Shown: piece by piece, positions 1 through 64,000 of the stretch
Position numbering within the stretch: the stretch's first letter is position 1
How the letters are laid out: every line of letters starts with the position of its first letter
Notes under the pieces: generated by a model
The model's database searches: none
Told to the model about the DNA's origin: nothing
The model's input: the letters and a program-made list of their open reading frames with translations, nothing else
Position numbers and translations under genes: made by a program
Source of the DNA: Evansella cellulosilytica DSM 2522
GTDB lineage: Bacteria; Bacillota; Bacilli; Bacillales; Salisediminibacteriaceae
Length of the DNA stretch: 64,000 nt
Reading direction: 5' to 3'
NCBI RefSeq assembly: GCF_000177235.2
Contig: NC_014829.1
Span: 558,001 to 622,000, forward strand

Positions 1-366
1 CCTTTCATTCTCGTATTTACTTTTGCACTCACGTATATTCCCCACAGTGTTGTTAGTATGAACCCATCAGGAGTTTCAAAAATAACCATATTTGACGGAA
101 ATACAGGAAGTGAAACTGTAATTACGGAAAAGGATCATATCGAATATATTATTACGGATTTAAGTGATGTTACTTTTCAAAAAGGAAAAAGCTCTTTTGG
201 TTACATGGGTTATAGCTTTAATACGAAAATATACAATGAAAAAGGTAAAGTAGTGAAGGAGTTAATCATTAATTCCGAGGATACGATAAGATATAAAGGC
301 TTTTTCTATACAGCTAAAGATGAATTAATCGATTATGATTATATTAAAAACTTAGTTGATAATTGA
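1..366 (+). CDS. Hypothetical small membrane protein, 5'-truncated by the window edge
   Basis: The reading frame is open from base 1 to a TGA at 364-366, so the gene starts before the window. The first visible residues (PFILVFTFALTYIP) are hydrophobic and look like the end of a membrane segment. About 100 polar residues follow, rich in short beta-like stretches with many Asp, Glu and Lys. An internal ATG at 58 exists, but no ribosome binding site precedes it, and starting there would remove the hydrophobic segment. I do not recognise the family. The likely form is an N-terminally anchored extracellular domain. It is followed by hairpin repeats that also end the convergent operon on the right. 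Confidence 0.6.
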   Translation, partial: PFILVFTFALTYIPHSVVSMNPSGVSKITIFDGNTGSETVITEKDHIEYIITDLSDVTFQKGKSSFGYMGYSFNTKIYNEKGKVVKELIINSEDTIRYKGFFYTAKDELIDYDYIKNLVDN

Positions 367-525
367 GCCTGCGATAGTATATCCTTTAGGCAACCTATTT
401 CTGGAAAGAAATTGGGGCATGAGTGTGGAAGATCAATTAATCTCCCTTCAGCACGAGCCATCAAAACAAAACAATACTTAGACTCAGCTTCATTGCATGG
501 TGGGAACTAATGAAGGTAATAATCA

Positions 526-599
526 GAGGGCACTGGAAAAGTGAAAGAACTCCACTTTTTCAGTGCCCTCTTAAAATTAAAGGGGATCCCCTTTAATTT
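526..599. terminator. Two adjacent hairpins at a convergent gene junction (bidirectional terminator; repeat family member)
   Basis: Bases 526-570 form a stem of about 18 bp with one mismatch, with arms GAGGGCACTG...AAAAGTG and CACTTTTTCAGTGCCCTC. Bases 574-599 are a perfect 26-base palindrome centred on GGGGATCCCC and flanked by A/T runs. They lie between the rightward gene ending at 366 and the leftward permease ending at 640. The first hairpin recurs almost identically near 22130-22170 and 28902-28945. The stretch 367-525 holds nothing recognisable. Confidence 0.6.
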
Positions 600-639
600 A
601 ATATAAAGTCATGCGTAACTCCGAGTAAATCATTCTAAA

Positions 640-3246
640 CTAAATATTTTCCTGCTTCAATGTTTCGATAATATTCTCTTTTCTCACCTTTGATGTAGAG
701 TAGAGCATGGTAGCACTAACTATGATGAAAACAGCTACGATTACAATCATGATACTTCCCCATGGAAGCTGAAAGCTGTACACGAAGCTTTGCGTGATTG
801 CTAAGTGGATTAAATACATAAAGCCTATACTAATTGGTAAGCCATACAATAATGATTTGATACCATAGAAAATGCTTTCGTAACGAATCATTTTATTAAA
901 TGATTTAGGTGTCATCCCAACAGATTTTAGCATTGCAAATTCTCTCTTACGTAAAGAAATGCTCGTTGAAATCGTATTTAATATGTTAGCAATAGAGATC
1001 GCAGTTATTAATACGATAAAACCATATATAAAAATAGAGATAATGAGCATCGCTTGTTTATCCTGTTGTCTCGTTTGATAGTAATTGTAAACCGACATGC
1101 TATCTGTCTTTATTTCTTCAATTTGTTGTTGTGTTTCCATAGGATGATCGCTTGTTAAGTACAAATTGTGAATTGGATAATATGGAAAATCCTCTGTCAT
1201 ATACTGCTCTAGTATACTTGCATGTACGATAATATTTAATCCACCCATATTTGATGACCGAATACCCATTGGAAGTGTATCTGTCAATGCAGCTACTTCT
1301 ATATCAAATACGTGTAATTCTTCGTTCGTCTCCCAATCTTCATAAAACAACGGGATGGTTTCCCCAACGCTCGTTTTTACAGCTTTAGTTTCAATAAAGG
1401 CTCCTGTTTCCCAATCTTGATAGGTGTGTGTGTCTACTACTATCGCTGATAATCCTTGAGACCAGATGATTTGCTCGGCCGAGACCCCAATTTCTTCTGT
1501 GTATTTATGAAAGCTGTCTTCATGTAATCCATATATATTAATGAAATATTGATATTTGCCATCGGTTAAGATATCCGGATGATCAGTTACCATTTCTAAT
1601 AGAGAATCACTGAGATTACGCTCGTTTATCCAAGTGCGAAGTGATTGTATCTCAGTAGTATGCGTGTAGTCTGTAACACCATCTAACCTTTTTAATTCCT
1701 CAAAAATGGTACCGACTTCTGATGTAAGTTCTTCACCCGTATATAATTCAATATCATAATTAACACCTTGGTTAGATAGTTCAACAGACCTTTCAATGCT
1801 CTCTGTGAAAAAGGAAACAGTTAAGAATAACATGATACTAATAATAAGTGAAAAAACTGTCACTTGGTATTTACGCTTATTACGCTTTAAGTTTTTTAAG
1901 CCAATTTCTCCTTCTATTCCAAAAAGTTTCCTCACAATGTTAGAAGTTTTCACTTTTTTTCTCGTCACTTTTATGTCTGATGTTTGCCTAATCGCCTCAA
2001 TCGGTGTTACTTTTGATGCCCTTTGTGCTGGTATGTAAGCCGAGATAAATATTGTAATAATAGATACGATACAAGCTGTTAAAATAGAAAGAGGAGTGAC
2101 AGTAACCGTTAGCTTTGCTTGAATGCTTAATGCATCTTCAATAAAAGAATTAATGAAAATAAAGGTGATACCGATGCCGCCAATACCAGCTAAAAGTCCT
2201 AATGGAATACTGATGAGTCCAATTACTGCTCCTTCAAAAAATACAGCGTTTCGTTTTTGTTTCTTAGTAGCTCCTACACTTGAAAGCATTCCTAGGTGAC
2301 GAGATCTTTCTGAAACAGAGATTGAAAATGCATTATAAATGAGTGCAACGGACCCAATAATAATGATTGCAATAATAATTGCAGATAAGCTAAATAAAGT
2401 AGCTCTGAAAGTATCGAAGGTCGTTACTCCTAAATAACGGAGTAAATGTCTATTGTAATCGATCGAATCTAAAGAAATATTGTTTTCCTCAGCAAATAGT
2501 TCGGCATTTTCATATAATGATTGATTCACATCTTTTAAGAGAACAGAAGCATTCACTCTATCATTTGCTGTAAGGGTATCTTCATTTAAATAACTAATAA
2601 CCGTATATCCAGGGGCCCATAAAGGCTCCCACATCGGGCGTTCCATGATTCCTACTACTGTATACGTTTCTTTTGTTGTATTGACTATTTTTTCTAGGCT
2701 TTCATCATCCATTTTCACGAAAGATTGTGTTTGTCCCATGTCCGTCAAATTGTCAGCTTCATTTACACGTTTACCAACTTCTAGTATTAATTCGTCACCT
2801 ATGCTGAAACGGACATTAGCATTTGACTCAATGTGCTCGGAGATAATGATTTCGTTATTTGAGCTAGGTAGCACACCTTCCACTAAAGAAATAGGGAAAT
2901 ACTCAAAGCCTTCTCTATTAAATTCGGAAATAAATAAATAAGGCTTAAATTCATTTTCACTGCTTTCTAAATAAGCATAACCTTTGTCACGTGTTAGAAA
3001 AACATCCTTCGTATTGTCATCATTCTTCATTGTCTCCACTTGCTCAGGATTGACGTTTTCATACTGGACGTGCCATTCCCCGTTGTTCGCTATTTGGTGA
3101 CGTTGCATTAAATCTAAAAAAGAAACCGAGAGCGTTGATACCGCAGTAATCATCGCAACGGAAATGATTGTACCAATGATTGTAACGAGCGTTCTCCTCT
3201 TGTTTTCCTTTAAGTGTCGAAGTGTAAGCTTGTTTACAATATTCAT
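640..3246 (-). CDS. ABC transporter permease, FtsX/MacB type with two FtsX domains
   Basis: Membrane permease of 868 residues that would work with the ATPase encoded just upstream. Eight membrane segments can be seen: one near residues 20-42, three between about 283 and 407, one near 460-478 and three between about 750 and 856. Two large extracellular domains lie at about 45-280 and 480-745. This is a duplicated FtsX arrangement and not the ten-helix BceB layout. Start: its ATG overlaps the ATPase stop by 4 bases, which indicates translational coupling. Families of this type export peptides or lipid-linked molecules, or resist cell-wall antibiotics. The linked two-component system suggests an envelope-stress or antimicrobial role. 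The substrate cannot be read from the sequence. Confidence 0.85.
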   Translation of the reverse strand: MNIVNKLTLRHLKENKRRTLVTIIGTIISVAMITAVSTLSVSFLDLMQRHQIANNGEWHVQYENVNPEQVETMKNDDNTKDVFLTRDKGYAYLESSENEFKPYLFISEFNREGFEYFPISLVEGVLPSSNNEIIISEHIESNANVRFSIGDELILEVGKRVNEADNLTDMGQTQSFVKMDDESLEKIVNTTKETYTVVGIMERPMWEPLWAPGYTVISYLNEDTLTANDRVNASVLLKDVNQSLYENAELFAEENNISLDSIDYNRHLLRYLGVTTFDTFRATLFSLSAIIIAIIIIGSVALIYNAFSISVSERSRHLGMLSSVGATKKQKRNAVFFEGAVIGLISIPLGLLAGIGGIGITFIFINSFIEDALSIQAKLTVTVTPLSILTACIVSIITIFISAYIPAQRASKVTPIEAIRQTSDIKVTRKKVKTSNIVRKLFGIEGEIGLKNLKRNKRKYQVTVFSLIISIMLFLTVSFFTESIERSVELSNQGVNYDIELYTGEELTSEVGTIFEELKRLDGVTDYTHTTEIQSLRTWINERNLSDSLLEMVTDHPDILTDGKYQYFINIYGLHEDSFHKYTEEIGVSAEQIIWSQGLSAIVVDTHTYQDWETGAFIETKAVKTSVGETIPLFYEDWETNEELHVFDIEVAALTDTLPMGIRSSNMGGLNIIVHASILEQYMTEDFPYYPIHNLYLTSDHPMETQQQIEEIKTDSMSVYNYYQTRQQDKQAMLIISIFIYGFIVLITAISIANILNTISTSISLRKREFAMLKSVGMTPKSFNKMIRYESIFYGIKSLLYGLPISIGFMYLIHLAITQSFVYSFQLPWGSIMIVIVAVFIIVSATMLYSTSKVRKENIIETLKQENI

Positions 3247-3926
3247 TTACGGATCACCTCGTCTTTGGCAATCCTCCCATCTTCAATTGAGATTACTCGA
3301 TCGGCTTGTAGTGCAATACGTTCATCGTGTGTAATGACTACGAGCGTTTGGTAATATGTTTTGTTAAACAATTTTAAAAGATCAATAATCTCGCTACTAT
3401 TTTTACTATCTAGGTTCCCGGTTGGCTCATCGGCAAGCATAATAGCCGGGTTACTTATTAGCGCACGACCTATGGACACTCGCTGCTGTTGCCCACCAGA
3501 TAGCTGATTAGGTAAGTGATTTAAACGATCGTTTAAACTTAGCACATCTACAATTTTAGAGAAATGATCTTTGTCTACTTTATGCTCATCGAGGAGTATT
3601 GGTAAGGTGATGTTCTCTTCTACTGTTAATATTGGTATGAGATTGTAAAACTGATAGATGAGACCAATTTGTCGTCTCCTAAATATAGCTAACTGGGTTT
3701 CATTTAAGCTATAAATATCCGTATTGTCGATGAAGACCTTACCACTAGATGGTCTATCAACACCACCAAGAAGATGAAGGAGTGTTGATTTACCTGAGCC
3801 TGACGGACCAATAATAGCGACAAACTCTCCTTTATTAATAGTCAAAGAAACATTATCTAATGCTTTTACTGCTGTGTCACCTTTCCCGTACACTTTAGAC
3901 AGATTCTCTACTTTTACTATTTCCAT
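3243..3926 (-). CDS. ABC transporter ATP-binding protein (LolD/MacB class)
   Basis: Cytoplasmic ATPase of 227 residues that energises the FtsX-type permease encoded downstream. Walker A is GPSGSGKST near residues 40-48, the signature is LSGGQQQR near 141, and Walker B is IMLADEPTG near 161. The switch histidine is in the VVITHD stretch. All catalytic motifs are intact and the length is typical of the LolD/YknY class. Its stop overlaps the permease start (ATGA). It lies about 100 bp downstream of the histidine kinase gene in the same direction, so regulator, kinase, ATPase and permease probably form one operon. Confidence 0.92.
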
Positions 3927-4025
3927 GTCATCATGCCTCCATTAAATTACTTGATGTCTTAACTATATCTGTCTAAAATGACTTTCCAGTGACTGTAAAG
4001 TGACAATTTAGTCACTTTCGAAGTG

Positions 4026-5036
4026 TTATATGACTTGTTTATAAAATTTCACATTAAAAGTAGTTCCAGAGTTGCATTCACTTTGAACCTCAATCGTACC
4101 GTTTTGACTCGTAATGATACTGTGTGCCATGGCGAGTCCGATACCAACACTTTCATCACTAGCATTCTTTCCTTTGTAAAAACGTTTGAATATGTATGGA
4201 ACGTCTTCTTTAGCAATACCGACTCCATTGTCACGAATAATGATCTCAGTAAAAAGTGCATTCTCGGAAAAGGTGATGTGAATATTACCACCACTTTTTG
4301 TATGTTCAACACAGTTTTTCAAAATATTTAATAAAGCCTCTGCACTCCAATTTAGGTCACCAATAAATGATACCGTTTCTTCCCCTACAATGGATAACGT
4401 TTGCTCCTGTATATCCATAGGAATTCGTATTGGGTCAACAGCTTTATCTATCAACTGCTTTACTTGTACAGTGTCTCGTTTAAACTGTATAGTTCGCGCG
4501 TCTATTTTCGAGAGTTTTAACAATGAAGAAACGAGCCATTCAATTCGTTCTAGCTGAACACGAATGTTACGAGTAAATTCCTTCTTTTTTTCCGCTGTTA
4601 GCTTAGAGTCACTCAGTAAATCAGACATCACCATCATTGAAGTAATCGGTGTCTTGAGTTGGTGAGAAATATCGGAAATGGCATCAGTGAGCTTGGACTT
4701 ATCAGTCATAAGTACTGCGCGCTGTTCGGAAAGCATAAGTGTTACCTTATAAATATCATTTTTTAATATACTTAATTCGCCTTCCTTATTATCGCGAACG
4801 TCTAATGAGTAATCACCACTACTTATTTTTCTCAAGTAGCTCGAAAGCTTTCTTATCTCACGGTACCGCCAAATAGTAAAAGCGATAGTGCTTACTATTA
4901 GCAAAATAGTAGTAATCGCAACAATGATTGCAGCTTCGACAGAGAAATAAAGAGTTGCTGCTGTGGCAGCAATGCTAATGAAAATCATGATAACTAATAA
5001 AATTTGAAACTCCTTGTTGCGTAGCAAATTAATCAC
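4026..5036 (-). CDS. Sensor histidine kinase with a short two-helix sensor region
   Basis: Two-component sensor. I place the start at the GTG at 5036, giving 336 residues. The longer frame from 5108 would overlap the regulator gene by 80 bases, whereas this GTG overlaps its stop by only 8. Two membrane helices (about 10-32 and 36-56) are joined by only a few residues, so there is no real extracellular sensor domain. A HAMP-like linker follows, then the phospho-acceptor His125 in SHQLKTP, an N box (NILKNCVEH), DNGVGI and a glycine-rich GIGLAM motif. Kinases of this shape commonly sense through the membrane or through a partner ABC transporter. That fits the ATPase and permease genes downstream. 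Confidence 0.85.
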   Translation of the reverse strand: MINLLRNKEFQILLVIMIFISIAATAATLYFSVEAAIIVAITTILLIVSTIAFTIWRYREIRKLSSYLRKISSGDYSLDVRDNKEGELSILKNDIYKVTLMLSEQRAVLMTDKSKLTDAISDISHQLKTPITSMMVMSDLLSDSKLTAEKKKEFTRNIRVQLERIEWLVSSLLKLSKIDARTIQFKRDTVQVKQLIDKAVDPIRIPMDIQEQTLSIVGEETVSFIGDLNWSAEALLNILKNCVEHTKSGGNIHITFSENALFTEIIIRDNGVGIAKEDVPYIFKRFYKGKNASDESVGIGLAMAHSIITSQNGTIEVQSECNSGTTFNVKFYKQVI

Positions 5037-5703
5037 CAACCTTGTAGCCGAGTCCTCGTACCGTTTTAATAAGTGTTGGCTTTTGAGGATTATCTTCAAG
5101 CTTTTCACGGAGGCGCTTAATATAAACTGTTAATGTATTATCGTTAACGTAATCGCCAGCGACATCCCATATGCGCTCTAATAGCTGTTCACGAGTGAGT
5201 ACTTGTCCAACATGATTTGCAAAAATAAGAAGTAGTCGATATTCAAGCGCTGTAATAATAATTTCTTCTCCATTTTTATAAACCTTGCCTTCGAGTGTAT
5301 TTATCTGAATGTTATGTAGCTTTATTATTGTAGTTTGCTTGTTGTAGCGGCGTAATACGGACTTTATACGAGACAAAAGCTCACGAATACGAAATGGTTT
5401 TGTAATATAGTCATCCGCACCCATATCAAGGCCCATGACGACATTCACTTCATCATCATACGCAGTTAAGAAAATAACTGGCGTATCGCTCTTTTGCTTT
5501 ACTAGCTTGCAAAGCTCATAGCCACTACCATCTGGTAATGACAGATCGAACAAGCATAAATCAATACTAGAGATTTCATGATTAATTATTTTTTGCGCAG
5601 ATTGAATATCATAGCAAAGCACAGTATCAAAATGGTCTTGCTGTAATGAATATTCAAGACCAGATGCAATCGTTTTATCATCTTCTACTAGGAGTATTTT
5701 CAT
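5029..5703 (-). CDS. OmpR/PhoB-family response regulator
   Basis: DNA-binding partner of the histidine kinase, 224 residues. The receiver domain (1-115) has the acidic pair EDD at 7-9, the phospho-acceptor Asp53 in LFDLSLPDG, a Thr/Ala switch (FLTAYDD) and the conserved Lys102 in TKPF. The C-terminal winged helix (about 130-224) ends with the typical stretch around TVRGLGYKVGD. It is the first gene of the leftward operon and probably controls that operon, as is usual for regulators linked to FtsX-type exporters. The phosphorylation machinery looks complete. The target promoter was not identified. Confidence 0.92.
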   Translation of the reverse strand: MKILLVEDDKTIASGLEYSLQQDHFDTVLCYDIQSAQKIINHEISSIDLCLFDLSLPDGSGYELCKLVKQKSDTPVIFLTAYDDEVNVVMGLDMGADDYITKPFRIRELLSRIKSVLRRYNKQTTIIKLHNIQINTLEGKVYKNGEEIIITALEYRLLLIFANHVGQVLTREQLLERIWDVAGDYVNDNTLTVYIKRLREKLEDNPQKPTLIKTVRGLGYKVGD

Positions 5704-5887
5704 TTTTTTCCCCCACTCTATGATCAGATTGTATTGTCACTAACATCTTACATGAAAAGCAACGACATTTCTTTAAAAAAATAGAACGGAACTGATAACC
5801 CACATTTATATTTTTCATAAGACGGGTATCAGACATCCTTCTATCTTCATACATTAAATAGAATTAATGAAACCAGGGAGGAAGAGG

Positions 5888-6370
5888 ATGAAAAAAGTAT
5901 TGTTATTTTGTCTAGTTTCTGTATTAATTGTATTGTCGACAGGCTGTTTCGGAACGGGAGAGGAGTCTTCTACAAAAGAAATAGATGACCCTGTAGAGGC
6001 TGCCGTATATTACTACTATGACAGTTTACAGAAAGAAAACTATGATGAAGCGTTAAGTTATTTGGCGAGTGACTACCTTACGTATTTAAATATTTCGGAA
6101 CGTGATTATGTGAATATTTTTAAAGACATGAGAACACTAGAGGATTGGCGCATCGAGGAAATTTCCGTACGCTCCATAGATGAAATTGATGATGATATTA
6201 CGGTTCCATTTGCTTTAGAACCATTATTAGTGACAAGTGGTGATAATTATATTGTCATTGTTGACATAAGCATAAGTATACATGGTGAGACTTCTGGTGT
6301 TGTAGACAATGTATTAGTTGCAGAGGATAATAACGGGGAATGGAAAATATTTGGAATCGTCTCCTTTTAA
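5888..6370 (+). CDS. Secreted lipoprotein with an NTF2-like (DUF4878-type) fold
   Basis: The start is the ATG at 5888, which sits directly behind GGAGGAAGAGG. The upstream in-frame ATG at 5867 has no such site. The product has 160 residues. A hydrophobic signal peptide ends in the lipobox LSTGC with the lipidated Cys20. The mature part starts with an acidic linker, then a region (DDPVEAAVYYYYDSLQKEN and onward) typical of NTF2-like lipoproteins such as DUF4878: helices followed by beta strands. It is divergent from the two-component operon to its left and could belong to the same envelope response, but that is inference. The molecular function is unknown. Confidence 0.75.
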   Translation: MKKVLLFCLVSVLIVLSTGCFGTGEESSTKEIDDPVEAAVYYYYDSLQKENYDEALSYLASDYLTYLNISERDYVNIFKDMRTLEDWRIEEISVRSIDEIDDDITVPFALEPLLVTSGDNYIVIVDISISIHGETSGVVDNVLVAEDNNGEWKIFGIVSF

Positions 6371-6384
6371 CATAAAAAATCTGA

Positions 6385-6420
6385 GGGTAGATAAGGGGAA
6401 CTTTACCTATCCTTCTTTTA
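6385..6420 (+). terminator. Probable intrinsic terminator after the lipoprotein gene
   Basis: An imperfect stem pairs GGGTAGATAA with TTACCTATCC (one wobble, one mismatch) and is followed by TTCTTTTACTTT. It begins 15 bases after the stop codon. Confidence 0.5.
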
Positions 6421-6538
6421 CTTTAAAGACCTCTAACTTCGGACAAATGTTAGTGGACAAACTCAATTAATGTTATTCTAAATAATGGTAGGCAATTAAA
6501 TCTTTATACTTAATTAAATTTTTACAGGAGGTAATCCG

Positions 6539-8119
6539 ATGGCGGTAGAGCAGTTTTTACAGACTCAAAATGAAAAAATAAGGGAACTATACCGTGGAAT
6601 TACAAATGCTAGCTGGAAGGCGCAAACGACAGGCGATAAAGAGTGGGCGCAAAAGGTAGGAGAGGCACAAACACAATTTCGTACATACTTTTCAGATAAA
6701 GAACTATATGAAACAGTAACTAGCTATTTGAAAATGGATAACTTAAGTGCGTTACAAAAGAGACAGCTGGAAGCACTGCAAAAAACATTGAGAGAAAATC
6801 AGCTTCCAAAGGATATTCTTAAGGAGCTCTCACAATTATCGGCAGAGTTAAACCATATGTTTAATACGTATGCACCAGAAGTAGATGGTAAAAAGCTATC
6901 TGCTAATGATATACGTAACATTTTGCTCAATAGTGATGATGTACAGGAACGAGAAAATGCATGGAAGGCTTCAAAGGAAGTGGGACAAGTAGTAGAAGGA
7001 AAGCTATTAACACTTGTGAGAAAGCGAAACGAAGCTGCAAAAGCAGTAGGCTTTGATAATTACCATCAAATGTCCTTTAAAAACCAAGAGCTAGATCGAG
7101 AAGAAATATTCTCGATTTTCCAAAAGCTAATCGATGACTCAGATAAAGCGTTCCGCGCATTGAAGGCTGAGCTTGATGAGGAGATAGCAAGTAAGTTTAA
7201 TATTACCGTGGAAGAAATACGACCTTGGCATTATGTTGACCCGTTCTTCCAGGAAGCGCCAGCCTCAGAGGAAACAAATCTTGATCCTTATTTTAAAAAT
7301 GAAGACTTAAATAAGCTTACTGCGGATACATTCTCTGCTATGGGTATTCCGATTGATGATTTGTATGCGAAAAGTGATTTATTACCTCGCGAAGGTAAAA
7401 ATCCGACAGCATTTTGTACAGATATGGACCGAGAAGGTGATACTCGCGTTTTATGTAATAATGAACCGAATGCATATTGGATGGGAACGATGCTTCACGA
7501 ATTTGGTCATGCAGCATATTTCAAATATTTAGACCGAGAACTTCCTTTTATTTTGCGTTCTCCTGCGCATACGCTCACAACCGAAGCGATAGCAATGCTG
7601 TTTGGGAAAATGACGCAAAATAAAGAGTGGTTAAAAACGTTTTTAAAACTGGAAGATAGTAAACTAGATGAGCTTGCGCCAGCGTTAGAGAAGCATGAGC
7701 AGTTAATGATGCTAATAGCAGGTCGTTGGATCATTACATTCGTCTTTTTTGAAAAGGAATTATATGAAAATCCAGAGCAAGATTTAAATGGATTATGGTG
7801 GAAGCTAGTGAGTGAGATTCAGTTAGTGAACCCACCAGAAGGTCGTGATTTACCTGATTGGGCAGCTAAAATTCACTTTACTTTAGCACCAGTCTACTAT
7901 CAAAACTATTTACTAGGAGAGTTGACTTCTGCACAGCTGCATCACTATATTAATAAACAAGTAAGTGATCAGTTTTTTACGCCAGAGGTTGGTCAAGTCT
8001 TAAATGAGCAGTTCTTTAAGCTAGGATCGAAATATCATTGGAATGAAAAAATTGAGCGAGTTACTGGTGAAAAGTTAAATCCTGAATATTTCTCTGAAGC
8101 GTATTGCAAAATAAAGTAA
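6539..8119 (+). CDS. Zinc metallopeptidase of the M2/M3 superfamily
   Basis: Soluble cytoplasmic peptidase of 526 residues with no signal peptide. The zinc site is HEFGH at residues 320-324, and the third ligand is probably Glu349 in the TTEAIAMLFG stretch 25 residues later. That is the gluzincin spacing seen in thimet/oligoendopeptidase (M3) and ACE-like (M2) enzymes. The rest is helical, as in this superfamily, and it is somewhat shorter than oligoendopeptidase F (about 600). The start is the ATG at 6539 with a perfect AGGAGG 7 bases upstream. The likely role is degradation of oligopeptides. M2 and M3 cannot be separated with confidence by eye. It is monocistronic and followed by a structured intergenic repeat. 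Confidence 0.85.
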   Translation: MAVEQFLQTQNEKIRELYRGITNASWKAQTTGDKEWAQKVGEAQTQFRTYFSDKELYETVTSYLKMDNLSALQKRQLEALQKTLRENQLPKDILKELSQLSAELNHMFNTYAPEVDGKKLSANDIRNILLNSDDVQERENAWKASKEVGQVVEGKLLTLVRKRNEAAKAVGFDNYHQMSFKNQELDREEIFSIFQKLIDDSDKAFRALKAELDEEIASKFNITVEEIRPWHYVDPFFQEAPASEETNLDPYFKNEDLNKLTADTFSAMGIPIDDLYAKSDLLPREGKNPTAFCTDMDREGDTRVLCNNEPNAYWMGTMLHEFGHAAYFKYLDRELPFILRSPAHTLTTEAIAMLFGKMTQNKEWLKTFLKLEDSKLDELAPALEKHEQLMMLIAGRWIITFVFFEKELYENPEQDLNGLWWKLVSEIQLVNPPEGRDLPDWAAKIHFTLAPVYYQNYLLGELTSAQLHHYINKQVSDQFFTPEVGQVLNEQFFKLGSKYHWNEKIERVTGEKLNPEYFSEAYCKIK

Positions 8120-8137
8120 TTGGTTGGGAGGGGGTGC

Positions 8138-8263
8138 CCTATTAAGCTATATAAAGTTTTAGCAATGGCTACGCGGCGCCTATGCCCACTCTAAGTCCTG
8201 TTTATAATGGAGTTTAAGGGATTGCTGTGGCTCCGTACATTGCTTTTAAGGTGACTTAATAGG
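8138..8263. repeat. Structured 126-bp intergenic element with nested inverted repeats
   Basis: The ends CCTATTAAG (8138-8146) and CTTAATAGG (8255-8263) are perfect inverted repeats. Inside them AGCAATG..TACG (from 8161) pairs with CGTACATTGCT (to about 8250). The element lies directly after the metallopeptidase gene and could serve as its terminator. The core words ATGGCTACG and GCGCCT recur in the other intergenic repeats of this window. Confidence 0.45.
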
Positions 8264-8273
8264 AAAAAATCCG

Positions 8274-8425
8274 GAGGGCACTGAAAAAGTACATAGCAAC
8301 TTTTTCAGTTGCTTTTATTTGTATTGCAGTCGCTCGCCTGATAGGAGAAACCCGCTCCTATCAGGTTTTTTAACGATTGCGACGGTTACGCACATTGATT
8401 AAGGGCACTTATAGAGCACCCTCTT
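8274..8425. repeat. Dispersed hairpin-rich intergenic repeat, copy at a convergent junction
   Basis: It contains GGGCACTGAAAAAGT..ACTTTTTCAGT, then a CCTGATAGGAG..CTCCTATCAGG hairpin (8338-8364), then the conserved words TTTTTTAACGATTGCGACGG and ACGCACATTG, then GGGCACT. The same order of blocks is found at 22010-22170 and 28757-28945. It lies between the metallopeptidase gene and the leftward MerR gene. Confidence 0.6.
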
Positions 8426-8448
8426 TTGAGTGACTATGGTGCTTCTAT

Positions 8449-9189
8449 CTATTTATTTTTTGTCGTATCTGCAAAGTGCACCATTGCATCACACATAAAC
8501 TGAGCGAGTCCCTCTCCCATTTTATCAATGTTTTGTGTAAATCGTTCATCATCGACATACATTTGACCTAAACCTTTAAACGCTTCTAGCGAATAATTCC
8601 CGAAGTTTTTGTTTAAGCAATCAAACCATTCCTTGATTGCAGATTGCGCTTCTGCCGATTGAGGGGATTGATGTCTAAGTGCGGCGAGCTTACTATAAAT
8701 TTCTGTTACTATTGCCTCTGGATCGCCAGGCATATTTGCAATTTTAGCTTTTGATTCGTCGACTGCTTGATCCCCCCAGCGTTCCCTTGCTTCTTGTTCG
8801 TAGCGGTTATTGTGAAAATCAAACCCTTCAAATTTTTCTTTGTTTGACATGTTAATTTCTCCTTTCGCGTGTCTCATTGTTTTATCAATCGTCTTAATCA
8901 TTTTGTCGAGCCTTGAACGCTTTTCAAGTAATGATTTCCGCTGAAGTTCAAGTGCTCTTTCTCGATCAAATGTAGGACAATCGATTATTTCTTTCACTTT
9001 CTTTAAGGGAAATCCAAGCTCTTTAAAGAACAAAATTTGCTGCAGCTTCTCCAAATCCTTATCCGAGTATAGTCGGTATCCTGAATTGGTTATTTCATCA
9101 GGTGTTAAAAGATTTATTTCATCATAATGGTGTAGTGTGCGAATGCTAATACCAACAAGATTAGCCACTTCCTTCACTTTCATGCCCAT
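8449..9189 (-). CDS. MerR-family transcriptional activator with TipAS ligand-binding domain (Mta-like)
   Basis: The start is placed at the ATG at 9189 (MGMKVKEV), behind GAAGGGGG. The longer frame from 9294 would run through the promoter. The product has 246 residues. The N-terminal MerR helix-turn-helix (1-70) contains RTLHHYDEI and a typical wing, followed by a coiled dimerisation helix (about 75-115). The C-terminal domain (from about 120) has the TipAS pattern (EGFDFHNNRYEQEARERWG) found in TipA and B. subtilis Mta. Such regulators bind antibiotics or other ligands and activate efflux genes and their own gene. A MerR-type promoter with an operator lies just upstream, so autoregulation is likely. 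Confidence 0.87.
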   Translation of the reverse strand: MGMKVKEVANLVGISIRTLHHYDEINLLTPDEITNSGYRLYSDKDLEKLQQILFFKELGFPLKKVKEIIDCPTFDRERALELQRKSLLEKRSRLDKMIKTIDKTMRHAKGEINMSNKEKFEGFDFHNNRYEQEARERWGDQAVDESKAKIANMPGDPEAIVTEIYSKLAALRHQSPQSAEAQSAIKEWFDCLNKNFGNYSLEAFKGLGQMYVDDERFTQNIDKMGEGLAQFMCDAMVHFADTTKNK

Positions 9190-9212
9190 GAGGAATACCC
9201 CCTTCAAAATTA

Positions 9213-9243
9213 AATATAAAGTATAACGTAACGTTAGGGTCAA
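9213..9243 (-). promoter_or_regulatory. MerR-type autoregulated promoter with palindromic operator
   Basis: Read leftward, the -35 is TTGACC (9243-9238) and the -10 is TATATT (9218-9213), separated by 19 bp, the stretched spacer typical of MerR-activated promoters. A perfect dyad TAACGTTACGTTA lies inside the spacer at 9224-9236, where MerR proteins bind. The MerR/TipAS gene starts 24 bases further on. Confidence 0.75.
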
Positions 9244-9275
9244 TATAAATTCAACAAGTTTTTCAAATAACATAA

Positions 9276-9405
9276 AAGGCTGTGTCAAAAGCAAGAAAAT
9301 ACTTTGATACAGCCTTTAGCATAAGTAGATTTATGACATTTGACGACAAATAGAAAGGTTGACTCAACAGATAATAAATCAACTGTTTGAGTCAACCTCA
9401 TGACT
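9276..9405. terminator. Two hairpins between the ykuD and MerR genes
   Basis: Hairpin 9276-9319 has arms AAAGGCTGTGTCAAAAG and CTTTGATACAGCCTTT. Hairpin 9357-9398 has arms AGGTTGACTCAACAG and CTGTTTGAGTCAACCT, followed on the + strand by a T run. On the minus strand they lie after ykuD, so they probably end its transcript. Confidence 0.55.
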
Positions 9406-9483
9406 TTTTTTTTAGTATAACATAGCTGGATTTTGAGTAACGAAACGATTCTGTGAGGAGCATGAAGGTATGGTGTTCGTTCT

Positions 9484-9993
9484 TTATGGGCGAATAACGA
9501 CGGGAGTACCTATCGGGACAATGCTCGCTAATTCTTCTACATCTTGGTTATGCATTCGAATACATCCCTTCGAAACAGCATTGCCAATCGAACTAGGGTC
9601 ATTCGTGCCATGGATGCCGTAGTGTTGCTTTGATAAGCTCATCCACATTGTCCCGAAAGCTCCCCCAGGGTTTGGTGCTTTATTAATAATAATAAATTTC
9701 CCAGTTGGGGTCTCATGGAGTATTCTACCGACAGCTATTGAATATTGTTTTTGCTGTACACCATCCTTTAAAAGAATGAGAGAGCGTCCTCGGATAGAAA
9801 CATCAATAACATATGGAATAGTATTTAGTGGTGGAAAACCAGGGATGACGATCGATTGGCCAGGATAAATCACATTCGGATCAAGATTTGGATTGGCATT
9901 AATAATGGTCGTCAGTGGTGTTCGGTAATCGATTGCTATTTGATTCAGTGTTTCACCAGGAAGAACCGTATGAAAGAAAGGAATCACCTCCAC
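9484..9993 (-). CDS. ykuD: L,D-transpeptidase YkuD with N-terminal LysM domain
   Basis: Peptidoglycan cross-linking enzyme of 169 residues in this frame. A LysM cell-wall-binding repeat (about 8-51, [13 protein letters not shown] to PGQSIVIPG) is followed by the YkuD catalytic domain (about 60-169) with His128 in GIHGT and the nucleophile Cys144 in SKGCIRM. Length, domain order and sequence match B. subtilis YkuD closely. There is no signal peptide, as in YkuD. The start is uncertain: the frame opens with GTG at 9993 and has another GTG at 9987, yet a near-perfect Shine-Dalgarno GGAGGTGAT overlaps these codons and no ATG, GTG or TTG follows at normal distance. Alignment with YkuD would put the start near residue 4 or 5. 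Confidence 0.9.
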
Positions 9994-10334
9994 TTAAGAT
10001 TCGCGCAGCACTTTATTAGTTTTACTTTTATCATATGATGAAGTTATTAAATGGCACCACTACTAATAAAAAGATAAATATCGACCTTTTCCAATACCTC
10101 TTGAAGCCTTGCCCACGGTAAGTACCCGCTTGTAGAGCAACCAAGCTAAAATATATTTACAACAATCTATGAGAAAAGAGCCACTTGTGATTTTGATGTG
10201 ATTTTGCCATGTGAATTCTAATGTGAAAGGTAAGGAATTGTTTTTTATATAAAAGTAAATGAGAAGATATATATAATCTTTCAATCTTTCAAGCAATGTA
10301 ATGAAAGAAACGAGCAGAAATACTCAATTGAATA

Positions 10335-10524
10335 AATAAACGGAGAAATTCCGCTTATTTAATAAATAGCACTGAAAATAGTCTGAATAAACGGAGAAAT
10401 TCCCCTTATTGACTCGAAACTATTGAAAAAGGGGGGATTTCCTTTGCATAAGCGGAAAAACTACCCTTATTTGCCACGAAATTAGGTCAAGTTTGATTTT
10501 AAACGGAAATTCTCCGCTTATTTT
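10335..10524. repeat. Array of four short inverted-repeat units in the ykuD-ppk intergenic region
   Basis: Four related imperfect palindromes with core AATAAACGGAGAAATTCCGC lie at about 10335-10360, 10386-10410, 10447-10472 and 10501-10524, spaced 51-61 bp apart. Each can form a hairpin with an A/T loop. The surrounding 9994-10778 region has no convincing gene. A 77-codon leftward frame at 10063-10296 has low-complexity content and no ribosome binding site. A further hairpin (AAAACAATGG..CCATTGTTTT) lies at about 10640-10678. Confidence 0.55.
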
Positions 10525-10778
10525 ATTTCACTGGTAAAGAGAGGAATACAAGGAATTGACGATAAGCCAAGTTTATCTAATAAATTTCCAATAAAACCGC
10601 ATTTACTCCAACAAACGATTCGTGAAATAAGTAAACATAAAAACAATGGTACGAAGAACTTTCGCGCCATTGTTTTTATGCGAATTATACTGTGAATCTA
10701 GTTGCGAAAGATGTAAGTTTAGCGTGTGAATTTGATTGTGATTTGACAATTTGCACCTCACAAGTAAACCCGTACTTT

Positions 10779-12953
10779 TTAATGATGCTTGTTCGTTTTT
10801 ATAAATTTTTTTATAATGTTTTCTTTAAATGTATAAAAATAATGAGTAAATCCCTTTTGAATAGGAGGTGTAAAGCCTCTATTACTAACAGCTAGTTGAC
10901 TATTTATTAAAGGTTCTCCTTCAAGAGGTGTAACATAATGGTAGTTTCCATTCCTGTCTTGTGTTCGTGCTTTCGTATTATCAGATAAATAGAGAAGTAA
11001 CCATGACACCACTCTGTCTTTTATTTCAGTACTTAAGAGAGGGAATAAAATTTCTATTCTATTCTCCATGTTACGTGTCATTAAATCAGCGGAAGAAATA
11101 AATGTTTTTTCTTCACCATTATGATAGAAATAGTATATGCGACTATGCTCCAAATACTGCCCCACGATGCTTCGGACTGTAATATTTTCGCTTACTCCTT
11201 TTATACCAGGTCGTAAACAGCAAATCCCTCTTATAATAAGGTCAATTTTTACTCCTTTAGATGATGCTTCGTAAAATTTATCGATGATTTTTTTATCAGA
11301 TAATGAATTCATTTTAGCGATAATCCGTCCATTGCCATATCCTTCGTGGTTTCTTATTTCTTTTTCTATTAATCTTATAAAGTCATCACGTATATCAAGG
11401 GGGGCTAGTGAAAAATGATGATATTCAGGTTTATCACAGTAGCCACTTATATAATTAAAAAATCTAGTTGCATCATTAGCTATTTCTTCTTCAGAAGTAA
11501 TCAAACCAATGTCTGTATAAAGCTTGGCTGTTTTATCGTTATAATTACCAGTACCTAAGTGAACAAACCTCTCAATTTTTCCTTCCATACGCCTAACAAT
11601 AAGTGTAATTTTACTATGGGTTTTTAGGCGTGTCATTCCGTAAATGACGTGACAACCTTCTTTTTCTAATTCTTTTGCCCAACTAACATTATTTTCCTCA
11701 TCAAATCTTGCTTTTAATTCTATTAAAACAGTGACTTGTTTTCCGTTTATTGCAGCACGCTTTAGTGCATGAATGATAGGAGAATTCCCACTCACTCTGT
11801 AAAGCGTTTGTTTTATTGCTTGGACATTAGGATCGTTCGCAGCAAGAGAAATAAAGTCCACTACTGTCTGAAAGGAATCGTAAGGGTGATGTAATAGAAT
11901 ATCTTTCTTTAAAGCAACGTCGAAGATTTTTTTATTATCTTCTAAATCTACAGGCTGTTGTGAAACCATAGGCAGGTCGATAAGGGAGGGATTGAATCTC
12001 CCTATTTCTTCGTAGAAAGTAAATAAAAAAGTAAGATCAAGTGGGCCATTTACAATATACGTATCCTTTTCATGTATACCTAGTCTTTGTTTAAGATATT
12101 TTAGTACATTATGATCGTATTCATTTTCTTTTATCTCAAGGCGAACAGCGGCTCCCCATTTTCGTTTTTTCAGTTCTTTTTCGATTTCAATAAGTAGATC
12201 AATGGCTTCATCTTCGTGTATTGTTAAATCTGCATTTCTCGTAATTCTAAACGAAGTGACACTTTTGATAGACCTACCAAAGAATAGCTTATGAATAAAA
12301 GTAGTAATCAAATCCTCAAGTAATATATATTTCCGCTCATTCGTGAAAGATGGTATGAGAACGTAACGATCTAATACGGAAGGAACTTGAACAATGGCAA
12401 GTTTTCCAGAGAGATCTGTGATTTGTTCATGCTCGTTGTCTTGTCCATCTATTACAATAGCTAAATTTAAGCTTTTATTTAATAGCATCGGAAAGGGCCT
12501 GTACGCATCTATTGCTCTCGGAGTTAATACAGGATAAATTTGCTCATCAAAATATTGCTCTAAAAAGAACAATTCTTCTCTACTTAAGCTATTTATTTGA
12601 GTAAGGGAAATACCTTGTTTTGATAATAAAGAAAGTAACATTTCATATGTTTCGTACTGTTTTTTTACTAATGGTTGTGTTTTTTCTGCGATTAGGGTGA
12701 GTTGTTCCTTTGGAGTTAGACCTGCTTTATTTTCTGGTTTTGTAAATCCTGCTTTTACTTGGTCGGTTAAGCCTGCTACACGTACCATAAAAAACTCATC
12801 TAAATTAGAACTAAATATAGAAAGGAATTTAAAACGTTCCATTAGTAAATTACGTTCGTCTATCGCTTCTTCTAACACACGATAGTTAAATGCTAGCCAA
12901 CTTAATTCGCGATTATTGTAATGCGTAGTATTAACCAAAGTGGAAATCTTCAT
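10779..12953 (-). CDS. ppk1: Polyphosphate kinase
   Basis: Makes polyphosphate from ATP reversibly. The product has 724 residues, the normal size for PPK1. The N-terminal domain opens with NRELSWLAFNYRVLEEA and SSNLDEFFMVRVAG, which are hallmark PPK1 sequences. The two C-terminal phospholipase-D-like halves carry the autophosphorylated His446 (LKTHSKI), the stretch FVHLGTGNYNDKTAKLYTD and the C-terminal ISSADLMTRNMENRIE. It looks intact. No ppx partner is adjacent. A Pho-box-like set of TTTACA repeats lies about 85-110 bases upstream, which suggests induction under phosphate limitation. The neighbouring 5'-nucleotidase would fit a phosphate-scavenging context. Confidence 0.95.
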   Translation of the reverse strand: MKISTLVNTTHYNNRELSWLAFNYRVLEEAIDERNLLMERFKFLSIFSSNLDEFFMVRVAGLTDQVKAGFTKPENKAGLTPKEQLTLIAEKTQPLVKKQYETYEMLLSLLSKQGISLTQINSLSREELFFLEQYFDEQIYPVLTPRAIDAYRPFPMLLNKSLNLAIVIDGQDNEHEQITDLSGKLAIVQVPSVLDRYVLIPSFTNERKYILLEDLITTFIHKLFFGRSIKSVTSFRITRNADLTIHEDEAIDLLIEIEKELKKRKWGAAVRLEIKENEYDHNVLKYLKQRLGIHEKDTYIVNGPLDLTFLFTFYEEIGRFNPSLIDLPMVSQQPVDLEDNKKIFDVALKKDILLHHPYDSFQTVVDFISLAANDPNVQAIKQTLYRVSGNSPIIHALKRAAINGKQVTVLIELKARFDEENNVSWAKELEKEGCHVIYGMTRLKTHSKITLIVRRMEGKIERFVHLGTGNYNDKTAKLYTDIGLITSEEEIANDATRFFNYISGYCDKPEYHHFSLAPLDIRDDFIRLIEKEIRNHEGYGNGRIIAKMNSLSDKKIIDKFYEASSKGVKIDLIIRGICCLRPGIKGVSENITVRSIVGQYLEHSRIYYFYHNGEEKTFISSADLMTRNMENRIEILFPLLSTEIKDRVVSWLLLYLSDNTKARTQDRNGNYHYVTPLEGEPLINSQLAVSNRGFTPPIQKGFTHYFYTFKENIIKKFIKTNKHH

Positions 12954-13036
12954 TTGATATGTGCCCCCAGAAATAGCATTTAGTAAAATCGATTTAATTT
13001 ACTCTCTTGAAGAATAACAAATCTATTTGTTGCAAA

Positions 13037-13064
13037 TATTAACCATTTGTAAAATTTATGTAAA
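13037..13064 (-). promoter_or_regulatory. PhoP-box-like direct repeats upstream of ppk1
   Basis: Read leftward, the hexamers TTTACA (13064-13059), TTTACA (13053-13048) and TTAATA (13042-13037) recur with an exact 11-bp period. This matches the TT(A/T/C)ACA repeats with about 5-bp spacers bound by Bacillus PhoP. A fourth, weaker unit (TTTAAT) lies 9 bp upstream. The ppk1 start is 84 bases downstream. Confidence 0.6.
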
Positions 13065-13095
13065 TCTATTAAAGGGGGGTGTCTCAAAAGCTAAA

Positions 13096-13290
13096 TAAGA
13101 GAGGCCACTGAAAAAGTACAGATCATCTTTATCGGTGGCCTTTAGTTCAATGGCAATGGCTCCGTTAGTTATGCGACTATTTTGAAAAAACGACCCATAT
13201 GAGTCTAAAAAAAAGATTGCAACGAGTTCACTTCATTGTATGGAAGGAACTGAATAAGGTACAACCTTTTCAGTTCCCTTCAAAACAAGC
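13096..13290. repeat. Divergent copy of the dispersed intergenic repeat
   Basis: It contains GAGGCCACTGAAAAAGTACA with its partner ATCGGTGGCC, the words AATGGCAATGGCTCCGTTAG, and a further hairpin with arms GGAACTGAATAAGGT and ACCTTTTCAGTTCC at about 13241-13278. It lies after the nucleotidase gene on the leftward strand and probably contains its terminator. The rest of 12954-13313 holds only the ppk1 promoter region. Confidence 0.5.
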
Positions 13291-13313
13291 TTTTGAGTGC
13301 TCCTATTGAGAAA

Positions 13314-16300
13314 TTATACTGTTTTGTGTCTATTTCTGATTAGTGTTAAGCTGATACCTAGAAAAATTAATAGTAACCCGGCTAATAGCCATTGATATAC
13401 ATCCGTTGCTGTATCTGGAAGCGTTTTGTTTGAACCTTTCTTTTCATCTTCCACTATTTTCTTTTCAATATCGTCTTCTTTATCACTTTCTTTACTACCA
13501 TCCTGTTCAGGGTTTTGATCAACTGAATCAGTAGAATCGACGTGATCTATAGGATCTATAGGATCAATAGGGTCGACAGGATCGATTGGATCGACTGGAT
13601 CAACTGGATCAATAGGCTCTTGTTCCGTTCCTTCAAAAAATTCAAAAGCTGCAAACATACTAAAGTGGTTCGTCTGTGCCTGAATGACCCCGTTGTCTAA
13701 TGTGCCGCCAATTGAAGTCCATTGTTCTTCCGATTTATCGTAGAAATATACACTTACGTTTTCTTCGTTATCGAATTCATGTACTAGTGGAAGCTTCAAT
13801 GTCACATCATATTCTCCGAATTGTGTAAAGGGTTGACCATTATGCAAGAATGTAAAATTGTACACTTTGCTGAGAAGGTGGCCGATTTCATCAATTTTAG
13901 TAAGGTCTATTTCTTCCTCATTTACGTTTTCAAAAGAGAACTCCACTTCCCCAGAACTAAACATTGCAGCCGGGAAAGAAATTGTAAAAAAGTCTGTAGT
14001 AATATACACGTTTACGTTATTCTCTCTTAAAGCATCAATTTGAGATTGAGAGAATGTAATTTTTGAAATTGAACTAAACTCATCTGAATGCAGGTTAATT
14101 GCTAAAACACTATTCTTCGTGATTTTATCAACTATGTCGTCACTAATAAAAATAGTTTCCTCTTCTACTCTTGGATGTGCGAGAATTTCTACGTAAATCC
14201 GACTTCCTTCAACATAATCGATAGGACCTTCTTGTGCTTTTACGTATTCAACAACAGCTTCCCAAACAGTGATAGGTTCTATTTCAATTGTTTCGTTACT
14301 TAGAGTATAGTGTCCTCCATTATGCATAAAATCATTATATGCGACGGTATAAACAGCATCCTCAATAATTGGTGTTCCGTCCTCCAAATAAATGGAGACA
14401 TCACTAAATGTTTGTGGACCATCCCCTTTTACGAGAATATAGTGAATTCCAGATGCCTGCAAATCTACGTTTCTATGAAAATTAGATTGACTCAAGATCA
14501 TCTCTTTTAATTGTGCACCAGTAGTTTCCACTAGCACAATCTCATTTCCGAAACGATCTAACTGTTCAATTTGCTCTATTGTAATATCCCCAGCTGGAAT
14601 ATTTCCTGAAACAGAGCTTCCGTTAAGTAATCCAATGTCAGCGTTAGCGATTGAACGAACAGCATCGGCATATAAATTACCAAGACCTACGTCCATGGCC
14701 GACTTGTTGTCACTATATAAACCGTTAGTAGTAGCACCTATTGTGTTGCCATCTGGAGTATCTGCATTAGGATCAATTTTAATATTAATTCTACCTTCAA
14801 TGTGATAGTTTAATTTTTGTCCTTGCAAGCCTAAATATTCAGCGTAATCTATCATTGCTGTTGTCATAGGTGTAACTTCATTGTAGAGGACTTCACCTTC
14901 AAAATGATATCCTGATCCGCCTGTCCCTATATAATCTGGAACAGCAACAAGGTAACTAGCATTCATATTGATAGGTTCATTATTAATCTCTAAAATGGCA
15001 TCGATATATTGGCCGCTCGAATTAGTTAAAATCGTATAATGTAACCCAGAGGATTGTAGGTCTATTTGGTTACGTCCATCCCTTGTATAGGAATATTCGA
15101 TAACATTTTTTATAGCTTCTCCAGTCATTTCTAGAAGCATGACTTGATTGTCAAATGGCTCAATACGATAAATATCTCCAATGGTAACGTCACCTGGAGA
15201 GATGGAATCACGAATGCCACCATTATTTGTGAAAGCTATGTCAGCACTTGCTGCAAAAGCCATAGCATCTGTCCAAAAGTTTCCTAATGGAGCGTCTGTT
15301 TCATACCTCTCATTACGAGATAAACCAGTTTCTGTTTCTCCAATGACAATGCTTAAAATTTCATCCATTTGCTCATTCCAGTGATCTACAATAGCTTGCA
15401 CATCTTCATCTACTTCAGACAGTGAACTGATCTCCTGTAAACCTCCAGACACTTCTATTACTTGCTTTGTTTCTGGATCGATGGAAAGGTTAAGCTTACC
15501 AACATGACTAGCATAACCACCGGCTTGTGTAATAGGTGTGCCATTAACTACTTGAGGAGTGCTTAAAGTAGTATGAGTATGTCCGCCAATAATGGCGTCA
15601 AAGTAATCGACTTCTTCTGCTAAGCTTCTATCTGCACCATAACCAATATGTGTTAAAGCAATAATAATATCTGCTTGAGCTTCCATTTCATCTTGATATT
15701 GAAGAGCTGTTTCCACATAATCATGAAACTCGATGCCAACAATACCACTAGGTGCTGTTGCTGGCGGATTTTGTGTTAGTCCGAATACAGCAACATCAAA
15801 ATCGTCAAATTCAAAGATGGTATATGGATCAGGTTGTTCAATCGGGATTTCTGGACTAACAGTCATGTTCGCGCTAATCCAAGGGAAATCGGATTGAATA
15901 ACTCTTTCAGCAAAAACATCTTGTCCGTAATCAAACTCATGGTTTCCAATGACTAAAGCATCTAAGTTCATTTCGTTTAATATTTCAATAATAGGTTCTC
16001 CAAGATTAATATCATTGACTGGTGAACCACTGAAAATGTCACCTGCATCAAGGTAAAGAGAATTCTCAGCTGCTTCCCTTTCAGCATTAATGAAAGCGGC
16101 AGCCTTTCCTAATTCGTCAATTCTTGAATGAATGTCGTTCGTGTGTAAAATGGTTAAATCTAATACTTCTGAGTTTGGAGGATCATTAGGTTCAGGGTTA
16201 GTTGGCTCTAATTCACTATGCAATATTATTGAAATTCTGCCTTCTGATTCGTAATTAAGCCTTTTTCCTTGCTCTGTTAAGAATTCTGCATATTGAATCA

Positions 16301-17771
16301 TAGCTGTAGTCACAGGCATTACTTCAGGATAAATAACTTCTCCAACAAAGTGATAACCTGAACCGCCAGTCCCTATAAAATCAGGCAAAGCAACTATATA
16401 AGTTTGTTCCATATTTAATGGCTCGCCATTTAACTCTAATATTGCATCAGAGTAATATCTGTTTTCGTCAGTTAGAATAGTGTAATGTAAACCGGATGTT
16501 TGCAGATCAACATTTCTAAATCTTGAATAAGAATATTGAATAACATCTTTAATCGCTTGTCCTGTCATTTCATAGAGCATTACTTGGTTATCGAATGGCT
16601 CAACACGATAAATATCTCCAATGGTAATAGCACCAGGTTCAATAGAATCACGAACACCACCATTGTTCGTAAAAGCCATATCAGCTTCTGTTGCCCAAAC
16701 CATAGCATCGGTCCAGAAGTTACCTAATGCTATATCTCGACTATTTCTTCCATCACGAGTTAGGCCAGTATCGGATTCTCCAATAGTTATTTGAAGAATA
16801 TCTTCCATCTGAATATTCCAGGAATCTATTATTGATTGAATATTTTCTTCTGTTTCTGTTAATTGATCAATTGATTGTAAATGTCCAGTAACATCTACAA
16901 CTTCTTTTGTTTCAGGGTCAATAGAAAGGTTTAATTTACCAACATGGCTAGCATAGCCACCGGCTTGGGTAATTGGTGTTCCATTTACTACTTGAGGACT
17001 GTTAATAACAGAGTGGGAATGTCCACCTATAATAACATCAAAATAATCGACCGATTCTGCTAATCGCCTATCAGCACTGTTACCAATATGTGTTAAGGCA
17101 ATAATAATATCTGCTTGAGCTTCCATTTCATCTTGATATTGAAGTGCTGTTTCCACGTAGTTATGAAACTCGATGCCAACAATACCACTAGGTGCCGTTG
17201 CGGGGGGATTTTGTGTAAGTCCGAATACAGCAACATCGAAATCGTCAAATTCAAAAATGGTATATGGATCAGGTTGTTCAATCGGGATTTCTGGACTAAC
17301 AGTCATGTTCGCGCTAATCCAAGGGAAATCAGATTGAATAACTCTATCTGCAAAGGCATCTTGACCATAGTCAAACTCATGATTTCCTATTGTTAGTGCG
17401 TCTAAGTTCATTTCATTTAAAATTTCAATAATTGGTTCTCCAAGATTAATATCATTAACTGGTGAACCACCGAAAATGTCACCTGCATCAAGGTAAAGAG
17501 AATTCTCAGCTGCTTCCCTTTCTGCATTAATGAAAGCCGCAGCCTTTCCTAACTCGTCAATTCTTGAATGAATGTCGTTCGTGTGTAAAATGGTTAAATC
17601 TAATAAATCTTCATTGCCAGTTGTAACATTGTCTTCTGTAGTACTTTCTAGCGTTACAATGTCATCATTTGAAGAAGCGGATACCGTTTGGATAGGTGTC
17701 ACAATACTAAAAACTAATGCTAGAATCATCCAATAGATAATTCCCTTAGACCAGGTTTTTTTCAAAAACAT
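13314..17771 (-). CDS. Giant cell-wall-anchored 5'-nucleotidase / 2',3'-cyclic phosphodiesterase with duplicated catalytic unit
   Basis: The start is the ATG at 17771, behind a strong AAGGAGGT; the longer GTG frame adds a non-signal stretch. The product has 1485 residues. Order: signal peptide (to about 35), first metallophosphoesterase plus 5'-nucleotidase C-terminal domain (about 55-530), a second near-identical copy (about 537-1000), a third nucleotidase C-terminal-like domain without its own phosphoesterase (about 1010-1200), a beta-rich region, an Asp-Pro stalk of DPV/DPI repeats, the sorting signal LPDTA (1451-1455), a membrane helix and a basic tail. Both copies keep HTNDIHS, DAGDIF, GNHEFDYG, ALTHIG and GGH metal ligands. 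It would release phosphate from extracellular nucleotides. LPxTA predicts attachment by a class-D-like sortase. Confidence 0.9.
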   Translation of the reverse strand: MFLKKTWSKGIIYWMILALVFSIVTPIQTVSASSNDDIVTLESTTEDNVTTGNEDLLDLTILHTNDIHSRIDELGKAAAFINAEREAAENSLYLDAGDIFGGSPVNDINLGEPIIEILNEMNLDALTIGNHEFDYGQDAFADRVIQSDFPWISANMTVSPEIPIEQPDPYTIFEFDDFDVAVFGLTQNPPATAPSGIVGIEFHNYVETALQYQDEMEAQADIIIALTHIGNSADRRLAESVDYFDVIIGGHSHSVINSPQVVNGTPITQAGGYASHVGKLNLSIDPETKEVVDVTGHLQSIDQLTETEENIQSIIDSWNIQMEDILQITIGESDTGLTRDGRNSRDIALGNFWTDAMVWATEADMAFTNNGGVRDSIEPGAITIGDIYRVEPFDNQVMLYEMTGQAIKDVIQYSYSRFRNVDLQTSGLHYTILTDENRYYSDAILELNGEPLNMEQTYIVALPDFIGTGGSGYHFVGEVIYPEVMPVTTAMIQYAEFLTEQGKRLNYESEGRISIILHSELEPTNPEPNDPPNSEVLDLTILHTNDIHSRIDELGKAAAFINAEREAAENSLYLDAGDIFSGSPVNDINLGEPIIEILNEMNLDALVIGNHEFDYGQDVFAERVIQSDFPWISANMTVSPEIPIEQPDPYTIFEFDDFDVAVFGLTQNPPATAPSGIVGIEFHDYVETALQYQDEMEAQADIIIALTHIGYGADRSLAEEVDYFDAIIGGHTHTTLSTPQVVNGTPITQAGGYASHVGKLNLSIDPETKQVIEVSGGLQEISSLSEVDEDVQAIVDHWNEQMDEILSIVIGETETGLSRNERYETDAPLGNFWTDAMAFAASADIAFTNNGGIRDSISPGDVTIGDIYRIEPFDNQVMLLEMTGEAIKNVIEYSYTRDGRNQIDLQSSGLHYTILTNSSGQYIDAILEINNEPINMNASYLVAVPDYIGTGGSGYHFEGEVLYNEVTPMTTAMIDYAEYLGLQGQKLNYHIEGRINIKIDPNADTPDGNTIGATTNGLYSDNKSAMDVGLGNLYADAVRSIANADIGLLNGSSVSGNIPAGDITIEQIEQLDRFGNEIVLVETTGAQLKEMILSQSNFHRNVDLQASGIHYILVKGDGPQTFSDVSIYLEDGTPIIEDAVYTVAYNDFMHNGGHYTLSNETIEIEPITVWEAVVEYVKAQEGPIDYVEGSRIYVEILAHPRVEEETIFISDDIVDKITKNSVLAINLHSDEFSSISKITFSQSQIDALRENNVNVYITTDFFTISFPAAMFSSGEVEFSFENVNEEEIDLTKIDEIGHLLSKVYNFTFLHNGQPFTQFGEYDVTLKLPLVHEFDNEENVSVYFYDKSEEQWTSIGGTLDNGVIQAQTNHFSMFAAFEFFEGTEQEPIDPVDPVDPIDPVDPIDPIDPIDHVDSTDSVDQNPEQDGSKESDKEDDIEKKIVEDEKKGSNKTLPDTATDVYQWLLAGLLLIFLGISLTLIRNRHKTV
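15610..17610 (-). repeat. In-gene duplication with an offset of 1440 bp (480 codons)
   Basis: DNA at about 15610-16170 reappears at about 17050-17610 with a constant offset of 1440 bases. Long blocks such as 15791-15890 against 17231-17330 are almost identical, while other parts of the two units (for example the linker before each nucleotidase domain) have diverged. The patchwork suggests gene conversion between the two halves. Confidence 0.8.
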
Positions 17772-18111
17772 ATGAAACCTCCTTGATAATTTTTGTAGCG
17801 CTTTCTCTCCTTCTAAGTGATTCACGGAATAAATTTGACAAGCCAGAGTTTTGTAAACTTGTCCAAAAGGAGTTAGACGCCACTCTATACAATACCAATG
17901 AGACTTTAATTAATGATTAAGGTAATGTAAGTAATTACCTAAAATAGTATGCCAAATATAAACAGCTGTTAAAAATAGTAATAATTCAATAGGATGTACT
18001 TCATAAACTAAATTATTTCTAGAAAATGTTATAGAATTGCAATAAAGAGATCATTTCTGGACTATGCAATTTCTACGTATTAAAATATGGATCAAAGGAG
18101 GGTGAAATACA
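17772..18111. other. Divergent intergenic region with inverted repeats
   Basis: A 340-bp gap between the leftward nucleotidase and a rightward oxidoreductase. It holds an inverted repeat GGACAAG..CTTGTC (17832-17861 on the + strand), an inverted repeat GGTAAT..ATTACC (17921-17939) and A/T-rich promoter-like DNA. An AGCGCTTT core near 17797 resembles half a cre box but matches poorly. No gene is seen. Confidence 0.35.
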
Positions 18112-19095
18112 ATGGTACGTTTTGCAGTGATCGGAACAAATTGGATTACAGAGTCCTTTATTCAAGCTGGAGCGCAAGTTGATGATTTTCAACTAGTAGC
18201 TGTCTATTCAAGGACAAAAGAAAGAGCAGAGGAGTTCGCTGAGAAATATAACTTAAAACATACATATACAGATATACAAGCACTTGCTAAAAGCCCAGAA
18301 GTTGATGCGGTTTATATTGCTAGCCCAAACGCTTTTCATGCAGAGCAAGCAATTACTTGTATGGAGCATGGTAAGCATGTGTTATGTGAAAAGGCACTTG
18401 CGTCAAACAGTAAAGAAGCGAAAGAAATGGTGAAGGTTGCTAAACAAAATCAGGTACTTTTAATGGAAGCTGTTAAATCAACGCTTTTACCAAACTTTTT
18501 TACAGTGAAAGAGCACTTGCATAAAATAGGGAAAATTCGTCGCTATGTAGCAAGCTATAATCAATATTCATCTCGCTATGATGCTTATTTAAACGGGACA
18601 GTGCTGAACGCTTTTAATCCAAAGTTTTCCAATGGTTCTTTGATGGATATAGGCATTTACTGTATATACCCCATGGTTGTCCTTTTTGGAAAACCTCTTC
18701 ATGTAAAGGCGAGCGCCGTTCTTCTAGAGTCAGGAGTAGATGGAGAAGGAAGTATTGTCATGTCCTATGTTGATATGGAGGCGGTTGTGATGTATTCAAA
18801 AATTACAAACTCTTCTCAGCCATCAGAGATGCAAGGGGAAAAGGGCAACATCATATTAAATAACATTCATACTCCAACTAAAGTAGAGATCAACTATAAG
18901 GATGGCACTACTGAAGATGTAAGTCTGCCTCAAAAAGAAACTGAAATGTACTACGAAGTAAAGGAGTTTGTTGAGCTAATTAAAGCTGGAAAAACGGAAT
19001 CAGCTGTTAACTCTCATGAGAATTCGATTATCGTTTCTGAAGTAGTGGAAGAGGCGAGGAAGCAAACAGGAGTCATCTATCCTGCAGATGAGTAG
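18112..19095 (+). CDS. Gfo/Idh/MocA-family NAD(P)-dependent oxidoreductase (YulF-like)
   Basis: Sugar or polyol dehydrogenase-type enzyme of 327 residues. The N-terminal Rossmann fold begins VRFAVIGTNWIT. The family motif around CEKALA carries the conserved Lys94 (the usual form is EKP, here EKA). The C-terminal alpha/beta domain contains NGSLMDIGIYCIYP, typical of the family. Overall it resembles B. subtilis YulF, from memory of that sequence. The ATG has AAAGGAGG upstream. The gene is single, so its substrate cannot be deduced from neighbours. Cytoplasmic. Confidence 0.88.
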   Translation: MVRFAVIGTNWITESFIQAGAQVDDFQLVAVYSRTKERAEEFAEKYNLKHTYTDIQALAKSPEVDAVYIASPNAFHAEQAITCMEHGKHVLCEKALASNSKEAKEMVKVAKQNQVLLMEAVKSTLLPNFFTVKEHLHKIGKIRRYVASYNQYSSRYDAYLNGTVLNAFNPKFSNGSLMDIGIYCIYPMVVLFGKPLHVKASAVLLESGVDGEGSIVMSYVDMEAVVMYSKITNSSQPSEMQGEKGNIILNNIHTPTKVEINYKDGTTEDVSLPQKETEMYYEVKEFVELIKAGKTESAVNSHENSIIVSEVVEEARKQTGVIYPADE

Positions 19096-19144
19096 ATATC
19101 TTTTGGTTTGATACCAAGTGCAATAAGTTATTTTATGTTGTAAA

Positions 19145-19200
19145 GGGTGTTTCCATAGGGGGGATCAGTCTCTTGGAACACCCTATGGTTTTACACATTT
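19145..19200. terminator. Bidirectional terminator between convergent genes
   Basis: The stem GGGTGTTTCC (19145-19154) pairs with GGAACACCC (19175-19183). T-rich DNA follows on the right and A-rich DNA on the left, between the rightward oxidoreductase and the leftward racemase-like gene. Confidence 0.6.
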
Positions 19201-19237
19201 TTTTCATAAAAGTGTACTAATTTTTCCTTAACATATT

Positions 19238-19969
19238 TTATAAAAAACCACTAAAATTTGTTTTATTTAAAGATGCTTGTACATAGTTAATCATTGTTAC
19301 ATAGTCGAAGACAGGAAGATGAACAGCTTCTTGTACGGCCTTCGCATATGGGGGTAACAAGCTGCATTCAAGTAAAATTGATTTGATATTGGGATTGGTA
19401 TGAACCATTTTCTCAGCAGTAGTGACAACTTCAGCTTCAAGCACATCACTATTTAAGGTTCCTGATTCGTTCATGCAGCACTCACGAAAGTGCTCTGTTT
19501 TTTCAAGACCTACTATTTCTACTCTGTCGATTTCTGCTATACCAATTTCACGTAGCAACGAGGCTTTAAGTAAGGAAGAATCAGCGGTAATTAACCCTAC
19601 CTTTTCGTTTGTATTCAGCATCAGTAACATAAATGGAATCTGAAGTAAGCTTGATAAGAAAACAGGAACGTTTAAAGCTTTTCGTAGTTCGTCTTGATAT
19701 AAAAGTAGGAAACCACAACCACCAGTAATCGCTTCTGCACCATTATCTACAAGCTCTTTACCTTTAGAAATAATTTCTTCTAAAACACCTGGAGCTTTAT
19801 TCACCATCTTATGTGCTGTAATCTTATGTAGTGTTCGGTATAGCACAGGGTAGTCGTATGTAGTCGCATTTCCAACGTCACCTGGAATAAGAGGTATAAA
19901 TGTATCTAACATTAATATACCGATCTTATGACCGTAGTAAACTTGCCCCTTTTGTGCCTGAAAAATCAT
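19238..19969 (-). CDS. Aspartate/glutamate racemase-superfamily protein
   Basis: Cytoplasmic protein of 243 residues. The two catalytic-type cysteines of the superfamily are seen: Cys85 in ITGGCGFLLL and Cys202 in ILLECSLLPPYA, each in the expected hydrophobic strand-turn context, with GLITAD in the middle. It lacks the specific motifs of MurI glutamate racemase and is nearer the broad Asp/Glu/hydantoin racemase group, so the substrate is open. The start ATG has AAAGGAGGA upstream. It is divergent from the stand-alone trpB gene. Confidence 0.8.
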   Translation of the reverse strand: MIFQAQKGQVYYGHKIGILMLDTFIPLIPGDVGNATTYDYPVLYRTLHKITAHKMVNKAPGVLEEIISKGKELVDNGAEAITGGCGFLLLYQDELRKALNVPVFLSSLLQIPFMLLMLNTNEKVGLITADSSLLKASLLREIGIAEIDRVEIVGLEKTEHFRECCMNESGTLNSDVLEAEVVTTAEKMVHTNPNIKSILLECSLLPPYAKAVQEAVHLPVFDYVTMINYVQASLNKTNFSGFL

Positions 19970-20130
19970 GACAATCCTCCTTTAGAATAAACACTAGTAA
20001 ATAATGTCTCCATGGAAAAAATATTTATTAAAGTAAGAAAAAAGGAAACTTCTCCGCATTTTACCTCCACCAATTTCGTTTGATTTTCAGTGTATAAGAT
20101 TATATAATTGATAACATAATTTTCTAAAAA

Positions 20131-20184
20131 TAGCTGAGAGTAGAGGAGTGTAGTAAAGATGAGTATGAGAGAAGACGAGAAGAG
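20131..20184 (+). promoter_or_regulatory. TRAP-like (G/U)AG triplet repeats over the trpB ribosome binding site and start
   Basis: Nine TAG or GAG triplets start at 20131, 20136, 20141, 20146, 20151, 20161, 20167, 20177 and 20182. The first five have an exact 5-base period with 2-base spacers. They cover the Shine-Dalgarno (GAGGAG at 20144-20149), the ATG at 20159 and the first codons. TRAP (MtrB) of Bacillus binds 9-11 such triplets and blocks translation of trpG, trpP and ycbK in this way. No T-box, terminator or antiterminator was seen in the 190-bp leader. Confidence 0.65.
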
Positions 20185-21325
20185 AGGTTATTTTGGTGAG
20201 TTTGGTGGTAGTTTTATTCCTGAAGAGCTTCAAAAGGTCATGGACATTTTGGAAGAAAACTTTGAGAATTACCGAAACGATCCCGAATTCATTGAGGAAT
20301 ACAAATACTACTTAAAGGAATTTGTAGGTAGAGAAAATCCTTTAACTTATGCCAAAAATATATCAGAAAAGTTTGGTGGAGCAAAAATTTATTTAAAGCG
20401 CGAGGACTTAAATCATACTGGCGCACACAAGATTAATAATGTTATAGGGCAAATACTTCTTGCAAAACGTATGGGTGCCAAAAGAATCATCGCTGAAACA
20501 GGTGCCGGACAGCATGGTGTAGCAACAGCCACAGCGTGCGCGATGTTTAATATGGATTGTACGGTATATATGGGTAAGTTAGACACGGAGCGACAAGCAT
20601 TAAATGTGTTTCGAATGGAATTACTTGGTGCGAAGGTCATTTCAGTTGATGCAGGACAAGGTAGATTAAAAGATGCTGTTGATGCTGCATTAGGTGACCT
20701 TGTTGAAAACTATGAAAATACATTTTATTTACTAGGCTCAGCCGTTGGTCCACATCCGTTCCCATCGATGGTAAAGCATTTTCAATCAATTATTAGTGAA
20801 GAGTCAAAGCAACAAATTCTTGAAAAAGAAGGAAAGCTCCCTACAGCTGTCGTAGCATGTGCTGGAGGAGGAAGCAACGCAATTGGTGCTTTCGCTCATT
20901 ATATAGACGAAAAGGACGTACGTCTTATAGGGGTAGAACCAGCAGAAGCGCCTACTTTAACAGAAGGTGTTCCAGCTGTCATTCATGGCTTTAAGTGCTT
21001 AACGTTGTTAGATGAAGACGGAAACCCTAGGCCAACATATTCTATCTCTGCTGGATTAGATTATCCAGGAATTGGTCCAGAGCATAGTTATTTAAAGGAA
21101 TCTGGACGTGCCGAATATGTTGCAGTAACAGGCGACGAAGCACTAGAGGCGTTTCAGCTTCTATCAAAAGAGGAAGGGATTATCCCTGCTTTGGAAAGCT
21201 CTCATGCAATAGCGCATGCAGTTAAGCTAGCAAAAGAGCTATCAAAAGATGATATCCTTATCGTTAATTTATCCGGTCGTGGCGATAAAGACGTAGAGCA
21301 AGTATTTAAGATGATTAATCAATAA
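20159..21325 (+). CDS. trpB: Tryptophan synthase beta chain, stand-alone gene
   Basis: Pyridoxal-phosphate enzyme that joins indole and serine to give tryptophan, 388 residues, full length. The family start [17 protein letters not shown] is present. PLP-binding Lys91 lies in HTGAHKINN, the [10 protein letters not shown] loop follows, and the phosphate-binding glycine loop is [10 protein letters not shown]. The residues after GVEPAEAP and the C-terminal [10 protein letters not shown] are typical of TrpB type 1. No trpA or other trp gene is adjacent, which is unusual because TrpB normally works in a complex with TrpA. It may be a second copy or the detached gene of a split operon. The overlapping triplet repeats suggest tryptophan-dependent translational repression by TRAP. 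Confidence 0.95.
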
Positions 21326-21336
21326 TGATTTGTAGA

Positions 21337-21382
21337 GGGAGACTCAAAAGGTATGATTTTTACCTATTGAGTCTCTTTTTAT
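21337..21382 (+). terminator. Intrinsic terminator of trpB
   Basis: The stem GAGACTCAAAAGGTA pairs with TACCTATTGAGTCTC (one mismatch) and is followed by TTTTTAT, 12 bases after the stop. Confidence 0.8.
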
Positions 21383-21506
21383 GCAATGTGCAGAGGGTGT
21401 AGCCATGGAGGAACTTTTACTAGCTTTTGGGTCATATAAGTTATTTCATAGAAAGGGACAATCGCTCACCATCATAAGAAACACACTAAATAAGGATGGA
21501 TGTTAA

Positions 21507-21914
21507 ATGAAAAAAAAACATTTCGTTTTTTGTTATGGAACATTAAGGAAGAACGAGTCAAATCATCATTTACTTAAAGATGCTAATTGTATATGTGAGC
21601 ATAGCTTAACAGAGGGAAAAATGTTTGATACAGGTTATGGATACCCTGTTATCATACAAGACGCTATTTCCAAAGTGCATGGAGAGCTTTATGAAATTAC
21701 CGATGAAGAGCTCGATATGTTAGATCGGTTAGAAGGCTATGAGAGTAGAAGCGCACAACACAATTTGTACGAGAGGATACGGCAAAAAGTGATAACTCAT
21801 AAAGGGGAGTATGAGGCCTTTGTTTATATAGAGGGAGTGAACCAAAATCTATGCACTACGTATATTGAGCATGGTGATTGGAAGGTCTATCGTAAAAATA
21901 GGGAAGATGACTAA
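21507..21914 (+). CDS. Gamma-glutamylcyclotransferase-like (AIG2/YtfP-type) protein
   Basis: Small cytoplasmic protein of 135 residues. The fold signature YGTLRKN near residues 10-16 forms the substrate loop of the GGCT/AIG2-like family. The helix ITDEELDMLDRLEGYES has the acidic pattern and LEGY motif shared by gamma-glutamylcyclotransferases and gamma-glutamylamine cyclotransferases. The real substrate in bacterial single-domain members is usually unknown. The ATG at 21507 is preceded by a weak AAGGATGG. It is single between trpB and a convergent DsbA-like gene and is followed by dispersed hairpin repeats. Confidence 0.75.
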   Translation: MKKKHFVFCYGTLRKNESNHHLLKDANCICEHSLTEGKMFDTGYGYPVIIQDAISKVHGELYEITDEELDMLDRLEGYESRSAQHNLYERIRQKVITHKGEYEAFVYIEGVNQNLCTTYIEHGDWKVYRKNREDD

Positions 21915-21924
21915 TAGGCTACAA

Positions 21925-22170
21925 GTACTTACAATGGCTATCATCTATCTCACTTGTTAGTGGGCATTCGAGTGAGGTGGCTACGCACTTTCTTCGAAGG
22001 TTGCCAAAAAGTACAGAGCAACTTTTCCAGTGCCTTTTATTTGTAATTGTAGTCGCTCGCCTGATAGGGAAAACCCACTCCTATCAGGATTTTTTAACGA
22101 TTGCGACGGCTACGCACATTGCTTAGGGCCACTGAAAAAGTGAAAGAACACCACTTTTTCAGTGGCCTCG
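21925..22170. repeat. Dispersed hairpin-rich intergenic repeat, convergent junction
   Basis: Blocks in order: AAAAAGTACAGAGCAAC, the CCTGATAGG..CCTATCAGG hairpin (about 22059-22088), TTTTTTAACGATTGCGACGG, CTACGCACATTGCTTAG and a terminal long hairpin (about 22127-22169) with arms GCCACTGAAAAAGTG and CACTTTTTCAGTGGC. The terminal hairpin probably terminates transcripts in both directions. Confidence 0.65.
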
Positions 22171-22188
22171 AAACAAAATACTTTATAA

Positions 22189-22896
22189 TTAGCAGCTGTC
22201 GTCTGAACAAGCATTCCCTTTAGTTAACGAAAGGTCTCGTATTTTGGGTTTATTATGTTCTTCTTCCCATATTTTTTCAAGAGCACCTATGAAGTTTTCT
22301 AGTGGCTGTGCACCATTAATGGCATACTTTTCATCGATTAAGAAGAACGGAACGCCAGAAACACCATATTCTTTAGCAAGTTCTTCGTCAGCTCTCACGT
22401 CATCAGCGAATGAAGACTTATTATCTAATATTTCCACTACAGTTCCCTTGTCTAGACCGACAGACGTAGCGATATTAGTTAACGTTTCGACATCGCCAAC
22501 ATTTTTTGATTCAGTGAAATAAGCAGACAATAGTTTTTCTGTTAGTTCACCTTCTTTTTCTTGGGATTTTGCATATTTTGCTAGGCGATGGGCATCAAAT
22601 GTGTTCGTCGGCTTCATATTCTCGAATTGAAAAGTGAGACCTATAGAATCCGCTTGTTCTGCCACACCTTGATTAGCCTTTATGGCATCCTCAATACTCA
22701 TACCGTACTTTTCAGCAAGCATCTCATGAATACTTTTCCCTGAATACGGAGCAGCATTTCGATCTAATTCAAAGCTTCTAAAAGAAACATCGACTGCATG
22801 TTTATTTGAAAAGTGGTCTAACGCTATTTCTAATCTTCTTTTACCGATGTAGCAAAACGGACAAACAAAGTCCGACCAAATTTCTATCTTCATCAT
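22189..22896 (-). CDS. DsbA-family (FrnE-like) thiol oxidoreductase
   Basis: The start is the ATG at 22896, behind ATGGGGTG; a GTG at 22905 is also in frame. The product has 235 residues and no signal peptide, so it is cytoplasmic. The thioredoxin-fold active site CPFC (Cys12-Cys15) lies in SDFVCPFCYIGKRRLE. A helical insertion domain and the cis-Pro loop (GVSGVPFFLI) follow. The length and the stretch ERNAAPYSG-like region match the FrnE/polyketide-oxidase-like DsbA branch. A C-terminal CSDDSC adds two further cysteines, which may form an extra redox pair or metal site. It is likely to act in oxidative-stress thiol exchange; the partner is unknown. Confidence 0.85.
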   Translation of the reverse strand: MMKIEIWSDFVCPFCYIGKRRLEIALDHFSNKHAVDVSFRSFELDRNAAPYSGKSIHEMLAEKYGMSIEDAIKANQGVAEQADSIGLTFQFENMKPTNTFDAHRLAKYAKSQEKEGELTEKLLSAYFTESKNVGDVETLTNIATSVGLDKGTVVEILDNKSSFADDVRADEELAKEYGVSGVPFFLIDEKYAINGAQPLENFIGALEKIWEEEHNKPKIRDLSLTKGNACSDDSC

Positions 22897-23255
22897 AGAA
22901 AACACCCCATTCAGTTTCTTTGTATGTATTGTGCCATAGAATATGTATTTTAAAAAATAAATTGCTTTTTATTTGAAGGGTAGGTACCTTGTTAATTTGT
23001 GAAAAAATGACAAAAAACTAGGAAACTATGATTGTTTTTATGTATACTAATAATATGCGCTGAAAATTTCAGTATTTTAGTAATGATTTTGTCGTACATC
23101 ACAATATATATCGAAAGCGCTTTGAATATTTAATAAAAAATAAATGAAACTATTTTAGGTACATATACATCTATTGTTAAATCTATAAATTATTGTCGTA
23201 GATTCTCAGTTTATTTTAAGAAGAAACATCAAGATTAGGAAGGTGGTGAAATAAC
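22897..23255. other. Divergent promoter region with a cre-like palindrome
   Basis: A 359-bp A/T-rich gap between the DsbA-like gene and the ABC exporter operon. TCGAAAGCGCTTTGA at 23111-23125 is a near-palindrome matching 12 of 14 cre positions. An inverted repeat CTGAAAATTTCAG lies near 23061-23073. No gene is seen. Confidence 0.4.
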
Positions 23256-23954
23256 TTGAAACCAATTGTCTCAGTAGAAAATGTAGAGCGCTCCTTTGGT
23301 AAAGGAAACAAAAAGGTTCAAGTGCTAAATGGTATTAACTTAACTATAGATCCATACAGTGTAACAGCATTACGTGGAAGGTCAGGATCTGGGAAAACAA
23401 CCTTATTAAATTTAATAGGTGGCCTTGATAAACCAACTAACGGTGAAATTTATTTCCAAGAAGCGCCTATAAGTGAATATTCGGATACACAAAGTGCAGA
23501 ATTCAGACGTAAAAATCTCGGCATTATTTTTCAATCATTCGGATTAGTCCCATTAATGACTGTCGAAGAGAATGTCGAATTTGGTTTAAGGATTGCAGGA
23601 GTTCCGAGAAAGGAATGGAGCGAAAGAATAAAAGAAACGATAGCTTTAGTAGGGTTAACAAAAAGAGCAAAGCACCGTCAATACGAATTATCAGGTGGAG
23701 AACAGCAGCGAGTTGCAATTGCAAGAGCACTTGCACCGAGGCCAAAGCTCATATTGGCAGATGAGCCAACGGCTGAACTAGATTCTAAGATGGCTTTTCA
23801 TATTATTCGTGTATTCCAAGAGCTCACGAAAAATAAAGAAACAACGATTATGATGACGACTCATGATCCTGGGATTTTAGAAATTCTTGATCACGTTTAC
23901 ACATTGGAGGATGGGAAAATTGAATCTGCAAAACAAGAGCAAGAAACTAAATAA
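23256..23954 (+). CDS. ABC transporter ATP-binding protein, first ATPase of a MacB-like exporter
   Basis: ATPase of 232 residues that starts with TTG at 23256, with AGGTGGTGA upstream. Walker A is GRSGSGKTT, the signature is LSGGEQQR, Walker B is LILADEPT, and the switch histidine is in MTTHD. All are intact. It is the LolD/MacB/YknY class and would pair with the FtsX-type permease encoded two genes downstream. Its 3' end overlaps the adaptor lipoprotein gene by 35 bases, so the genes are translationally coupled. The operon carries a second, different ATPase at its end, which makes the composition of the transporter unusual. Confidence 0.9.
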   Translation: MKPIVSVENVERSFGKGNKKVQVLNGINLTIDPYSVTALRGRSGSGKTTLLNLIGGLDKPTNGEIYFQEAPISEYSDTQSAEFRRKNLGIIFQSFGLVPLMTVEENVEFGLRIAGVPRKEWSERIKETIALVGLTKRAKHRQYELSGGEQQRVAIARALAPRPKLILADEPTAELDSKMAFHIIRVFQELTKNKETTIMMTTHDPGILEILDHVYTLEDGKIESAKQEQETK

Positions 23955-24966
23955 TACACGTATTTTGTTAAGTTGTTTGATAGCGCTTCCACTTTTACTA
24001 TCTGGTTGTTCTTTATTACCTCAAGAAGAGGAAATGATAGCACCACCACTCGTTGAACCAGCGAGTGTAGATTATGATCTCGTTGAGGTACAAAGAGGAG
24101 ATATTACAAAAAAGGTTACAGGAACAGCATACTTTGTGCCTGTACATAGTAAAAACCTTTTTTATGAACAATCAGGTGGGAGACTTCAACATGTAGAAGT
24201 GAAAGAAGGAGATATTGTAGAGGAAGGTCAATTATTAGCAGAAATTGATACTGGAAATCTTGTCCATGATATTGAACAGCTAGAAATTGAGCTCGCCAAG
24301 GCCGATATTCGCTTAAAACAAGTGAAGGGAAGTGGTGCAGATAGTTATAGTATAGAGCTTGCCGAGTTAGATAAAGAGGGAATAGAGCTTCGGTTATCAC
24401 AGCTGAGAAGACAATTAGCTACTGCACAAATTACGTCACCAATTGATGGGATTATCACGTTTGTCACTGCCCATAAGCCAGGAGATTACGTCGATGCCTA
24501 TGAATCTATCATTCAAGTTGCAGACTTAAGTAACTTACAATTAATTTATATAGCATCTGCAGCAAATAACATTTCAGATGTAAAGGTAGGCATGCAAGTG
24601 GCGCTGCAAATGAATGGTGAGGATATGCGAGGCGAAGTTGTACAAACGCCTGAAACGGTACCAGAAGATGTGTTAGAAAATAACTCAACCCAATATAGTA
24701 GAAGTTTATTAATAGATTTTCCTGATGGTGCACCTGAGGACGTGCAAGTTGGTGATTCTGTGTCAATTGAAATTGTGACTGAGAGAAAAGAGGATACGTT
24801 AGTAATTCCTACTAATGCTTTAAGAGAAGGCTTTGGACGTACGTATGTACACGTTCTCGTTGATAATCGAAGAAGAGAGCTAGATGTCGAGATAGGGATA
24901 GAGTCTTCCACTGAAGTAGAAATTTTACAAGGTATTGAAGAAGGAGACGAAGTAATTCTTAGGTAA
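23920..24966 (+). CDS. Membrane-fusion (HlyD/RND-adaptor-like) lipoprotein of an ABC exporter
   Basis: The start is chosen as TTG at 23920 because GGAGG lies 9 bases upstream. The ATG at 23911 directly abuts that site, and the TTG at 23887 has none. The product has 348 residues. The signal peptide ends in the lipobox LLSGC near residue 31. A lipoyl-like hairpin half (GGRLQHVEVKEGDIVEEGQ) precedes a short coiled-coil region, the second lipoyl half follows (TSPIDGIITFVTAHKPGDYV), and beta-barrel domains end the protein. It resembles the YknX/MacA adaptors that couple FtsX permeases to extracellular substrates. It acts on the outer face of the membrane. Confidence 0.88.
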   Translation: MNLQNKSKKLNNTRILLSCLIALPLLLSGCSLLPQEEEMIAPPLVEPASVDYDLVEVQRGDITKKVTGTAYFVPVHSKNLFYEQSGGRLQHVEVKEGDIVEEGQLLAEIDTGNLVHDIEQLEIELAKADIRLKQVKGSGADSYSIELAELDKEGIELRLSQLRRQLATAQITSPIDGIITFVTAHKPGDYVDAYESIIQVADLSNLQLIYIASAANNISDVKVGMQVALQMNGEDMRGEVVQTPETVPEDVLENNSTQYSRSLLIDFPDGAPEDVQVGDSVSIEIVTERKEDTLVIPTNALREGFGRTYVHVLVDNRRRELDVEIGIESSTEVEILQGIEEGDEVILR

Positions 24967-24980
24967 AGGAGGGGATAAGC

Positions 24981-27842
24981 ATGACTATTTTTAAAATTAT
25001 CGCTAGAAAAATGCTTAACAATCGCTGGCTCACTTTTAGCTTATTCCTCGGTTTACTTATTACCGTGTCTCTTGTATCTAGTATCCCAACGTATACAACT
25101 GCTGTAATGGATAAAATGCTAGTAAGTGGATTTGAAGAGTTCTATGAAAAAGAAGAAACATTCCCAAGTACTTTCTCTTATTCTATTAATCTTGCTAGAG
25201 ATGAAAGTATTGATAGAACCGAAATGCTTGAAGAAATGGAAGTCTTGCAAGAGTCATTAATTGAAAGTACGAACATACCTACTGCAAGAGATGTCACTAT
25301 TTTAAGTACATCTCGCTTAAGGGTTATACTTGCTGGTGATACGGAAGAGGAAATTTTAACGAGTGGAAGAGTAATTGCGCTGACAGATATAGAAGACCAT
25401 ATAACGATTACTGATGGTACGCTACCGAGCAATAGGATGGAAGATGGTGTTATTGAAGCCATTGTACCAGAAAGAGCATTAACAACTCGTCAGATGGTAC
25501 TAGGAAATACGTTTACTATAGGAGAAGGAGAAGATGCCTTTAAGATAAAACCTGTAGGAACGTTTACTGCCGATTCTCCTCGTGATCCTTATTGGATTGT
25601 GTCGGCTGAGAGGTACAACAGTGATTTTATCATTTTAGAGGATGTATATCGTGAAGAAATAGTACATAATCGTGAGCTAGTAGAAACAGTTAGATTTGTA
25701 TCGGCTTTTGATTATACAGCTATTCAAAGTGAGCATATTCCTACGTTGCTTTCTCTAGACCCAATAGTAAAAAGAGAAGTTAACAGAATGATGGATACGA
25801 TTTTGCTCATAGATTTTGAAGTAGAGGAAATTTTAAAAACATACAATACTCAAAGCGCCCAGTTAGAGACGGTACTTTGGTCACTCATAGCGCCAGTGTT
25901 AATTATGCTAGCCATTTATTTATTTATGGTATCTCGGTTAATTATTAACCGGCAACTAAATGAAATTGCAGTATTTGCTAGTCGTGGGGCTAAAAGAATA
26001 CAAATTCTTTTTATCTACTTTATTGAAATAACGATTCTTGGAACAATTGCTTTTTTTGTAGGTCCTTATTTAGGATTATTATATGCAAATATTCTAGGTG
26101 CCACTAACGGATTTTTAGAATTTGTCCAACGTACAGCACTACCGACACAAGTGTTGCCTGAATCATTCTTGTATGGCTTTTACGCCATATTAGCATCGAT
26201 CATGATGGTAATGATTCCAGTATTCGTTGCATCAAAGAAAAGTATCGTTAATCATAAGCAAAATTTGGCAGCATCAGTGAATCAATATAAATGGTACTCC
26301 ATTTTTATCGATCTTAGTTTAATTGGAGTTTCTATTTATGGTCTCTATACATTCCAAAGAGGTCAAGCCGTTTCAGGATCAAGTGGAGAAATATATATTG
26401 ATCCAACCTTATTCTTTTTACCAGCAATATTTATCATAGGCTTTGGGCTTCTATTGTTAAGAATTTATCCGCTTATTTTAAAAGCAATATACAAGCTTGG
26501 TGAAAAAATATGGTCGATTTCCTTGTACTCTACATTTTTACAGGTAAGTCGTTCCTCAAAGCAATATCAGTTTTTTATGATGTTTTTAATTATGACGATT
26601 GCGATAGGGGTATTTAGTGCTAGTGCGGCAAGGACGATTAACACAAATCTTGAGGAACAAATCCTTTATGAGACAGGGGCAGATGTTGCACTAGAAGTGT
26701 TATGGGATTATGAAGTTCGAGATCCAGATCCAATGAATGTGAATGCACGAGCTCCAGTTTCGGAATCTAATGATGAAGAAGAGGAAGGATTTGAGAGAGA
26801 GGGAACAACGGGAGTTAGAGAAGTAATGTATACGGAACCGCCTTTTGAGCCATTTGAAAATCTAATTGGTGTTGAGCAAGCGACGCGTGTTTTTCAAAAG
26901 GAAGATGTAAGAGCGGAAGGGAATGGACAAAGAATGCCATCTGTTCAGCTTATGGGGATTGAGCCGAAGCAGTTTGGCGAAACAGCATGGTTTAAAGGTA
27001 ATATATTGCCTCATCATTGGTATGAATATTTAAATCTATTATCTGCTGAGCCTAGTTCCGTTCTCATCTCGAGTTCAGTAGCCAGATCGTTAGGTGTGCA
27101 AGAAGGGGACTATATTACGCTTAGTTGGAGCGAATCAGATACTGGACAATTTGTTGTTTATGGAATAATAGATTATTGGCCGTCATTTAATCCAAATGCA
27201 CAAGGCGGTGATAACACACCAGCGTTAGTCGTCGCAAACCTTCCATATGTACAAAACGTCATGGCGTTAGAGCCATATCATGTATGGTTAAGTGTCGATG
27301 AAAATACATCGCGAAGTGATCTTTATCAAAACATAAGAGACGAACGTTTACGAGTGTTCAGAATGCATGATGTACAGCCTCAAATAGTAGAATTAAAAAA
27401 TAGTGGGTTCTTATTAGGACTAAACGGAACGTTATCGCTAGGCTTTATTATTTCAATTGTTATTACCTTTATCGGTTTTCTACTGTATTGGATTGTTACG
27501 ATTAAATCTCGAACGATGCAATACGGTATATACCGTGCTATGGGTATACCGATGCGAGACCTGATCGGAATCATTATATGGGAACAAGTGATGACATCTG
27601 GTGTAGCATGCTTCTTAGGTATTATCATTGGTGGGATTACAAGTCAGCTCTTTGTTCCGCTGTTACAATATTCCTTTGATAGTCATACGCTAGCACCACC
27701 GTTTCGAGTAGTATTTGATTCTAGCGATGAAATGAAGATCTATGCTTTTGTCGGCTTTATGTTTATCGTTGGGTTATCTATTTTAGTTGCCTTATTAAGA
27801 AAAATAAAGGTTCATCAAGCGATAAAGTTGGGTGAAGATTAA
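24981..27842 (+). CDS. FtsX-family ABC exporter permease (large)
   Basis: Permease of 953 residues, ATG behind AAAGGAGGGG. One N-terminal helix (about 18-38) is followed by a large extracellular domain (40-295). Several helices follow at about 297-320, 347-375, 395-418, 435-455, 475-493 and 535-553. A second extracellular domain (560-800) has a very acidic linker (SNDEEEEGF), and helices at about 815-840, 870-892 and 925-945 end the protein. The layout is a duplicated FtsX permease. It lies between the adaptor and a second ATPase and probably exports a lipophilic compound, peptide or lipoprotein. The substrate is unknown. Confidence 0.88.
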   Translation: MTIFKIIARKMLNNRWLTFSLFLGLLITVSLVSSIPTYTTAVMDKMLVSGFEEFYEKEETFPSTFSYSINLARDESIDRTEMLEEMEVLQESLIESTNIPTARDVTILSTSRLRVILAGDTEEEILTSGRVIALTDIEDHITITDGTLPSNRMEDGVIEAIVPERALTTRQMVLGNTFTIGEGEDAFKIKPVGTFTADSPRDPYWIVSAERYNSDFIILEDVYREEIVHNRELVETVRFVSAFDYTAIQSEHIPTLLSLDPIVKREVNRMMDTILLIDFEVEEILKTYNTQSAQLETVLWSLIAPVLIMLAIYLFMVSRLIINRQLNEIAVFASRGAKRIQILFIYFIEITILGTIAFFVGPYLGLLYANILGATNGFLEFVQRTALPTQVLPESFLYGFYAILASIMMVMIPVFVASKKSIVNHKQNLAASVNQYKWYSIFIDLSLIGVSIYGLYTFQRGQAVSGSSGEIYIDPTLFFLPAIFIIGFGLLLLRIYPLILKAIYKLGEKIWSISLYSTFLQVSRSSKQYQFFMMFLIMTIAIGVFSASAARTINTNLEEQILYETGADVALEVLWDYEVRDPDPMNVNARAPVSESNDEEEEGFEREGTTGVREVMYTEPPFEPFENLIGVEQATRVFQKEDVRAEGNGQRMPSVQLMGIEPKQFGETAWFKGNILPHHWYEYLNLLSAEPSSVLISSSVARSLGVQEGDYITLSWSESDTGQFVVYGIIDYWPSFNPNAQGGDNTPALVVANLPYVQNVMALEPYHVWLSVDENTSRSDLYQNIRDERLRVFRMHDVQPQIVELKNSGFLLGLNGTLSLGFIISIVITFIGFLLYWIVTIKSRTMQYGIYRAMGIPMRDLIGIIIWEQVMTSGVACFLGIIIGGITSQLFVPLLQYSFDSHTLAPPFRVVFDSSDEMKIYAFVGFMFIVGLSILVALLRKIKVHQAIKLGED

Positions 27843-28753
27843 TGATGATTTCATGTGAAAACTTAGTAAAAATTTATAAAATTGATGATGAGCACGAAGT
27901 CATGGCTCTTCAAGGCTTAGATCTGGAAGTACAAGAGGGGGAAATGATGGGCATTATCGGGAATAGTGGTAGTGGTAAATCAACACTACTAAACATGTTA
28001 GGTGCTTTAGATCGCCCGACTGCTGGTAAGCTTTTTGTTAACGGAAAAGACTTACTACGCATTTCCGATAAGGAACAGGTTAAATACAAGCGAGATACAG
28101 TAGGTTTCATATGGCAAAATAACGCTCGAAACTTAATTCCATATTTGACGGCAGTTGAAAATGTAGAACTACCAATGCTTCTGAAAGGGCGATATAAAAA
28201 ACAGCGAGCGAAAGAGTTGCTCGAAATGGTTGGTTTAGGGCACAGAATAAATAGCAAGCTAGATATGCTTTCTGGTGGAGAACAGCAGCGTGTTGCAATC
28301 GCGATTTCGTTAGCTAACAACCCGAGTCTTTTGTTAGCAGATGAGCCTACAGGTAGTGTCGATACAAAAACCGCTGATATTATTTTAGATGTATTTCGCA
28401 ATCTCAATAGGGAGTTAGGTGTTACGATTGTCATCGTGACCCACGATATGCAATTATCAAGGAAAATGGATCGTGTTGTCAACATCCGTGACGGGAAAAC
28501 ATCGAGTGAAATACTTCGTAAATCTGTCTATCAAGACGCGCTGAATGAAGATGGTACATTGAAAGATGGTGGGCTATTTGGCGAAGAAGAGGAGGATACG
28601 CATGTTGAATATGCTGTTCTCGATCGAGCAGGCCGCATACAAGTACCTAGGGAGTATCTCGATTCAATCGAAATTGGTGACTCCAACAAACTCGAGGTTG
28701 TACTCGAAGATGGCAAAATAGTGCTTTTGAACCCAAAAGAACAAAATAAATAG
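27842..28753 (+). CDS. ABC ATPase with C-terminal AbrB/SpoVT-like domain
   Basis: Second ATPase of the exporter operon, 303 residues. Its ATG overlaps the permease stop by one base. The ATPase core (1-230) has Walker A GNSGSGKST, signature LSGGEQQR, Walker B LLLADEPTG and an intact switch His (VTHD). After an acidic linker comes a 45-residue tail (about 255-300) with LDRAGRIQVPREYLDSIEIG and LEVVLEDGKIVLLNP. That is the pattern of the swapped-hairpin AbrB/MazE fold, normally a DNA-binding dimer module. Here it may dimerise the ATPase or sense something; that role is inference. The normal length of this ATPase class is about 225-250, so the tail is an addition. Confidence 0.87.
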   Translation: MMISCENLVKIYKIDDEHEVMALQGLDLEVQEGEMMGIIGNSGSGKSTLLNMLGALDRPTAGKLFVNGKDLLRISDKEQVKYKRDTVGFIWQNNARNLIPYLTAVENVELPMLLKGRYKKQRAKELLEMVGLGHRINSKLDMLSGGEQQRVAIAISLANNPSLLLADEPTGSVDTKTADIILDVFRNLNRELGVTIVIVTHDMQLSRKMDRVVNIRDGKTSSEILRKSVYQDALNEDGTLKDGGLFGEEEEDTHVEYAVLDRAGRIQVPREYLDSIEIGDSNKLEVVLEDGKIVLLNPKEQNK

Positions 28754-28756
28754 AAT

Positions 28757-28945
28757 GTTGAGGGCGCTGAAATAGTACAGAGCAACTTTTTCAGTGCCTT
28801 TTATTTTTATTGCAATGGCTACGTTCGTTGCGCGCCTGATAGGATAAACCCACTCCTAGCAGGCTTTTAAACGATTCCAACAACTTCGCACATTGCTTAG
28901 GGGCACTGAAAAAGTGAAAGAACGCCACTTTTTCAGTGCCCTCGA
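28757..28945. repeat. Dispersed hairpin-rich intergenic repeat after the ABC exporter operon
   Basis: It has the same block order as at 8274 and 22010: GGGCGCTGAAATAGTACAG with CAACTTTTTCAGTGCC, AATGGCTACGTTCGTTGCGC, a CCTGATAGG..CCTAGCAGG hairpin with one change, ACGATTCCAACAACTTCGCA, and a terminal hairpin (about 28902-28945) with arms GGGCACTGAAAAAGTG and CACTTTTTCAGTGCCC. It probably acts as terminator of the operon. Confidence 0.65.
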
Positions 28946-29288
28946 TTTATTAGCTTTTTGGACCTGCTTGCCCTGATGCTTTCATATAGGGAGGCAGGTC
29001 TTTTGTATGTTCTGATGGTCGAGTGCTGAAACAAAAGGGGGGTTGATGAAAACCAGAACCCACGTAAGAGCATATAGGTAGGCAAGAGAATGCGTTAAAA
29101 TGTCGATAGAGGATTCTTCCTTTCTTGTGGGATGGAAAAAAGTGATAAACGTGGGGGAAATGAGGATGTCCTTATATGCAACAAACATAATCTTATTTTT
29201 CTAAAATCTCAATATTTTTATTTTTCAAATTCGTAACGTACTATTTTTTATATCGTCAAAGTAATAAAACGTTAAATTGGAGGGCCAT
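28946..29288. other. Gene-free stretch with a hairpin and an mraZ-leader-like end
   Basis: A hairpin with arms GACCTGC and GCAGGTC (about 28961-29000) is followed by TTTT. At 29129-29166 GTGGG-like words (GTGGGATGG, GTGATAAAC, GTGGGGGAAATG) and ATGAGGATGT resemble the leader and start of mraZ genes, but the frame then stops making sense. It may be a displaced remnant. The 68-codon leftward frame here is not supported. Confidence 0.3.
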
Positions 29289-30512
29289 ATGAAAAAAATA
29301 ATAACAATAACTATAATGTTAATTTATGTCGTCATACTCTTAGTTGGCTGTGGCTCAAATGAAGATAAGAGTAACTTTAGGACAACTCCAGAACGAAAGA
29401 GCGATATTTCTGATGGACAGCAAAAATTTGCTTTTGACTTAATATCAGAACTAGAAAACGATCTTAAAGAAAATGAGAATATGTTTATATCTCCTATGAG
29501 TATTTCTATCGCATTAGCAATGGTTGTTAATGGAGCCGAAGGAGAGACAAAGGAGGAAATATTACAGACGCTACATTTAAATGAACTAAGTGATGAAGTA
29601 CGAAATGAATATTATAAACAACTTATCATGTATTTAGAGAATCATAATGAAGACTTCCTCATGTCAATCGCAAACTCTATTTGGAGTGATGACAAATTTG
29701 AAGCGAAAGAGCCATTTATTACCGAAAATAAAGAAATGCTCTTTTCTGAGGTTCGTGAACAGCCCTTACTGACTCAGCAAACGGTCGATGACATTAACGA
29801 ATGGGCAAGTGAAAACACAAATGGCAACATTGAGAAAATATTTGATTCCGTTAATGACATGCATCCTGAGGTAGTCATGTATTTAATCAATGCGATATAT
29901 TTAAAGGGTAATTGGGAGTTGCCTTTCAACGAAGAGATGACGAAAAAAGGTACATTTTATAACGTTGATAACACGGAAAGTACGATAGATTTCATGTGGC
30001 AAAGTGCCAAATATAGTTATACAGAAACGAGAGAATTGCAAGCAGTGAGGCTTCCTTACGCAAATAGCAATGCTTTCATGACGATTGTCCTCCCTAAACA
30101 TATTGATAAATTTGAAATCAATGAAAGTAAATGGAAAAAAATCAATCATTCCTTTGATGAGGAAATGATAGATATAAAGATGCCTAAGTTCACTTTAGAA
30201 TACGAGAACGAGATGTCGAATTATTTAAAAAATTTAGGTATTGAAAAGGCCTTTAACAAAGCACAATCTGATTTTTCTAGAATAACGGATGACCCAAGGT
30301 TTGTTATTAGTCGTGTTTTACACAACACATTTGTTGAGGTTGATGAAAAAGGGAGTGAGGCAGCAGCAGTCACAGCAATAGAAGCGGTGGCAGAATCTAG
30401 CATAGTAACTAAAATACCAGAAATGGTCATCAATCGTCCGTTTTATATCTTTATTCACGATGAAGAATTTGATGTTATTCTATTTGCTGGAAGAATAAAT
30501 ACAATCTATTAA
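29289..30512 (+). CDS. Serpin-family protease inhibitor, lipoprotein
   Basis: The start is the ATG at 29289, behind GGAGGG; the TTG at 29277 lies before that site. The product has 407 residues. The signal peptide ends in the lipobox LLVGC. The serpin domain runs from about 45 to the end: FAFDLISEL, NMFISPMSISIALAMVVNGA, the shutter-region LINAIYLKGNWELPF, and the C-terminal NRPFYIFIHDE. The hinge EKGSEAAAVTA keeps the small residues needed for loop insertion, so it should be an inhibitor and not a dead homologue. Counting from the hinge puts Glu-Ser at P1-P1', which would favour a Glu-specific protease. It is anchored on the outer face and may protect surface enzymes. Serpins are uncommon in Bacillaceae. 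Confidence 0.92.
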   Translation: MKKIITITIMLIYVVILLVGCGSNEDKSNFRTTPERKSDISDGQQKFAFDLISELENDLKENENMFISPMSISIALAMVVNGAEGETKEEILQTLHLNELSDEVRNEYYKQLIMYLENHNEDFLMSIANSIWSDDKFEAKEPFITENKEMLFSEVREQPLLTQQTVDDINEWASENTNGNIEKIFDSVNDMHPEVVMYLINAIYLKGNWELPFNEEMTKKGTFYNVDNTESTIDFMWQSAKYSYTETRELQAVRLPYANSNAFMTIVLPKHIDKFEINESKWKKINHSFDEEMIDIKMPKFTLEYENEMSNYLKNLGIEKAFNKAQSDFSRITDDPRFVISRVLHNTFVEVDEKGSEAAAVTAIEAVAESSIVTKIPEMVINRPFYIFIHDEEFDVILFAGRINTIY

Positions 30513-30579
30513 AATCCGTTTTAATTGTGAACAATATTAAACAAATTTAATAAATCTAGATATTATTACCTGAAAATGA

Positions 30580-30628
30580 TTGAAATATAGCAAAATTAAT
30601 ATTATAATAAACTCTGAAAGCGTTTTCG
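30580..30628 (+). promoter_or_regulatory. Promoter and cre box of the GH16 glucanase gene
   Basis: -35 TTGAAA (30580-30585), 17-bp spacer, -10 TATAAT (30603-30608). A cre box TGAAAGCGTTTTCG (30615-30628; 13 of 14 consensus positions) overlaps the expected transcription start, so CcpA would repress in good sugar supply. The leader of about 155 bases to the ATG has no other clear structure. Confidence 0.75.
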
Positions 30629-30774
30629 TTTGCATCGTAATATTTCTAGCAAACTTAAACTCTTTAATATGTGCATCGAAGATTTACGGGATGCATTTAT
30701 TTTTTTCACTTTTGCTAACGCGTGTTAGTTATGTGTTAGTAGTAAAAAAACTAAATGTTATAGGAGGTAGAAGG

Positions 30775-33700
30775 ATGGTAAGAAATAAGGTTATTGTACT
30801 TTTTTCCGTTTTTACATTACTTTTTAGCGTATTTGCTCCTGGACTGAGTCCTCAAAATGTTAAAGCAGTAGGTACGGAAGAAGTAGAGGACGTAGTAGAG
30901 ACAAAGGGTGACAGAAGCCCAAATCCAGAAGATGATGGTTGGGAGTTAACTTTTGCCGATGAATTTGATGGCGACGAAATAAATATGGATAACTGGAGCT
31001 TCGATGAGCCTACAAATGGTAGATGGAACGGTGAAATACAATCATACACAGAGAATAATGCTAAGGTTGAAGATGGAAATTTAATTATTTGGGCCGATAA
31101 AGAAGATATTACAGAGCCAGATGGTCAAGTATATAACTATTCTTCTTCTAAGCTTTGGACTAAAGATAAACAAACTTTGACTTATGGAAGAGTAGATGTA
31201 AAAGCGAAATTACCAGAAGGACAAGGCATGTGGCCAGCGATTTGGATGATGCCAAATGATGAACCATTTTATGGAACGTGGCCAGTAAGTGGAGAAATAG
31301 ATATTATGGAATTGTTAGGACATGAGCCTGATACAGTCCATGGAGCTATCCACTTTGGTAGACCGCATCAAGAAAGACAGGGAACATTTATTTTAGAAGA
31401 TGGAACAACTTTTGCTGATGACTATCATGTGTTTAGTATAGAATGGGAACCTGGAGAAATTAGATGGTATGTAAATGATATTCACTTCCATACTGCAAAT
31501 GATTGGTTCACTAAACATCCTGATAATGCAGATGCTTATACTTATCCTGCACCATTCGATCAACCGTTCATGTTAATTCTGAATATTTCTGTTGGTGGTG
31601 GATGGCCTGGAAATCCTGATGAAACAACTGTATTTCCACAACAAATGAAAGTTGATTATGTGAGATTTTACGAAAAAGATGAGTACCCAGTACATGAAAA
31701 ACCAGAAAGTGCTGAGGAACGTGAAGGAAGAGCACCTCTAGAAGATGGTAACTATGTATATAATGGTAGCTTTGACAGTAATGACCCTGAAGTAGAGGGA
31801 ATAGAAGGTGTCCCTTATACTGATTATTGGACATTTTTAAAGGCTGGAGGCGGTAATGCTAGTCTTCAGGTGAATGATGGTGCGTTAGATATACAAATTG
31901 ATTCTGGCGGGGATGTTGAACACGGCATTCAGGTGCTTCAAGCGCCAATACATCTTATTGAAGGAGCTACGTATAGAGCGTCCTTTAGTGCGAAAGCTGA
32001 GAATGAAAGGCCATTAAAAGTAAAAATAGGTGGAGATGGAGATGCTGGTTGGGCCGATTATGCTGGAAAAGATCCAATCACTCTTTCTACTTCTTGGGAA
32101 GATTATGAATTTGAATTTAAGATGGAAAATTTAACTGATGTTAAAGCTAGATACGAGTTCAATATGGGGTTAAACAACAGCAATGTTTCACTTAAAGATG
32201 TTAGATTAGAAAAAATTGCTGATCCAGACCCTGCTGATATGATTAGAGGTCCACTACCAACTGGAAACTACATTTTTAATGGTACTTTTGATCAAGGTGA
32301 AGGCAGAATGGGATTCTGGGAATTCAATACAGATGAAACTGCTGAAGCAACTCATTATATTGGAAGTGCAATAAATGAGCGAAGATTTGATGCATTAATT
32401 AGTAATGGTGGTAACAATGTAGATTCTGTACAGTTATCTCAAAGTGGTTTCACATTAGAAAATGGTAGAGAATATGAATTAACTTTTGATGCAAGTGCAG
32501 AAGCTGAAAGAGATATTCAAGTAGCTTTAACAAATTTAAACTCTGAAGTTGTTTATGAAGAAACAATAAGTTTAACTACGAGTACTGAAAAACATACTAT
32601 AGAATTTTCTGTTGATTCAGAAACAGATAATAATTCAGAGCTTCAATTTAATTTAGGCGGTAATAACAACAATGTATACATTGATAATGTGTTTTTGAAG
32701 AAACTGCCATTAGATATTGAAGTAGGAAACCTTCTTAAGAATGGTATCTTCGACGGGCTAGCTAGTTGGAGAGCAGAAGCGTTTAATCCTGGTCAAGCAA
32801 CTTTTTCTGTAGAAGATGGAATGGCGAAAGCTGCTATCACTAATATTGGAACTGCTGATTGGAATATTCAATTATTCCAAGAGGGAGTCAATATCGAACA
32901 AGATGTTACTTATGAAGTTTCATTTGATGCAAAATCAACTGTTGATCGACCATTACACGTACAAATTCAACGTAATGGTGAACACCATGGCGATGATGAT
33001 TGGACAGTATATTTTGAAGAAACTGCATCTTTAACGGATACGTTACAAACATTCACTTATAGCTTTACAATGAATGAAGATTCTGATCCAGTATCTAAAT
33101 TTGGTTTTCCTTTAGGGAAAGATGCTGAAGGTTTAATACCATCAGAAGCACATGATGTATTTATTGACAATGTATCAGTAAGGAAGGTTGACGGTGAGGT
33201 TGAGGATCCAGGAACAGAAGACCCAGGAACAGAGGATCCAGGAACAGAAGACCCTGATGCTCCTGAAGAAAGACCAATGGGAGAAGAGTTTTTTGAGGAT
33301 TTTGCTTCCCATGATGAAGACCGATGGTCGATGGCAGGTGTTTGGACAAATGGAGATATGTTTAATACAACGTGGTATCCAGAACAAGTCACTTTCAATG
33401 ATGGGAAAATGCAATTAACTCTTGACCATGACGAAAACGCTTCAGAAACAGGTATACCTTACAAGTCTGGTGAACTTCGTACAAATGATTTTTATCATTT
33501 TGGTCTGTACGAAGTAAGTATGAAGCCTGTGGCGTCAGAAGGAACAGTGTCATCATTCTTTACTTACACTGGTGAGTGGGATTGGGATGGTGATCCTTGG
33601 GATGAAATTGATATCGAGTTTTTAGGTAAAGATACAACGAGAATTCAATTTAACTACTTTACTGATGGTGTTGGTGGTAATGAGTATTATCATGATTTAG

Positions 33701-34227
33701 GTTTTGATGCATCTGAGTCATTTAACACATATGCATTTGAATGGAGAGAAGACTCCATTACTTGGTTTGTAAATGGTGAAGCTGTTTATACAGCTACTGA
33801 GAATATTCCACAAACGCCACAAAAAATTATGATGAACTTGTGGCCTGGTATAGGAGTAGATGGATGGACTGGTGTATTCGATGACGCTGATATTCCATTA
33901 GTGGCAGAATACGATTGGGTAAGGTTTACACCACTTGAAGAATTATCTCATGACCCTATAATAGTAGAACCAGAAACACCAGAAACGCCAGAAACACCAG
34001 AAACACCAGAAACACCAGAAACACCAGAAACACCGGAATCAGATGATGATAGTAAAGATGAATCAGATGAAGATGGTGATTCAGAAGAAACTTCTAAGGA
34101 AGGTTCAAAAGATGGAGATGCTCTACCAAGCACGGCAACAAATGCATATAACTATCTATTAGTTGGTATGTTATTACTCGTAATCGGTGGTGTTTCCTTC
34201 TTCATAAGAAGAAAGCAGCTAGGATAA
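30775..34227 (+). CDS. Cell-wall-anchored beta-glucanase with two GH16 domains (laminarinase type and lichenase type)
   Basis: The start is the ATG at 30775, behind AGGAGGTAGAAGG; longer frames run through the promoter. The product has 1150 residues. Order: signal peptide (1-31), GH16 domain 1 (about 45-300) with GEIDIME at 173-179 (ExDxxE, beta-bulge type of beta-1,3-glucanases), three CBM4/9-like modules (about 323-480, 497-645, 650-800), a DPGTE linker, GH16 domain 2 (about 820-1060) with DEIDIEFLGK at 943-952 (ExDxE, lichenase type), PET repeats, the sorting signal LPSTA (1117-1121), a membrane helix and a basic tail. It should cut both beta-1,3- and mixed beta-1,3-1,4-glucans at the cell surface. 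A LacI-type gene follows, and a cre box precedes. Confidence 0.92.
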   Translation: MVRNKVIVLFSVFTLLFSVFAPGLSPQNVKAVGTEEVEDVVETKGDRSPNPEDDGWELTFADEFDGDEINMDNWSFDEPTNGRWNGEIQSYTENNAKVEDGNLIIWADKEDITEPDGQVYNYSSSKLWTKDKQTLTYGRVDVKAKLPEGQGMWPAIWMMPNDEPFYGTWPVSGEIDIMELLGHEPDTVHGAIHFGRPHQERQGTFILEDGTTFADDYHVFSIEWEPGEIRWYVNDIHFHTANDWFTKHPDNADAYTYPAPFDQPFMLILNISVGGGWPGNPDETTVFPQQMKVDYVRFYEKDEYPVHEKPESAEEREGRAPLEDGNYVYNGSFDSNDPEVEGIEGVPYTDYWTFLKAGGGNASLQVNDGALDIQIDSGGDVEHGIQVLQAPIHLIEGATYRASFSAKAENERPLKVKIGGDGDAGWADYAGKDPITLSTSWEDYEFEFKMENLTDVKARYEFNMGLNNSNVSLKDVRLEKIADPDPADMIRGPLPTGNYIFNGTFDQGEGRMGFWEFNTDETAEATHYIGSAINERRFDALISNGGNNVDSVQLSQSGFTLENGREYELTFDASAEAERDIQVALTNLNSEVVYEETISLTTSTEKHTIEFSVDSETDNNSELQFNLGGNNNNVYIDNVFLKKLPLDIEVGNLLKNGIFDGLASWRAEAFNPGQATFSVEDGMAKAAITNIGTADWNIQLFQEGVNIEQDVTYEVSFDAKSTVDRPLHVQIQRNGEHHGDDDWTVYFEETASLTDTLQTFTYSFTMNEDSDPVSKFGFPLGKDAEGLIPSEAHDVFIDNVSVRKVDGEVEDPGTEDPGTEDPGTEDPDAPEERPMGEEFFEDFASHDEDRWSMAGVWTNGDMFNTTWYPEQVTFNDGKMQLTLDHDENASETGIPYKSGELRTNDFYHFGLYEVSMKPVASEGTVSSFFTYTGEWDWDGDPWDEIDIEFLGKDTTRIQFNYFTDGVGGNEYYHDLGFDASESFNTYAFEWREDSITWFVNGEAVYTATENIPQTPQKIMMNLWPGIGVDGWTGVFDDADIPLVAEYDWVRFTPLEELSHDPIIVEPETPETPETPETPETPETPETPESDDDSKDESDEDGDSEETSKEGSKDGDALPSTATNAYNYLLVGMLLLVIGGVSFFIRRKQLG

Positions 34228-34726
34228 TAGCAATAGCTTTGGTCTACCAAAACTATTCCTAATGAATGTATTAGTCGGTTAGCAAATAAATAGCTAACCG
34301 GCTTCTTCTTAACATACTTATCATTTTAATCACATCACATGTCACTAACGTGTGATGTTTTTAAATTATTGCCACTATACTACAGTGAATATTTTTATAT
34401 TATCGAAATTTTATTAGCTTACTTCGTGAACAGGTTTGGAGAGGATTAGGATATTTCATATTAGAAGAAATAGTTTTGACAATATGGATTGGAATCAATG
34501 ACCATGTATTTTGCCTGCATGAATGTTTCTTACCTATGTAAGAGTGTGATTTATACAACGAGGTCTTTAAGAATAGATTATTGGCTTTTACTTAATGACG
34601 TATAGACTACCAAAATAATGTATGTAACAGTTTTTTTCTAATAAATATACATCATTAAAAAATAGTAAATTTTTTACTTTTTCTGTTACAATAGAATAAA
34701 TAATGAAGAATTAGGTGAAGAAAACG
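34228..34726. terminator. Intergenic region with two rightward terminators
   Basis: Terminator 1, 34274-34310, pairs GTCGGTTAGC with GCTAACCGGC and is followed by TTCTTCTT. Terminator 2, 34333-34361, pairs CATCACA with TGTGATG and is followed by TTTTT. The remaining 34362-34726 is A/T-rich and must hold the promoter of the LacI-type gene (a TACAATAGAAT-like -10 near 34686). Nothing else is seen. Confidence 0.65.
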
Positions 34727-35788
34727 ATGCGTAGTGAGGATCTAGCAAAGCTTATTGGAGTATCTAGAAGTACAATAACAAGGGTAATAAATAATTATCC
34801 GGATATACCTCAGGCAACTAGAGATAAAGTTTTAAAGGCGATAGAAGAATATAATTATGCACCGAATGCTTCAGCAAGAAAATTAGCTGGAGCTACAAAT
34901 AAGATGATTGCTATCATTGTGTTAGATGTTAAAGATGACGGTGTGACACACCATGTTAAAACAACCGATGATACATTAATATACAACAACCCATTTTTTT
35001 CACCAGTTATTAACGCGGTGAGTGATCAAGCAAATAAGATGGACTATTATGCATTAATATCGATTGCTTATTCAAAGGAAGACTTGAAGAAAGTCGAAAG
35101 TATATTTAATCAAAAAATGATAGAAGGAGCAATTTTTGTTGGGACACAGGAAGCTGAAAATGAGCTTATTTTTAAGCTTATAAAGCAAAATCACAAAATT
35201 GCTTTGATTGACACGAATGAAATTTATAGTAAGAAGCACGATGCAATCTATATCAACCCAGATAACTTTGAAGGTAGTGTGAAAGCAATAAATTACCTTG
35301 TTGAATTAGGGCATAAAAACATTGGTATTATAACGGGGAACTTAAATAAATTATCGGCTCAGGAGAGGCTGGACGGATTTAAAGAGACATTAAGCCGACA
35401 TGGGTTAGTACTTAATTGCGATCATTTTTACCATGGAGATTTCACTGAAAATAGTGGGTACGATGGGGTAAATCACATCCTTCGTGCACATAGCAAACCT
35501 ACGGCAATTTTTGTTAGTAACGACACGATGGCAATTGGTGCCTATAAAGCAATCGCAGAGATAGGGCTAAAGATTCCTGAGGATATCTCTATAATAGGGT
35601 TTGATAACTCATTTATATCTTCGTATTTAACGCCGCCACTAACAACCGTCGACATATCGTTTGCTGACATTGCCAAAAGGGCAACAACCCTTTTAATTGA
35701 TTCGGTAGAAAACAATAAGAAAGTTGGTATTGTTGAAAAGATACATGCCACACTTATCGAACGAGAATCATGTAAAAGAATAAACTGA
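34727..35788 (+). CDS. LacI-family transcriptional regulator
   Basis: DNA-binding regulator of 353 residues from the ATG at 34727 (AGGTGA upstream; a GTG at 34715 is a possible alternative). The N-terminal LacI helix-turn-helix is EDLAKLIGVSRSTITRVIN, and the hinge is NASARKLAG. The periplasmic-binding-protein-like sensor domain (about 62-350) contains AIFVSNDTMAIGAYKAI and ISIIGFDNS, which are conserved sugar-sensing LacI regions. It follows the GH16 glucanase, so control of beta-glucan use in response to a glucan-derived sugar is a reasonable guess. No matching palindromic operator apart from the cre-like site was identified. Confidence 0.9.
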   Translation: MRSEDLAKLIGVSRSTITRVINNYPDIPQATRDKVLKAIEEYNYAPNASARKLAGATNKMIAIIVLDVKDDGVTHHVKTTDDTLIYNNPFFSPVINAVSDQANKMDYYALISIAYSKEDLKKVESIFNQKMIEGAIFVGTQEAENELIFKLIKQNHKIALIDTNEIYSKKHDAIYINPDNFEGSVKAINYLVELGHKNIGIITGNLNKLSAQERLDGFKETLSRHGLVLNCDHFYHGDFTENSGYDGVNHILRAHSKPTAIFVSNDTMAIGAYKAIAEIGLKIPEDISIIGFDNSFISSYLTPPLTTVDISFADIAKRATTLLIDSVENNKKVGIVEKIHATLIERESCKRIN

Positions 35789-35866
35789 AATGAATAATTA
35801 CGTGACATCTACTCAACAATTATCGAAGAGTTTGGAAAGAAAAAAGGTGATTGTTGAATAAGTGAT

Positions 35867-35910
35867 AAGGGTGACTCAATAAGTGGAAAATCTTCTGATC
35901 ACCCTTTTTA
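35867..35910. terminator. Terminator between convergent genes
   Basis: AAGGGTGA (35867-35874) pairs with TCACCCTT (35899-35906), followed by TTTA. It lies between the LacI-type gene and the leftward membrane-protein gene. Confidence 0.65.
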
Positions 35911-35923
35911 AAATACCTTTCAT

Positions 35924-36376
35924 CTAGGACCCATTTTTCCCTACCGTTAGCGCTTGCCCCTTCCATAAAATGTCCTTAATAAGCTTTTCTTGATGTTCTT
36001 CACAATCAATAATAACGGTTGCCTCAGGAATTTTTAATATTCTTCTTGTTTGATAAAACTTTCTTTTTAACAAAAAGTAAATAACGTAGCCCAAAATAAA
36101 ACCAATAACGACAGTAATAAGTCCCCAAATGATAGGCCCCCACTTTAAAACAAATCCAATACTGGCTCCAATCACTGCTGTTCCCGTTCCTGTAGCCATC
36201 CCAACTTCAAATGCATTTGAATGTATGTTTCTAGTTCGTCCTGTAAACTCATTGATTAACGGTTTTTGATCCATAAAAACAACAAGTATTTTCTCCCTTG
36301 CAACGACCCTTTTTTCCAAAACTGAAATAGTTTGCTCTAGTTCTATAGATTGTTCAAATGTACCTACAATAATCAT
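35924..36376 (-). CDS. Hypothetical membrane protein with glycine-rich helical hairpin
   Basis: Protein of 150 residues that I do not recognise. It opens with a beta-like stretch and a helix (about 1-40), then a hydrophobic hairpin of two segments (about 58-82 and 84-103) whose first part is rich in Gly, Ala and Thr (VGMATGTGTAVIGAS), then a basic KRKFYQTRRILKIP stretch and a soluble tail. The layout recalls general-stress proteins with glycine-zipper helices, but no specific family can be named. It overlaps the upstream membrane-protein gene by 4 bases (ATGA), so the two are co-translated and probably act together. Confidence 0.75.
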   Translation of the reverse strand: MIIVGTFEQSIELEQTISVLEKRVVAREKILVVFMDQKPLINEFTGRTRNIHSNAFEVGMATGTGTAVIGASIGFVLKWGPIIWGLITVVIGFILGYVIYFLLKRKFYQTRRILKIPEATVIIDCEEHQEKLIKDILWKGQALTVGKNGS

Positions 36377-37140
36377 TTCATTACACCTTCTTGATTGATT
36401 ATTTTAAGTTTCGTATTTCCATAACGGTTACATAAATGTTGACGTTGAGAGAGGCGATAAAGCTTATTGTGCTCTATAGCGGTTACATACGCCTCAACTG
36501 TTGCTCCGCCCATGACGGAGGGCATAAACAATAACCATTGAGGGTGAAGAAGTGCATGCGATGCTTGAAAATCACCAAGCATCAAATATAAAAGTGATTC
36601 ATGAAGTCCGGTTATTGTTAAGTAAAACCACCACCAGAGCATGGCATAAAACCCGAGACAAAACCTATGGTTATAAATCTGCCCTAAACCAGGAAAGAAA
36701 AAAGAATAAAATGCAGCAACCATTGGTTTTTTCCTTTCTAGGTGTTGAATATCAGATGCTAAAATTTCTACTCTATGTATGGGGTTATTCTCAAATTCGG
36801 CCAGTTCAGCCATTTTATTTTGACTAATTGCAGAACGATAGCTATCCCAAATAGTAATTAAGTAAATAATGAGATAACCAAATGCCCATCTCGGTTCAAG
36901 GACGGAGGTTGCAAGCTCAAACTGACCAGTAAATGAATAAACCATCGCTTCATTTATATGTGCTAGTGTATTAATGGTAAATTCAAATAAAGTTAATAAG
37001 GTGGCCCGAAAGTAGCGGTTTAGTAAATAATGGCCAAAGCCCGGAAATAAAGCGGAGAACCAAGCTACCATTAATGGATCATGTCGTTGGAGCTGAGTAA
37101 TACCAAAAATACTTATTTTTGCATGGGAAATACTAGTCAT
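36373..37140 (-). CDS. Hypothetical multi-span membrane protein with internal duplication (TM2-like)
   Basis: The start is the ATG at 37140, nine bases after AGGTAGG. The product has 255 residues. It consists of two similar halves, each with PMVAAFYSFFFPGLGQIYN-type sequence: first half ALFPGFGHYLLNRYF, second half FFFPGLGQIYNHRF. Each is followed by two membrane helices and a loop with LEPRW or LHPQW. The FPGxGxxYxxR pattern resembles the TM2 domain family of unknown role. A basic C-terminal tail follows. It is coupled with the 150-residue membrane protein downstream. The function is unknown. The duplication suggests that each half spans the membrane in the same way. Confidence 0.75.
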   Translation of the reverse strand: MTSISHAKISIFGITQLQRHDPLMVAWFSALFPGFGHYLLNRYFRATLLTLFEFTINTLAHINEAMVYSFTGQFELATSVLEPRWAFGYLIIYLITIWDSYRSAISQNKMAELAEFENNPIHRVEILASDIQHLERKKPMVAAFYSFFFPGLGQIYNHRFCLGFYAMLWWWFYLTITGLHESLLYLMLGDFQASHALLHPQWLLFMPSVMGGATVEAYVTAIEHNKLYRLSQRQHLCNRYGNTKLKIINQEGVMK

Positions 37141-37334
37141 ATACAATTACCTACCTATAGAATAAATGGGTTTATATGTAAAATCTGTTTTAGTATGTCA
37201 ATAAAAACTTTTTCAATCCAAATATTTGGAAAAATAAGTAATTCGTATGAGTTTTTTCATTGAGTATTGTTGAAGAGGATACATTATTATTGTTTAATTA
37301 TGATAAGAGAATATATGGAGTGGAGGTTTGTTAT

Positions 37335-38552
37335 TTGCTGAGCTGGATTGATGGATTATCTATACTGGAAGCAGGTGCTCTTGTTTTTATTATTGGAGCA
37401 GTAAACGTTCTATACATAATTGGAATAAAGAATCGCATTGAAAAATATTACAAGAAAACACAATCAAGGGAATTAACATTGAATAGAATGCGGTTATTGA
37501 CGCAATACGTTTACTTGATTTTTATTGCTGTATCAAGTTTTTTTACCGTTCTACTATTTATGTTTTTACTTGAAGCACCATTTGGAGATTCAAAGCTACA
37601 TAGTATAGTAAGTCTAGTGTGCACGTTTATATTTCTTGGTATGGTTCTTACAATAAATCAGCTCATACTATCGAAAACGACACAGAAAATTCGCGGGACA
37701 GAGGAAACTGTAAAGGATGAATTAAAGTCTACTATTGCTGGTCTTTTACTTATTTTCGCACCGATCACTTTTTTTATAGGAATCTTAAGTATAATACCAG
37801 ACGGCTTGTTAGGAGATATCGGCTATGTCCTCATTCTTCTTGCATTTCTAATTTCCGTGCCTTTTTTCTCTGCTCTATTATTAAGAAGAATGTTAAAGGC
37901 TTATGATATGCCATCATCAGAGCTAAAGGATGATCTATTACAATTTCTAAAGCAGATATATATGGAAGATGTAAAGTTATATTTATGGCCAACGAAGAAA
38001 AAGAAGGTTGCTAATGCAGTAGTAACGGGTGTCTCAAAAAGAAAACAAGTACTATTATCTGATTATCTATTGGAAAACATGTCCCGTAAAGAAATTGAAG
38101 CCATTTTAGCACACGAAGTTGGACATTTAAAGCATAATCATATTTGGAAAAGAGTGATATTGCTCGCTTTTTTCCCTATCTTAACGTATGGATTAGGGAA
38201 AGGGCTTGATATGTTTGAAACAAGCTACGGCGAGCTACCTTATTGGCTAGGAATAGGAATTATTTTGATATTTGTTGTTGGATATTTAGGAATTGTCTTT
38301 TTATTTGTTTCTAGGATACAAGAGAGGGAAGCTGATAAATATGTTCTATCTGTAGGGATTGATTATAGGGATTATGCTTCTGGATTAATGAAGCTTGCAA
38401 AGCTAAATGATATGGTGACAAATATGAATAAACTGGACGAATCATTTCAAACACACCCCTCAATTGCTAAAAGAGTGCGCTGGATTATTGAAGAAGCTAA
38501 TGGTTCTACAGAGGAGTTTCTCGAATATCAAGTAAGAGAGAATACCGATTAA
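37335..38552 (+). CDS. M48-family membrane zinc metalloprotease (HtpX/CAAX-prenyl-protease-like)
   Basis: I choose TTG at 37335 because GGAGG ends 8 bases before it. Longer frames from 37260 have no such site. The product has 405 residues. Membrane helices lie near residues 10-30, 48-75, 90-110, 140-160 and 167-190. The zinc site is HEVGH (260-264) in AILAHEVGHLKHNH, and the third ligand is the Glu of QEREADKYV after two more helices. These are M48 features. Such enzymes degrade misfolded membrane proteins or cut CAAX-like proteins. It is divergent from the membrane-protein pair, with no obvious functional link. Confidence 0.87.
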   Translation: MLSWIDGLSILEAGALVFIIGAVNVLYIIGIKNRIEKYYKKTQSRELTLNRMRLLTQYVYLIFIAVSSFFTVLLFMFLLEAPFGDSKLHSIVSLVCTFIFLGMVLTINQLILSKTTQKIRGTEETVKDELKSTIAGLLLIFAPITFFIGILSIIPDGLLGDIGYVLILLAFLISVPFFSALLLRRMLKAYDMPSSELKDDLLQFLKQIYMEDVKLYLWPTKKKKVANAVVTGVSKRKQVLLSDYLLENMSRKEIEAILAHEVGHLKHNHIWKRVILLAFFPILTYGLGKGLDMFETSYGELPYWLGIGIILIFVVGYLGIVFLFVSRIQEREADKYVLSVGIDYRDYASGLMKLAKLNDMVTNMNKLDESFQTHPSIAKRVRWIIEEANGSTEEFLEYQVRENTD

Positions 38553-38677
38553 GTGTGATTTAGTTAAATCTTCAACAACTAAACAATTAGGTTTTATTGT
38601 GTACGACTTGTACTCGTTTAAGAGAATGGTGTACAACAGGCAAAATTACAAATTCTGAAGTAAAAAGGATTGAAATG

Positions 38678-38707
38678 ACGTGCTAATAAAAAGAGCACGT
38701 TTTTTTA
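38678..38707 (+). terminator. Intrinsic terminator after the M48 protease gene
   Basis: ACGTGCT (38678-38684) pairs with AGCACGT (38694-38700), followed by seven T. It lies upstream of the pepA promoter (a -10 TATAAT at 38766-38771). Confidence 0.85.
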
Positions 38708-38792
38708 TACAGAATTAGTTTATTAAGTGAACAACAAAATTACGATTCTTCATTCATTTTTTCTGTATAATGGACAGCAGGAGGTTGAGGAC

Positions 38793-40280
38793 ATGTATCA
38801 ATTTATACAAGAAAATATATTAAACTATGAGACGGAAGCAATACTATACGGAGTTTTTCAGGAAGAGAGTTCGTCCTTCCATCCATTTGAAGAAGCATTT
38901 TCTAACGAACTAAGCAATCTCATAGAATTAGGAGAGCTATCGCCTGAAGCGGGGCATGTATGTAAATTACATCCTTTTAATAAAGCGAAAGCTCGTCGTA
39001 TTTATTTTGTTGGATTAGGATATAAGGCAGATATAACAAAAGATGGGATTAGAAAGGCGTTTTCTAAAGCATTCAAACAACTGGCAAAAGATAAAGTGTC
39101 AAATATAGCATTAGCGCTAGATAGCTTAGTTCAATTACCTATGAGTGATACCGATGCATTTGAGGCGATTGGAGAAGCCCAAGCGCTAGCACCATTTCAG
39201 TTAAATACATACCATACCAAAAAATTAGAAACAACAAAGCTTAAGGAGTTTACCATTATTGCAGAGCGAAATCATCGTGAAAAAGAAGTGGTAGATGCTT
39301 TAAAAGTAGGTTTTGCATTAGGAGAGGGAGCTAATGTTGCACGCAATCTAGTGAACGCACCAGGAAATTTAATGAATGCAACACATTTAGCAGATTATGC
39401 GAAGTCACTTGCTGAAAAACATAAGCTAGAGATAGATATATTAGAAAAAGAAGATATGGAACAACTGCAAATGGGAGCTTTGCTCGCTGTCAATCAAGGA
39501 TCGACTGAACGACAAAAGTTCATTGTAATACGCTACCAAGGGAAGGAAACGTGGGAAGACCCTGTTGCAATTATTGGGAAAGGAATCACTTTTGATACAG
39601 GTGGTTATTCGTTGAAAGGGAAAGACGGAATTATTGGAATGAAGATGGACATGGGAGGAGCGGCATCTACATTAGGTGCGGTGGACGTAATTGGCAAGTT
39701 GAAACCGAATGCGAATGTAATGGCTGTTATTCCAGCGACAGATAACATGATTAGTGGATCGGCATTTAAGCCTGACGATGTCATCTTTTCTATGAGTGGG
39801 AAAACGATAGAAGTTAGAAACACCGACGAAGAAGGACGTCTCGTATTAGCTGATGCTATTACTTATGCAAAGAAAGAAGGAGCATCTGAGATAATTGATA
39901 TCGCTACGTTAACTGGTGGTGTTGTTGTTGCCCTAGGAAATGAAGTGACAGGTGTAATGACGAATAATGAAGGGCTTCTAGCAGATGTTCAGAGAGCAGC
40001 AAATGAAACAGGTGAACTCATGTGGCAATTACCTTATTTCGATTTATATAAAAAACAAGTGCGCACTAGTCATATAGCCGACTTGAATAATAGTCCTGGT
40101 AGAGCAGGCCACGCAATTATGGCTGGCGTTTTTGTTGGTGAATTTGCCGGGAGCACGCCATGGGTCCACATAGATATTGCTGGAACAGCAATGGCATCTT
40201 CAGAGCATGAACTCGGTCCTAAAGGCCCAACTGGCGTTATGACAAGAACGCTTGCAAAGTTTGTGATGAATAAGAAGTAA
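38793..40280 (+). CDS. pepA: Leucyl (cytosol) aminopeptidase, M17 family
   Basis: The start is the ATG at 38793, with AGGAGG 8 bases upstream. A longer frame from 38727 would contain the promoter -10. The product has 495 residues, the normal M17 length. The N-terminal macro-like domain runs to about 165. The catalytic domain has VNAPGNLMNATHLA, GKGITFDTGGYSLK (metal-binding Lys and Asp), MKMDMGGAA and the signature NTDEEGRLVLADA. It removes N-terminal residues from peptides in the cytoplasm using two metal ions. All signature residues are present. It is monocistronic. Confidence 0.95.
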   Translation: MYQFIQENILNYETEAILYGVFQEESSSFHPFEEAFSNELSNLIELGELSPEAGHVCKLHPFNKAKARRIYFVGLGYKADITKDGIRKAFSKAFKQLAKDKVSNIALALDSLVQLPMSDTDAFEAIGEAQALAPFQLNTYHTKKLETTKLKEFTIIAERNHREKEVVDALKVGFALGEGANVARNLVNAPGNLMNATHLADYAKSLAEKHKLEIDILEKEDMEQLQMGALLAVNQGSTERQKFIVIRYQGKETWEDPVAIIGKGITFDTGGYSLKGKDGIIGMKMDMGGAASTLGAVDVIGKLKPNANVMAVIPATDNMISGSAFKPDDVIFSMSGKTIEVRNTDEEGRLVLADAITYAKKEGASEIIDIATLTGGVVVALGNEVTGVMTNNEGLLADVQRAANETGELMWQLPYFDLYKKQVRTSHIADLNNSPGRAGHAIMAGVFVGEFAGSTPWVHIDIAGTAMASSEHELGPKGPTGVMTRTLAKFVMNKK

Positions 40281-40291
40281 ATTTTATAAAG

Positions 40292-40364
40292 GCGATGCGC
40301 AATGGTGACTTGAAAGGGAAGGGGTGTATTTTTCAAGACAGTTTATTTGCCATCGCTTTTTATT
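40292..40364 (+). terminator. Probable terminator after pepA with nested stems
   Basis: GGCGATG pairs with CATCGC (40352-40357), followed by TTTTTATT. Inside it CTTGAAA pairs with TTTCAAG. It begins 12 bases after the pepA stop. Confidence 0.55.
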
Positions 40365-40501
40365 GTTGAAAACGTAAATAGAGGTATGAAGAAGTAGGAG
40401 AATAGAATTATTCCCATTTTATATACAACTACCTTATCGTTCTTTATAATTAACTATATATTAAAAATTTCCAGTATTATTAAAGGAGGATATGGGAGCA
40501 G

Positions 40502-41698
40502 ATGACCGATCGACAATCGAGGCTCATTAACAGCATACTGTTTTTTGTAATCTTTGGTACTTGGTTTATTCTCATTAACGATAATCCAAATAATACAATC
40601 TTACTAACTATACTGATTTACTCTTATGCACTAATACAATATTTTAGATATTTAAAATATCGTCTTCCTATTAAAAATCCGTTATCTATTATCTTAATTA
40701 TGACGCAATTATGTATTGCATTCACTGTTCAAGCTGTTGATGGATGGTTTCTGGCGCAGACATACTTCTTTATATTAATTGTTGAAGTTTCCTATCGCTC
40801 AAGTAGAGCTAATAGTATTCTTTTCATGGTCATTTCTTATGTTGCGTATGTTACTGCTGTTGCTTTACACTTTCAATTCCCACCATTTCATGAAATTAGC
40901 CATGTCGTTCCGAGATTTCTAGAATATGTATTATTTTGGGCATTTAGTTATATTGCTAGCTATGCAGTTGACCAGAAACGAGAGATGGAGCTATTAAATG
41001 AAGAGCTGCGTCAAGCAGCAGAGGAGTTGGAGGAAAAAACATTGCTACAAGAGAGATTAAGGCTTTCTAAAGAAATACATGATACTGTTGGCCACACGTT
41101 AACGACTGCCTACATAGGGGTGGAAACATCAAAACATATTATTCAAAATGGAAAAAATACTGAAGGCTTGGAGATGCTTGAAAAGGCTAAGTTTCAAATA
41201 AAACGAAGCTTAGAAGATGTTCGTTCAATTGTACATACCGTTAGTGAAAATCCAAATTTCATAGATATGAAGAAAAGTCTAATAAAGCTCATAGACCAAA
41301 CAGAAGACCACTCGAATATTACTATAGATTATGAAATCACCGAATCGCTTCCAGATTTAGGGCCAGCGCAGCAGTTAGCTATTTACCGTGCTCTTCAAGA
41401 AGGCGTGACAAATGGAATAAGACATGGAGGAAGTACACATTTTCACTATCGTTTGCTAAATAAAGGAGATACTCTTCAAATTACATTAGAAGACAATGGT
41501 AAGTTTAAAAATAATAGCACCTATGGATTTGGATTAAAAGCAATGCAGCAACGTTTTCAGCTAGTAGGTGGGATGGTAGAAACTTTAAAGAATGATAAAG
41601 GTGGTTGCACCTTAAAAATAACATTGCCTATACAATATAGGGAAAATATAAATCAACCTAATACTTTACAGAAAGAAGGCAATACTTATGTCGGATAA
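40502..41698 (+). CDS. NarL-type sensor histidine kinase (HisKA_3)
   Basis: Sensor of 398 residues. The N-terminal half (about 8-160) has about five closely spaced membrane helices with almost no external loops, followed by a coiled coil (160-185). The dimerisation domain has the phospho-acceptor His193 in LSKEIHDTVGHTLT, the HisKA_3 motif of LiaS, DegS and DesK relatives. The ATPase domain has the N box QEGVTNGIRHG, EDNGKFKNNSTYGFGLKAM and a C-terminal GGCTLKI stretch. It overlaps the response regulator gene by 11 bases. The DesK-like membrane sensor suggests that it reads membrane state or a hydrophobic signal. No target operon is adjacent. Confidence 0.9.
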   Translation: MTDRQSRLINSILFFVIFGTWFILINDNPNNTILLTILIYSYALIQYFRYLKYRLPIKNPLSIILIMTQLCIAFTVQAVDGWFLAQTYFFILIVEVSYRSSRANSILFMVISYVAYVTAVALHFQFPPFHEISHVVPRFLEYVLFWAFSYIASYAVDQKREMELLNEELRQAAEELEEKTLLQERLRLSKEIHDTVGHTLTTAYIGVETSKHIIQNGKNTEGLEMLEKAKFQIKRSLEDVRSIVHTVSENPNFIDMKKSLIKLIDQTEDHSNITIDYEITESLPDLGPAQQLAIYRALQEGVTNGIRHGGSTHFHYRLLNKGDTLQITLEDNGKFKNNSTYGFGLKAMQQRFQLVGGMVETLKNDKGGCTLKITLPIQYRENINQPNTLQKEGNTYVG

Positions 41699-42356
41699 GT
41701 TGAAGGTTGTCATAGCTGATGATCATCCTATCGTCCGGGATGGATTTAAAGTGTTGTTGTCCACAACAGATAGTATAGAGGTTGTAGGTACTGCCCAAAA
41801 TGGAGTAGAGGTAGTAGAGCTAGTTACTCAACTTCATCCAGACGTTGTTTTATTGGATATGTATATGCCAAATAAAAATGGATTGGAAGCATTAGCAGAT
41901 ATAAAAATAAAACATCCTGAAACAAAGGTTTTAATGATATCATCGATGATCAATGATGATGTTGTTATTGATTGCTTAAGTTTAGGTGCTAATGGAGTAC
42001 TATTAAAAGATTGGCCAACGGATAAAATTATTCATGCGATGAAAGAATCAGTAGCTGGACAAATGATCATTCCAGAATGCTACTCAACAAAGCTTATAGG
42101 GGCTTGGAAAAAGCAAAATAAGCCTCAACATAAAGATTGGCATGAAGTTATTAATAAGCTACCAATATCTCTCTATGAACGTGAGAAAGAAATATTAGCA
42201 AAAATCATGGATGGAAAAAAGAACAGTGAAATAGCAAGAGAACTTTATCTTTCAATTGGGACGATAAAAAATTATACTTCCTCCATATACAAAAAAATAG
42301 GTGTATCAAAACGAAAGGAATTAGTTGAATACGTCAAAACTGTGAAGCTAGGTTAA
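41688..42356 (+). CDS. NarL/LuxR-family response regulator
   Basis: Partner of the histidine kinase, 222 residues. The receiver domain has ADDHP at 10-14, the phospho-acceptor Asp57 in VVLLDMYMPN, and a Lys in LLKDWP; that lysine motif is KDWP, where KDAP or KDEA is more common. The C-terminal LuxR helix-turn-helix is YEREKEILAKIMDGKKNSEIARELYLSIGTIK in outline. Its end overlaps a terminator shared with the opposite-strand SinI-like gene. A regulatory link between them is possible but not shown. Target genes are unknown. Confidence 0.9.
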   Translation: MSDKLKVVIADDHPIVRDGFKVLLSTTDSIEVVGTAQNGVEVVELVTQLHPDVVLLDMYMPNKNGLEALADIKIKHPETKVLMISSMINDDVVIDCLSLGANGVLLKDWPTDKIIHAMKESVAGQMIIPECYSTKLIGAWKKQNKPQHKDWHEVINKLPISLYEREKEILAKIMDGKKNSEIARELYLSIGTIKNYTSSIYKKIGVSKRKELVEYVKTVKLG

Positions 42357-42385
42357 GTGTGATATATAACCTAGCATTTTTTTTT
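42347..42385 (+). terminator. Terminator overlapping the response-regulator stop
   Basis: GCTAGGTTA (42347-42355) pairs with TAACCTAGC (42367-42375) and is followed by A and nine T. The stem includes the end of the regulator coding region and the end of the opposite-strand SinI-like gene. Confidence 0.85.
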
Positions 42386-42496
42386 ATTGAGAAATTGTTT
42401 AATATCACTGGGAGACAAGCCCATTTGTTTTGCCTCTTTCATAAGTTGTATCCATTCCTTATCTAAAATTCGATCATTCGTCTTCACACTTACCAT
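42371..42496 (-). CDS. SinI-domain anti-repressor-like mini-protein
   Basis: A 41-residue frame, ATG at 42496 and TAG at 42373-42371, preceded by AAGGGAGAG at a suitable distance. The product starts MVSVKTNDRILDKEWIQLM and continues KEAKQMGLSPSDIKQFL. This is the SinI-domain pattern (DxEWxxLMxEAKxxGxSxxEIxxFL) by which B. subtilis SinI pairs with SinR and blocks it. It contains only that domain. It lies convergent to the LuxR-type regulator gene, with no SinR-like gene in the window, so its repressor partner must be elsewhere. It may influence biofilm or sporulation decisions, by analogy with SinI. Confidence 0.75.
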   Translation of the reverse strand: MVSVKTNDRILDKEWIQLMKEAKQMGLSPSDIKQFLNKKKC

Positions 42497-42746
42497 ACAT
42501 AGCTCTCCCTTCTATATATAGAACATATTGAATTTACTTATATAAAGAATAACTCCTTCATTAAGATAACCGATGTCACATAATTTCTAAATAATTATAG
42601 GAGAGGTTGTGACCTTCGCCATCATATTGTGACTTAATGGTGACTTAAATATGACAGAAATGTGTCGAAAAAAGACGCTAGTGATTCGTTTTTCGATATC
42701 AAACGTGTACACTATGGAGAGGATAATAAACAGGAGCTGGTTCATA

Positions 42747-43295
42747 ATGGATAATGGAATAGTTGAGTATTTTGAAAAACTACATGCACATGACAAACAG
42801 GAACAATTTGAAGCATTCCAATACCTTTTAAAGGCTATGGAGGGGGAAGTAGATTGGTCGTATGAAGTATGGGATCGTTTAAAGGAAGAGGTGGAGTCAG
42901 GGAACAATCATGAGAGATCGAGAGCTGCCCAGTTTTTAGCGGCCTTAGCATCATGGAGTGATCCAGAGAAAAGAGTTCTTGGAGATTTCCCTATCTTGTG
43001 GAAGGTGACATACGATGAGAAATTTGTTACTGCTAGACATAGTTTACAATCGGTTTGGAAAGTTGCTTTAGCAGGGAATGAACAACGAGAACTTGTTTTG
43101 AATCATTTTATAGAACGTTTTTACACATGTGAAGATGAGAGAAATAATAAGCTTATGCGTTTTGATATTATACAGGGACTAAAAAATATATTTGATAACA
43201 CAAAAGAGGCAGCAGTAAAAGAGGCAGCGTTAAAGCTAATAGAGAGTGAAAACGATGAAAAATATAAAAAGAAATACAAGAACGTGTGGAAATAA
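42747..43295 (+). CDS. Hypothetical alpha-helical (HEAT-like) protein
   Basis: The start is the ATG at 42747, with AGGAG upstream. The product has 182 residues, soluble, acidic and almost wholly helical. Successive helix pairs such as FEAFQYLLKAMEGEVDW, ERSRAAQFLAALASWS, TARHSLQSVWKVALAG and AAVKEAALKLIES have HEAT-repeat spacing. I do not recognise a specific family. Such repeats normally serve as protein-binding scaffolds. The frame to 42651 lacks a start signal. It is followed 15 bases later by another small hypothetical gene, so the group at 42.7-43.8 kb may be an operon. Confidence 0.7.
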   Translation: MDNGIVEYFEKLHAHDKQEQFEAFQYLLKAMEGEVDWSYEVWDRLKEEVESGNNHERSRAAQFLAALASWSDPEKRVLGDFPILWKVTYDEKFVTARHSLQSVWKVALAGNEQRELVLNHFIERFYTCEDERNNKLMRFDIIQGLKNIFDNTKEAAVKEAALKLIESENDEKYKKKYKNVWK

Positions 43296-43310
43296 AGTGA
43301 GGGCCGTTGA

Positions 43311-43607
43311 ATGAGTGGGAAACTATCAATAAATGAATTTGTAATTAATGTGACAAAGGATAGGGAAACGTTTAATTCTAGTGATATGGAACAAATAAAA
43401 GAAATATTACGACTCGCAATGTCTTATTATGAGCTGCGGTCTAAGGAAGTAAACGAATTACATGAAGGTAATCATTCAAGTGTGCTTTACTTAGATTCTA
43501 TCATGGAAGAAAATATACTTTTAAAAGTAGTGGAAATTGCTTCTCACAGTGATGATCAGTTGAGTTTGGAACAAATCTACGAGAGTAAGGTGGTGAGAAG
43601 GCATTAA
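43311..43607 (+). CDS. Hypothetical small soluble protein
   Basis: Protein of 98 residues, ATG behind GAGGGCC. No signal peptide or membrane segment. It looks helical, with a middle stretch MEQIKEILRLAMSYYELRSKEV that could form a coiled coil, and it ends in VVRRH. I do not recognise the family. It lies 15 bases after the HEAT-like gene and just before a small membrane-protein frame; the spacing suggests one operon. Confidence 0.6.
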   Translation: MSGKLSINEFVINVTKDRETFNSSDMEQIKEILRLAMSYYELRSKEVNELHEGNHSSVLYLDSIMEENILLKVVEIASHSDDQLSLEQIYESKVVRRH

Positions 43608-43632
43608 AAGCACAATTAACAACAACTATTTA

Positions 43633-43848
43633 TTGATAGTAGGAGTAACTATCGTTGTAGTCGGTTTCTTACTAGGATTAGTATTAGGACAACCCCTCGA
43701 GAGTAGTATTTTTCAGTGGGATATTGCAGTGAGTTGGTGGGTTGGTGGTGCAGTTATAGGGATGGTATTAATAAAGGTAGCTAATAAGAGGTTAATGAAA
43801 GAGAATAATGAGGAGCGTTTATCTAACAGTAAGAGATGGAGGAAGTAG
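43633..43848 (+). CDS. Small membrane protein, start uncertain
   Basis: Protein of about 71 residues (from TTG at 43633) with two membrane helices: IVGVTIVVVGFLLGLVLG and WWVGGAVIGMVLIKV. A basic tail (KRLMKEN..KRWRK) follows. The frame is open back to 43597. An ATT at 43603 lies at normal distance from GGTGGTGAG, while no ribosome binding site precedes the TTG, so initiation at a rare ATT, coupled to the upstream stop, is possible. It resembles the small two-helix proteins common in Bacillaceae. The function is unknown. The region 43849-44092 after it has only weak hairpins and the next promoter. Confidence 0.55.
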   Translation: MIVGVTIVVVGFLLGLVLGQPLESSIFQWDIAVSWWVGGAVIGMVLIKVANKRLMKENNEERLSNSKRWRK

Positions 43849-44092
43849 ATCTAAGTAGCGAGGGTGATGACTTTAAAAGAATCTAAAGTTAGGAAATCAG
43901 GTTTATTTTAGTTACTCCTTAGTAGTAATTTAGTATAGTTTCTCAATGGATAGGAAACTATAAGAGATTATATTTGTATTGCTATTGCATGTTTAGTTAA
44001 AATTGATATGCTTATTATTATAATTACTGTATTAAAGTTATAATATAATCATATTTCATCGTTTATAAAACGATATTGGAGAGTAGATCACA

Positions 44093-45262
44093 TTGGAAAA
44101 TAAAAAAGCGCTACCGATTCTGTTTGCAGTTATGTTTTTTGTTATGGTCGGTTTTGGTATCATCATTCCCGTCCTCCCTTTTTATGCAGAAGAACTCGGG
44201 GCATCACCAACACAATTAGGATTGTTAATGGCTTCTTATTCCTTTATGCAGCTTGTCTTCGCACCATTTTGGGGGAGAGTATCCGATAAAATAGGAAGAA
44301 AGCCTGTAATGATGGTCGGAATATTAGGGTTAGCCTTTTCTTTCTTTTTTATGGCTTCGGCAACAGAGCTATGGATGCTCTTTGCTGCACGAATCATTGG
44401 AGGCTTTTTATCCTCTGCAAATATGCCAACAGTAATGGCTTATGTTGCTGATATCACATCAGACGAAGATCGTGGTAAAGGAATGGGGATTGTCGGAGCT
44501 GCGGTAGGACTAGGTTTTATTTTTGGCCCAGCTATTGGCGGTATATTTTCAGAGCAAAGCTTAAATATGCCATTTTATATTGCGGGATTATCGTCACTCG
44601 TTACTTTTCTCTTTGTTTTATTTGTATTAAAAGAGTCGCTACCTGCTGGTGGCAATGCTGCAAAAGAAAAAAAATCAGTGTTCCAATCATTAAAAGGTCC
44701 AGTATCAATATTGTACTTTATGCAATTATTCATTTCACTATCATTGGCTGGTTTAGAAGCTACATTTGCTTATTTCGCGGCTGAAAGAGCTGGCCTAGGA
44801 ACAGTTGAATTAGGATATATTTTCATGATTATGGGCTTTGCAGGAGCACTTGTTCAAGGTGGACTTGTCGGAAGACTAACCAAAAGATTTGGCGAGGGAA
44901 TCGTTATACAAATTGGTATTGTGATTTCTGCAATCGGTTTTGCACTAATTTTACTCGTTGATAACTTTATGACAGCGGCAATATTTTTATCTATATTTGG
45001 AATTGGAAACGGATTAATAAGACCGAGTGTTTCTTCCTTGTTAACAAAAAGGTCTACCTCAGGGTACGGAAGTGTAACAGGACTTTTATCCTCTTTCGAT
45101 TCGCTCGGGAGAATTATTGGACCGCCACTTGGTGGAATTTTGTTTTCTCTATCAGTTGGAATGCCATACATTTCAGGAATAGTGTTATCACTTATTGCTT
45201 TATTTTTATATCGTGTTTATCGAATACAAACGAAAGGCAGTCTTGAAGAGTATAGAGCTTAA
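44093..45262 (+). CDS. MFS multidrug-type efflux transporter
   Basis: Major-facilitator antiporter of 389 residues with 12 predicted helices, starting at TTG 44093, nine bases after GGAGAG. The loop 2-3 motif A is present as GRVSDKIGRKP. Motif C of drug/proton antiporters is present in helix 5 as GAAVGLGFIFGPAIGG, so drug or small-molecule export is likely. It is in the NorA/Bmr/TetA-like group of 12-helix exporters. The substrate is unknown. It is separated from the convergent BmrA gene by a tandem structured repeat. Confidence 0.88.
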   Translation: MENKKALPILFAVMFFVMVGFGIIIPVLPFYAEELGASPTQLGLLMASYSFMQLVFAPFWGRVSDKIGRKPVMMVGILGLAFSFFFMASATELWMLFAARIIGGFLSSANMPTVMAYVADITSDEDRGKGMGIVGAAVGLGFIFGPAIGGIFSEQSLNMPFYIAGLSSLVTFLFVLFVLKESLPAGGNAAKEKKSVFQSLKGPVSILYFMQLFISLSLAGLEATFAYFAAERAGLGTVELGYIFMIMGFAGALVQGGLVGRLTKRFGEGIVIQIGIVISAIGFALILLVDNFMTAAIFLSIFGIGNGLIRPSVSSLLTKRSTSGYGSVTGLLSSFDSLGRIIGPPLGGILFSLSVGMPYISGIVLSLIALFLYRVYRIQTKGSLEEYRA

Positions 45263-45289
45263 TAAAGAGAACAGTGGGGTCCTCCTATT

Positions 45290-45593
45290 AAAATAAAAAT
45301 AGGCGGTGGAAATGCTGCCACGCGTAGTAGTGAGAAGAACACTCACTACTACATTAAAGACATGTGTCATCATTTCTACACCGCATTTAAGAAAAGACTA
45401 AAAACGAGCTTCCCGAAGCTCGTTATTAGATTTACTAATATAAAAGAAAATAAAAATAGGCGGTGGAAATGCTGCCATGCGTAGTAGTGAGAAGGACACT
45501 CACTACTACATTAAAGACATGTGGCATCATTTCTACACCGCATTTAAGAAAAGACTAAAAACGAGCTTCCCGAAGCTCGTTTTTAGTCTTTTC
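45290..45593. repeat. Tandem pair of 157-bp structured units (possible small RNA) between two drug exporter genes
   Basis: Units begin at 45290 and 45447. Over about 130 bases they differ at only three positions. Each can fold: outer stem GCGGTGGAAATG with CATTTCTACACCGC, an inner 11-bp hairpin GTAGTAGTGAG/CTCACTACTAC, and a second inner pairing TGCCA(C/T) with GTG(T/G)CA. Two of the three changes fall in that pairing; the second unit gains one base pair and its other change keeps a G-U pair. Each unit ends in a hairpin ACGAGCTTC/GAAGCTCGT. No open frame is seen. Confidence 0.65.
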
Positions 45594-45597
45594 TTAA
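45544..45597. terminator. Perfect 26-bp inverted repeat terminator at the bmrA stop
   Basis: The arms 45544-45569 and 45572-45597 are perfectly complementary with a two-base loop (CC). The core is ACGAGCTTC flanked by A and T runs on both sides, so it can terminate in either direction. The right arm contains the bmrA stop codon (45594-45596). Confidence 0.85.
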
Positions 45598-47327
45598 GTT
45601 AATTGTTGTTCTGCAAATTCCCTATAAAGTTCATGTGTTTGTACGAGCTCTTCGTGAGTGCCAACCCCAGTGATTTCACCGTTCTCAATAAATATGATTT
45701 TGTCTGCATTTACAATTGTAGATAAGCGGTGGGCTATTACAAATGTAGTTCGTCCTTCCATGAGGCGGAACAGTGCCTGTTGTACTATTCCTTCTGATTG
45801 GCTGTCTAAACTAGCTGTGGCTTCATCCATCATCAAAATTTTTGGATCTCTTAAAAATGCACGTGCAATCGCAATTCGTTGTCGTTGGCCACCGGAAAGC
45901 TTAACGCCTCTTTCACCAACTTCTGTATTGAGGGCATTTGGAAAATCTTTTATAAACTGATCTGCGTAAGCCATCTTTGCAACTTCCCAAAGCTTCTCAT
46001 CATTAATATTTGCTCTATCCTCTAAGCCATAGCATAAGTTCTCACGGATAGTTCCTACCATCATCGGACTATCTTGTGAAACATAGCCAATTTGGTTTCG
46101 CCAAGAGTACATAGATATGTCTTGGATAGGGGTATCGCCGATAAAAATTTGACCAGTGGTAGGTTCATAAAATTGCTCTAACAAGCCAAATAACGTCGTT
46201 TTTCCTCCACCACTAGGTCCAGCAAACGCAACCAGCGTACCTGGCTGCACATCGAAGGAAACATTTTTGATAACCTGCTCTTCCTCACTATAGGAAAAAG
46301 AAACATTTTTCACATAGATTGCTTTGTTAGATATGTCCATATCTATTCCTTCTTGACCAGCTTCTTCGTCAACTTCAAGTATGTCGATAATCCGTTCAGT
46401 AGCCCCTTTTGCCTTTTGTAATTGAGTAAAAAACATCGTAAAGGATGTAATTGGAAAAATAATCTGAAATAAGTAAAGTAAGAAAGCGACTAAAGAACCA
46501 GTCGTCATTGTACCATCGGCGACTCGAATACCACCGTATCCTATAATGATTACGATAACAACCATGACAACGAGGTACATCAGTGGTGATATAAGTGCAA
46601 ATATTTTCCCTTCTCGTAGCCCGTAGGAAAAAAGCTTATTTATACCTGCAATGCCTTTTTTTTCTTCTGTTCGTTCAGCGTTTGATGCCTTCATTAAGCG
46701 TATTTCACTTAATGTTTGCTGCACGTTTCCTGTAAAATTAGCAGTTTCATCTTGTAGTCCACGTGAAATTTTAGACATTCTCATACCAAGTGGAACCATA
46801 AACGCGATGGTAATAGGAACCGCAAGGAACATAAGTAATGTCATTTTCCAATCCATAATGAACAAAATGATAACAGCACCAATAATGGTGATAATTCCAC
46901 TAATAAATTGAGGGAAGTGCTGGGAAATAAGATCCTTCACAATGCCTGTATCGTTAACAACTCTACTGACGGTTTGTCCACTAGTGTTTTTGTCAAAGTA
47001 ACTAACAGGTAAGCGCAAAAGTTTAAACCACATCCTTTCACGTAAGCGAGCAACAATTTTTTGTCCTACATACGCTAAAGCATACATAGATATTCCGTCA
47101 GTAATTGCTTGCAAAATAAAAACTAAAATAATAGCAATAATGAGGTAGATGTTTAAAGCGTCCATGGAAAAGCCGTCTACCATTTCTCTCGTTAAAAGTG
47201 GGATTGACAAGCCTACAATAGTAGTAATGAAACTACCTATTAATCCAATTCCAAATGCGAGCTTAGGAATTTTAGTAGAAAGTATTAGTTTAATAAAAGG
47301 TTTAAGAGAAGTTTGCTGTTGTTCCAT
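45594..47327 (-). CDS. bmrA: Multidrug ABC transporter, half-transporter (BmrA)
   Basis: Half-transporter of 577 residues (ATG at 47327; a TTG one codon upstream is also possible; AAAGGAG upstream). The N-terminal membrane domain (to about 320) has six helices and closely follows B. subtilis BmrA, for example KLPVSYFD-type RLPVSYFDKNTSGQTVSRV and LVAFLLYLFQIIFPI. The ATPase domain has Walker A GPSGGGKTT, the Q-loop in YVSQDSPMM, signature LSGGQRQR, Walker B ILMMDEATASLD and the switch His in IAHRLS. It works as a homodimer exporting hydrophobic drugs. The 5' side carries a 52-bp repeat array at 47523-47830. Bases 47331-47522 hold a promoter-like A/T region only. Confidence 0.92.
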   Translation of the reverse strand: MEQQQTSLKPFIKLILSTKIPKLAFGIGLIGSFITTIVGLSIPLLTREMVDGFSMDALNIYLIIAIILVFILQAITDGISMYALAYVGQKIVARLRERMWFKLLRLPVSYFDKNTSGQTVSRVVNDTGIVKDLISQHFPQFISGIITIIGAVIILFIMDWKMTLLMFLAVPITIAFMVPLGMRMSKISRGLQDETANFTGNVQQTLSEIRLMKASNAERTEEKKGIAGINKLFSYGLREGKIFALISPLMYLVVMVVIVIIIGYGGIRVADGTMTTGSLVAFLLYLFQIIFPITSFTMFFTQLQKAKGATERIIDILEVDEEAGQEGIDMDISNKAIYVKNVSFSYSEEEQVIKNVSFDVQPGTLVAFAGPSGGGKTTLFGLLEQFYEPTTGQIFIGDTPIQDISMYSWRNQIGYVSQDSPMMVGTIRENLCYGLEDRANINDEKLWEVAKMAYADQFIKDFPNALNTEVGERGVKLSGGQRQRIAIARAFLRDPKILMMDEATASLDSQSEGIVQQALFRLMEGRTTFVIAHRLSTIVNADKIIFIENGEITGVGTHEELVQTHELYREFAEQQLT

Positions 47328-47522
47328 CAAAATACTACTCCTTTAGATTTGTTATTTGGATGTTTTGTGTTCAAATATATTTACGTAAAAAAAGAGAAAA
47401 AAGTAACAAATTTTGTTAATGTTTATGAATTATTATAGATGTAACAGCGTGGGGACGATCAGATGTATACTGCTTAAAAAGTAATAAAGATAGGAAAGTG
47501 ATGTATTGCATGAGATGTAATT

Positions 47523-47830
47523 GTTTCTAAAGAAAGTTAGCGAGATTGGTCAATGTTGAAGGTAGGTGAATAGATTTTAAAAGCCCGTTAGAAGGCCAGT
47601 TCAGTGCTAAAGGGATATGAAAAGCATTTTAAAGTCCCGTTAGCAAGATAGGCTCGTGCTGAAGGGATATAAAACAAAGTTTAAAAGCCCATTAGAAGGC
47701 AAGTTCAGTGCTAAAGGGATATGAAGAGTATTTTAAAGTCCCGTTAGCAAGATAGGCTCGTGCTGAAGGGATATATAAAACAAAGTATAAAAGCCCATTA
47801 GACCCCAGTGCAAAAGTATGAAACCTCATT
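47523..47830. repeat. Array of 52-bp hairpin repeats in two alternating types
   Basis: Repeat cores start (CCC of each unit) at 47584, 47636, 47688, 47740 and 47794, with an older degenerate unit near 47537. Type A has CCCGTTAG..CTAAAGGGATATGAA and type B has CCCGTTAGCA..TGCTGAAGGGATAT. They alternate A-B-A-B-A. Each can fold into a hairpin, and the differences keep pairing (U-A in A, U-G in B). The array lies between bmrA and the GH8 gene. It is not CRISPR-like because the whole period is conserved and there are no unique spacers. Confidence 0.7.
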
Positions 47831-47921
47831 TGAAATCCACCCCATAAAAAAACTACACGTGATTGTAGAGTCAAGCTCCCCCACCCCCCCACAACCTTCC
47901 GATCAGCATAACAAAAACAAA

Positions 47922-47980
47922 GGCTGCCCTATCCTAGGAAAAGTACAAAAGCTTTAACTAGAACACAGCAGCCACCCTAC
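47922..47980 (-). terminator. Leftward terminator after the GH8/GH39 operon
   Basis: Read leftward, GGCTGC (47973-47968) pairs with GCAGCC (47927-47922), with a long inner loop, followed by TTTGTTTTTG. It starts 14 bases after the GH8 stop. Confidence 0.5.
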
Positions 47981-47986
47981 TTAAGT

Positions 47987-49126
47987 TTACTCAGGAAACC
48001 AAATTTTAAAATTCCCACTCAAAGCTAGTAAACTAAACATATATAAGCAGTTGTCGTAATAACGCCTTTTGCCTGTTCGAACAGGCGTATTCCAAAAAAG
48101 CTTCACGCAGTCGTGAGCATACTCTCCGTCAGCAGCTAACGAAGCCATTGCATTTGTTGCTAGTAAACCAACAGGATGGAGAGATTTTTCTTCGAAGGGC
48201 TTTCCATCTACAGTATAGCGGCGATAATCTGCCGGTTTTTTATCTGCAAAAAAGGCTTGTATTCGATTAGCATTTTCTACTTCCCATTCATCACCACGGA
48301 ACCACTCATAGTCTAAACCAATATTAGCTGCTACACGATACGAGTCACTATAAAAGTGACCAAAACCTCGTATGTGGTTAGGCTTTCCATCGTAGAATGC
48401 ATATTCTGGTGCCAACCCAGTTTCAGGATGGCAAGCTATTTTTAAATATTCCCTACTTGCTGATGCAGCCTCTTTCCAAAACGGACGGTCCTCTGGATTT
48501 GACCACAAACTAAATAACTCATAAAAATGGGGAAGATGGTATGATGGATCGCTAAACTCGCAATTTGGAATAAATTTAATTAGTTTATTTTCTAGATTCC
48601 ACATCGGATAGCCGTGACCACCCTCGCCTTTATGAAGGACTGTATGCAATAGAGATTTCGCTTGTTGACTATAGTTAAATGGCTCTTCTCCATCTCCCCA
48701 ACAATGGGAAGCAAACAGAAGAGCTAATGCGAAGTACTCTTCTCCGTCCGGTGCGGGTCCATTCGAGTTTCTCGATCCATCTGGGAGACAAGACCACGCA
48801 AAATACCCAGCATTCTCTCCTTCAGTCATAAACATGTAAGTTACCGTCCACTTCCATAAACGATCGAATACTTCTTTTTTATTGAGTTGTACAGCCATCA
48901 TCATCCCATAAGACATACCTTCTGTTCGGACGTCTATATTACCAGTATCAAGCATATAAGCAAGATCCTCGCCAACCTCATAGTAAATCTTTGTTTCTTC
49001 ATGATCTCCAAACAGTTTATCCCAAGTATCTTCAATTTTTCTATTAATCTCTAAATTATCATAGCCAATTTCCTTAAAAATGTTACGGTAATCTCCAGTA
49101 TTGAAAGCGCCGTTTTTTACTGTCAT
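47987..49126 (-). CDS. GH8 reducing-end xylose-releasing exo-oligoxylanase (Rex)
   Basis: Cytoplasmic enzyme of 379 residues with no signal peptide. It removes xylose from the reducing end of short xylo-oligosaccharides. It is very close in sequence to B. halodurans Rex (388 residues): VRTEGMSYGMMMAVQ, PAPDGEEYFALAL, FSDPSYHLPHFYELFSLW and the C-terminal ALSGNFKIWFPE. The general acid is Glu69 (VRTEG), and the base is Asp261 (FYSDSYRVA), at the positions expected from Rex Glu70 and Asp263. The loop KPNHIRGFGH, which blocks extended chains in Rex, is present. It lies 13 bases downstream of the GH39 gene in the same operon. Confidence 0.93.
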   Translation of the reverse strand: MTVKNGAFNTGDYRNIFKEIGYDNLEINRKIEDTWDKLFGDHEETKIYYEVGEDLAYMLDTGNIDVRTEGMSYGMMMAVQLNKKEVFDRLWKWTVTYMFMTEGENAGYFAWSCLPDGSRNSNGPAPDGEEYFALALLFASHCWGDGEEPFNYSQQAKSLLHTVLHKGEGGHGYPMWNLENKLIKFIPNCEFSDPSYHLPHFYELFSLWSNPEDRPFWKEAASASREYLKIACHPETGLAPEYAFYDGKPNHIRGFGHFYSDSYRVAANIGLDYEWFRGDEWEVENANRIQAFFADKKPADYRRYTVDGKPFEEKSLHPVGLLATNAMASLAADGEYAHDCVKLFWNTPVRTGKRRYYDNCLYMFSLLALSGNFKIWFPE

Positions 49127-49139
49127 GATATGATCCTCC

Positions 49140-50660
49140 TTATGAGCTCCATTCCTTTGAGTAGGAAGGTATTAAACTATCGTCTAGCTCGATATATGTT
49201 TCCGTCTCATCTTTCACACGGCTTATTTCAATGAAAGATACTTCATTTTTAGTAAGGGTAATGGTGAGTGGTAATCTACCATCAATAACAAGCTTTCTTT
49301 CTGTTCTTATTTGGGGCTTTGCAACCTCTATTAACGTTTCTATTTCATTTTGTTTAGGAAAACGAGGCCTCCCCATTTGCTTCCATACCTTCCATGGATT
49401 TGCGTGATTTTCATCTATTGTTTGACGTTTAATAAAAGCTTCTTTATATGGAAATGGTAGGTCAATAGACATATCTTTGTTAAAGTCATGTCCTTTTTTC
49501 ATCACGACATTCCAAACAACTATAGTGATAGAGTCATCCCCGCGCTTCGTAACAATACATTCTGTGTCTCTATGAAGTATTATTTCGCCTAGCTTATTGA
49601 AAAAGCTAAACAGGTGGTAGGTCGGTTTTGGTATGCCATTTAATGCTACTAAGCCAAATCCACCATGAAATTGCGCTTTAGGTACATCGGCTTCTTCAAA
49701 GACATCGCTAAATGTCCAATAGGAAAAGGAATCAACGTAATCCCCTGCTTCGCTTAAAACTCTTGCTAAATAAGCAGCATTTAATGGAGTGTCGTGGACA
49801 GGATTAATAGGACTATAGGATGTATTGTATTCTGTAATATGAAAAGGTAAATGAGGGAAAGGTGACGAATGAATTAACTCTCTTACCTCTTTTAGTTCAT
49901 CTAACATATGATCACAATCAAACAATTCTTGATAGTAATACTCAGGTGTTACCTTATGCGGTTTAGCTGATGTATAAGCATGTCTAGAAACAAAATCAAC
50001 TGGAACGTTTTCATTTTTACAAAAGGTAAGGAAATCTGTAATCCATTCATCAGACCCTCCACAAATTGCAGGGCCACCAACCTTTAAGTCAGGACAAACA
50101 TCCTTTACAGCAGATGCAGTTATTTTATACAGTTTAAAATATTCTTCTTTATTCGCATCCTTCCAAAAGTTGACCAAATTAGGTTCATTCCATACCTCAA
50201 ACGGCCATTTCTTCACTTCTTCCAAGCCATATCGATCAATGAAGTGGGACACTACAGCATGGATAAGGTTATACCACTTGTCATAGTCGTTTGGGGGAGT
50301 GACATTTCCTTCCCAAGCAAAAATAGTTTGATCGCCAGATGCTAATGCTTGAGGCATAAATCCAAATTCAATAAACGGCCTAAGTCCTAATTGTAAATAA
50401 CTATCAAAAATGCGGTTAATATACGTGAAATTATAAAATGGCTTAGTTGAACCATCTGGGAGATTTAGCTCTCGGTAAATACCGATATCATCATGAAGTA
50501 GGCCATGCCCTCTAATAAATTGGAAACTAATTTTTTCCTGAACAAGCTTTAAGTGATCCCAATATTCTTTTTGTAAAGCTAGGCCAAGTCGCCCAGTACC
50601 AATACAATAATTCCAGTTATTACTAAAATACTGATTATCCTTATCATTAATTATTTTCAT
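49140..50660 (-). CDS. xynB: GH39 beta-xylosidase
   Basis: Intracellular beta-xylosidase of 506 residues. The (beta/alpha)8 barrel has the acid/base Glu159 in FEVWNEPNL and the nucleophile Glu277 in HITEYNTSY, with the typical [13 protein letters not shown] near the N terminus and [10 protein letters not shown] near 320. A C-terminal beta-sandwich follows from about 370. It releases xylose from the non-reducing end of xylobiose and longer oligomers. Its ATG follows GGGGGG. It is transcribed with the GH8 gene, divergently from the lipoprotein/YesL genes, with which it shares a regulatory region containing a cre box and a possible regulator site. Confidence 0.92.
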
Positions 50661-50773
50661 AAAATCCCCCCATTTTGTAGCATTTTAACAAACTAATGAC
50701 GTATAGTAACTCTTTAAAATATAGAAAAAACTTTAAAAACTAAAGAAAATCCTAAATTTTTTACAGTGAGAAA

Positions 50774-50833
50774 TATAGTTTACTCTCTTTATTAATAAGT
50801 GAGAGTTTTGTATAGTTTAAGAAAGCGTTTACA
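50774..50833 (+). promoter_or_regulatory. Shared xylan-locus promoter: ATATAGTTT site, -10 and cre box
   Basis: A near-palindromic AAATATAGTTT site is centred at 50776.5. The -10-like TATAGT is at 50811-50816. A cre box AGAAAGCGTTTACA at 50820-50833 matches 13 of 14 positions. The same order and spacing occur at 52418 and 59781. The region 50661-50852 is also the promoter side of the divergent GH39/GH8 operon. Confidence 0.6.
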
Positions 50834-50852
50834 AAGAAATGAGGGTAACAAA

Positions 50853-51401
50853 ATGAAAATACGAGCGATGATAATGGTACTTATATCTTTGTTCCTGTTA
50901 GCTGGTTGTGGTTCTGAAGCAAGTGATGGCAGTGGTAAGCTTCAAATAATGTTTTTATCAGAAGTACCAAATAGCTACGAAGCTAACTTTATTCCTTATA
51001 TTGAAGACATTATTCGTAGAGCTGATGAGGACCCTGACAATATTGAAATTATTGTTCAAATATATCCTATCTCACATGAGAAATTAACTTTAGAGATTGT
51101 TGCTAGAGATGTAGATATTTTTATTATAGATGAATCATTAAGACATGTTTTGCTAGATCCATATGGTCTACACCCATTAGAGGAATTACGGAATAATTTT
51201 GGAGATGAAGCAGAAATAGAAGAATTTGTATTAGATGATCATGAAACAGGTGATCCGCATTTATATGCTGTCCCATTAGATAATGATTCTACGTTAATTA
51301 CTGATTTAGGATTGGAGTTACCAGCACCACTAATCGGAGCAGTTGTAAGATCGAGTTATTATAAGGAACTGGCAGAACAAATTTTAGCTGAGTTTTTGTG
51401 A
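50853..51401 (+). CDS. Small lipoprotein of the xylan locus
   Basis: The start is the ATG at 50853, behind GAGGGT; an upstream in-frame ATG at 50799 would place the cre box inside the gene. The product has 182 residues. The signal peptide ends in the lipobox LLAGC (about residue 19). The acidic mature part has alternating strands and helices (KLQIMFLSEVPNSYE, IEIIVQIYPISHEKL, VDIFIIDESLR), resembling the first lobe of a solute-binding protein but too short for a complete one. I do not recognise a named family. It lies 32 bases upstream of a YesL-type gene. It may be an accessory of the sugar importer or sensor at the membrane; that is inference. Confidence 0.7.
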   Translation: MKIRAMIMVLISLFLLAGCGSEASDGSGKLQIMFLSEVPNSYEANFIPYIEDIIRRADEDPDNIEIIVQIYPISHEKLTLEIVARDVDIFIIDESLRHVLLDPYGLHPLEELRNNFGDEAEIEEFVLDDHETGDPHLYAVPLDNDSTLITDLGLELPAPLIGAVVRSSYYKELAEQILAEFL

Positions 51402-51433
51402 CACAAAATTATATTACATAAAGGGTGAGAGGA

Positions 51434-52156
51434 ATGAATGTTAGTTGGATGGCAAGTCCATTTTATCGTTCTTGTGATTGGATATGGAAAATGGCGTATG
51501 TTAACTTACTTTGGCTTGGTTTTACGGTATTAGGTTTTGGAATACTTGGCTTTTTACCAGCGACATTAGCAATGCTTACCGTTATGAGAAAGTGGTTAAT
51601 GGGAGAACCTGATATAGCTATATTTAAAACATTTTTAAATGCCTACAAAGAAGGATTTATAAGAATAAATCTAATAGGTTTACTATTTGCATTCGGTGCT
51701 TATGTCATTGTTTTTAATTATATGTATTTAGGAACAATTGAAGGGCCAGTGCATACTATTTTAAGCTTAGGTTGGTATATTGGGCTCATTGTATATACCG
51801 TTACGCTTGTTTTTCTCATCCCAACTTACGTTCATTATGAGCTAAAGCTCATGCAATACTTAAAGGCTAGTTTCATTGTTGGTCTCGTGAATCCTTTAGC
51901 CATGATTACTTTAATAATCGGCCTACTGCTAATGTATCAGCTCTTTACGTACATTCCTGGCTTAATTCCGTTTTTCGGTCCAAGTATGCTTGGGATGATG
52001 GTCATGTGGTGTGCCCATATGGCATTTACTAGATTAGAAAGGAAAAAAGAGAAGTTAGAAAACGAAAAAAATGATGTCTCTCAAAGTCCAAGTACAAATA
52101 CCAAGAGTGCTATTACTCATAAGAAGCCGAGAAGAAGAACACGAGTGATATGGTAA
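51434..52156 (+). CDS. YesL-family membrane protein (DUF624)
   Basis: Membrane protein of 240 residues from the ATG at 51434 (AAGGGTGAG upstream; GTG at 51425 lies inside that site). Five or so hydrophobic helices can be seen, with NLLWLGFTVLGFGILGFLPAT-like sequence near the N terminus (typical of YesL: W-x-x-x-N-L-x-W and FPAT-type motif), FLNAYKEGF, and a C-terminal basic tail that ends KKPRRRTRVIW. DUF624 proteins accompany YesMN/Lpl-type sugar import clusters in Bacillus and Paenibacillus; their role is unsettled. It forms an operon with the preceding lipoprotein and is ended by a strong terminator. Confidence 0.85.
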   Translation: MNVSWMASPFYRSCDWIWKMAYVNLLWLGFTVLGFGILGFLPATLAMLTVMRKWLMGEPDIAIFKTFLNAYKEGFIRINLIGLLFAFGAYVIVFNYMYLGTIEGPVHTILSLGWYIGLIVYTVTLVFLIPTYVHYELKLMQYLKASFIVGLVNPLAMITLIIGLLLMYQLFTYIPGLIPFFGPSMLGMMVMWCAHMAFTRLERKKEKLENEKNDVSQSPSTNTKSAITHKKPRRRTRVIW

Positions 52157-52197
52157 AAAAGCAAGAGGAGGCTTATGTACAATACACTTGCTGCGGG

Positions 52198-52253
52198 CCC
52201 ACTATAAGAAATGACTAGGAATTAGTCTATTTCTTATAGTGGGTATTTTTGTT
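52198..52253 (+). terminator. Strong intrinsic terminator after yesL
   Basis: A long stem pairs CCCACTATAAGAAAT with the matching right arm that ends TTTCTTATAGTGGG (52229-52243), followed by TATTTTTG. The rest of 52157-52558 holds the promoter of the GH10 xylanase gene. Confidence 0.9.
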
Positions 52254-52417
52254 TCTACGAAGGGGATCCGTGTAATGCTATTGACTATTTACAAATGAAC
52301 AGGGGGAAATTACACCACATGTATTAGGAAGAACAGCAATTTAATAAAAGAAAACAGTCCTATTACGTCTAATTTTCAACGAAATCTATCATTTATAAAA
52401 GTAAACTACATAGGTAC

Positions 52418-52476
52418 TATAGTTTTCGAAGTGAGAACTTTAGATTATGGGGTTTCTATAAATGTAAGCGCTTTAT
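52418..52476 (+). promoter_or_regulatory. Promoter region of the surface GH10 xylanase gene
   Basis: ACTATAGTTTT is centred at 52420.5, with an inverted partner GTAAACTA at 52401-52408. A -10-like TATAAA is at 52457-52462, and a cre box TGTAAGCGCTTTAT at 52463-52476 matches 12 of 14 positions. The arrangement is as at 50774 and 59781. Confidence 0.6.
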
Positions 52477-52558
52477 ATATTTAGACTGTTTCATACTGTT
52501 TTTTCGAAAAGATCGTGAAAACAGAGCGTAAGGTAAAACTAAAATGGGAGGTAATACA

Positions 52559-55500
52559 ATGAAAAGAAGGCATGTAAAACTATTTTTTATTCAGTTACTC
52601 GTAATTTTGTTAGTTTTGCCACCAGGAATAATGACAGCACAATCTTCTGTAGAAGCAATTGGCAGCTTTGAACGAGAGATTATTGCAGAATATCACTTTG
52701 ATGATGGAACGACGCAAGGGTGGTTTGGGAGAGAAGCAAATCTTGAAGTCGTGGACAACGAAGCACATTCTGGAGAGTATAGCCTTTTCGTGGATGGAAG
52801 AACTGAGGGGTGGAATAGTCCGGCGTTAGACTTACAAGGAATGCTCGAAATTGGGGCTACATATGAGATAGCTGGCTATATGAAACGCGCTGAGGCAACA
52901 TCTGAAGAAAAGCTTGTTATGGCAATGATTGATCAATCTGTTGGAGAAGATGCGCAATACAACTGGATTAATAGTAGAGAAACCTCTCAGACTGATTGGG
53001 TAGAGTTAAGAGGGGAATACACGATAACAGATGAAAAAGAAGACCTAGTATTATATTTTGAAATAGAAAACAACACGGAAAACTTTTATATCGATTCTAT
53101 TTCTATTACGAAAATTTCTCCGGCAGATGATAGCTTCGTTCCAGAGATTGTAGCCGAATTTGATTTTGAGGATGGAACGACACAAGGCTGGTTTGGTAGA
53201 GGGATAACACCGAAAGTAGTACAGGGAAATGGGCAATCAGGAGAGCACAGCATCTTCGTTGAAGGTAGAACAGAAAATTGGCATAGTCCCGCACTGAATG
53301 TGAGAGAGCTGTTTGAAATTGGTGCTACGTATGAAATAACAGGTCACATGAAGCGTGCAACTACTACTGAAGAAGATGGGAATTTGGTAATGGCAATGAT
53401 TGATCAATCTATTGGTGGGGATGCAAATTACAATTGGATTGATAACAAAAGAGTGACGCATGATAACTGGGTGGCGTTATCGGGTGAATATTCTATTACT
53501 GAGGAAAAGGGAGAGTTAACTCTTTATTTTGAAATAGAAGGTAACACCGAAGATTTTTATATTAATACGATTACAATTACGATGATATCACCGCCAACAG
53601 AAACGGGCGATGATGACATCATTGACGTGCCCGTTGAGGAAAGGGTTGCTGCATTCACGGATTTTGAGGATGGTACAACTCAAGGGTGGGAGCCGAGAGA
53701 AGGCCCAGAGGAATTGACCGTAACGACAGATACAGCAAAAAATGGGGAAAGAAGCTTACTAATATCTAATCGTCAAGGCTCCTTTCACAGTGCGAAGCTC
53801 GATTTCCTCGATCATATGTATGCAGGCCATACGTACGACATTAGCGTATGGGTGAAATTAGCACCAGGGGAAACGCCTACGAGCTTACAAATATCTCGAG
53901 CAGAAACTATTTCTGGCTCTACAAATTATTATCCACCAGTAATTAACCCAACTGAAGTAACAGCGGATGAATGGGTATTGCTACAAGGAACATATACATT
54001 AACTGGAAACGTAAGCGATTTGTATTTCTATGTCGAAGAGCCTTATGACGAAAATCAAGAGACAGGCGTATCGTTTTATATAGATGACTTTAAGGCAGAG
54101 GTTAGGGTTCCTGATGAGCTAGAAGATATAGCACCGTTAAAAGACGTATTTGCAGATCATTTTGACATTGGTGCAGCAGTTGAACCACGCCATACAGCTG
54201 GTCAGCACGGAAAAATGCTGGAAAAGCATTATAACATGCTCGTTGCAGAAAATATTATGAAGCCAGAGTCAATACAGCCAACAGAGGGTGAATTTAACTG
54301 GGTGAATGCAGATGCAATGTTTGATTATGCTGAAGAAAACGGATTAAAGGTTCGTTTTCATACACTCGTATGGCATAGTCAATCACCAAGCTGGATGTTT
54401 CTAGATGCTAATGGAGATCCAATGGTTGTTGATGGTGTAGTAGCTGACCCTGATAATCTAGAAGCAAATAAGGCGTTGCTGCTTCAAAGAATAGAAGATC
54501 ATGTCCATGCTGTAGTTGGAAGGTATGGAGATCGTGTTGATTCGTGGGATGTTGTGAACGAAGTCATTGTTCCTACTGAAGAGGATGGTTTCAGAAAAAG
54601 TGAATATTATTTAATTACGGGTACAGAGTTCATTCATAAAGCTTTTGAAGCGACTGCAGAAGCATTAGCAGCACTTGGGGATGATGTCCATCCAAATGCA
54701 AAGCTATACTACAACGATTACAACACACACAATCCGCAGAAAAGAGAATTCATTTACGAGATGGTCAAGGAGATGCAAAACGAAGGAATTCCTATTGATG
54801 GTATAGGGCATCAAACACATTTAAATATAAACTCTTCGATAGAGCTTGTCATAGCATCTATTGAACGATTTACTGAGCTTGGATTAGATAATCAAATTAC
54901 AGAGCTAGATATTAGTATTTACACCGGTAATAATGAAGCGTTTTTCAGTTATGCTGACATACCTGCATCTAAGCACGAAGAAGTGGCGATGGCGTACGGA
55001 GAGCTTTTCAAACAGTTAAGAGGTGTGAGTGATCAAGTGAGCAGTGTTGTCTTTTGGGGAATAGCGGACGACCATACTTGGCTACACGGCAGAGGAGTCG
55101 CCAACCGTGTCGATGCACCATTTGTTTTTGATCAGGATTTAAAGGCGAAAGAAGCTTACTATACTGTCATTGATGATAATTATGTTGCTCCAGAAAGACC
55201 ATCGATACCGGAGCCTAAATCAGAAATTGCTTATTATGGTACACCAACAATCAATGGCGAACTAGATGATATTTGGCAAATAGCTACTGTCTTCGAGACG
55301 GATACTTGGGTTGAAGGTGAGAGTGGCTCTACCGCTAGCGTAAGAGCATTGTGGGACGATGAATATTTATATGTTTTCGCTGAAGTGACAGATAGTCAAT
55401 TAAGCAATGTAAGTAATAATGAATGGGAGCAAGATTCAGTAGAAATTTTCGTTGACCAAAATAATGAAAAAACAAATTATTATCAGCTTGATGATGGACA

Positions 55501-56059
55501 ATTCCGTGTCAACTTTGAGAATGAAGTGAGCATTAATGGGTTTGGGTCCGATACATTTAGAAGTGCTACAGCAATAACGGAAGAAGGATATATTGTAGAA
55601 GCAGCAATAAAGCTAGAAGCGATCGAACCAGTTGAAGGTACTGTTATCGGCTTTGATATTCAAGTAAACAACGATGAAAATGGAGACGGAGTAAGAAATA
55701 GTGTAGTGACATGGAATGATCCGACAGGTGAATCATATCAAAGCACATCTCAGTTCGGTGAATTACAATTCGTTCTTGAGCCAGAAACGGATCAAGAGAA
55801 ACCAGTGGATGATCCATTAAAACCAGGTGATCAAGAACGAAAACCAAGTACCCCAGGAGAAGAGGATAGCCTAGTAATAGGGGGAGAGGGTGGCTCTGAA
55901 AGACAACACGAAACAGAAGAAGGAAGTAAAGGTGATGAGCTTCCTAGAACAGCAACGAATAATTACAATATGATCGCGCTTGGTTCGTTGTTACTACTGC
56001 TTGGAACAACAATTCTTATTGTGTTTAGAAGGAAAAATAAGGTGACTATACGAGAGTAA
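52559..56059 (+). CDS. Cell-wall-anchored GH10 endo-xylanase with three CBM22-like and one CBM9-like modules
   Basis: The start is the ATG at 52559, 8 bases after GGGAGG. The product has 1166 residues. Order: signal peptide (to about 35), three CBM22/CBM4_9-like modules (about 36-185, 192-340, 358-520; the first two are close repeats with FDDGTTQGWFGR and FEDGTTQGWFGR), GH10 barrel (about 525-865) with acid/base Glu668 (WDVVNEVI) and nucleophile Glu782 (QITELDISIY), a CBM9-like domain (about 885-1070), a charged linker, the sorting signal LPRTA (1128-1132), a membrane helix and a basic tail. It cuts xylan outside the cell and keeps the products near the importer. A cre box and regulator-like site lie upstream. 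Confidence 0.95.
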   Translation: MKRRHVKLFFIQLLVILLVLPPGIMTAQSSVEAIGSFEREIIAEYHFDDGTTQGWFGREANLEVVDNEAHSGEYSLFVDGRTEGWNSPALDLQGMLEIGATYEIAGYMKRAEATSEEKLVMAMIDQSVGEDAQYNWINSRETSQTDWVELRGEYTITDEKEDLVLYFEIENNTENFYIDSISITKISPADDSFVPEIVAEFDFEDGTTQGWFGRGITPKVVQGNGQSGEHSIFVEGRTENWHSPALNVRELFEIGATYEITGHMKRATTTEEDGNLVMAMIDQSIGGDANYNWIDNKRVTHDNWVALSGEYSITEEKGELTLYFEIEGNTEDFYINTITITMISPPTETGDDDIIDVPVEERVAAFTDFEDGTTQGWEPREGPEELTVTTDTAKNGERSLLISNRQGSFHSAKLDFLDHMYAGHTYDISVWVKLAPGETPTSLQISRAETISGSTNYYPPVINPTEVTADEWVLLQGTYTLTGNVSDLYFYVEEPYDENQETGVSFYIDDFKAEVRVPDELEDIAPLKDVFADHFDIGAAVEPRHTAGQHGKMLEKHYNMLVAENIMKPESIQPTEGEFNWVNADAMFDYAEENGLKVRFHTLVWHSQSPSWMFLDANGDPMVVDGVVADPDNLEANKALLLQRIEDHVHAVVGRYGDRVDSWDVVNEVIVPTEEDGFRKSEYYLITGTEFIHKAFEATAEALAALGDDVHPNAKLYYNDYNTHNPQKREFIYEMVKEMQNEGIPIDGIGHQTHLNINSSIELVIASIERFTELGLDNQITELDISIYTGNNEAFFSYADIPASKHEEVAMAYGELFKQLRGVSDQVSSVVFWGIADDHTWLHGRGVANRVDAPFVFDQDLKAKEAYYTVIDDNYVAPERPSIPEPKSEIAYYGTPTINGELDDIWQIATVFETDTWVEGESGSTASVRALWDDEYLYVFAEVTDSQLSNVSNNEWEQDSVEIFVDQNNEKTNYYQLDDGQFRVNFENEVSINGFGSDTFRSATAITEEGYIVEAAIKLEAIEPVEGTVIGFDIQVNNDENGDGVRNSVVTWNDPTGESYQSTSQFGELQFVLEPETDQEKPVDDPLKPGDQERKPSTPGEEDSLVIGGEGGSERQHETEEGSKGDELPRTATNNYNMIALGSLLLLLGTTILIVFRRKNKVTIRE

Positions 56060-56161
56060 TGATTTGTTTCATATAAAGTAGTCAGGAAGAAGGAAAAAAA
56101 GACTAATTTAGAAAGAAAATTTTTACTTATATCACAAATTTAGTTGATTTAATCGGTGTAA

Positions 56162-56210
56162 GAGGGACTTCAAAAGGACAGATCTTTTGAAGTTCACTCT
56201 TTTTGTTTTT
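56162..56210 (+). terminator. Intrinsic terminator of the GH10 gene
   Basis: The stem GAGGGACTTCAAAAG pairs with CTTTTGAAGTTCACTC (two imperfections), followed by TTTTTGTTTTT, about 100 bases after the stop. Confidence 0.8.
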
Positions 56211-56221
56211 CTTTAAGTTAA

Positions 56222-56249
56222 TGAAAGCGTTTACTTTATAGTGTATAAT
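56222..56249 (+). promoter_or_regulatory. cre box and -10 of the two-component system gene
   Basis: A cre box TGAAAGCGTTTACT (56222-56235; 13 of 14 positions) lies over the -35 region of a promoter whose -10 is TATAAT (56244-56249). CcpA would block the regulator genes when preferred sugars are present. The ACTATAGT-type site is absent here. Confidence 0.65.
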
Positions 56250-56321
56250 AGATTAATATTTTACATATTTTTCAATAGTATGTATAAATTATAAAATATG
56301 AGAATAGAGGTGGTTCGTATG

Positions 56322-57896
56322 TATAAGGTGCTTTTAGTCGATGACGAAGTTTTTGTTAGAAAAGGATTAAGAAGTCTCATTGAATGGGAGAAGTGTGGTT
56401 ATGATGTTGTCTCAGAAGCGGATGATGGTGAAGATGCGTTTGAAGTCATAAAACAAATTAGCCCAGACGTTGTAATTACTGATATTAAAATGCCTATTGT
56501 CGACGGATTAGAGCTTATCAAAAAAGTACGAGAAACCCTAGATCATGATACGAAGTTTATTATTATTAGCGGTTATAATGATTTTTCCTACGCTCAAAGG
56601 GCCGTGAAGTATGGTGTCGTTGATTTTGTTTTAAAGCCGATTGATAAGGAAGAGTTTGAAGGTATTTTAACCGATCTACATCGACGCTTAGAAATGGAAA
56701 GGACTGCTAGGAAAGCGAAAGATAAGCTATATTTAAGCCAGTTAATAGTCAATGTGTTTGATGAAGCGGTAAAAGAAGGCGAAATTTCTAAGTGGTCTAG
56801 AGCGTTAAAAATGGATCAAAGTCAATTTTTTTATTACGTTATCTTTGAAAAGAATAATGTCACACCAAATAAAGTTACTCCGGATAAGGAGAGGAAGTGT
56901 CTGAGTAATATTATTGTTGATGCGTTATCGGACATAGAAAAAAATAATCAACCGCTAGCGATTTATGAACATGAGGAAAATGCAATAGGCATACTTATTG
57001 CCGCGCACCATTTGATTGAATTTGATCATGATATTGTCCAATTCGTTTCAAGAATTAGTAAAGAGGTGAATAGAAAAGCCAATCAACCGATAACTGCTTT
57101 TATAGGAACTAAAGTATCGAAATTATTTTCCATCAAGCATTCATACGAAACAGCGAATAGAATAAGGAGCTATAAATATATAGTGGAAGACAAGGATGTC
57201 ATATCTTATGAGAACGTAATGAATATCCCAATAACATTTAACGATATAAATAAGTCACTTTATGTCAAGCTGATAGAGCAAATGGAGGAAAAAAATATAA
57301 ACGAGCTAGAAAAAGTAATCGCACTAATTTTTAGCGAATTTCAGTCAAGAAGGTTTGCACCTTGGGCGATAAGGACCTCCATTAATCGTTGTGTTCATGG
57401 AATTATAGAAACAATTAATAGTATGGATGGAAACGTGAAAAGCATGTCTACGATAGAAGCGATGACGAATTGGGAAAAATATCATTTAACGTTAGATGAA
57501 CTAAAAAAAGTATTCCGTGAATTTATAATTGAAGGGACAGATATGATCCAAGAGCTAAGGAAGGAAAATATGAAAGGAGATATATATAAAGTAAAAGCTT
57601 ACGTTGAAAGTAATTACCACAAAAACATAAGCTTGAAAAGTATTGCGAGACAATTTTATATGAACCCAGTTTACATGGGACAACTGTTTAAGAAAACCTT
57701 TGGCATGTATTTTAAAGAGTTTGTTTTAAAGCTAAGAATGGATGAAGCAAAGAAGCTATTACGTCAGACGGATATGCTAGTCTATGAAATTGCTGAAAAT
57801 GTCGGCTTTGGTAGTACAGACTACTTTGTTACGCAATTCGAGAAAAAATGTAAAATGACGCCAACAGAGTATAGGAATGAACTACTAAAAAAATAA
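56322..57896 (+). CDS. YesN-type response regulator with AraC DNA-binding domain (XynC-like)
   Basis: The start is the ATG at 56322, with AGGTGG upstream; an ATG at 56298 is less well placed. The product has 524 residues. The receiver domain has VDDE at 7-10, phospho-acceptor Asp55 in VVITDIKMP, and KPIDKEEF with the conserved Lys. A long helical middle region (about 130-410) is usual for YesN proteins. The AraC double helix-turn-helix (about 425-524) includes FYMNPVYMGQLFKKTFG and EIAENVGFGSTDYFVTQFEK. It probably activates the xylan genes in response to xylo-oligosaccharides, like XynC of Geobacillus. The gene is followed 17 bases later by its kinase. Confidence 0.92.
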   Translation, partial: YKVLLVDDEVFVRKGLRSLIEWEKCGYDVVSEADDGEDAFEVIKQISPDVVITDIKMPIVDGLELIKKVRETLDHDTKFIIISGYNDFSYAQRAVKYGVVDFVLKPIDKEEFEGILTDLHRRLEMERTARKAKDKLYLSQLIVNVFDEAVKEGEISKWSRALKMDQSQFFYYVIFEKNNVTPNKVTPDKERKCLSNIIVDALSDIEKNNQPLAIYEHEENAIGILIAAHHLIEFDHDIVQFVSRISKEVNRKANQPITAFIGTKVSKLFSIKHSYETANRIRSYKYIVEDKDVISYENVMNIPITFNDINKSLYVKLIEQMEEKNINELEKVIALIFSEFQSRRFAPWAIRTSINRCVHGIIETINSMDGNVKSMSTIEAMTNWEKYHLTLDELKKVFREFIIEGTDMIQELRKENMKGDIYKVKAYVESNYHKNISLKSIARQFYMNPVYMGQLFKKTFGMYFKEFVLKLRMDEAKKLLRQTDMLVYEIAENVGFGSTDYFVTQFEKKCKMTPTEYRNELLKK

Positions 57897-57913
57897 AAAG
57901 AAGGAAAAAGACG

Positions 57914-59659
57914 ATGCTACCTTCCAAATATAATTTCAATAATATGAAACTTAGAAATAAGCTGCTGTTATTATATATCTTTTGTGTATTTTTACCGATT
58001 GTTATTACTAATATCGTATTTTTTAATGTCACGTCCAATAATATAAAAAATCAGAAAATGCATGATGTAGAGCTCGTCTTAGACCAAATAACGAATGACT
58101 TTACAGATGTTGTAGATCAAGCTGTTGGCCTTACTTCACGTCTATACGTTGACTATAGTCTATATGAATATTTTGAAGCAGACTACGAATCTACATTGGA
58201 CTATGTTGAAGCATATGGCGTCTTTTTAAGGAATTTTCATAGGTATAGCAGTATGTATTATACGATTCAGTCGATAACCTTTTATACGGATAATGAAAAT
58301 ATCATTTATGCTGGCGGTGTTCGTCCAATAAATGATGAGACAAAAAAGGAAGAGTGGTATACGTACCTTAACGAGGTAGACCATCCAATTGTAATTAGAA
58401 CAAACCCTTTAGAGGACAGCGATAGATTTAGTGTGTTTAGGGAATATGATTTTTATAAAAACCTAGACGAGAAGGAAAAAATTATACGGGTAGATATTAA
58501 TTCGAGTACAATTAACCAAATCTTTCATAACGTGACGTTACAAGGAAATATCTACTTATTAAATGAAAATAATGAGATTGAATTTTCTACTGATGAAAAT
58601 ATTCAATGGCAAACAGAACAAATAGGTTTTGATAGTGTCAACATGCCAGAGGATACTATTTTTTTAGAAGAGCGTAATTTACCCCACAACTATTTTGAAG
58701 ATTGGAAAATAGTGGGGGTAATCTCTGAAAACGAAATATTAGAAGAGCTGTACAATTCAAGACAGTTTATCGTTATATTAGCGAGTATTAATATTATTTT
58801 ACCTACCTTGCTTATTATCTTAATCTCAAAATCAATTCATACGCGTCTTCTTAGGCTATTGAAGCATATGAAAATGATGAAAAGGCAAAAGTTTGATCTA
58901 ATAGCGTTTGCTGATGATAAAGATGAAATTGGGGAAGTAATGACAGAATTTAATAAAATGTCGAAAACGATTAATAAACTTATTAATGAAGTGTATGTTG
59001 CAAACTTAGAAAAAAAGGATTCGCAATTAAGAGAAAAGCAAGCACAGCTAAGTGCATTACAAAGTCAAATCAATCCTCATTTTCTTTTTAATGCTTTAGA
59101 AACCATTCGTATGCGAAGTGTAATCAAAGAAGAGAAGGAAACAGCTCAAATTATTCAAAATATGGCGAGTATTTTTAGAAATTCTCTTACTTGGGGGAAG
59201 GATTGGGTTTCTGTACGTGAAGAAGTAGATTTAATTATAAGTTTCCTGGAAATTCAAAAATACCGTTTTGGTAACAAATTAGAGTATGAGCTAGAGATAG
59301 AAGACAGTGCTTATGAATGTATTGTTCCTAACCTTATCTTTTTACCTTTTGTAGAAAACGCAAGTATGCATGGCATAGAGTTGAAAAAACAAAAAGGGAA
59401 GATACAAATTGTGATAAAAAATATTAATCAACAACTTGTATTTAAAATTGAAGATGATGGTGTAGGTATCGAAAAGGAAGAGTTAGCAAAAATTTTAAAA
59501 AATCTAAAAGATGAGGATAGCATGGGAGATAGTGTTGGTATTAAAAATGTTTATTACAGATTGAAACTCTATTATAAAAATAACTTCGAGTTTTCCATAA
59601 AAAGTGCATCACATAAAGGGACAATAGTAGAAATGAAGCTACCATTTCAAAAGGATTAG
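57914..59659 (+). CDS. YesM-type sensor histidine kinase (XynD-like)
   Basis: Membrane sensor of 581 residues. Helix 1 is at about 14-36, an extracellular sensor domain (about 40-275) probably has a dCACHE fold, and helix 2 is at about 282-302. A HAMP domain and a coiled coil lie at 303-380. The His_kinase domain has phospho-acceptor His389 in QSQINPHFLFNALE, and the ATPase domain has the N box FLPFVENASMHG and DDGVGIEKEEL. It should sense an extracellular sugar, directly or through a binding protein, and phosphorylate the YesN-type regulator. The Asn of the N box and the G boxes are intact. Confidence 0.92.
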   Translation: MLPSKYNFNNMKLRNKLLLLYIFCVFLPIVITNIVFFNVTSNNIKNQKMHDVELVLDQITNDFTDVVDQAVGLTSRLYVDYSLYEYFEADYESTLDYVEAYGVFLRNFHRYSSMYYTIQSITFYTDNENIIYAGGVRPINDETKKEEWYTYLNEVDHPIVIRTNPLEDSDRFSVFREYDFYKNLDEKEKIIRVDINSSTINQIFHNVTLQGNIYLLNENNEIEFSTDENIQWQTEQIGFDSVNMPEDTIFLEERNLPHNYFEDWKIVGVISENEILEELYNSRQFIVILASINIILPTLLIILISKSIHTRLLRLLKHMKMMKRQKFDLIAFADDKDEIGEVMTEFNKMSKTINKLINEVYVANLEKKDSQLREKQAQLSALQSQINPHFLFNALETIRMRSVIKEEKETAQIIQNMASIFRNSLTWGKDWVSVREEVDLIISFLEIQKYRFGNKLEYELEIEDSAYECIVPNLIFLPFVENASMHGIELKKQKGKIQIVIKNINQQLVFKIEDDGVGIEKEELAKILKNLKDEDSMGDSVGIKNVYYRLKLYYKNNFEFSIKSASHKGTIVEMKLPFQKD

Positions 59660-59682
59660 CTGAAATAATTGTACAAGCTCAA

Positions 59683-59725
59683 AAGAGGGTGTTCGAAGGA
59701 GAAGTGGCTATTCGTTCACCCTCTT
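59683..59725 (+). terminator. Probable terminator between kinase and binding-protein genes
   Basis: AAGAGGGTG (59683-59691) pairs with CACCCTCTT (59717-59725), followed by a modest CTAGTTT tract. The importer genes start a new transcription unit downstream. Confidence 0.55.
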
Positions 59726-59780
59726 CTAGTTTACGAATATGCTCACTTAATACATAATATCTATATTTTTCAAAGTGTGA

Positions 59781-59838
59781 ACTATAGTTTAACTGGTCTG
59801 AATATACAAATGAAAGCGCTATAATGAAAGTGCTTTCA
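59781..59838 (+). promoter_or_regulatory. Importer promoter: AACTATAGTT palindrome, -10 and two cre boxes
   Basis: A perfect palindrome AACTATAGTT (59781-59790) is centred 34.5 bp before a -10 TATAAT (59820-59825). Two adjacent cre boxes, TGAAAGCGCTATAA (59811-59824; 13 of 14) and TGAAAGTGCTTTCA (59825-59838; 13 of 14, itself palindromic), cover the -10 and start. The -35 is poor, as expected for an activated promoter. Confidence 0.65.
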
Positions 59839-59880
59839 TACGGAAGCGCCAAAAAAAAGTAGGATGAGAGGGGTTGTCAA

Positions 59881-61578
59881 ATGTTTAAAAGAAGGTATTT
59901 ATTCATTTTATTGTCACTGTTACTGCTTTTAGCCTTTGTTGCTTGTTCTAGTGATGATGAGGCTTCGTCAAATGATCCAGATACTTCAGACGTTGATGAG
60001 ACAGGCGATGATGATGCGGATGAAATTGATAAAACGCCAATCACGTACTCATTATTTAATGCAGGGGTTTCACGTAGAGATATTGATACGAACGAAACAC
60101 GTATTGGGAAGATTTTTGAAGAGGAAACTGGTGTTAACTTTAAAATTGAGCATCTAGTAGGGGATATTGATACTAAAATTGGGGTAATGGTTGCAAGTGG
60201 ATCTTATCCAGATGTGATTGTTCCAGATTCGGCTATTGATGTATTGTTAGATGCCGAAGCTTTTATACCGTTAAATGACCTTCTAGAAGAGCATGGTCCG
60301 AACCTACTTGAAGCGTATGGTGACTATCTTGACTTGTTCACGATGGATGATGGAAATATATACTACATTCCATTTGGAGCGACGATAAATGAATATAAGC
60401 CAAACCCGAATATTGACCAAGGCGCATTTTGGATTCAACGTGGAATCCTAAAGGAGTATGGTTTCCCGGAAATAAATACATTAGACGAGTACTTTGATGT
60501 TATTGAACGATATGCTGCTGAAAATCCAGAGATAGATGGGATGACAACAATACCATTTACTGGTCTCACTTACGATTGGAGATTCTTTGCATTCTCGAAT
60601 ATTCCAAATCACTTAGCTGGCTATCCAAATGATGGTGGCGTCATGATTGACATGGAAACGCATGAAGCATCTGTATATGCTGATTCAGAATATGCAAAAG
60701 ATTTCCTTTGGAAAATGAATGAAATTTACCATAAAGGTTTATTAGATAGGGAGCTATTTGTAGCAAACTACGATGAGTACATTTCTAAATTATCATCTGG
60801 TCGAGTATTAGGATTCTTCGACTACGGTTGGCAATTTGGTGATGCACGAAATGCACTAAGAGATGCCGGGAACCCGGATAGAGAATTTATGGCATTACCT
60901 GTTGTATTTGAAGGTGTTGAGTATGATCAATATTTAGATCCGCCATCCTTTACAGCAAACCGTGGTATTGGAATTAGTAGAGATGCCGAAAGTCCAGAGC
61001 GCATTATTCAATACTGGGATAACATGATTAAAGAAGAAAATCAAAAGCTTATTATGTGGGGCTTTGAAGGTGAACACTATTCTGTCGACGATGATGGATT
61101 ATTTTATCGTACACAAGAACAGCTAGATTTAACGAGAAACCAAGATGAAAGAGAAGAAGTCGGTATGACTCATTTCGAATGGTATTGGCCTCGTTTAAAT
61201 GGAACCTTCTCAGATGGAATAAATGCTGTCGAGCCTGCAAGACAGCCTGAAGTGGCACTTGCAGACTATAACGATGATGATAGAGAATATTTAGATGCTT
61301 ACGGTATTAATATGTTCTCTGAATTATTTGCTCCGCCTGATGACAGACCTTGGTATCCAGCTTGGGGTGCAAATATTGAACAAGGATCACCTGAGCAAAT
61401 ATTTGAGGAGCGTCAAGATGAACTTCTAAAAAGGCACTATCCTAGAATTGTGTTAGCTGACGACGAAGAGGAATTTGAAGAAGAGTGGGAAGCATTTGTA
61501 GAAGCTTACCGTAGTCTTGATGTAGATGGATATGAGGCATTCTTTGAAGAATACGTTCAATCTCGTCTCGAAGATTAG
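59881..61578 (+). CDS. LplA-type extracellular solute-binding lipoprotein (XynE-like)
   Basis: Substrate receptor of the xylo-oligosaccharide importer, 565 residues. The signal peptide ends with VACSSDDE and the lipidated Cys22, followed by an acidic linker. The mature part is a type-2 periplasmic-binding fold of the COG1653/LplA class (GKIFEEETGVNFKIEH, MVASGSYPDVIVPDS, the middle GWQFGDARNAL). It is large, as LplA-type receptors for oligosaccharides are. Neighbours are two permeases and a GH10 gene, so xylo-oligosaccharides are the likely ligand. The ATPase is not in the cluster; a shared MsmX-type ATPase is typical for this class. Confidence 0.92.
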   Translation: MFKRRYLFILLSLLLLLAFVACSSDDEASSNDPDTSDVDETGDDDADEIDKTPITYSLFNAGVSRRDIDTNETRIGKIFEEETGVNFKIEHLVGDIDTKIGVMVASGSYPDVIVPDSAIDVLLDAEAFIPLNDLLEEHGPNLLEAYGDYLDLFTMDDGNIYYIPFGATINEYKPNPNIDQGAFWIQRGILKEYGFPEINTLDEYFDVIERYAAENPEIDGMTTIPFTGLTYDWRFFAFSNIPNHLAGYPNDGGVMIDMETHEASVYADSEYAKDFLWKMNEIYHKGLLDRELFVANYDEYISKLSSGRVLGFFDYGWQFGDARNALRDAGNPDREFMALPVVFEGVEYDQYLDPPSFTANRGIGISRDAESPERIIQYWDNMIKEENQKLIMWGFEGEHYSVDDDGLFYRTQEQLDLTRNQDEREEVGMTHFEWYWPRLNGTFSDGINAVEPARQPEVALADYNDDDREYLDAYGINMFSELFAPPDDRPWYPAWGANIEQGSPEQIFEERQDELLKRHYPRIVLADDEEEFEEEWEAFVEAYRSLDVDGYEAFFEEYVQSRLED

Positions 61579-61606
61579 TGATTAAATCAGTAAGGTAGTA
61601 AGTATA

Positions 61607-61656
61607 GGAGGGGCTGTGACAAACCGAATACGAGGGGTGTCATAGCTCCCTTTTTT
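61607..61656 (+). terminator. Hairpin with U-run between receptor and permease genes (partial terminator)
   Basis: GGGGCTGTGACA pairs with TGTCATAGCTCCC (one bulge and one wobble) and is followed by six T. It lies inside the operon, so it probably lets most transcripts end after the receptor gene and keeps permease expression lower. Confidence 0.65.
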
Positions 61657-61748
61657 AAAAAGGTTCTACAGTTTGAACACAAACTATAATAATCATGTTT
61701 TTGAATGTTTCAAAATACCCGCAAGCTTTACAACAGGGAGGGAGAGCA

Positions 61749-62726
61749 GTGTTACAGCCAACACCGACGCCAGTTACGCCGAAAAGTCCTATACCGAGGA
61801 AAAAGAAGACTGGCTTTAAAAACTTTATAAAAAAATGCAAGGAACAAAAAGTACTCCTTTTAATGAGTATTCCATTTGTGCTATGGTTGTTCGTTTTTAG
61901 ATATGTACCTTTATATGGTTGGACGATGGCCTTTCAAGACTTTAGACCTGCAAGACCAGTATTTGAACAAGAGTGGGCTGGTTTTGAACACTTTATATTC
62001 TTATTTACTGAACCTAGATTTTACGAAGTACTAAGAAATACACTTGCGATGAGCTTGATTAACTTAGTACTAGGGTTTATTACTGCAATAACACTAGCCA
62101 TATTGTTAAATGAACTACGCAATATGACGTTTAAGAGAGTTGTACAGACAGTCAGTTATATGCCGTACTTTTTATCTTGGGTAGTAGCAGCAGGATTAGT
62201 ATCTTATGCACTATCATTAGAAAACGGTATCGTGAATATCGTTTTAGTTAATTTACGAATTATTAGTGAGCCGATCGTATGGCTCGGTATTGGAGAGATA
62301 TTTTGGGGTATTATCGGTGCCGCTGATGTTTGGAAAAACGTAGGGTGGAACTCTATTATTTACTTAGCTGCTATAGCGATGATCGATACGCAGCAGTATG
62401 AGGCCGCACAAATTGACGGGGCATCAAGATTGCAGCGTATATGGCATATTACTTTGCCAGGTATGAAGCCAGTTATCATCATCCTATTAATTATGAACCT
62501 TGGTTATATTTTAGAATCAGGCTTTGAAGCGCAATATCTATTAATGAATCCACAAAATAGAGACTTTGCAGAAAATCTAGATATTTACGTATTGCGTTAC
62601 GGTATATCGATGGGGAACTTCTCCTTAGCTACGGCAGCCGGAATATTTAAAACAATAGTCAGCTTTATTTTCCTTTTCTCTGCAAATGCAATTGCGAAGA
62701 AAATGGGCGAAGCTAGATTGTTCTAA
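61749..62726 (+). CDS. LplB-type sugar ABC permease (XynF-like)
   Basis: I choose GTG at 61749, with GGGAGGGAGAG just upstream. The ATG at 61695 lacks a site and would add a non-family stretch. The product has 325 residues and about six helices, with KVLLLMSIPFVLWLFVFRYVPLYGW-like N-terminal sequence typical of LplB/YtcP. The ATPase-contact EAA loop is EAAQIDGASRLQRIWHITLPGM. It forms the membrane channel with the second permease. It lies 12 bases before that gene. Confidence 0.92.
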   Translation: MLQPTPTPVTPKSPIPRKKKTGFKNFIKKCKEQKVLLLMSIPFVLWLFVFRYVPLYGWTMAFQDFRPARPVFEQEWAGFEHFIFLFTEPRFYEVLRNTLAMSLINLVLGFITAITLAILLNELRNMTFKRVVQTVSYMPYFLSWVVAAGLVSYALSLENGIVNIVLVNLRIISEPIVWLGIGEIFWGIIGAADVWKNVGWNSIIYLAAIAMIDTQQYEAAQIDGASRLQRIWHITLPGMKPVIIILLIMNLGYILESGFEAQYLLMNPQNRDFAENLDIYVLRYGISMGNFSLATAAGIFKTIVSFIFLFSANAIAKKMGEARLF

Positions 62727-62738
62727 AGGAGGAACATC

Positions 62739-63662
62739 ATGAAATTATCTAAATTAGCAGGTAGAAGGCGTTCAGCAGATGATTTAATATTTGATTCCCT
62801 AAATACAGTATTTTTACTTTTACTTTGTTTAGTGATGCTTTATCCGATGGTCAACACACTTGCGGTTTCCTTAAATGATGCTACCGACTCATTAAGGGGA
62901 GGCATTTATTTGCTACCGAGAGAATTTACTTTCTTTAATTATAAACACGTTTTCGGTCAATCAGAGCTTCTACAGGCTGGGTTAATTTCTGTGCTTCGAA
63001 CAGTGATTGGAACTGCCACATCTGTGTTTTGTACAGCGATGGTTGCCTATACGATAAGTCGTCAATATTTCGTATTACGGAGATTTGTCACAATCGCATT
63101 TGTATTAACAATGTATTTAAATGGTGGACTTATACCGACTTATCTATTGATGAGAGAGCTACACTTAATCGGCACTTTCTGGATTTACATTATACCAGGA
63201 CTTATCGGTGTATTTAATTTAATTGTCGTGCGCTCTTTTATTGAAGGATTACCAGAAACAATATTTGAGTCTGCTCGAATGGATGGTGCAGGCGAGTTTA
63301 CACAATTTTTCAGAATTGCTTTACCTCTTTGTTTGCCGGTAATTGCAACCGTCTCACTATTTGTTGCTGTTTTCCAATGGAATCAGTGGTTTGATGTGTT
63401 TTTATATAACTCTTCTCAGCAACATTTAAGCACCCTGCAATACGAACTGATGAAAGTATTACAGAGCTCAAATGCATCACTGACAACAAGAAGTGCTGCT
63501 GACGCATTTGCCAATGCACCTGGACAAATGCAGGAAATAGTAACGCCAACGTCAGTACGTGCTGCAATCACAATAATAGTAAGTGTTCCTATTATTTGTG
63601 TATATCCATTTTTACAAAAGTACTTCGTTAAAGGATTAACTTTAGGTGGTGTAAAAGGATAA
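62739..63662 (+). CDS. LplC-type sugar ABC permease (XynG-like)
   Basis: Second channel subunit of the importer, 307 residues, AAAGGAGG before the ATG. Six helices, the family start (NTVFLLLLCLVMLYPMVNTLAVSL), the EAA loop ESARMDGAGEFTQFFRIALPL, and the C-terminal PFLQKYFVKGLTLGGVKG ending common to LplC/YtcP-type permeases. It pairs with the LplB-type protein and needs a separate ATPase. It is followed 18 bases later by the intracellular GH10 gene. Confidence 0.93.
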   Translation: MKLSKLAGRRRSADDLIFDSLNTVFLLLLCLVMLYPMVNTLAVSLNDATDSLRGGIYLLPREFTFFNYKHVFGQSELLQAGLISVLRTVIGTATSVFCTAMVAYTISRQYFVLRRFVTIAFVLTMYLNGGLIPTYLLMRELHLIGTFWIYIIPGLIGVFNLIVVRSFIEGLPETIFESARMDGAGEFTQFFRIALPLCLPVIATVSLFVAVFQWNQWFDVFLYNSSQQHLSTLQYELMKVLQSSNASLTTRSAADAFANAPGQMQEIVTPTSVRAAITIIVSVPIICVYPFLQKYFVKGLTLGGVKG

Positions 63663-63680
63663 CAGTTTGGAGGAATTACT

Positions 63681-64000
63681 ATGAAGCAAAAGCTAGAAGA
63701 AACAATACCTTCTCTTTGTGGTGTTTATAGGGACTATTTTAATATTGGAGCAGCAGTGAATAAGTACACTATCGAATCTAACAAGCATTTACTAGAAAAG
63801 CATTTTAATAGTTTAACAGCTGAAAATGAAATGAAGTTCGAAAATCTTCAACGAGAAGAAGGGGTATTCACCTTTGAGGAAACAGATCGTATGATTTCGT
63901 TTGCCGAAGCAAATGGGATGAAGGTTCGCGGACATACACTCGTTTGGCATAATCAAACACCAGATTGGGTGTTTGCTCATCCAGATGGCAAATTAGTGAA
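63681..64000 (+). CDS. Intracellular GH10 xylanase, 3'-truncated by the window edge
   Basis: ATG at 63681, with TTGGAGG upstream; the frame is open to the last base, 106 residues seen. There is no signal peptide, so it is cytoplasmic. GH10 features seen: FNIGAAVNKYTIE, the LLEKHFNSLTAENEMKFE motif and GHTLVWHNQTPDWVF. The catalytic glutamates lie beyond the window. It resembles the intracellular xylanases (XynA2/IXT6-type) that hydrolyse imported xylo-oligosaccharides, and the operon position directly after the importer matches the Geobacillus layout. Confidence 0.93.
   Translation, partial: MKQKLEETIPSLCGVYRDYFNIGAAVNKYTIESNKHLLEKHFNSLTAENEMKFENLQREEGVFTFEETDRMISFAEANGMKVRGHTLVWHNQTPDWVFAHPDGKLV

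Follow-up and report, generated by a model that had tools for sequence, protein, structure and literature searches.

The DNA analysed here was a stretch of 64,000 nucleotides from Evansella cellulosilytica DSM 2522 (the window; bases 558001-622000 of a genome of 4.68 Mb in a single contig), in which a stand-alone trpB gene lies outside any trp operon. The features of the locus are collected in Table 1. The first-pass annotation had described nine TAG/GAG triplets, the first five with an exact 5-base period, running across the ribosome-binding site, the start codon and the first codons of this gene. We recounted the triplets and found the same arrangement. Nine non-overlapping triplets start at 20131, 20136, 20141, 20146, 20151, 20161, 20167, 20177 and 20182, separated by spacers of 2, 2, 2, 2, 7, 3, 7 and 2 nt, and the first five keep the exact 5-base period. 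They are spread over the coding start of trpB and the 28 bases preceding it, and the array thus overlaps both the Shine-Dalgarno sequence and the start codon, the ATG at 20159 lying inside it. The size of a TRAP target is given as 9-11 NAG repeats in the available excerpt of PMC4347634. With nine triplets, the trpB array has the size of a target of about 9-11 NAG triplets (mostly GAG or UAG) with short spacers, although the 7-nt spacers after the fifth and seventh triplets break its continuity and count against reading it as a TRAP site. The array region was no more structured than its shuffles (z 0.67); low RNA structure suits a TRAP target.

Table 1. Features at the orphan trpB locus (positions in the window)
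Feature	Position	Strand	Basis
Promoter-like site, TTGATT-17-TATAAT, 10/12 consensus	20080..20108	+	Consensus match only
TRAP-type array, nine (U/G)AG triplets	20131..20184	+	Sequence; conserved in orthologues
Ribosome-binding site AGAGGAG, purine-rich, within the array, 10 nt 5' of the ATG	20142..20148	+	Read from sequence
Orphan trpB, tryptophan synthase beta, 388 aa	20159..21325	+	TIGR00263, 581.9 bits (cut-off 392.45)
Terminator-like inverted repeat, 15-nt arms, 93% complementary, 7-nt loop, then T run	21339..21375	+	Sequence

The region from 19960 to 21520 contains seven promoter-like matches on both strands, against 4.5 expected by chance. If the one listed in Table 1 is used, the first triplet would lie only about 20 nt into the trpB leader. 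The terminator-like repeat 3' of the gene suggests that trpB is a single-gene unit. A simple scan listed no terminator-like site on the + strand in 19960-21520 and missed this repeat, so that the scan is not exhaustive. No match to the T-box family (RF00230) or to any other Rfam element was obtained at the gathering score in the 64-kb window. Elsewhere in the window, the minus strand of 13314-17825 encodes a protein of 1503 aa in which, by eye, near-identical 5'-nucleotidase-like domains recur and the end resembles an LPxTG motif.

The gene for TRAP and the main trp operon, both of which the first-pass annotation had proposed to look for, were then sought in the genome, and both are present. 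The mtrB gene was found at 2044022 (E 6.7e-39), scoring 141.8 bits with the NCBIfam equivalog PRK13251 (cut-off 117), and residues 4-71 of its product align with solved MtrB chains. The main trp operon was located at about 2.054-2.061 Mb, in the order trpE-trpD-trpC-trpFB-trpA, where trpFB is a fusion, with hisC, tyrA and aroE coming next; these names were read from translations, and trpE was also matched separately. Its leader carries a long (G/T)AG array upstream of trpE, with about ten triplets by eye, followed by what looks by eye like a terminator hairpin. The pabA gene at 94510 has a TRAP-type array over its ribosome site, as does B. subtilis trpG. No TrpP transporter was detected in the genome at E 0.001, and TrpP was dropped as a further TRAP target. 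The genome thus appears to hold a single regulon that comprises TRAP itself, the trp operon, pabA and the orphan trpB. The presence of mtrB, a trp leader located elsewhere and an array conserved in most orthologues together support the earlier proposal that TRAP control here reaches a gene away from the trp operon.

Conservation was assessed in two sets of orthologues. Those from relatives (at least 74% identity) occurred in 19 of the 60 genomes searched, our own included, and the named orthologues were the best 80 of 308; two of the 19 relative genomes are also among the 80. The closest among the named orthologues listed, from which the record of the window's own genome may be missing, came from Salipaludibacillus neizhouensis and Evansella sp. 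AB-P1, with 88% and 87% protein identity, respectively. An array was scored as a chain of at least three triplets with spacers of 2-3 nt. The results showed such a chain in 16 of the 19 orthologues from relatives (all but L030, L032 and L033) and in 67 of the 80 named orthologues; 40 of these best 80 of 308 had at least four triplets. For comparison, 658 further gene starts were taken from these loci, of which four reached a chain of three and none a chain of four; these controls were mechanical starts of non-overlapping open reading frames of at least 150 aa, in 95-nt windows as for trpB, anchored on the start of the frame while the trpB windows were anchored on the GYFG codon. Among 11 more distant TrpBs (L035-L045, 55-62% identity), one (L042) had a chain of at least three; they were taken as operon-type from the sequence before the gene, which resembles the end of TrpF in those inspected, and not from their operons. 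A conserved operon partner was rejected, as no family besides trpB occurred in more than 24 of 80 neighbourhoods (79 named loci and the window, with L126 left out).

The expectation that the triplets would be kept in relatives was therefore borne out in 16 of 19 and 67 of 80 orthologues and failed in three and 13, although mtrB is present in the genomes of all of these low-scoring orthologues. The 13 named cases comprise three Halalkalibacter, five Metabacillus-group and three Paenibacillus loci, each with a chain of one, together with L065 and L109, each with a chain of two; a fourth Halalkalibacter locus scored 3/4. The mtrB gene was found in all 80 genomes of named orthologues and in 58 of the 60 genomes sampled (own included), among them all 19 with an orphan trpB orthologue. 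It is so common in the sample that its presence is a prerequisite for TRAP control and not a correlation. We also scored pabA in six genomes with a weak trpB array, and the chains were 4/7 (G098), 3/3 (G109), 2/4 (G068), 3/4 (G072), 1/1 (G103) and 5/5 (G022, from the relatives). Four of these six genomes retain a predicted pabA array but have no strong one at the orphan trpB, where it was either lost or never present. Treated as a trait on the TrpB tree, the array requires at least 10 changes. When this tree was rooted on the operon-type TrpBs, Ornithinibacillus and L031, both with arrays, fell outside the remaining orphans (support 88). Other RNA elements were also sought in the chain-of-one loci; ten of the eleven were searched (all but L083), and the only matches, to ZTP riboswitches and a group II intron, lay a long way from trpB. 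Control of the orphan trpB by a T-box or another known RNA element was discarded, as none lies in the window or near trpB in the chain-1 loci searched.

To characterise the product of the gene, we compared it with the TrpB of the operon, which is fused behind TrpF in a protein of 611 aa (L047:4445-6280; 807.9 with the NCBI fusion family, just under the cut-off of 819). Open frames of about 600-650 aa suggest a TrpFB fusion in most of the family. Within this genome, the orphan TrpB shares 56% identity with the TrpB portion of the operon-encoded TrpFB. It scored 185.1 bits with TIGR01415, the model of the TrpB2 group, below the cut-off of 518.85. By eye, the sequence retains the TrpB catalytic motifs intact. 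In a TrpB tree (LG+G4, with SH-aLRT support only), 97 orphans lay on one side of a branch with support 100 and 12 operon-type TrpBs on the other. On sequence grounds, the orphan trpB belongs to a distinct TrpB clade and is not a mere extra copy in one genome. This stand-alone clade is apparently uncharacterised, no description of it having been met in the literature searched, part of which was available as excerpts.

Two positions separate the orphans from the operon-type TrpBs. The position of Salmonella (St) N171 is D in 97 of 97 orphans and N in 12 of 12 operon-type TrpBs, and that of StR175 is not R in any of the 97 orphans and is R in all 12 operon-type TrpBs, with the St numbering mapped from the spacing K167-D168-C170-N171-R175-S178 in the excerpt of PMC8187860 rather than by aligning the Salmonella sequence itself. 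According to the same excerpt, which reports simulations, N171 and R175 lie on the beta-subunit helix that meets the alpha subunit. The alpha-contact residues kept in a TrpA-coupled TrpB are thus not kept in the orphans, which also differ from the operon type by a gap after VEPA. We also considered whether the orphan TrpB might instead serve as an additional, spare beta subunit still able to pair with the TrpA of the operon, with the array only co-ordinating it with the trp operon. The position of StK167, which is K in 97 of 97 orphans, fits such pairing, and so does the finding that 79 of the 80 genomes encode at least two TrpBs together with a TrpA that passes the cut-off. The two changed alpha-contact positions argue against it in all 97 orphans, as does the remaining genome, the draft of Ornithinibacillus californiensis (L079/G076). 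Its single TrpB at E 1e-60 is the orphan, with an array of 4/7 and mtrB present, and neither TrpE nor TrpA was found over the cut-off in this draft (best E for TrpA 1.4e-4). This species is a possible indole-dependent tryptophan maker. In Evansella sp. AB-P1, a third TrpB (G005:C4:131703-132851) lies beside a second TrpA (G061:C4, 132943-133629), where G005 and G061 are taken to be one genome.

The trpE leaders provided further evidence on this question. Among 30 genomes, 28 had a trpE over the cut-off. T-boxes precede trpE in 13 of these 28, with two in 12 genomes and one in L147; L160, whose trpE is under the cut-off, also has one T-box. All 15 genomes without a T-box carry a TAG/GAG chain of at least three within about 550 nt upstream of trpE, while only one of the 13 T-box loci does (L135, Mesobacillus harenae). 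That locus combines two T-boxes with a chain of six triplets near the trpE start, and both sensors may act there. At the orphan trpB, a strict chain of at least three was found in 12 of the 13 T-box genomes (the other being L109, with 2/7) versus 8 of the remaining 15. T-boxes sense tRNA charging and TRAP senses free tryptophan, as stated in the excerpt of PMC11255114. A trp operon under T-boxes together with a TRAP array on the orphan trpB indicates that the two are not under one signal, and this also speaks against a spare subunit co-ordinated with the operon, which we regard as unlikely. We favour the reading that the orphan TrpB is a TrpA-independent enzyme that would use free indole. Indole salvage is likely, given the loss of two TrpA-contact residues and one draft genome that keeps the orphan with no TrpA or TrpE over the cut-off. 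Salvage of indole to tryptophan is described for Bifidobacterium in the excerpt of PMC11085991.

The pabA leaders were read in 19 stretches (18 of the other 29 genomes and our own), chosen downstream of a second TrpE-family match. Recognition of pabA relied solely on a short motif. The gene was readable in 17 of the 19, and two T-box genomes (G082 and G090) were left out of the counts. A strict chain of at least three was present in 10 of 13 leaders from genomes without a T-box and in none of four from genomes with one (G074, G064, G071 and G062). Among the trpE, pabA and orphan trpB leaders examined, the orphan trpB bears the sole TRAP-type site in three of these four; in G062, trpE also has one. 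In Bacillus methanolicus MGA3, trpE carries two T-boxes and the operon includes a trpGD gene (excerpt of PMC4342826), and a pabA free of tryptophan control may follow there from this trpGD. It is possible, though somewhat short of probable, that the bacilli with tandem T-boxes on the trp operon and an array-free pabA have kept TRAP because of the orphan, TrpA-independent TrpB. Charged tRNA would then be read for de novo synthesis and free tryptophan for indole salvage, a lineage-wide division of labour in which a regulator of the trp operon would have turned into the dedicated controller of a salvage enzyme.

TRAP might also bind at trpB and act through transcription attenuation or mRNA stability instead of blocking ribosomes. 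The trp leader of the same genome, with its array and terminator-like hairpin (by eye), makes attenuation likely in this cell. At trpB, however, the ATG itself falls within the array, the leader is predicted to span only about 20 nt, and the simple scan, which is not exhaustive, listed no + strand terminator-like site before the gene. The terminator/antiterminator placed between array and gene in a TRAP transcription attenuator was not found here, where the array covers the ATG. We consider this alternative distinctly improbable, and the position of the array on the start codon, together with the short predicted leader, argues for the ribosome-blocking mode over attenuation of the trp-leader kind.

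To evaluate how readily such triplets arise by chance, we searched for the pattern (KAGNN)x5. With at most one mismatch, it gave three overlapping matches in the window, all at trpB, against 0.09 expected. In the 4.68-Mb genome, the exact pattern gave three matches, one at the orphan trpB and two, overlapping, in the leader of the trp operon. The one-mismatch count in the genome was 10 forward and 0 reverse, and the reversed-pattern control gave 12 and 4, indicating no excess; weight was therefore placed only on the exact matches and their clustering. The one-mismatch matches that fall neither at trpB nor in the trp leader, at 741580 and 1485297, are located within open reading frames and were set aside. 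When the local purine-rich region was shuffled with its dinucleotides kept, five triplets at exact 2-nt spacing arose in 10 of 20,000 shuffles. The looser scores were reached in 239 of 20,000 (spacers 2-3) and 227 of 20,000 (spacers 2-8), about 1%, so that the local statistics, taken alone, are of moderate strength. That the predicted array is real is decided by its conservation and by how other gene starts compare with it. Four triplets at 2-3 nt spacing also occur in the window at about 55780-55950 (+) and at 47190 (minus-strand count), probably by chance.

We further examined selection on the triplets within the coding start. In the 80 named genes, triplets peak, with 20 to 51 genes per position, at -25, -20, -14, -9, -4, +2/+5, +11 and +16 relative to the ATG, with further positions at +18, +20, +37 and +39. 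The same offsets are used across many genera, in proteins whose N-terminal residues differ. In the coding start before the conserved GYFG motif, a short and variable stretch, we observed 232 triplets versus 99.6 (sd 8.5) under synonymous recoding with the codon usage of each gene, the highest of 2000 recodings reaching 133. The same test on 28 later stretches was positive in three (z 5.3, 5.0 and 5.6) and negative in 20, and the z of 15 for the coding start is overstated because the genes are related and three of the 28 later stretches are also positive. That the array is an ordinary purine-rich ribosome site with low-complexity AG sequence, its triplets a by-product of GGAG-like motifs, is hardly credible and was ruled out by the 658 gene starts and the synonymous-codon null: the roughly 1% of shuffles at the looser scores and the unremarkable one-mismatch count agree with it, but other gene starts so rarely reach three triplets and never four, the triplets run into the coding start beyond codon expectation, and their offsets stay fixed across genera.

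Taken together, the array is very probably a site at which tryptophan-loaded TRAP would bind the initiation region of trpB and block ribosomes, the product being a TrpB unpaired from TrpA that most likely converts indole and serine to tryptophan; binding, repression and salvage are all inferred here. At high free tryptophan, the MtrB ring would wrap the UAG/GAG triplets of the trpB mRNA and cover the Shine-Dalgarno sequence and the AUG, so that ribosome loading would be blocked. As tryptophan falls, TRAP would release the mRNA and the enzyme would be made. The orphan TrpB would then produce tryptophan from scavenged indole and serine without the usual pairing with TrpA. The extra trpB is probably shut off when tryptophan is plentiful, a prediction of repression that follows from the known TRAP targets trpG, trpP and ycbK.

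In B. subtilis, TRAP bound in the initiation region of trpG (pabA), trpP and ycbK directly impedes ribosomes, according to the excerpt of PMC11255114. The trpB array resembles these three targets in having triplets in the initiation region, where TRAP would compete with ribosomes, and differs from them in its gene, a trpB that stands alone, away from any trp operon, and encodes a biosynthetic or salvage enzyme. The trpEDCFBA leader, present before trpE in this genome, shares the protein and the triplet code with the trpB array. Its triplets (about ten, by eye) lie well upstream of trpE and are followed by a terminator-like hairpin, whereas those of the orphan trpB lie on the start codon. Trp operons with tandem T-boxes, such as that of B. 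methanolicus, likewise place trp genes of bacilli under the control of tryptophan status (excerpt of PMC4342826), but a T-box reads tRNA charging, whereas the array on the orphan trpB would be read by TRAP and hence by free tryptophan. Translational control by TRAP is thus already known, and the orphan trpB target is new as far as the literature searched shows. The first-pass annotation had regarded a lone trpB under TRAP as a new arrangement, and we found none in that literature, partly available as excerpts; older trp-operon reviews may mention such a site.

Stand-alone TrpBs are useful as biocatalysts, and the likely job of the orphan TrpB clade, making tryptophan from indole, is directly testable. 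The orphan trpB adds a widely conserved candidate target to a small textbook RNA-based regulon, and it may explain why TRAP persists in bacteria whose trp operons are under T-box control.
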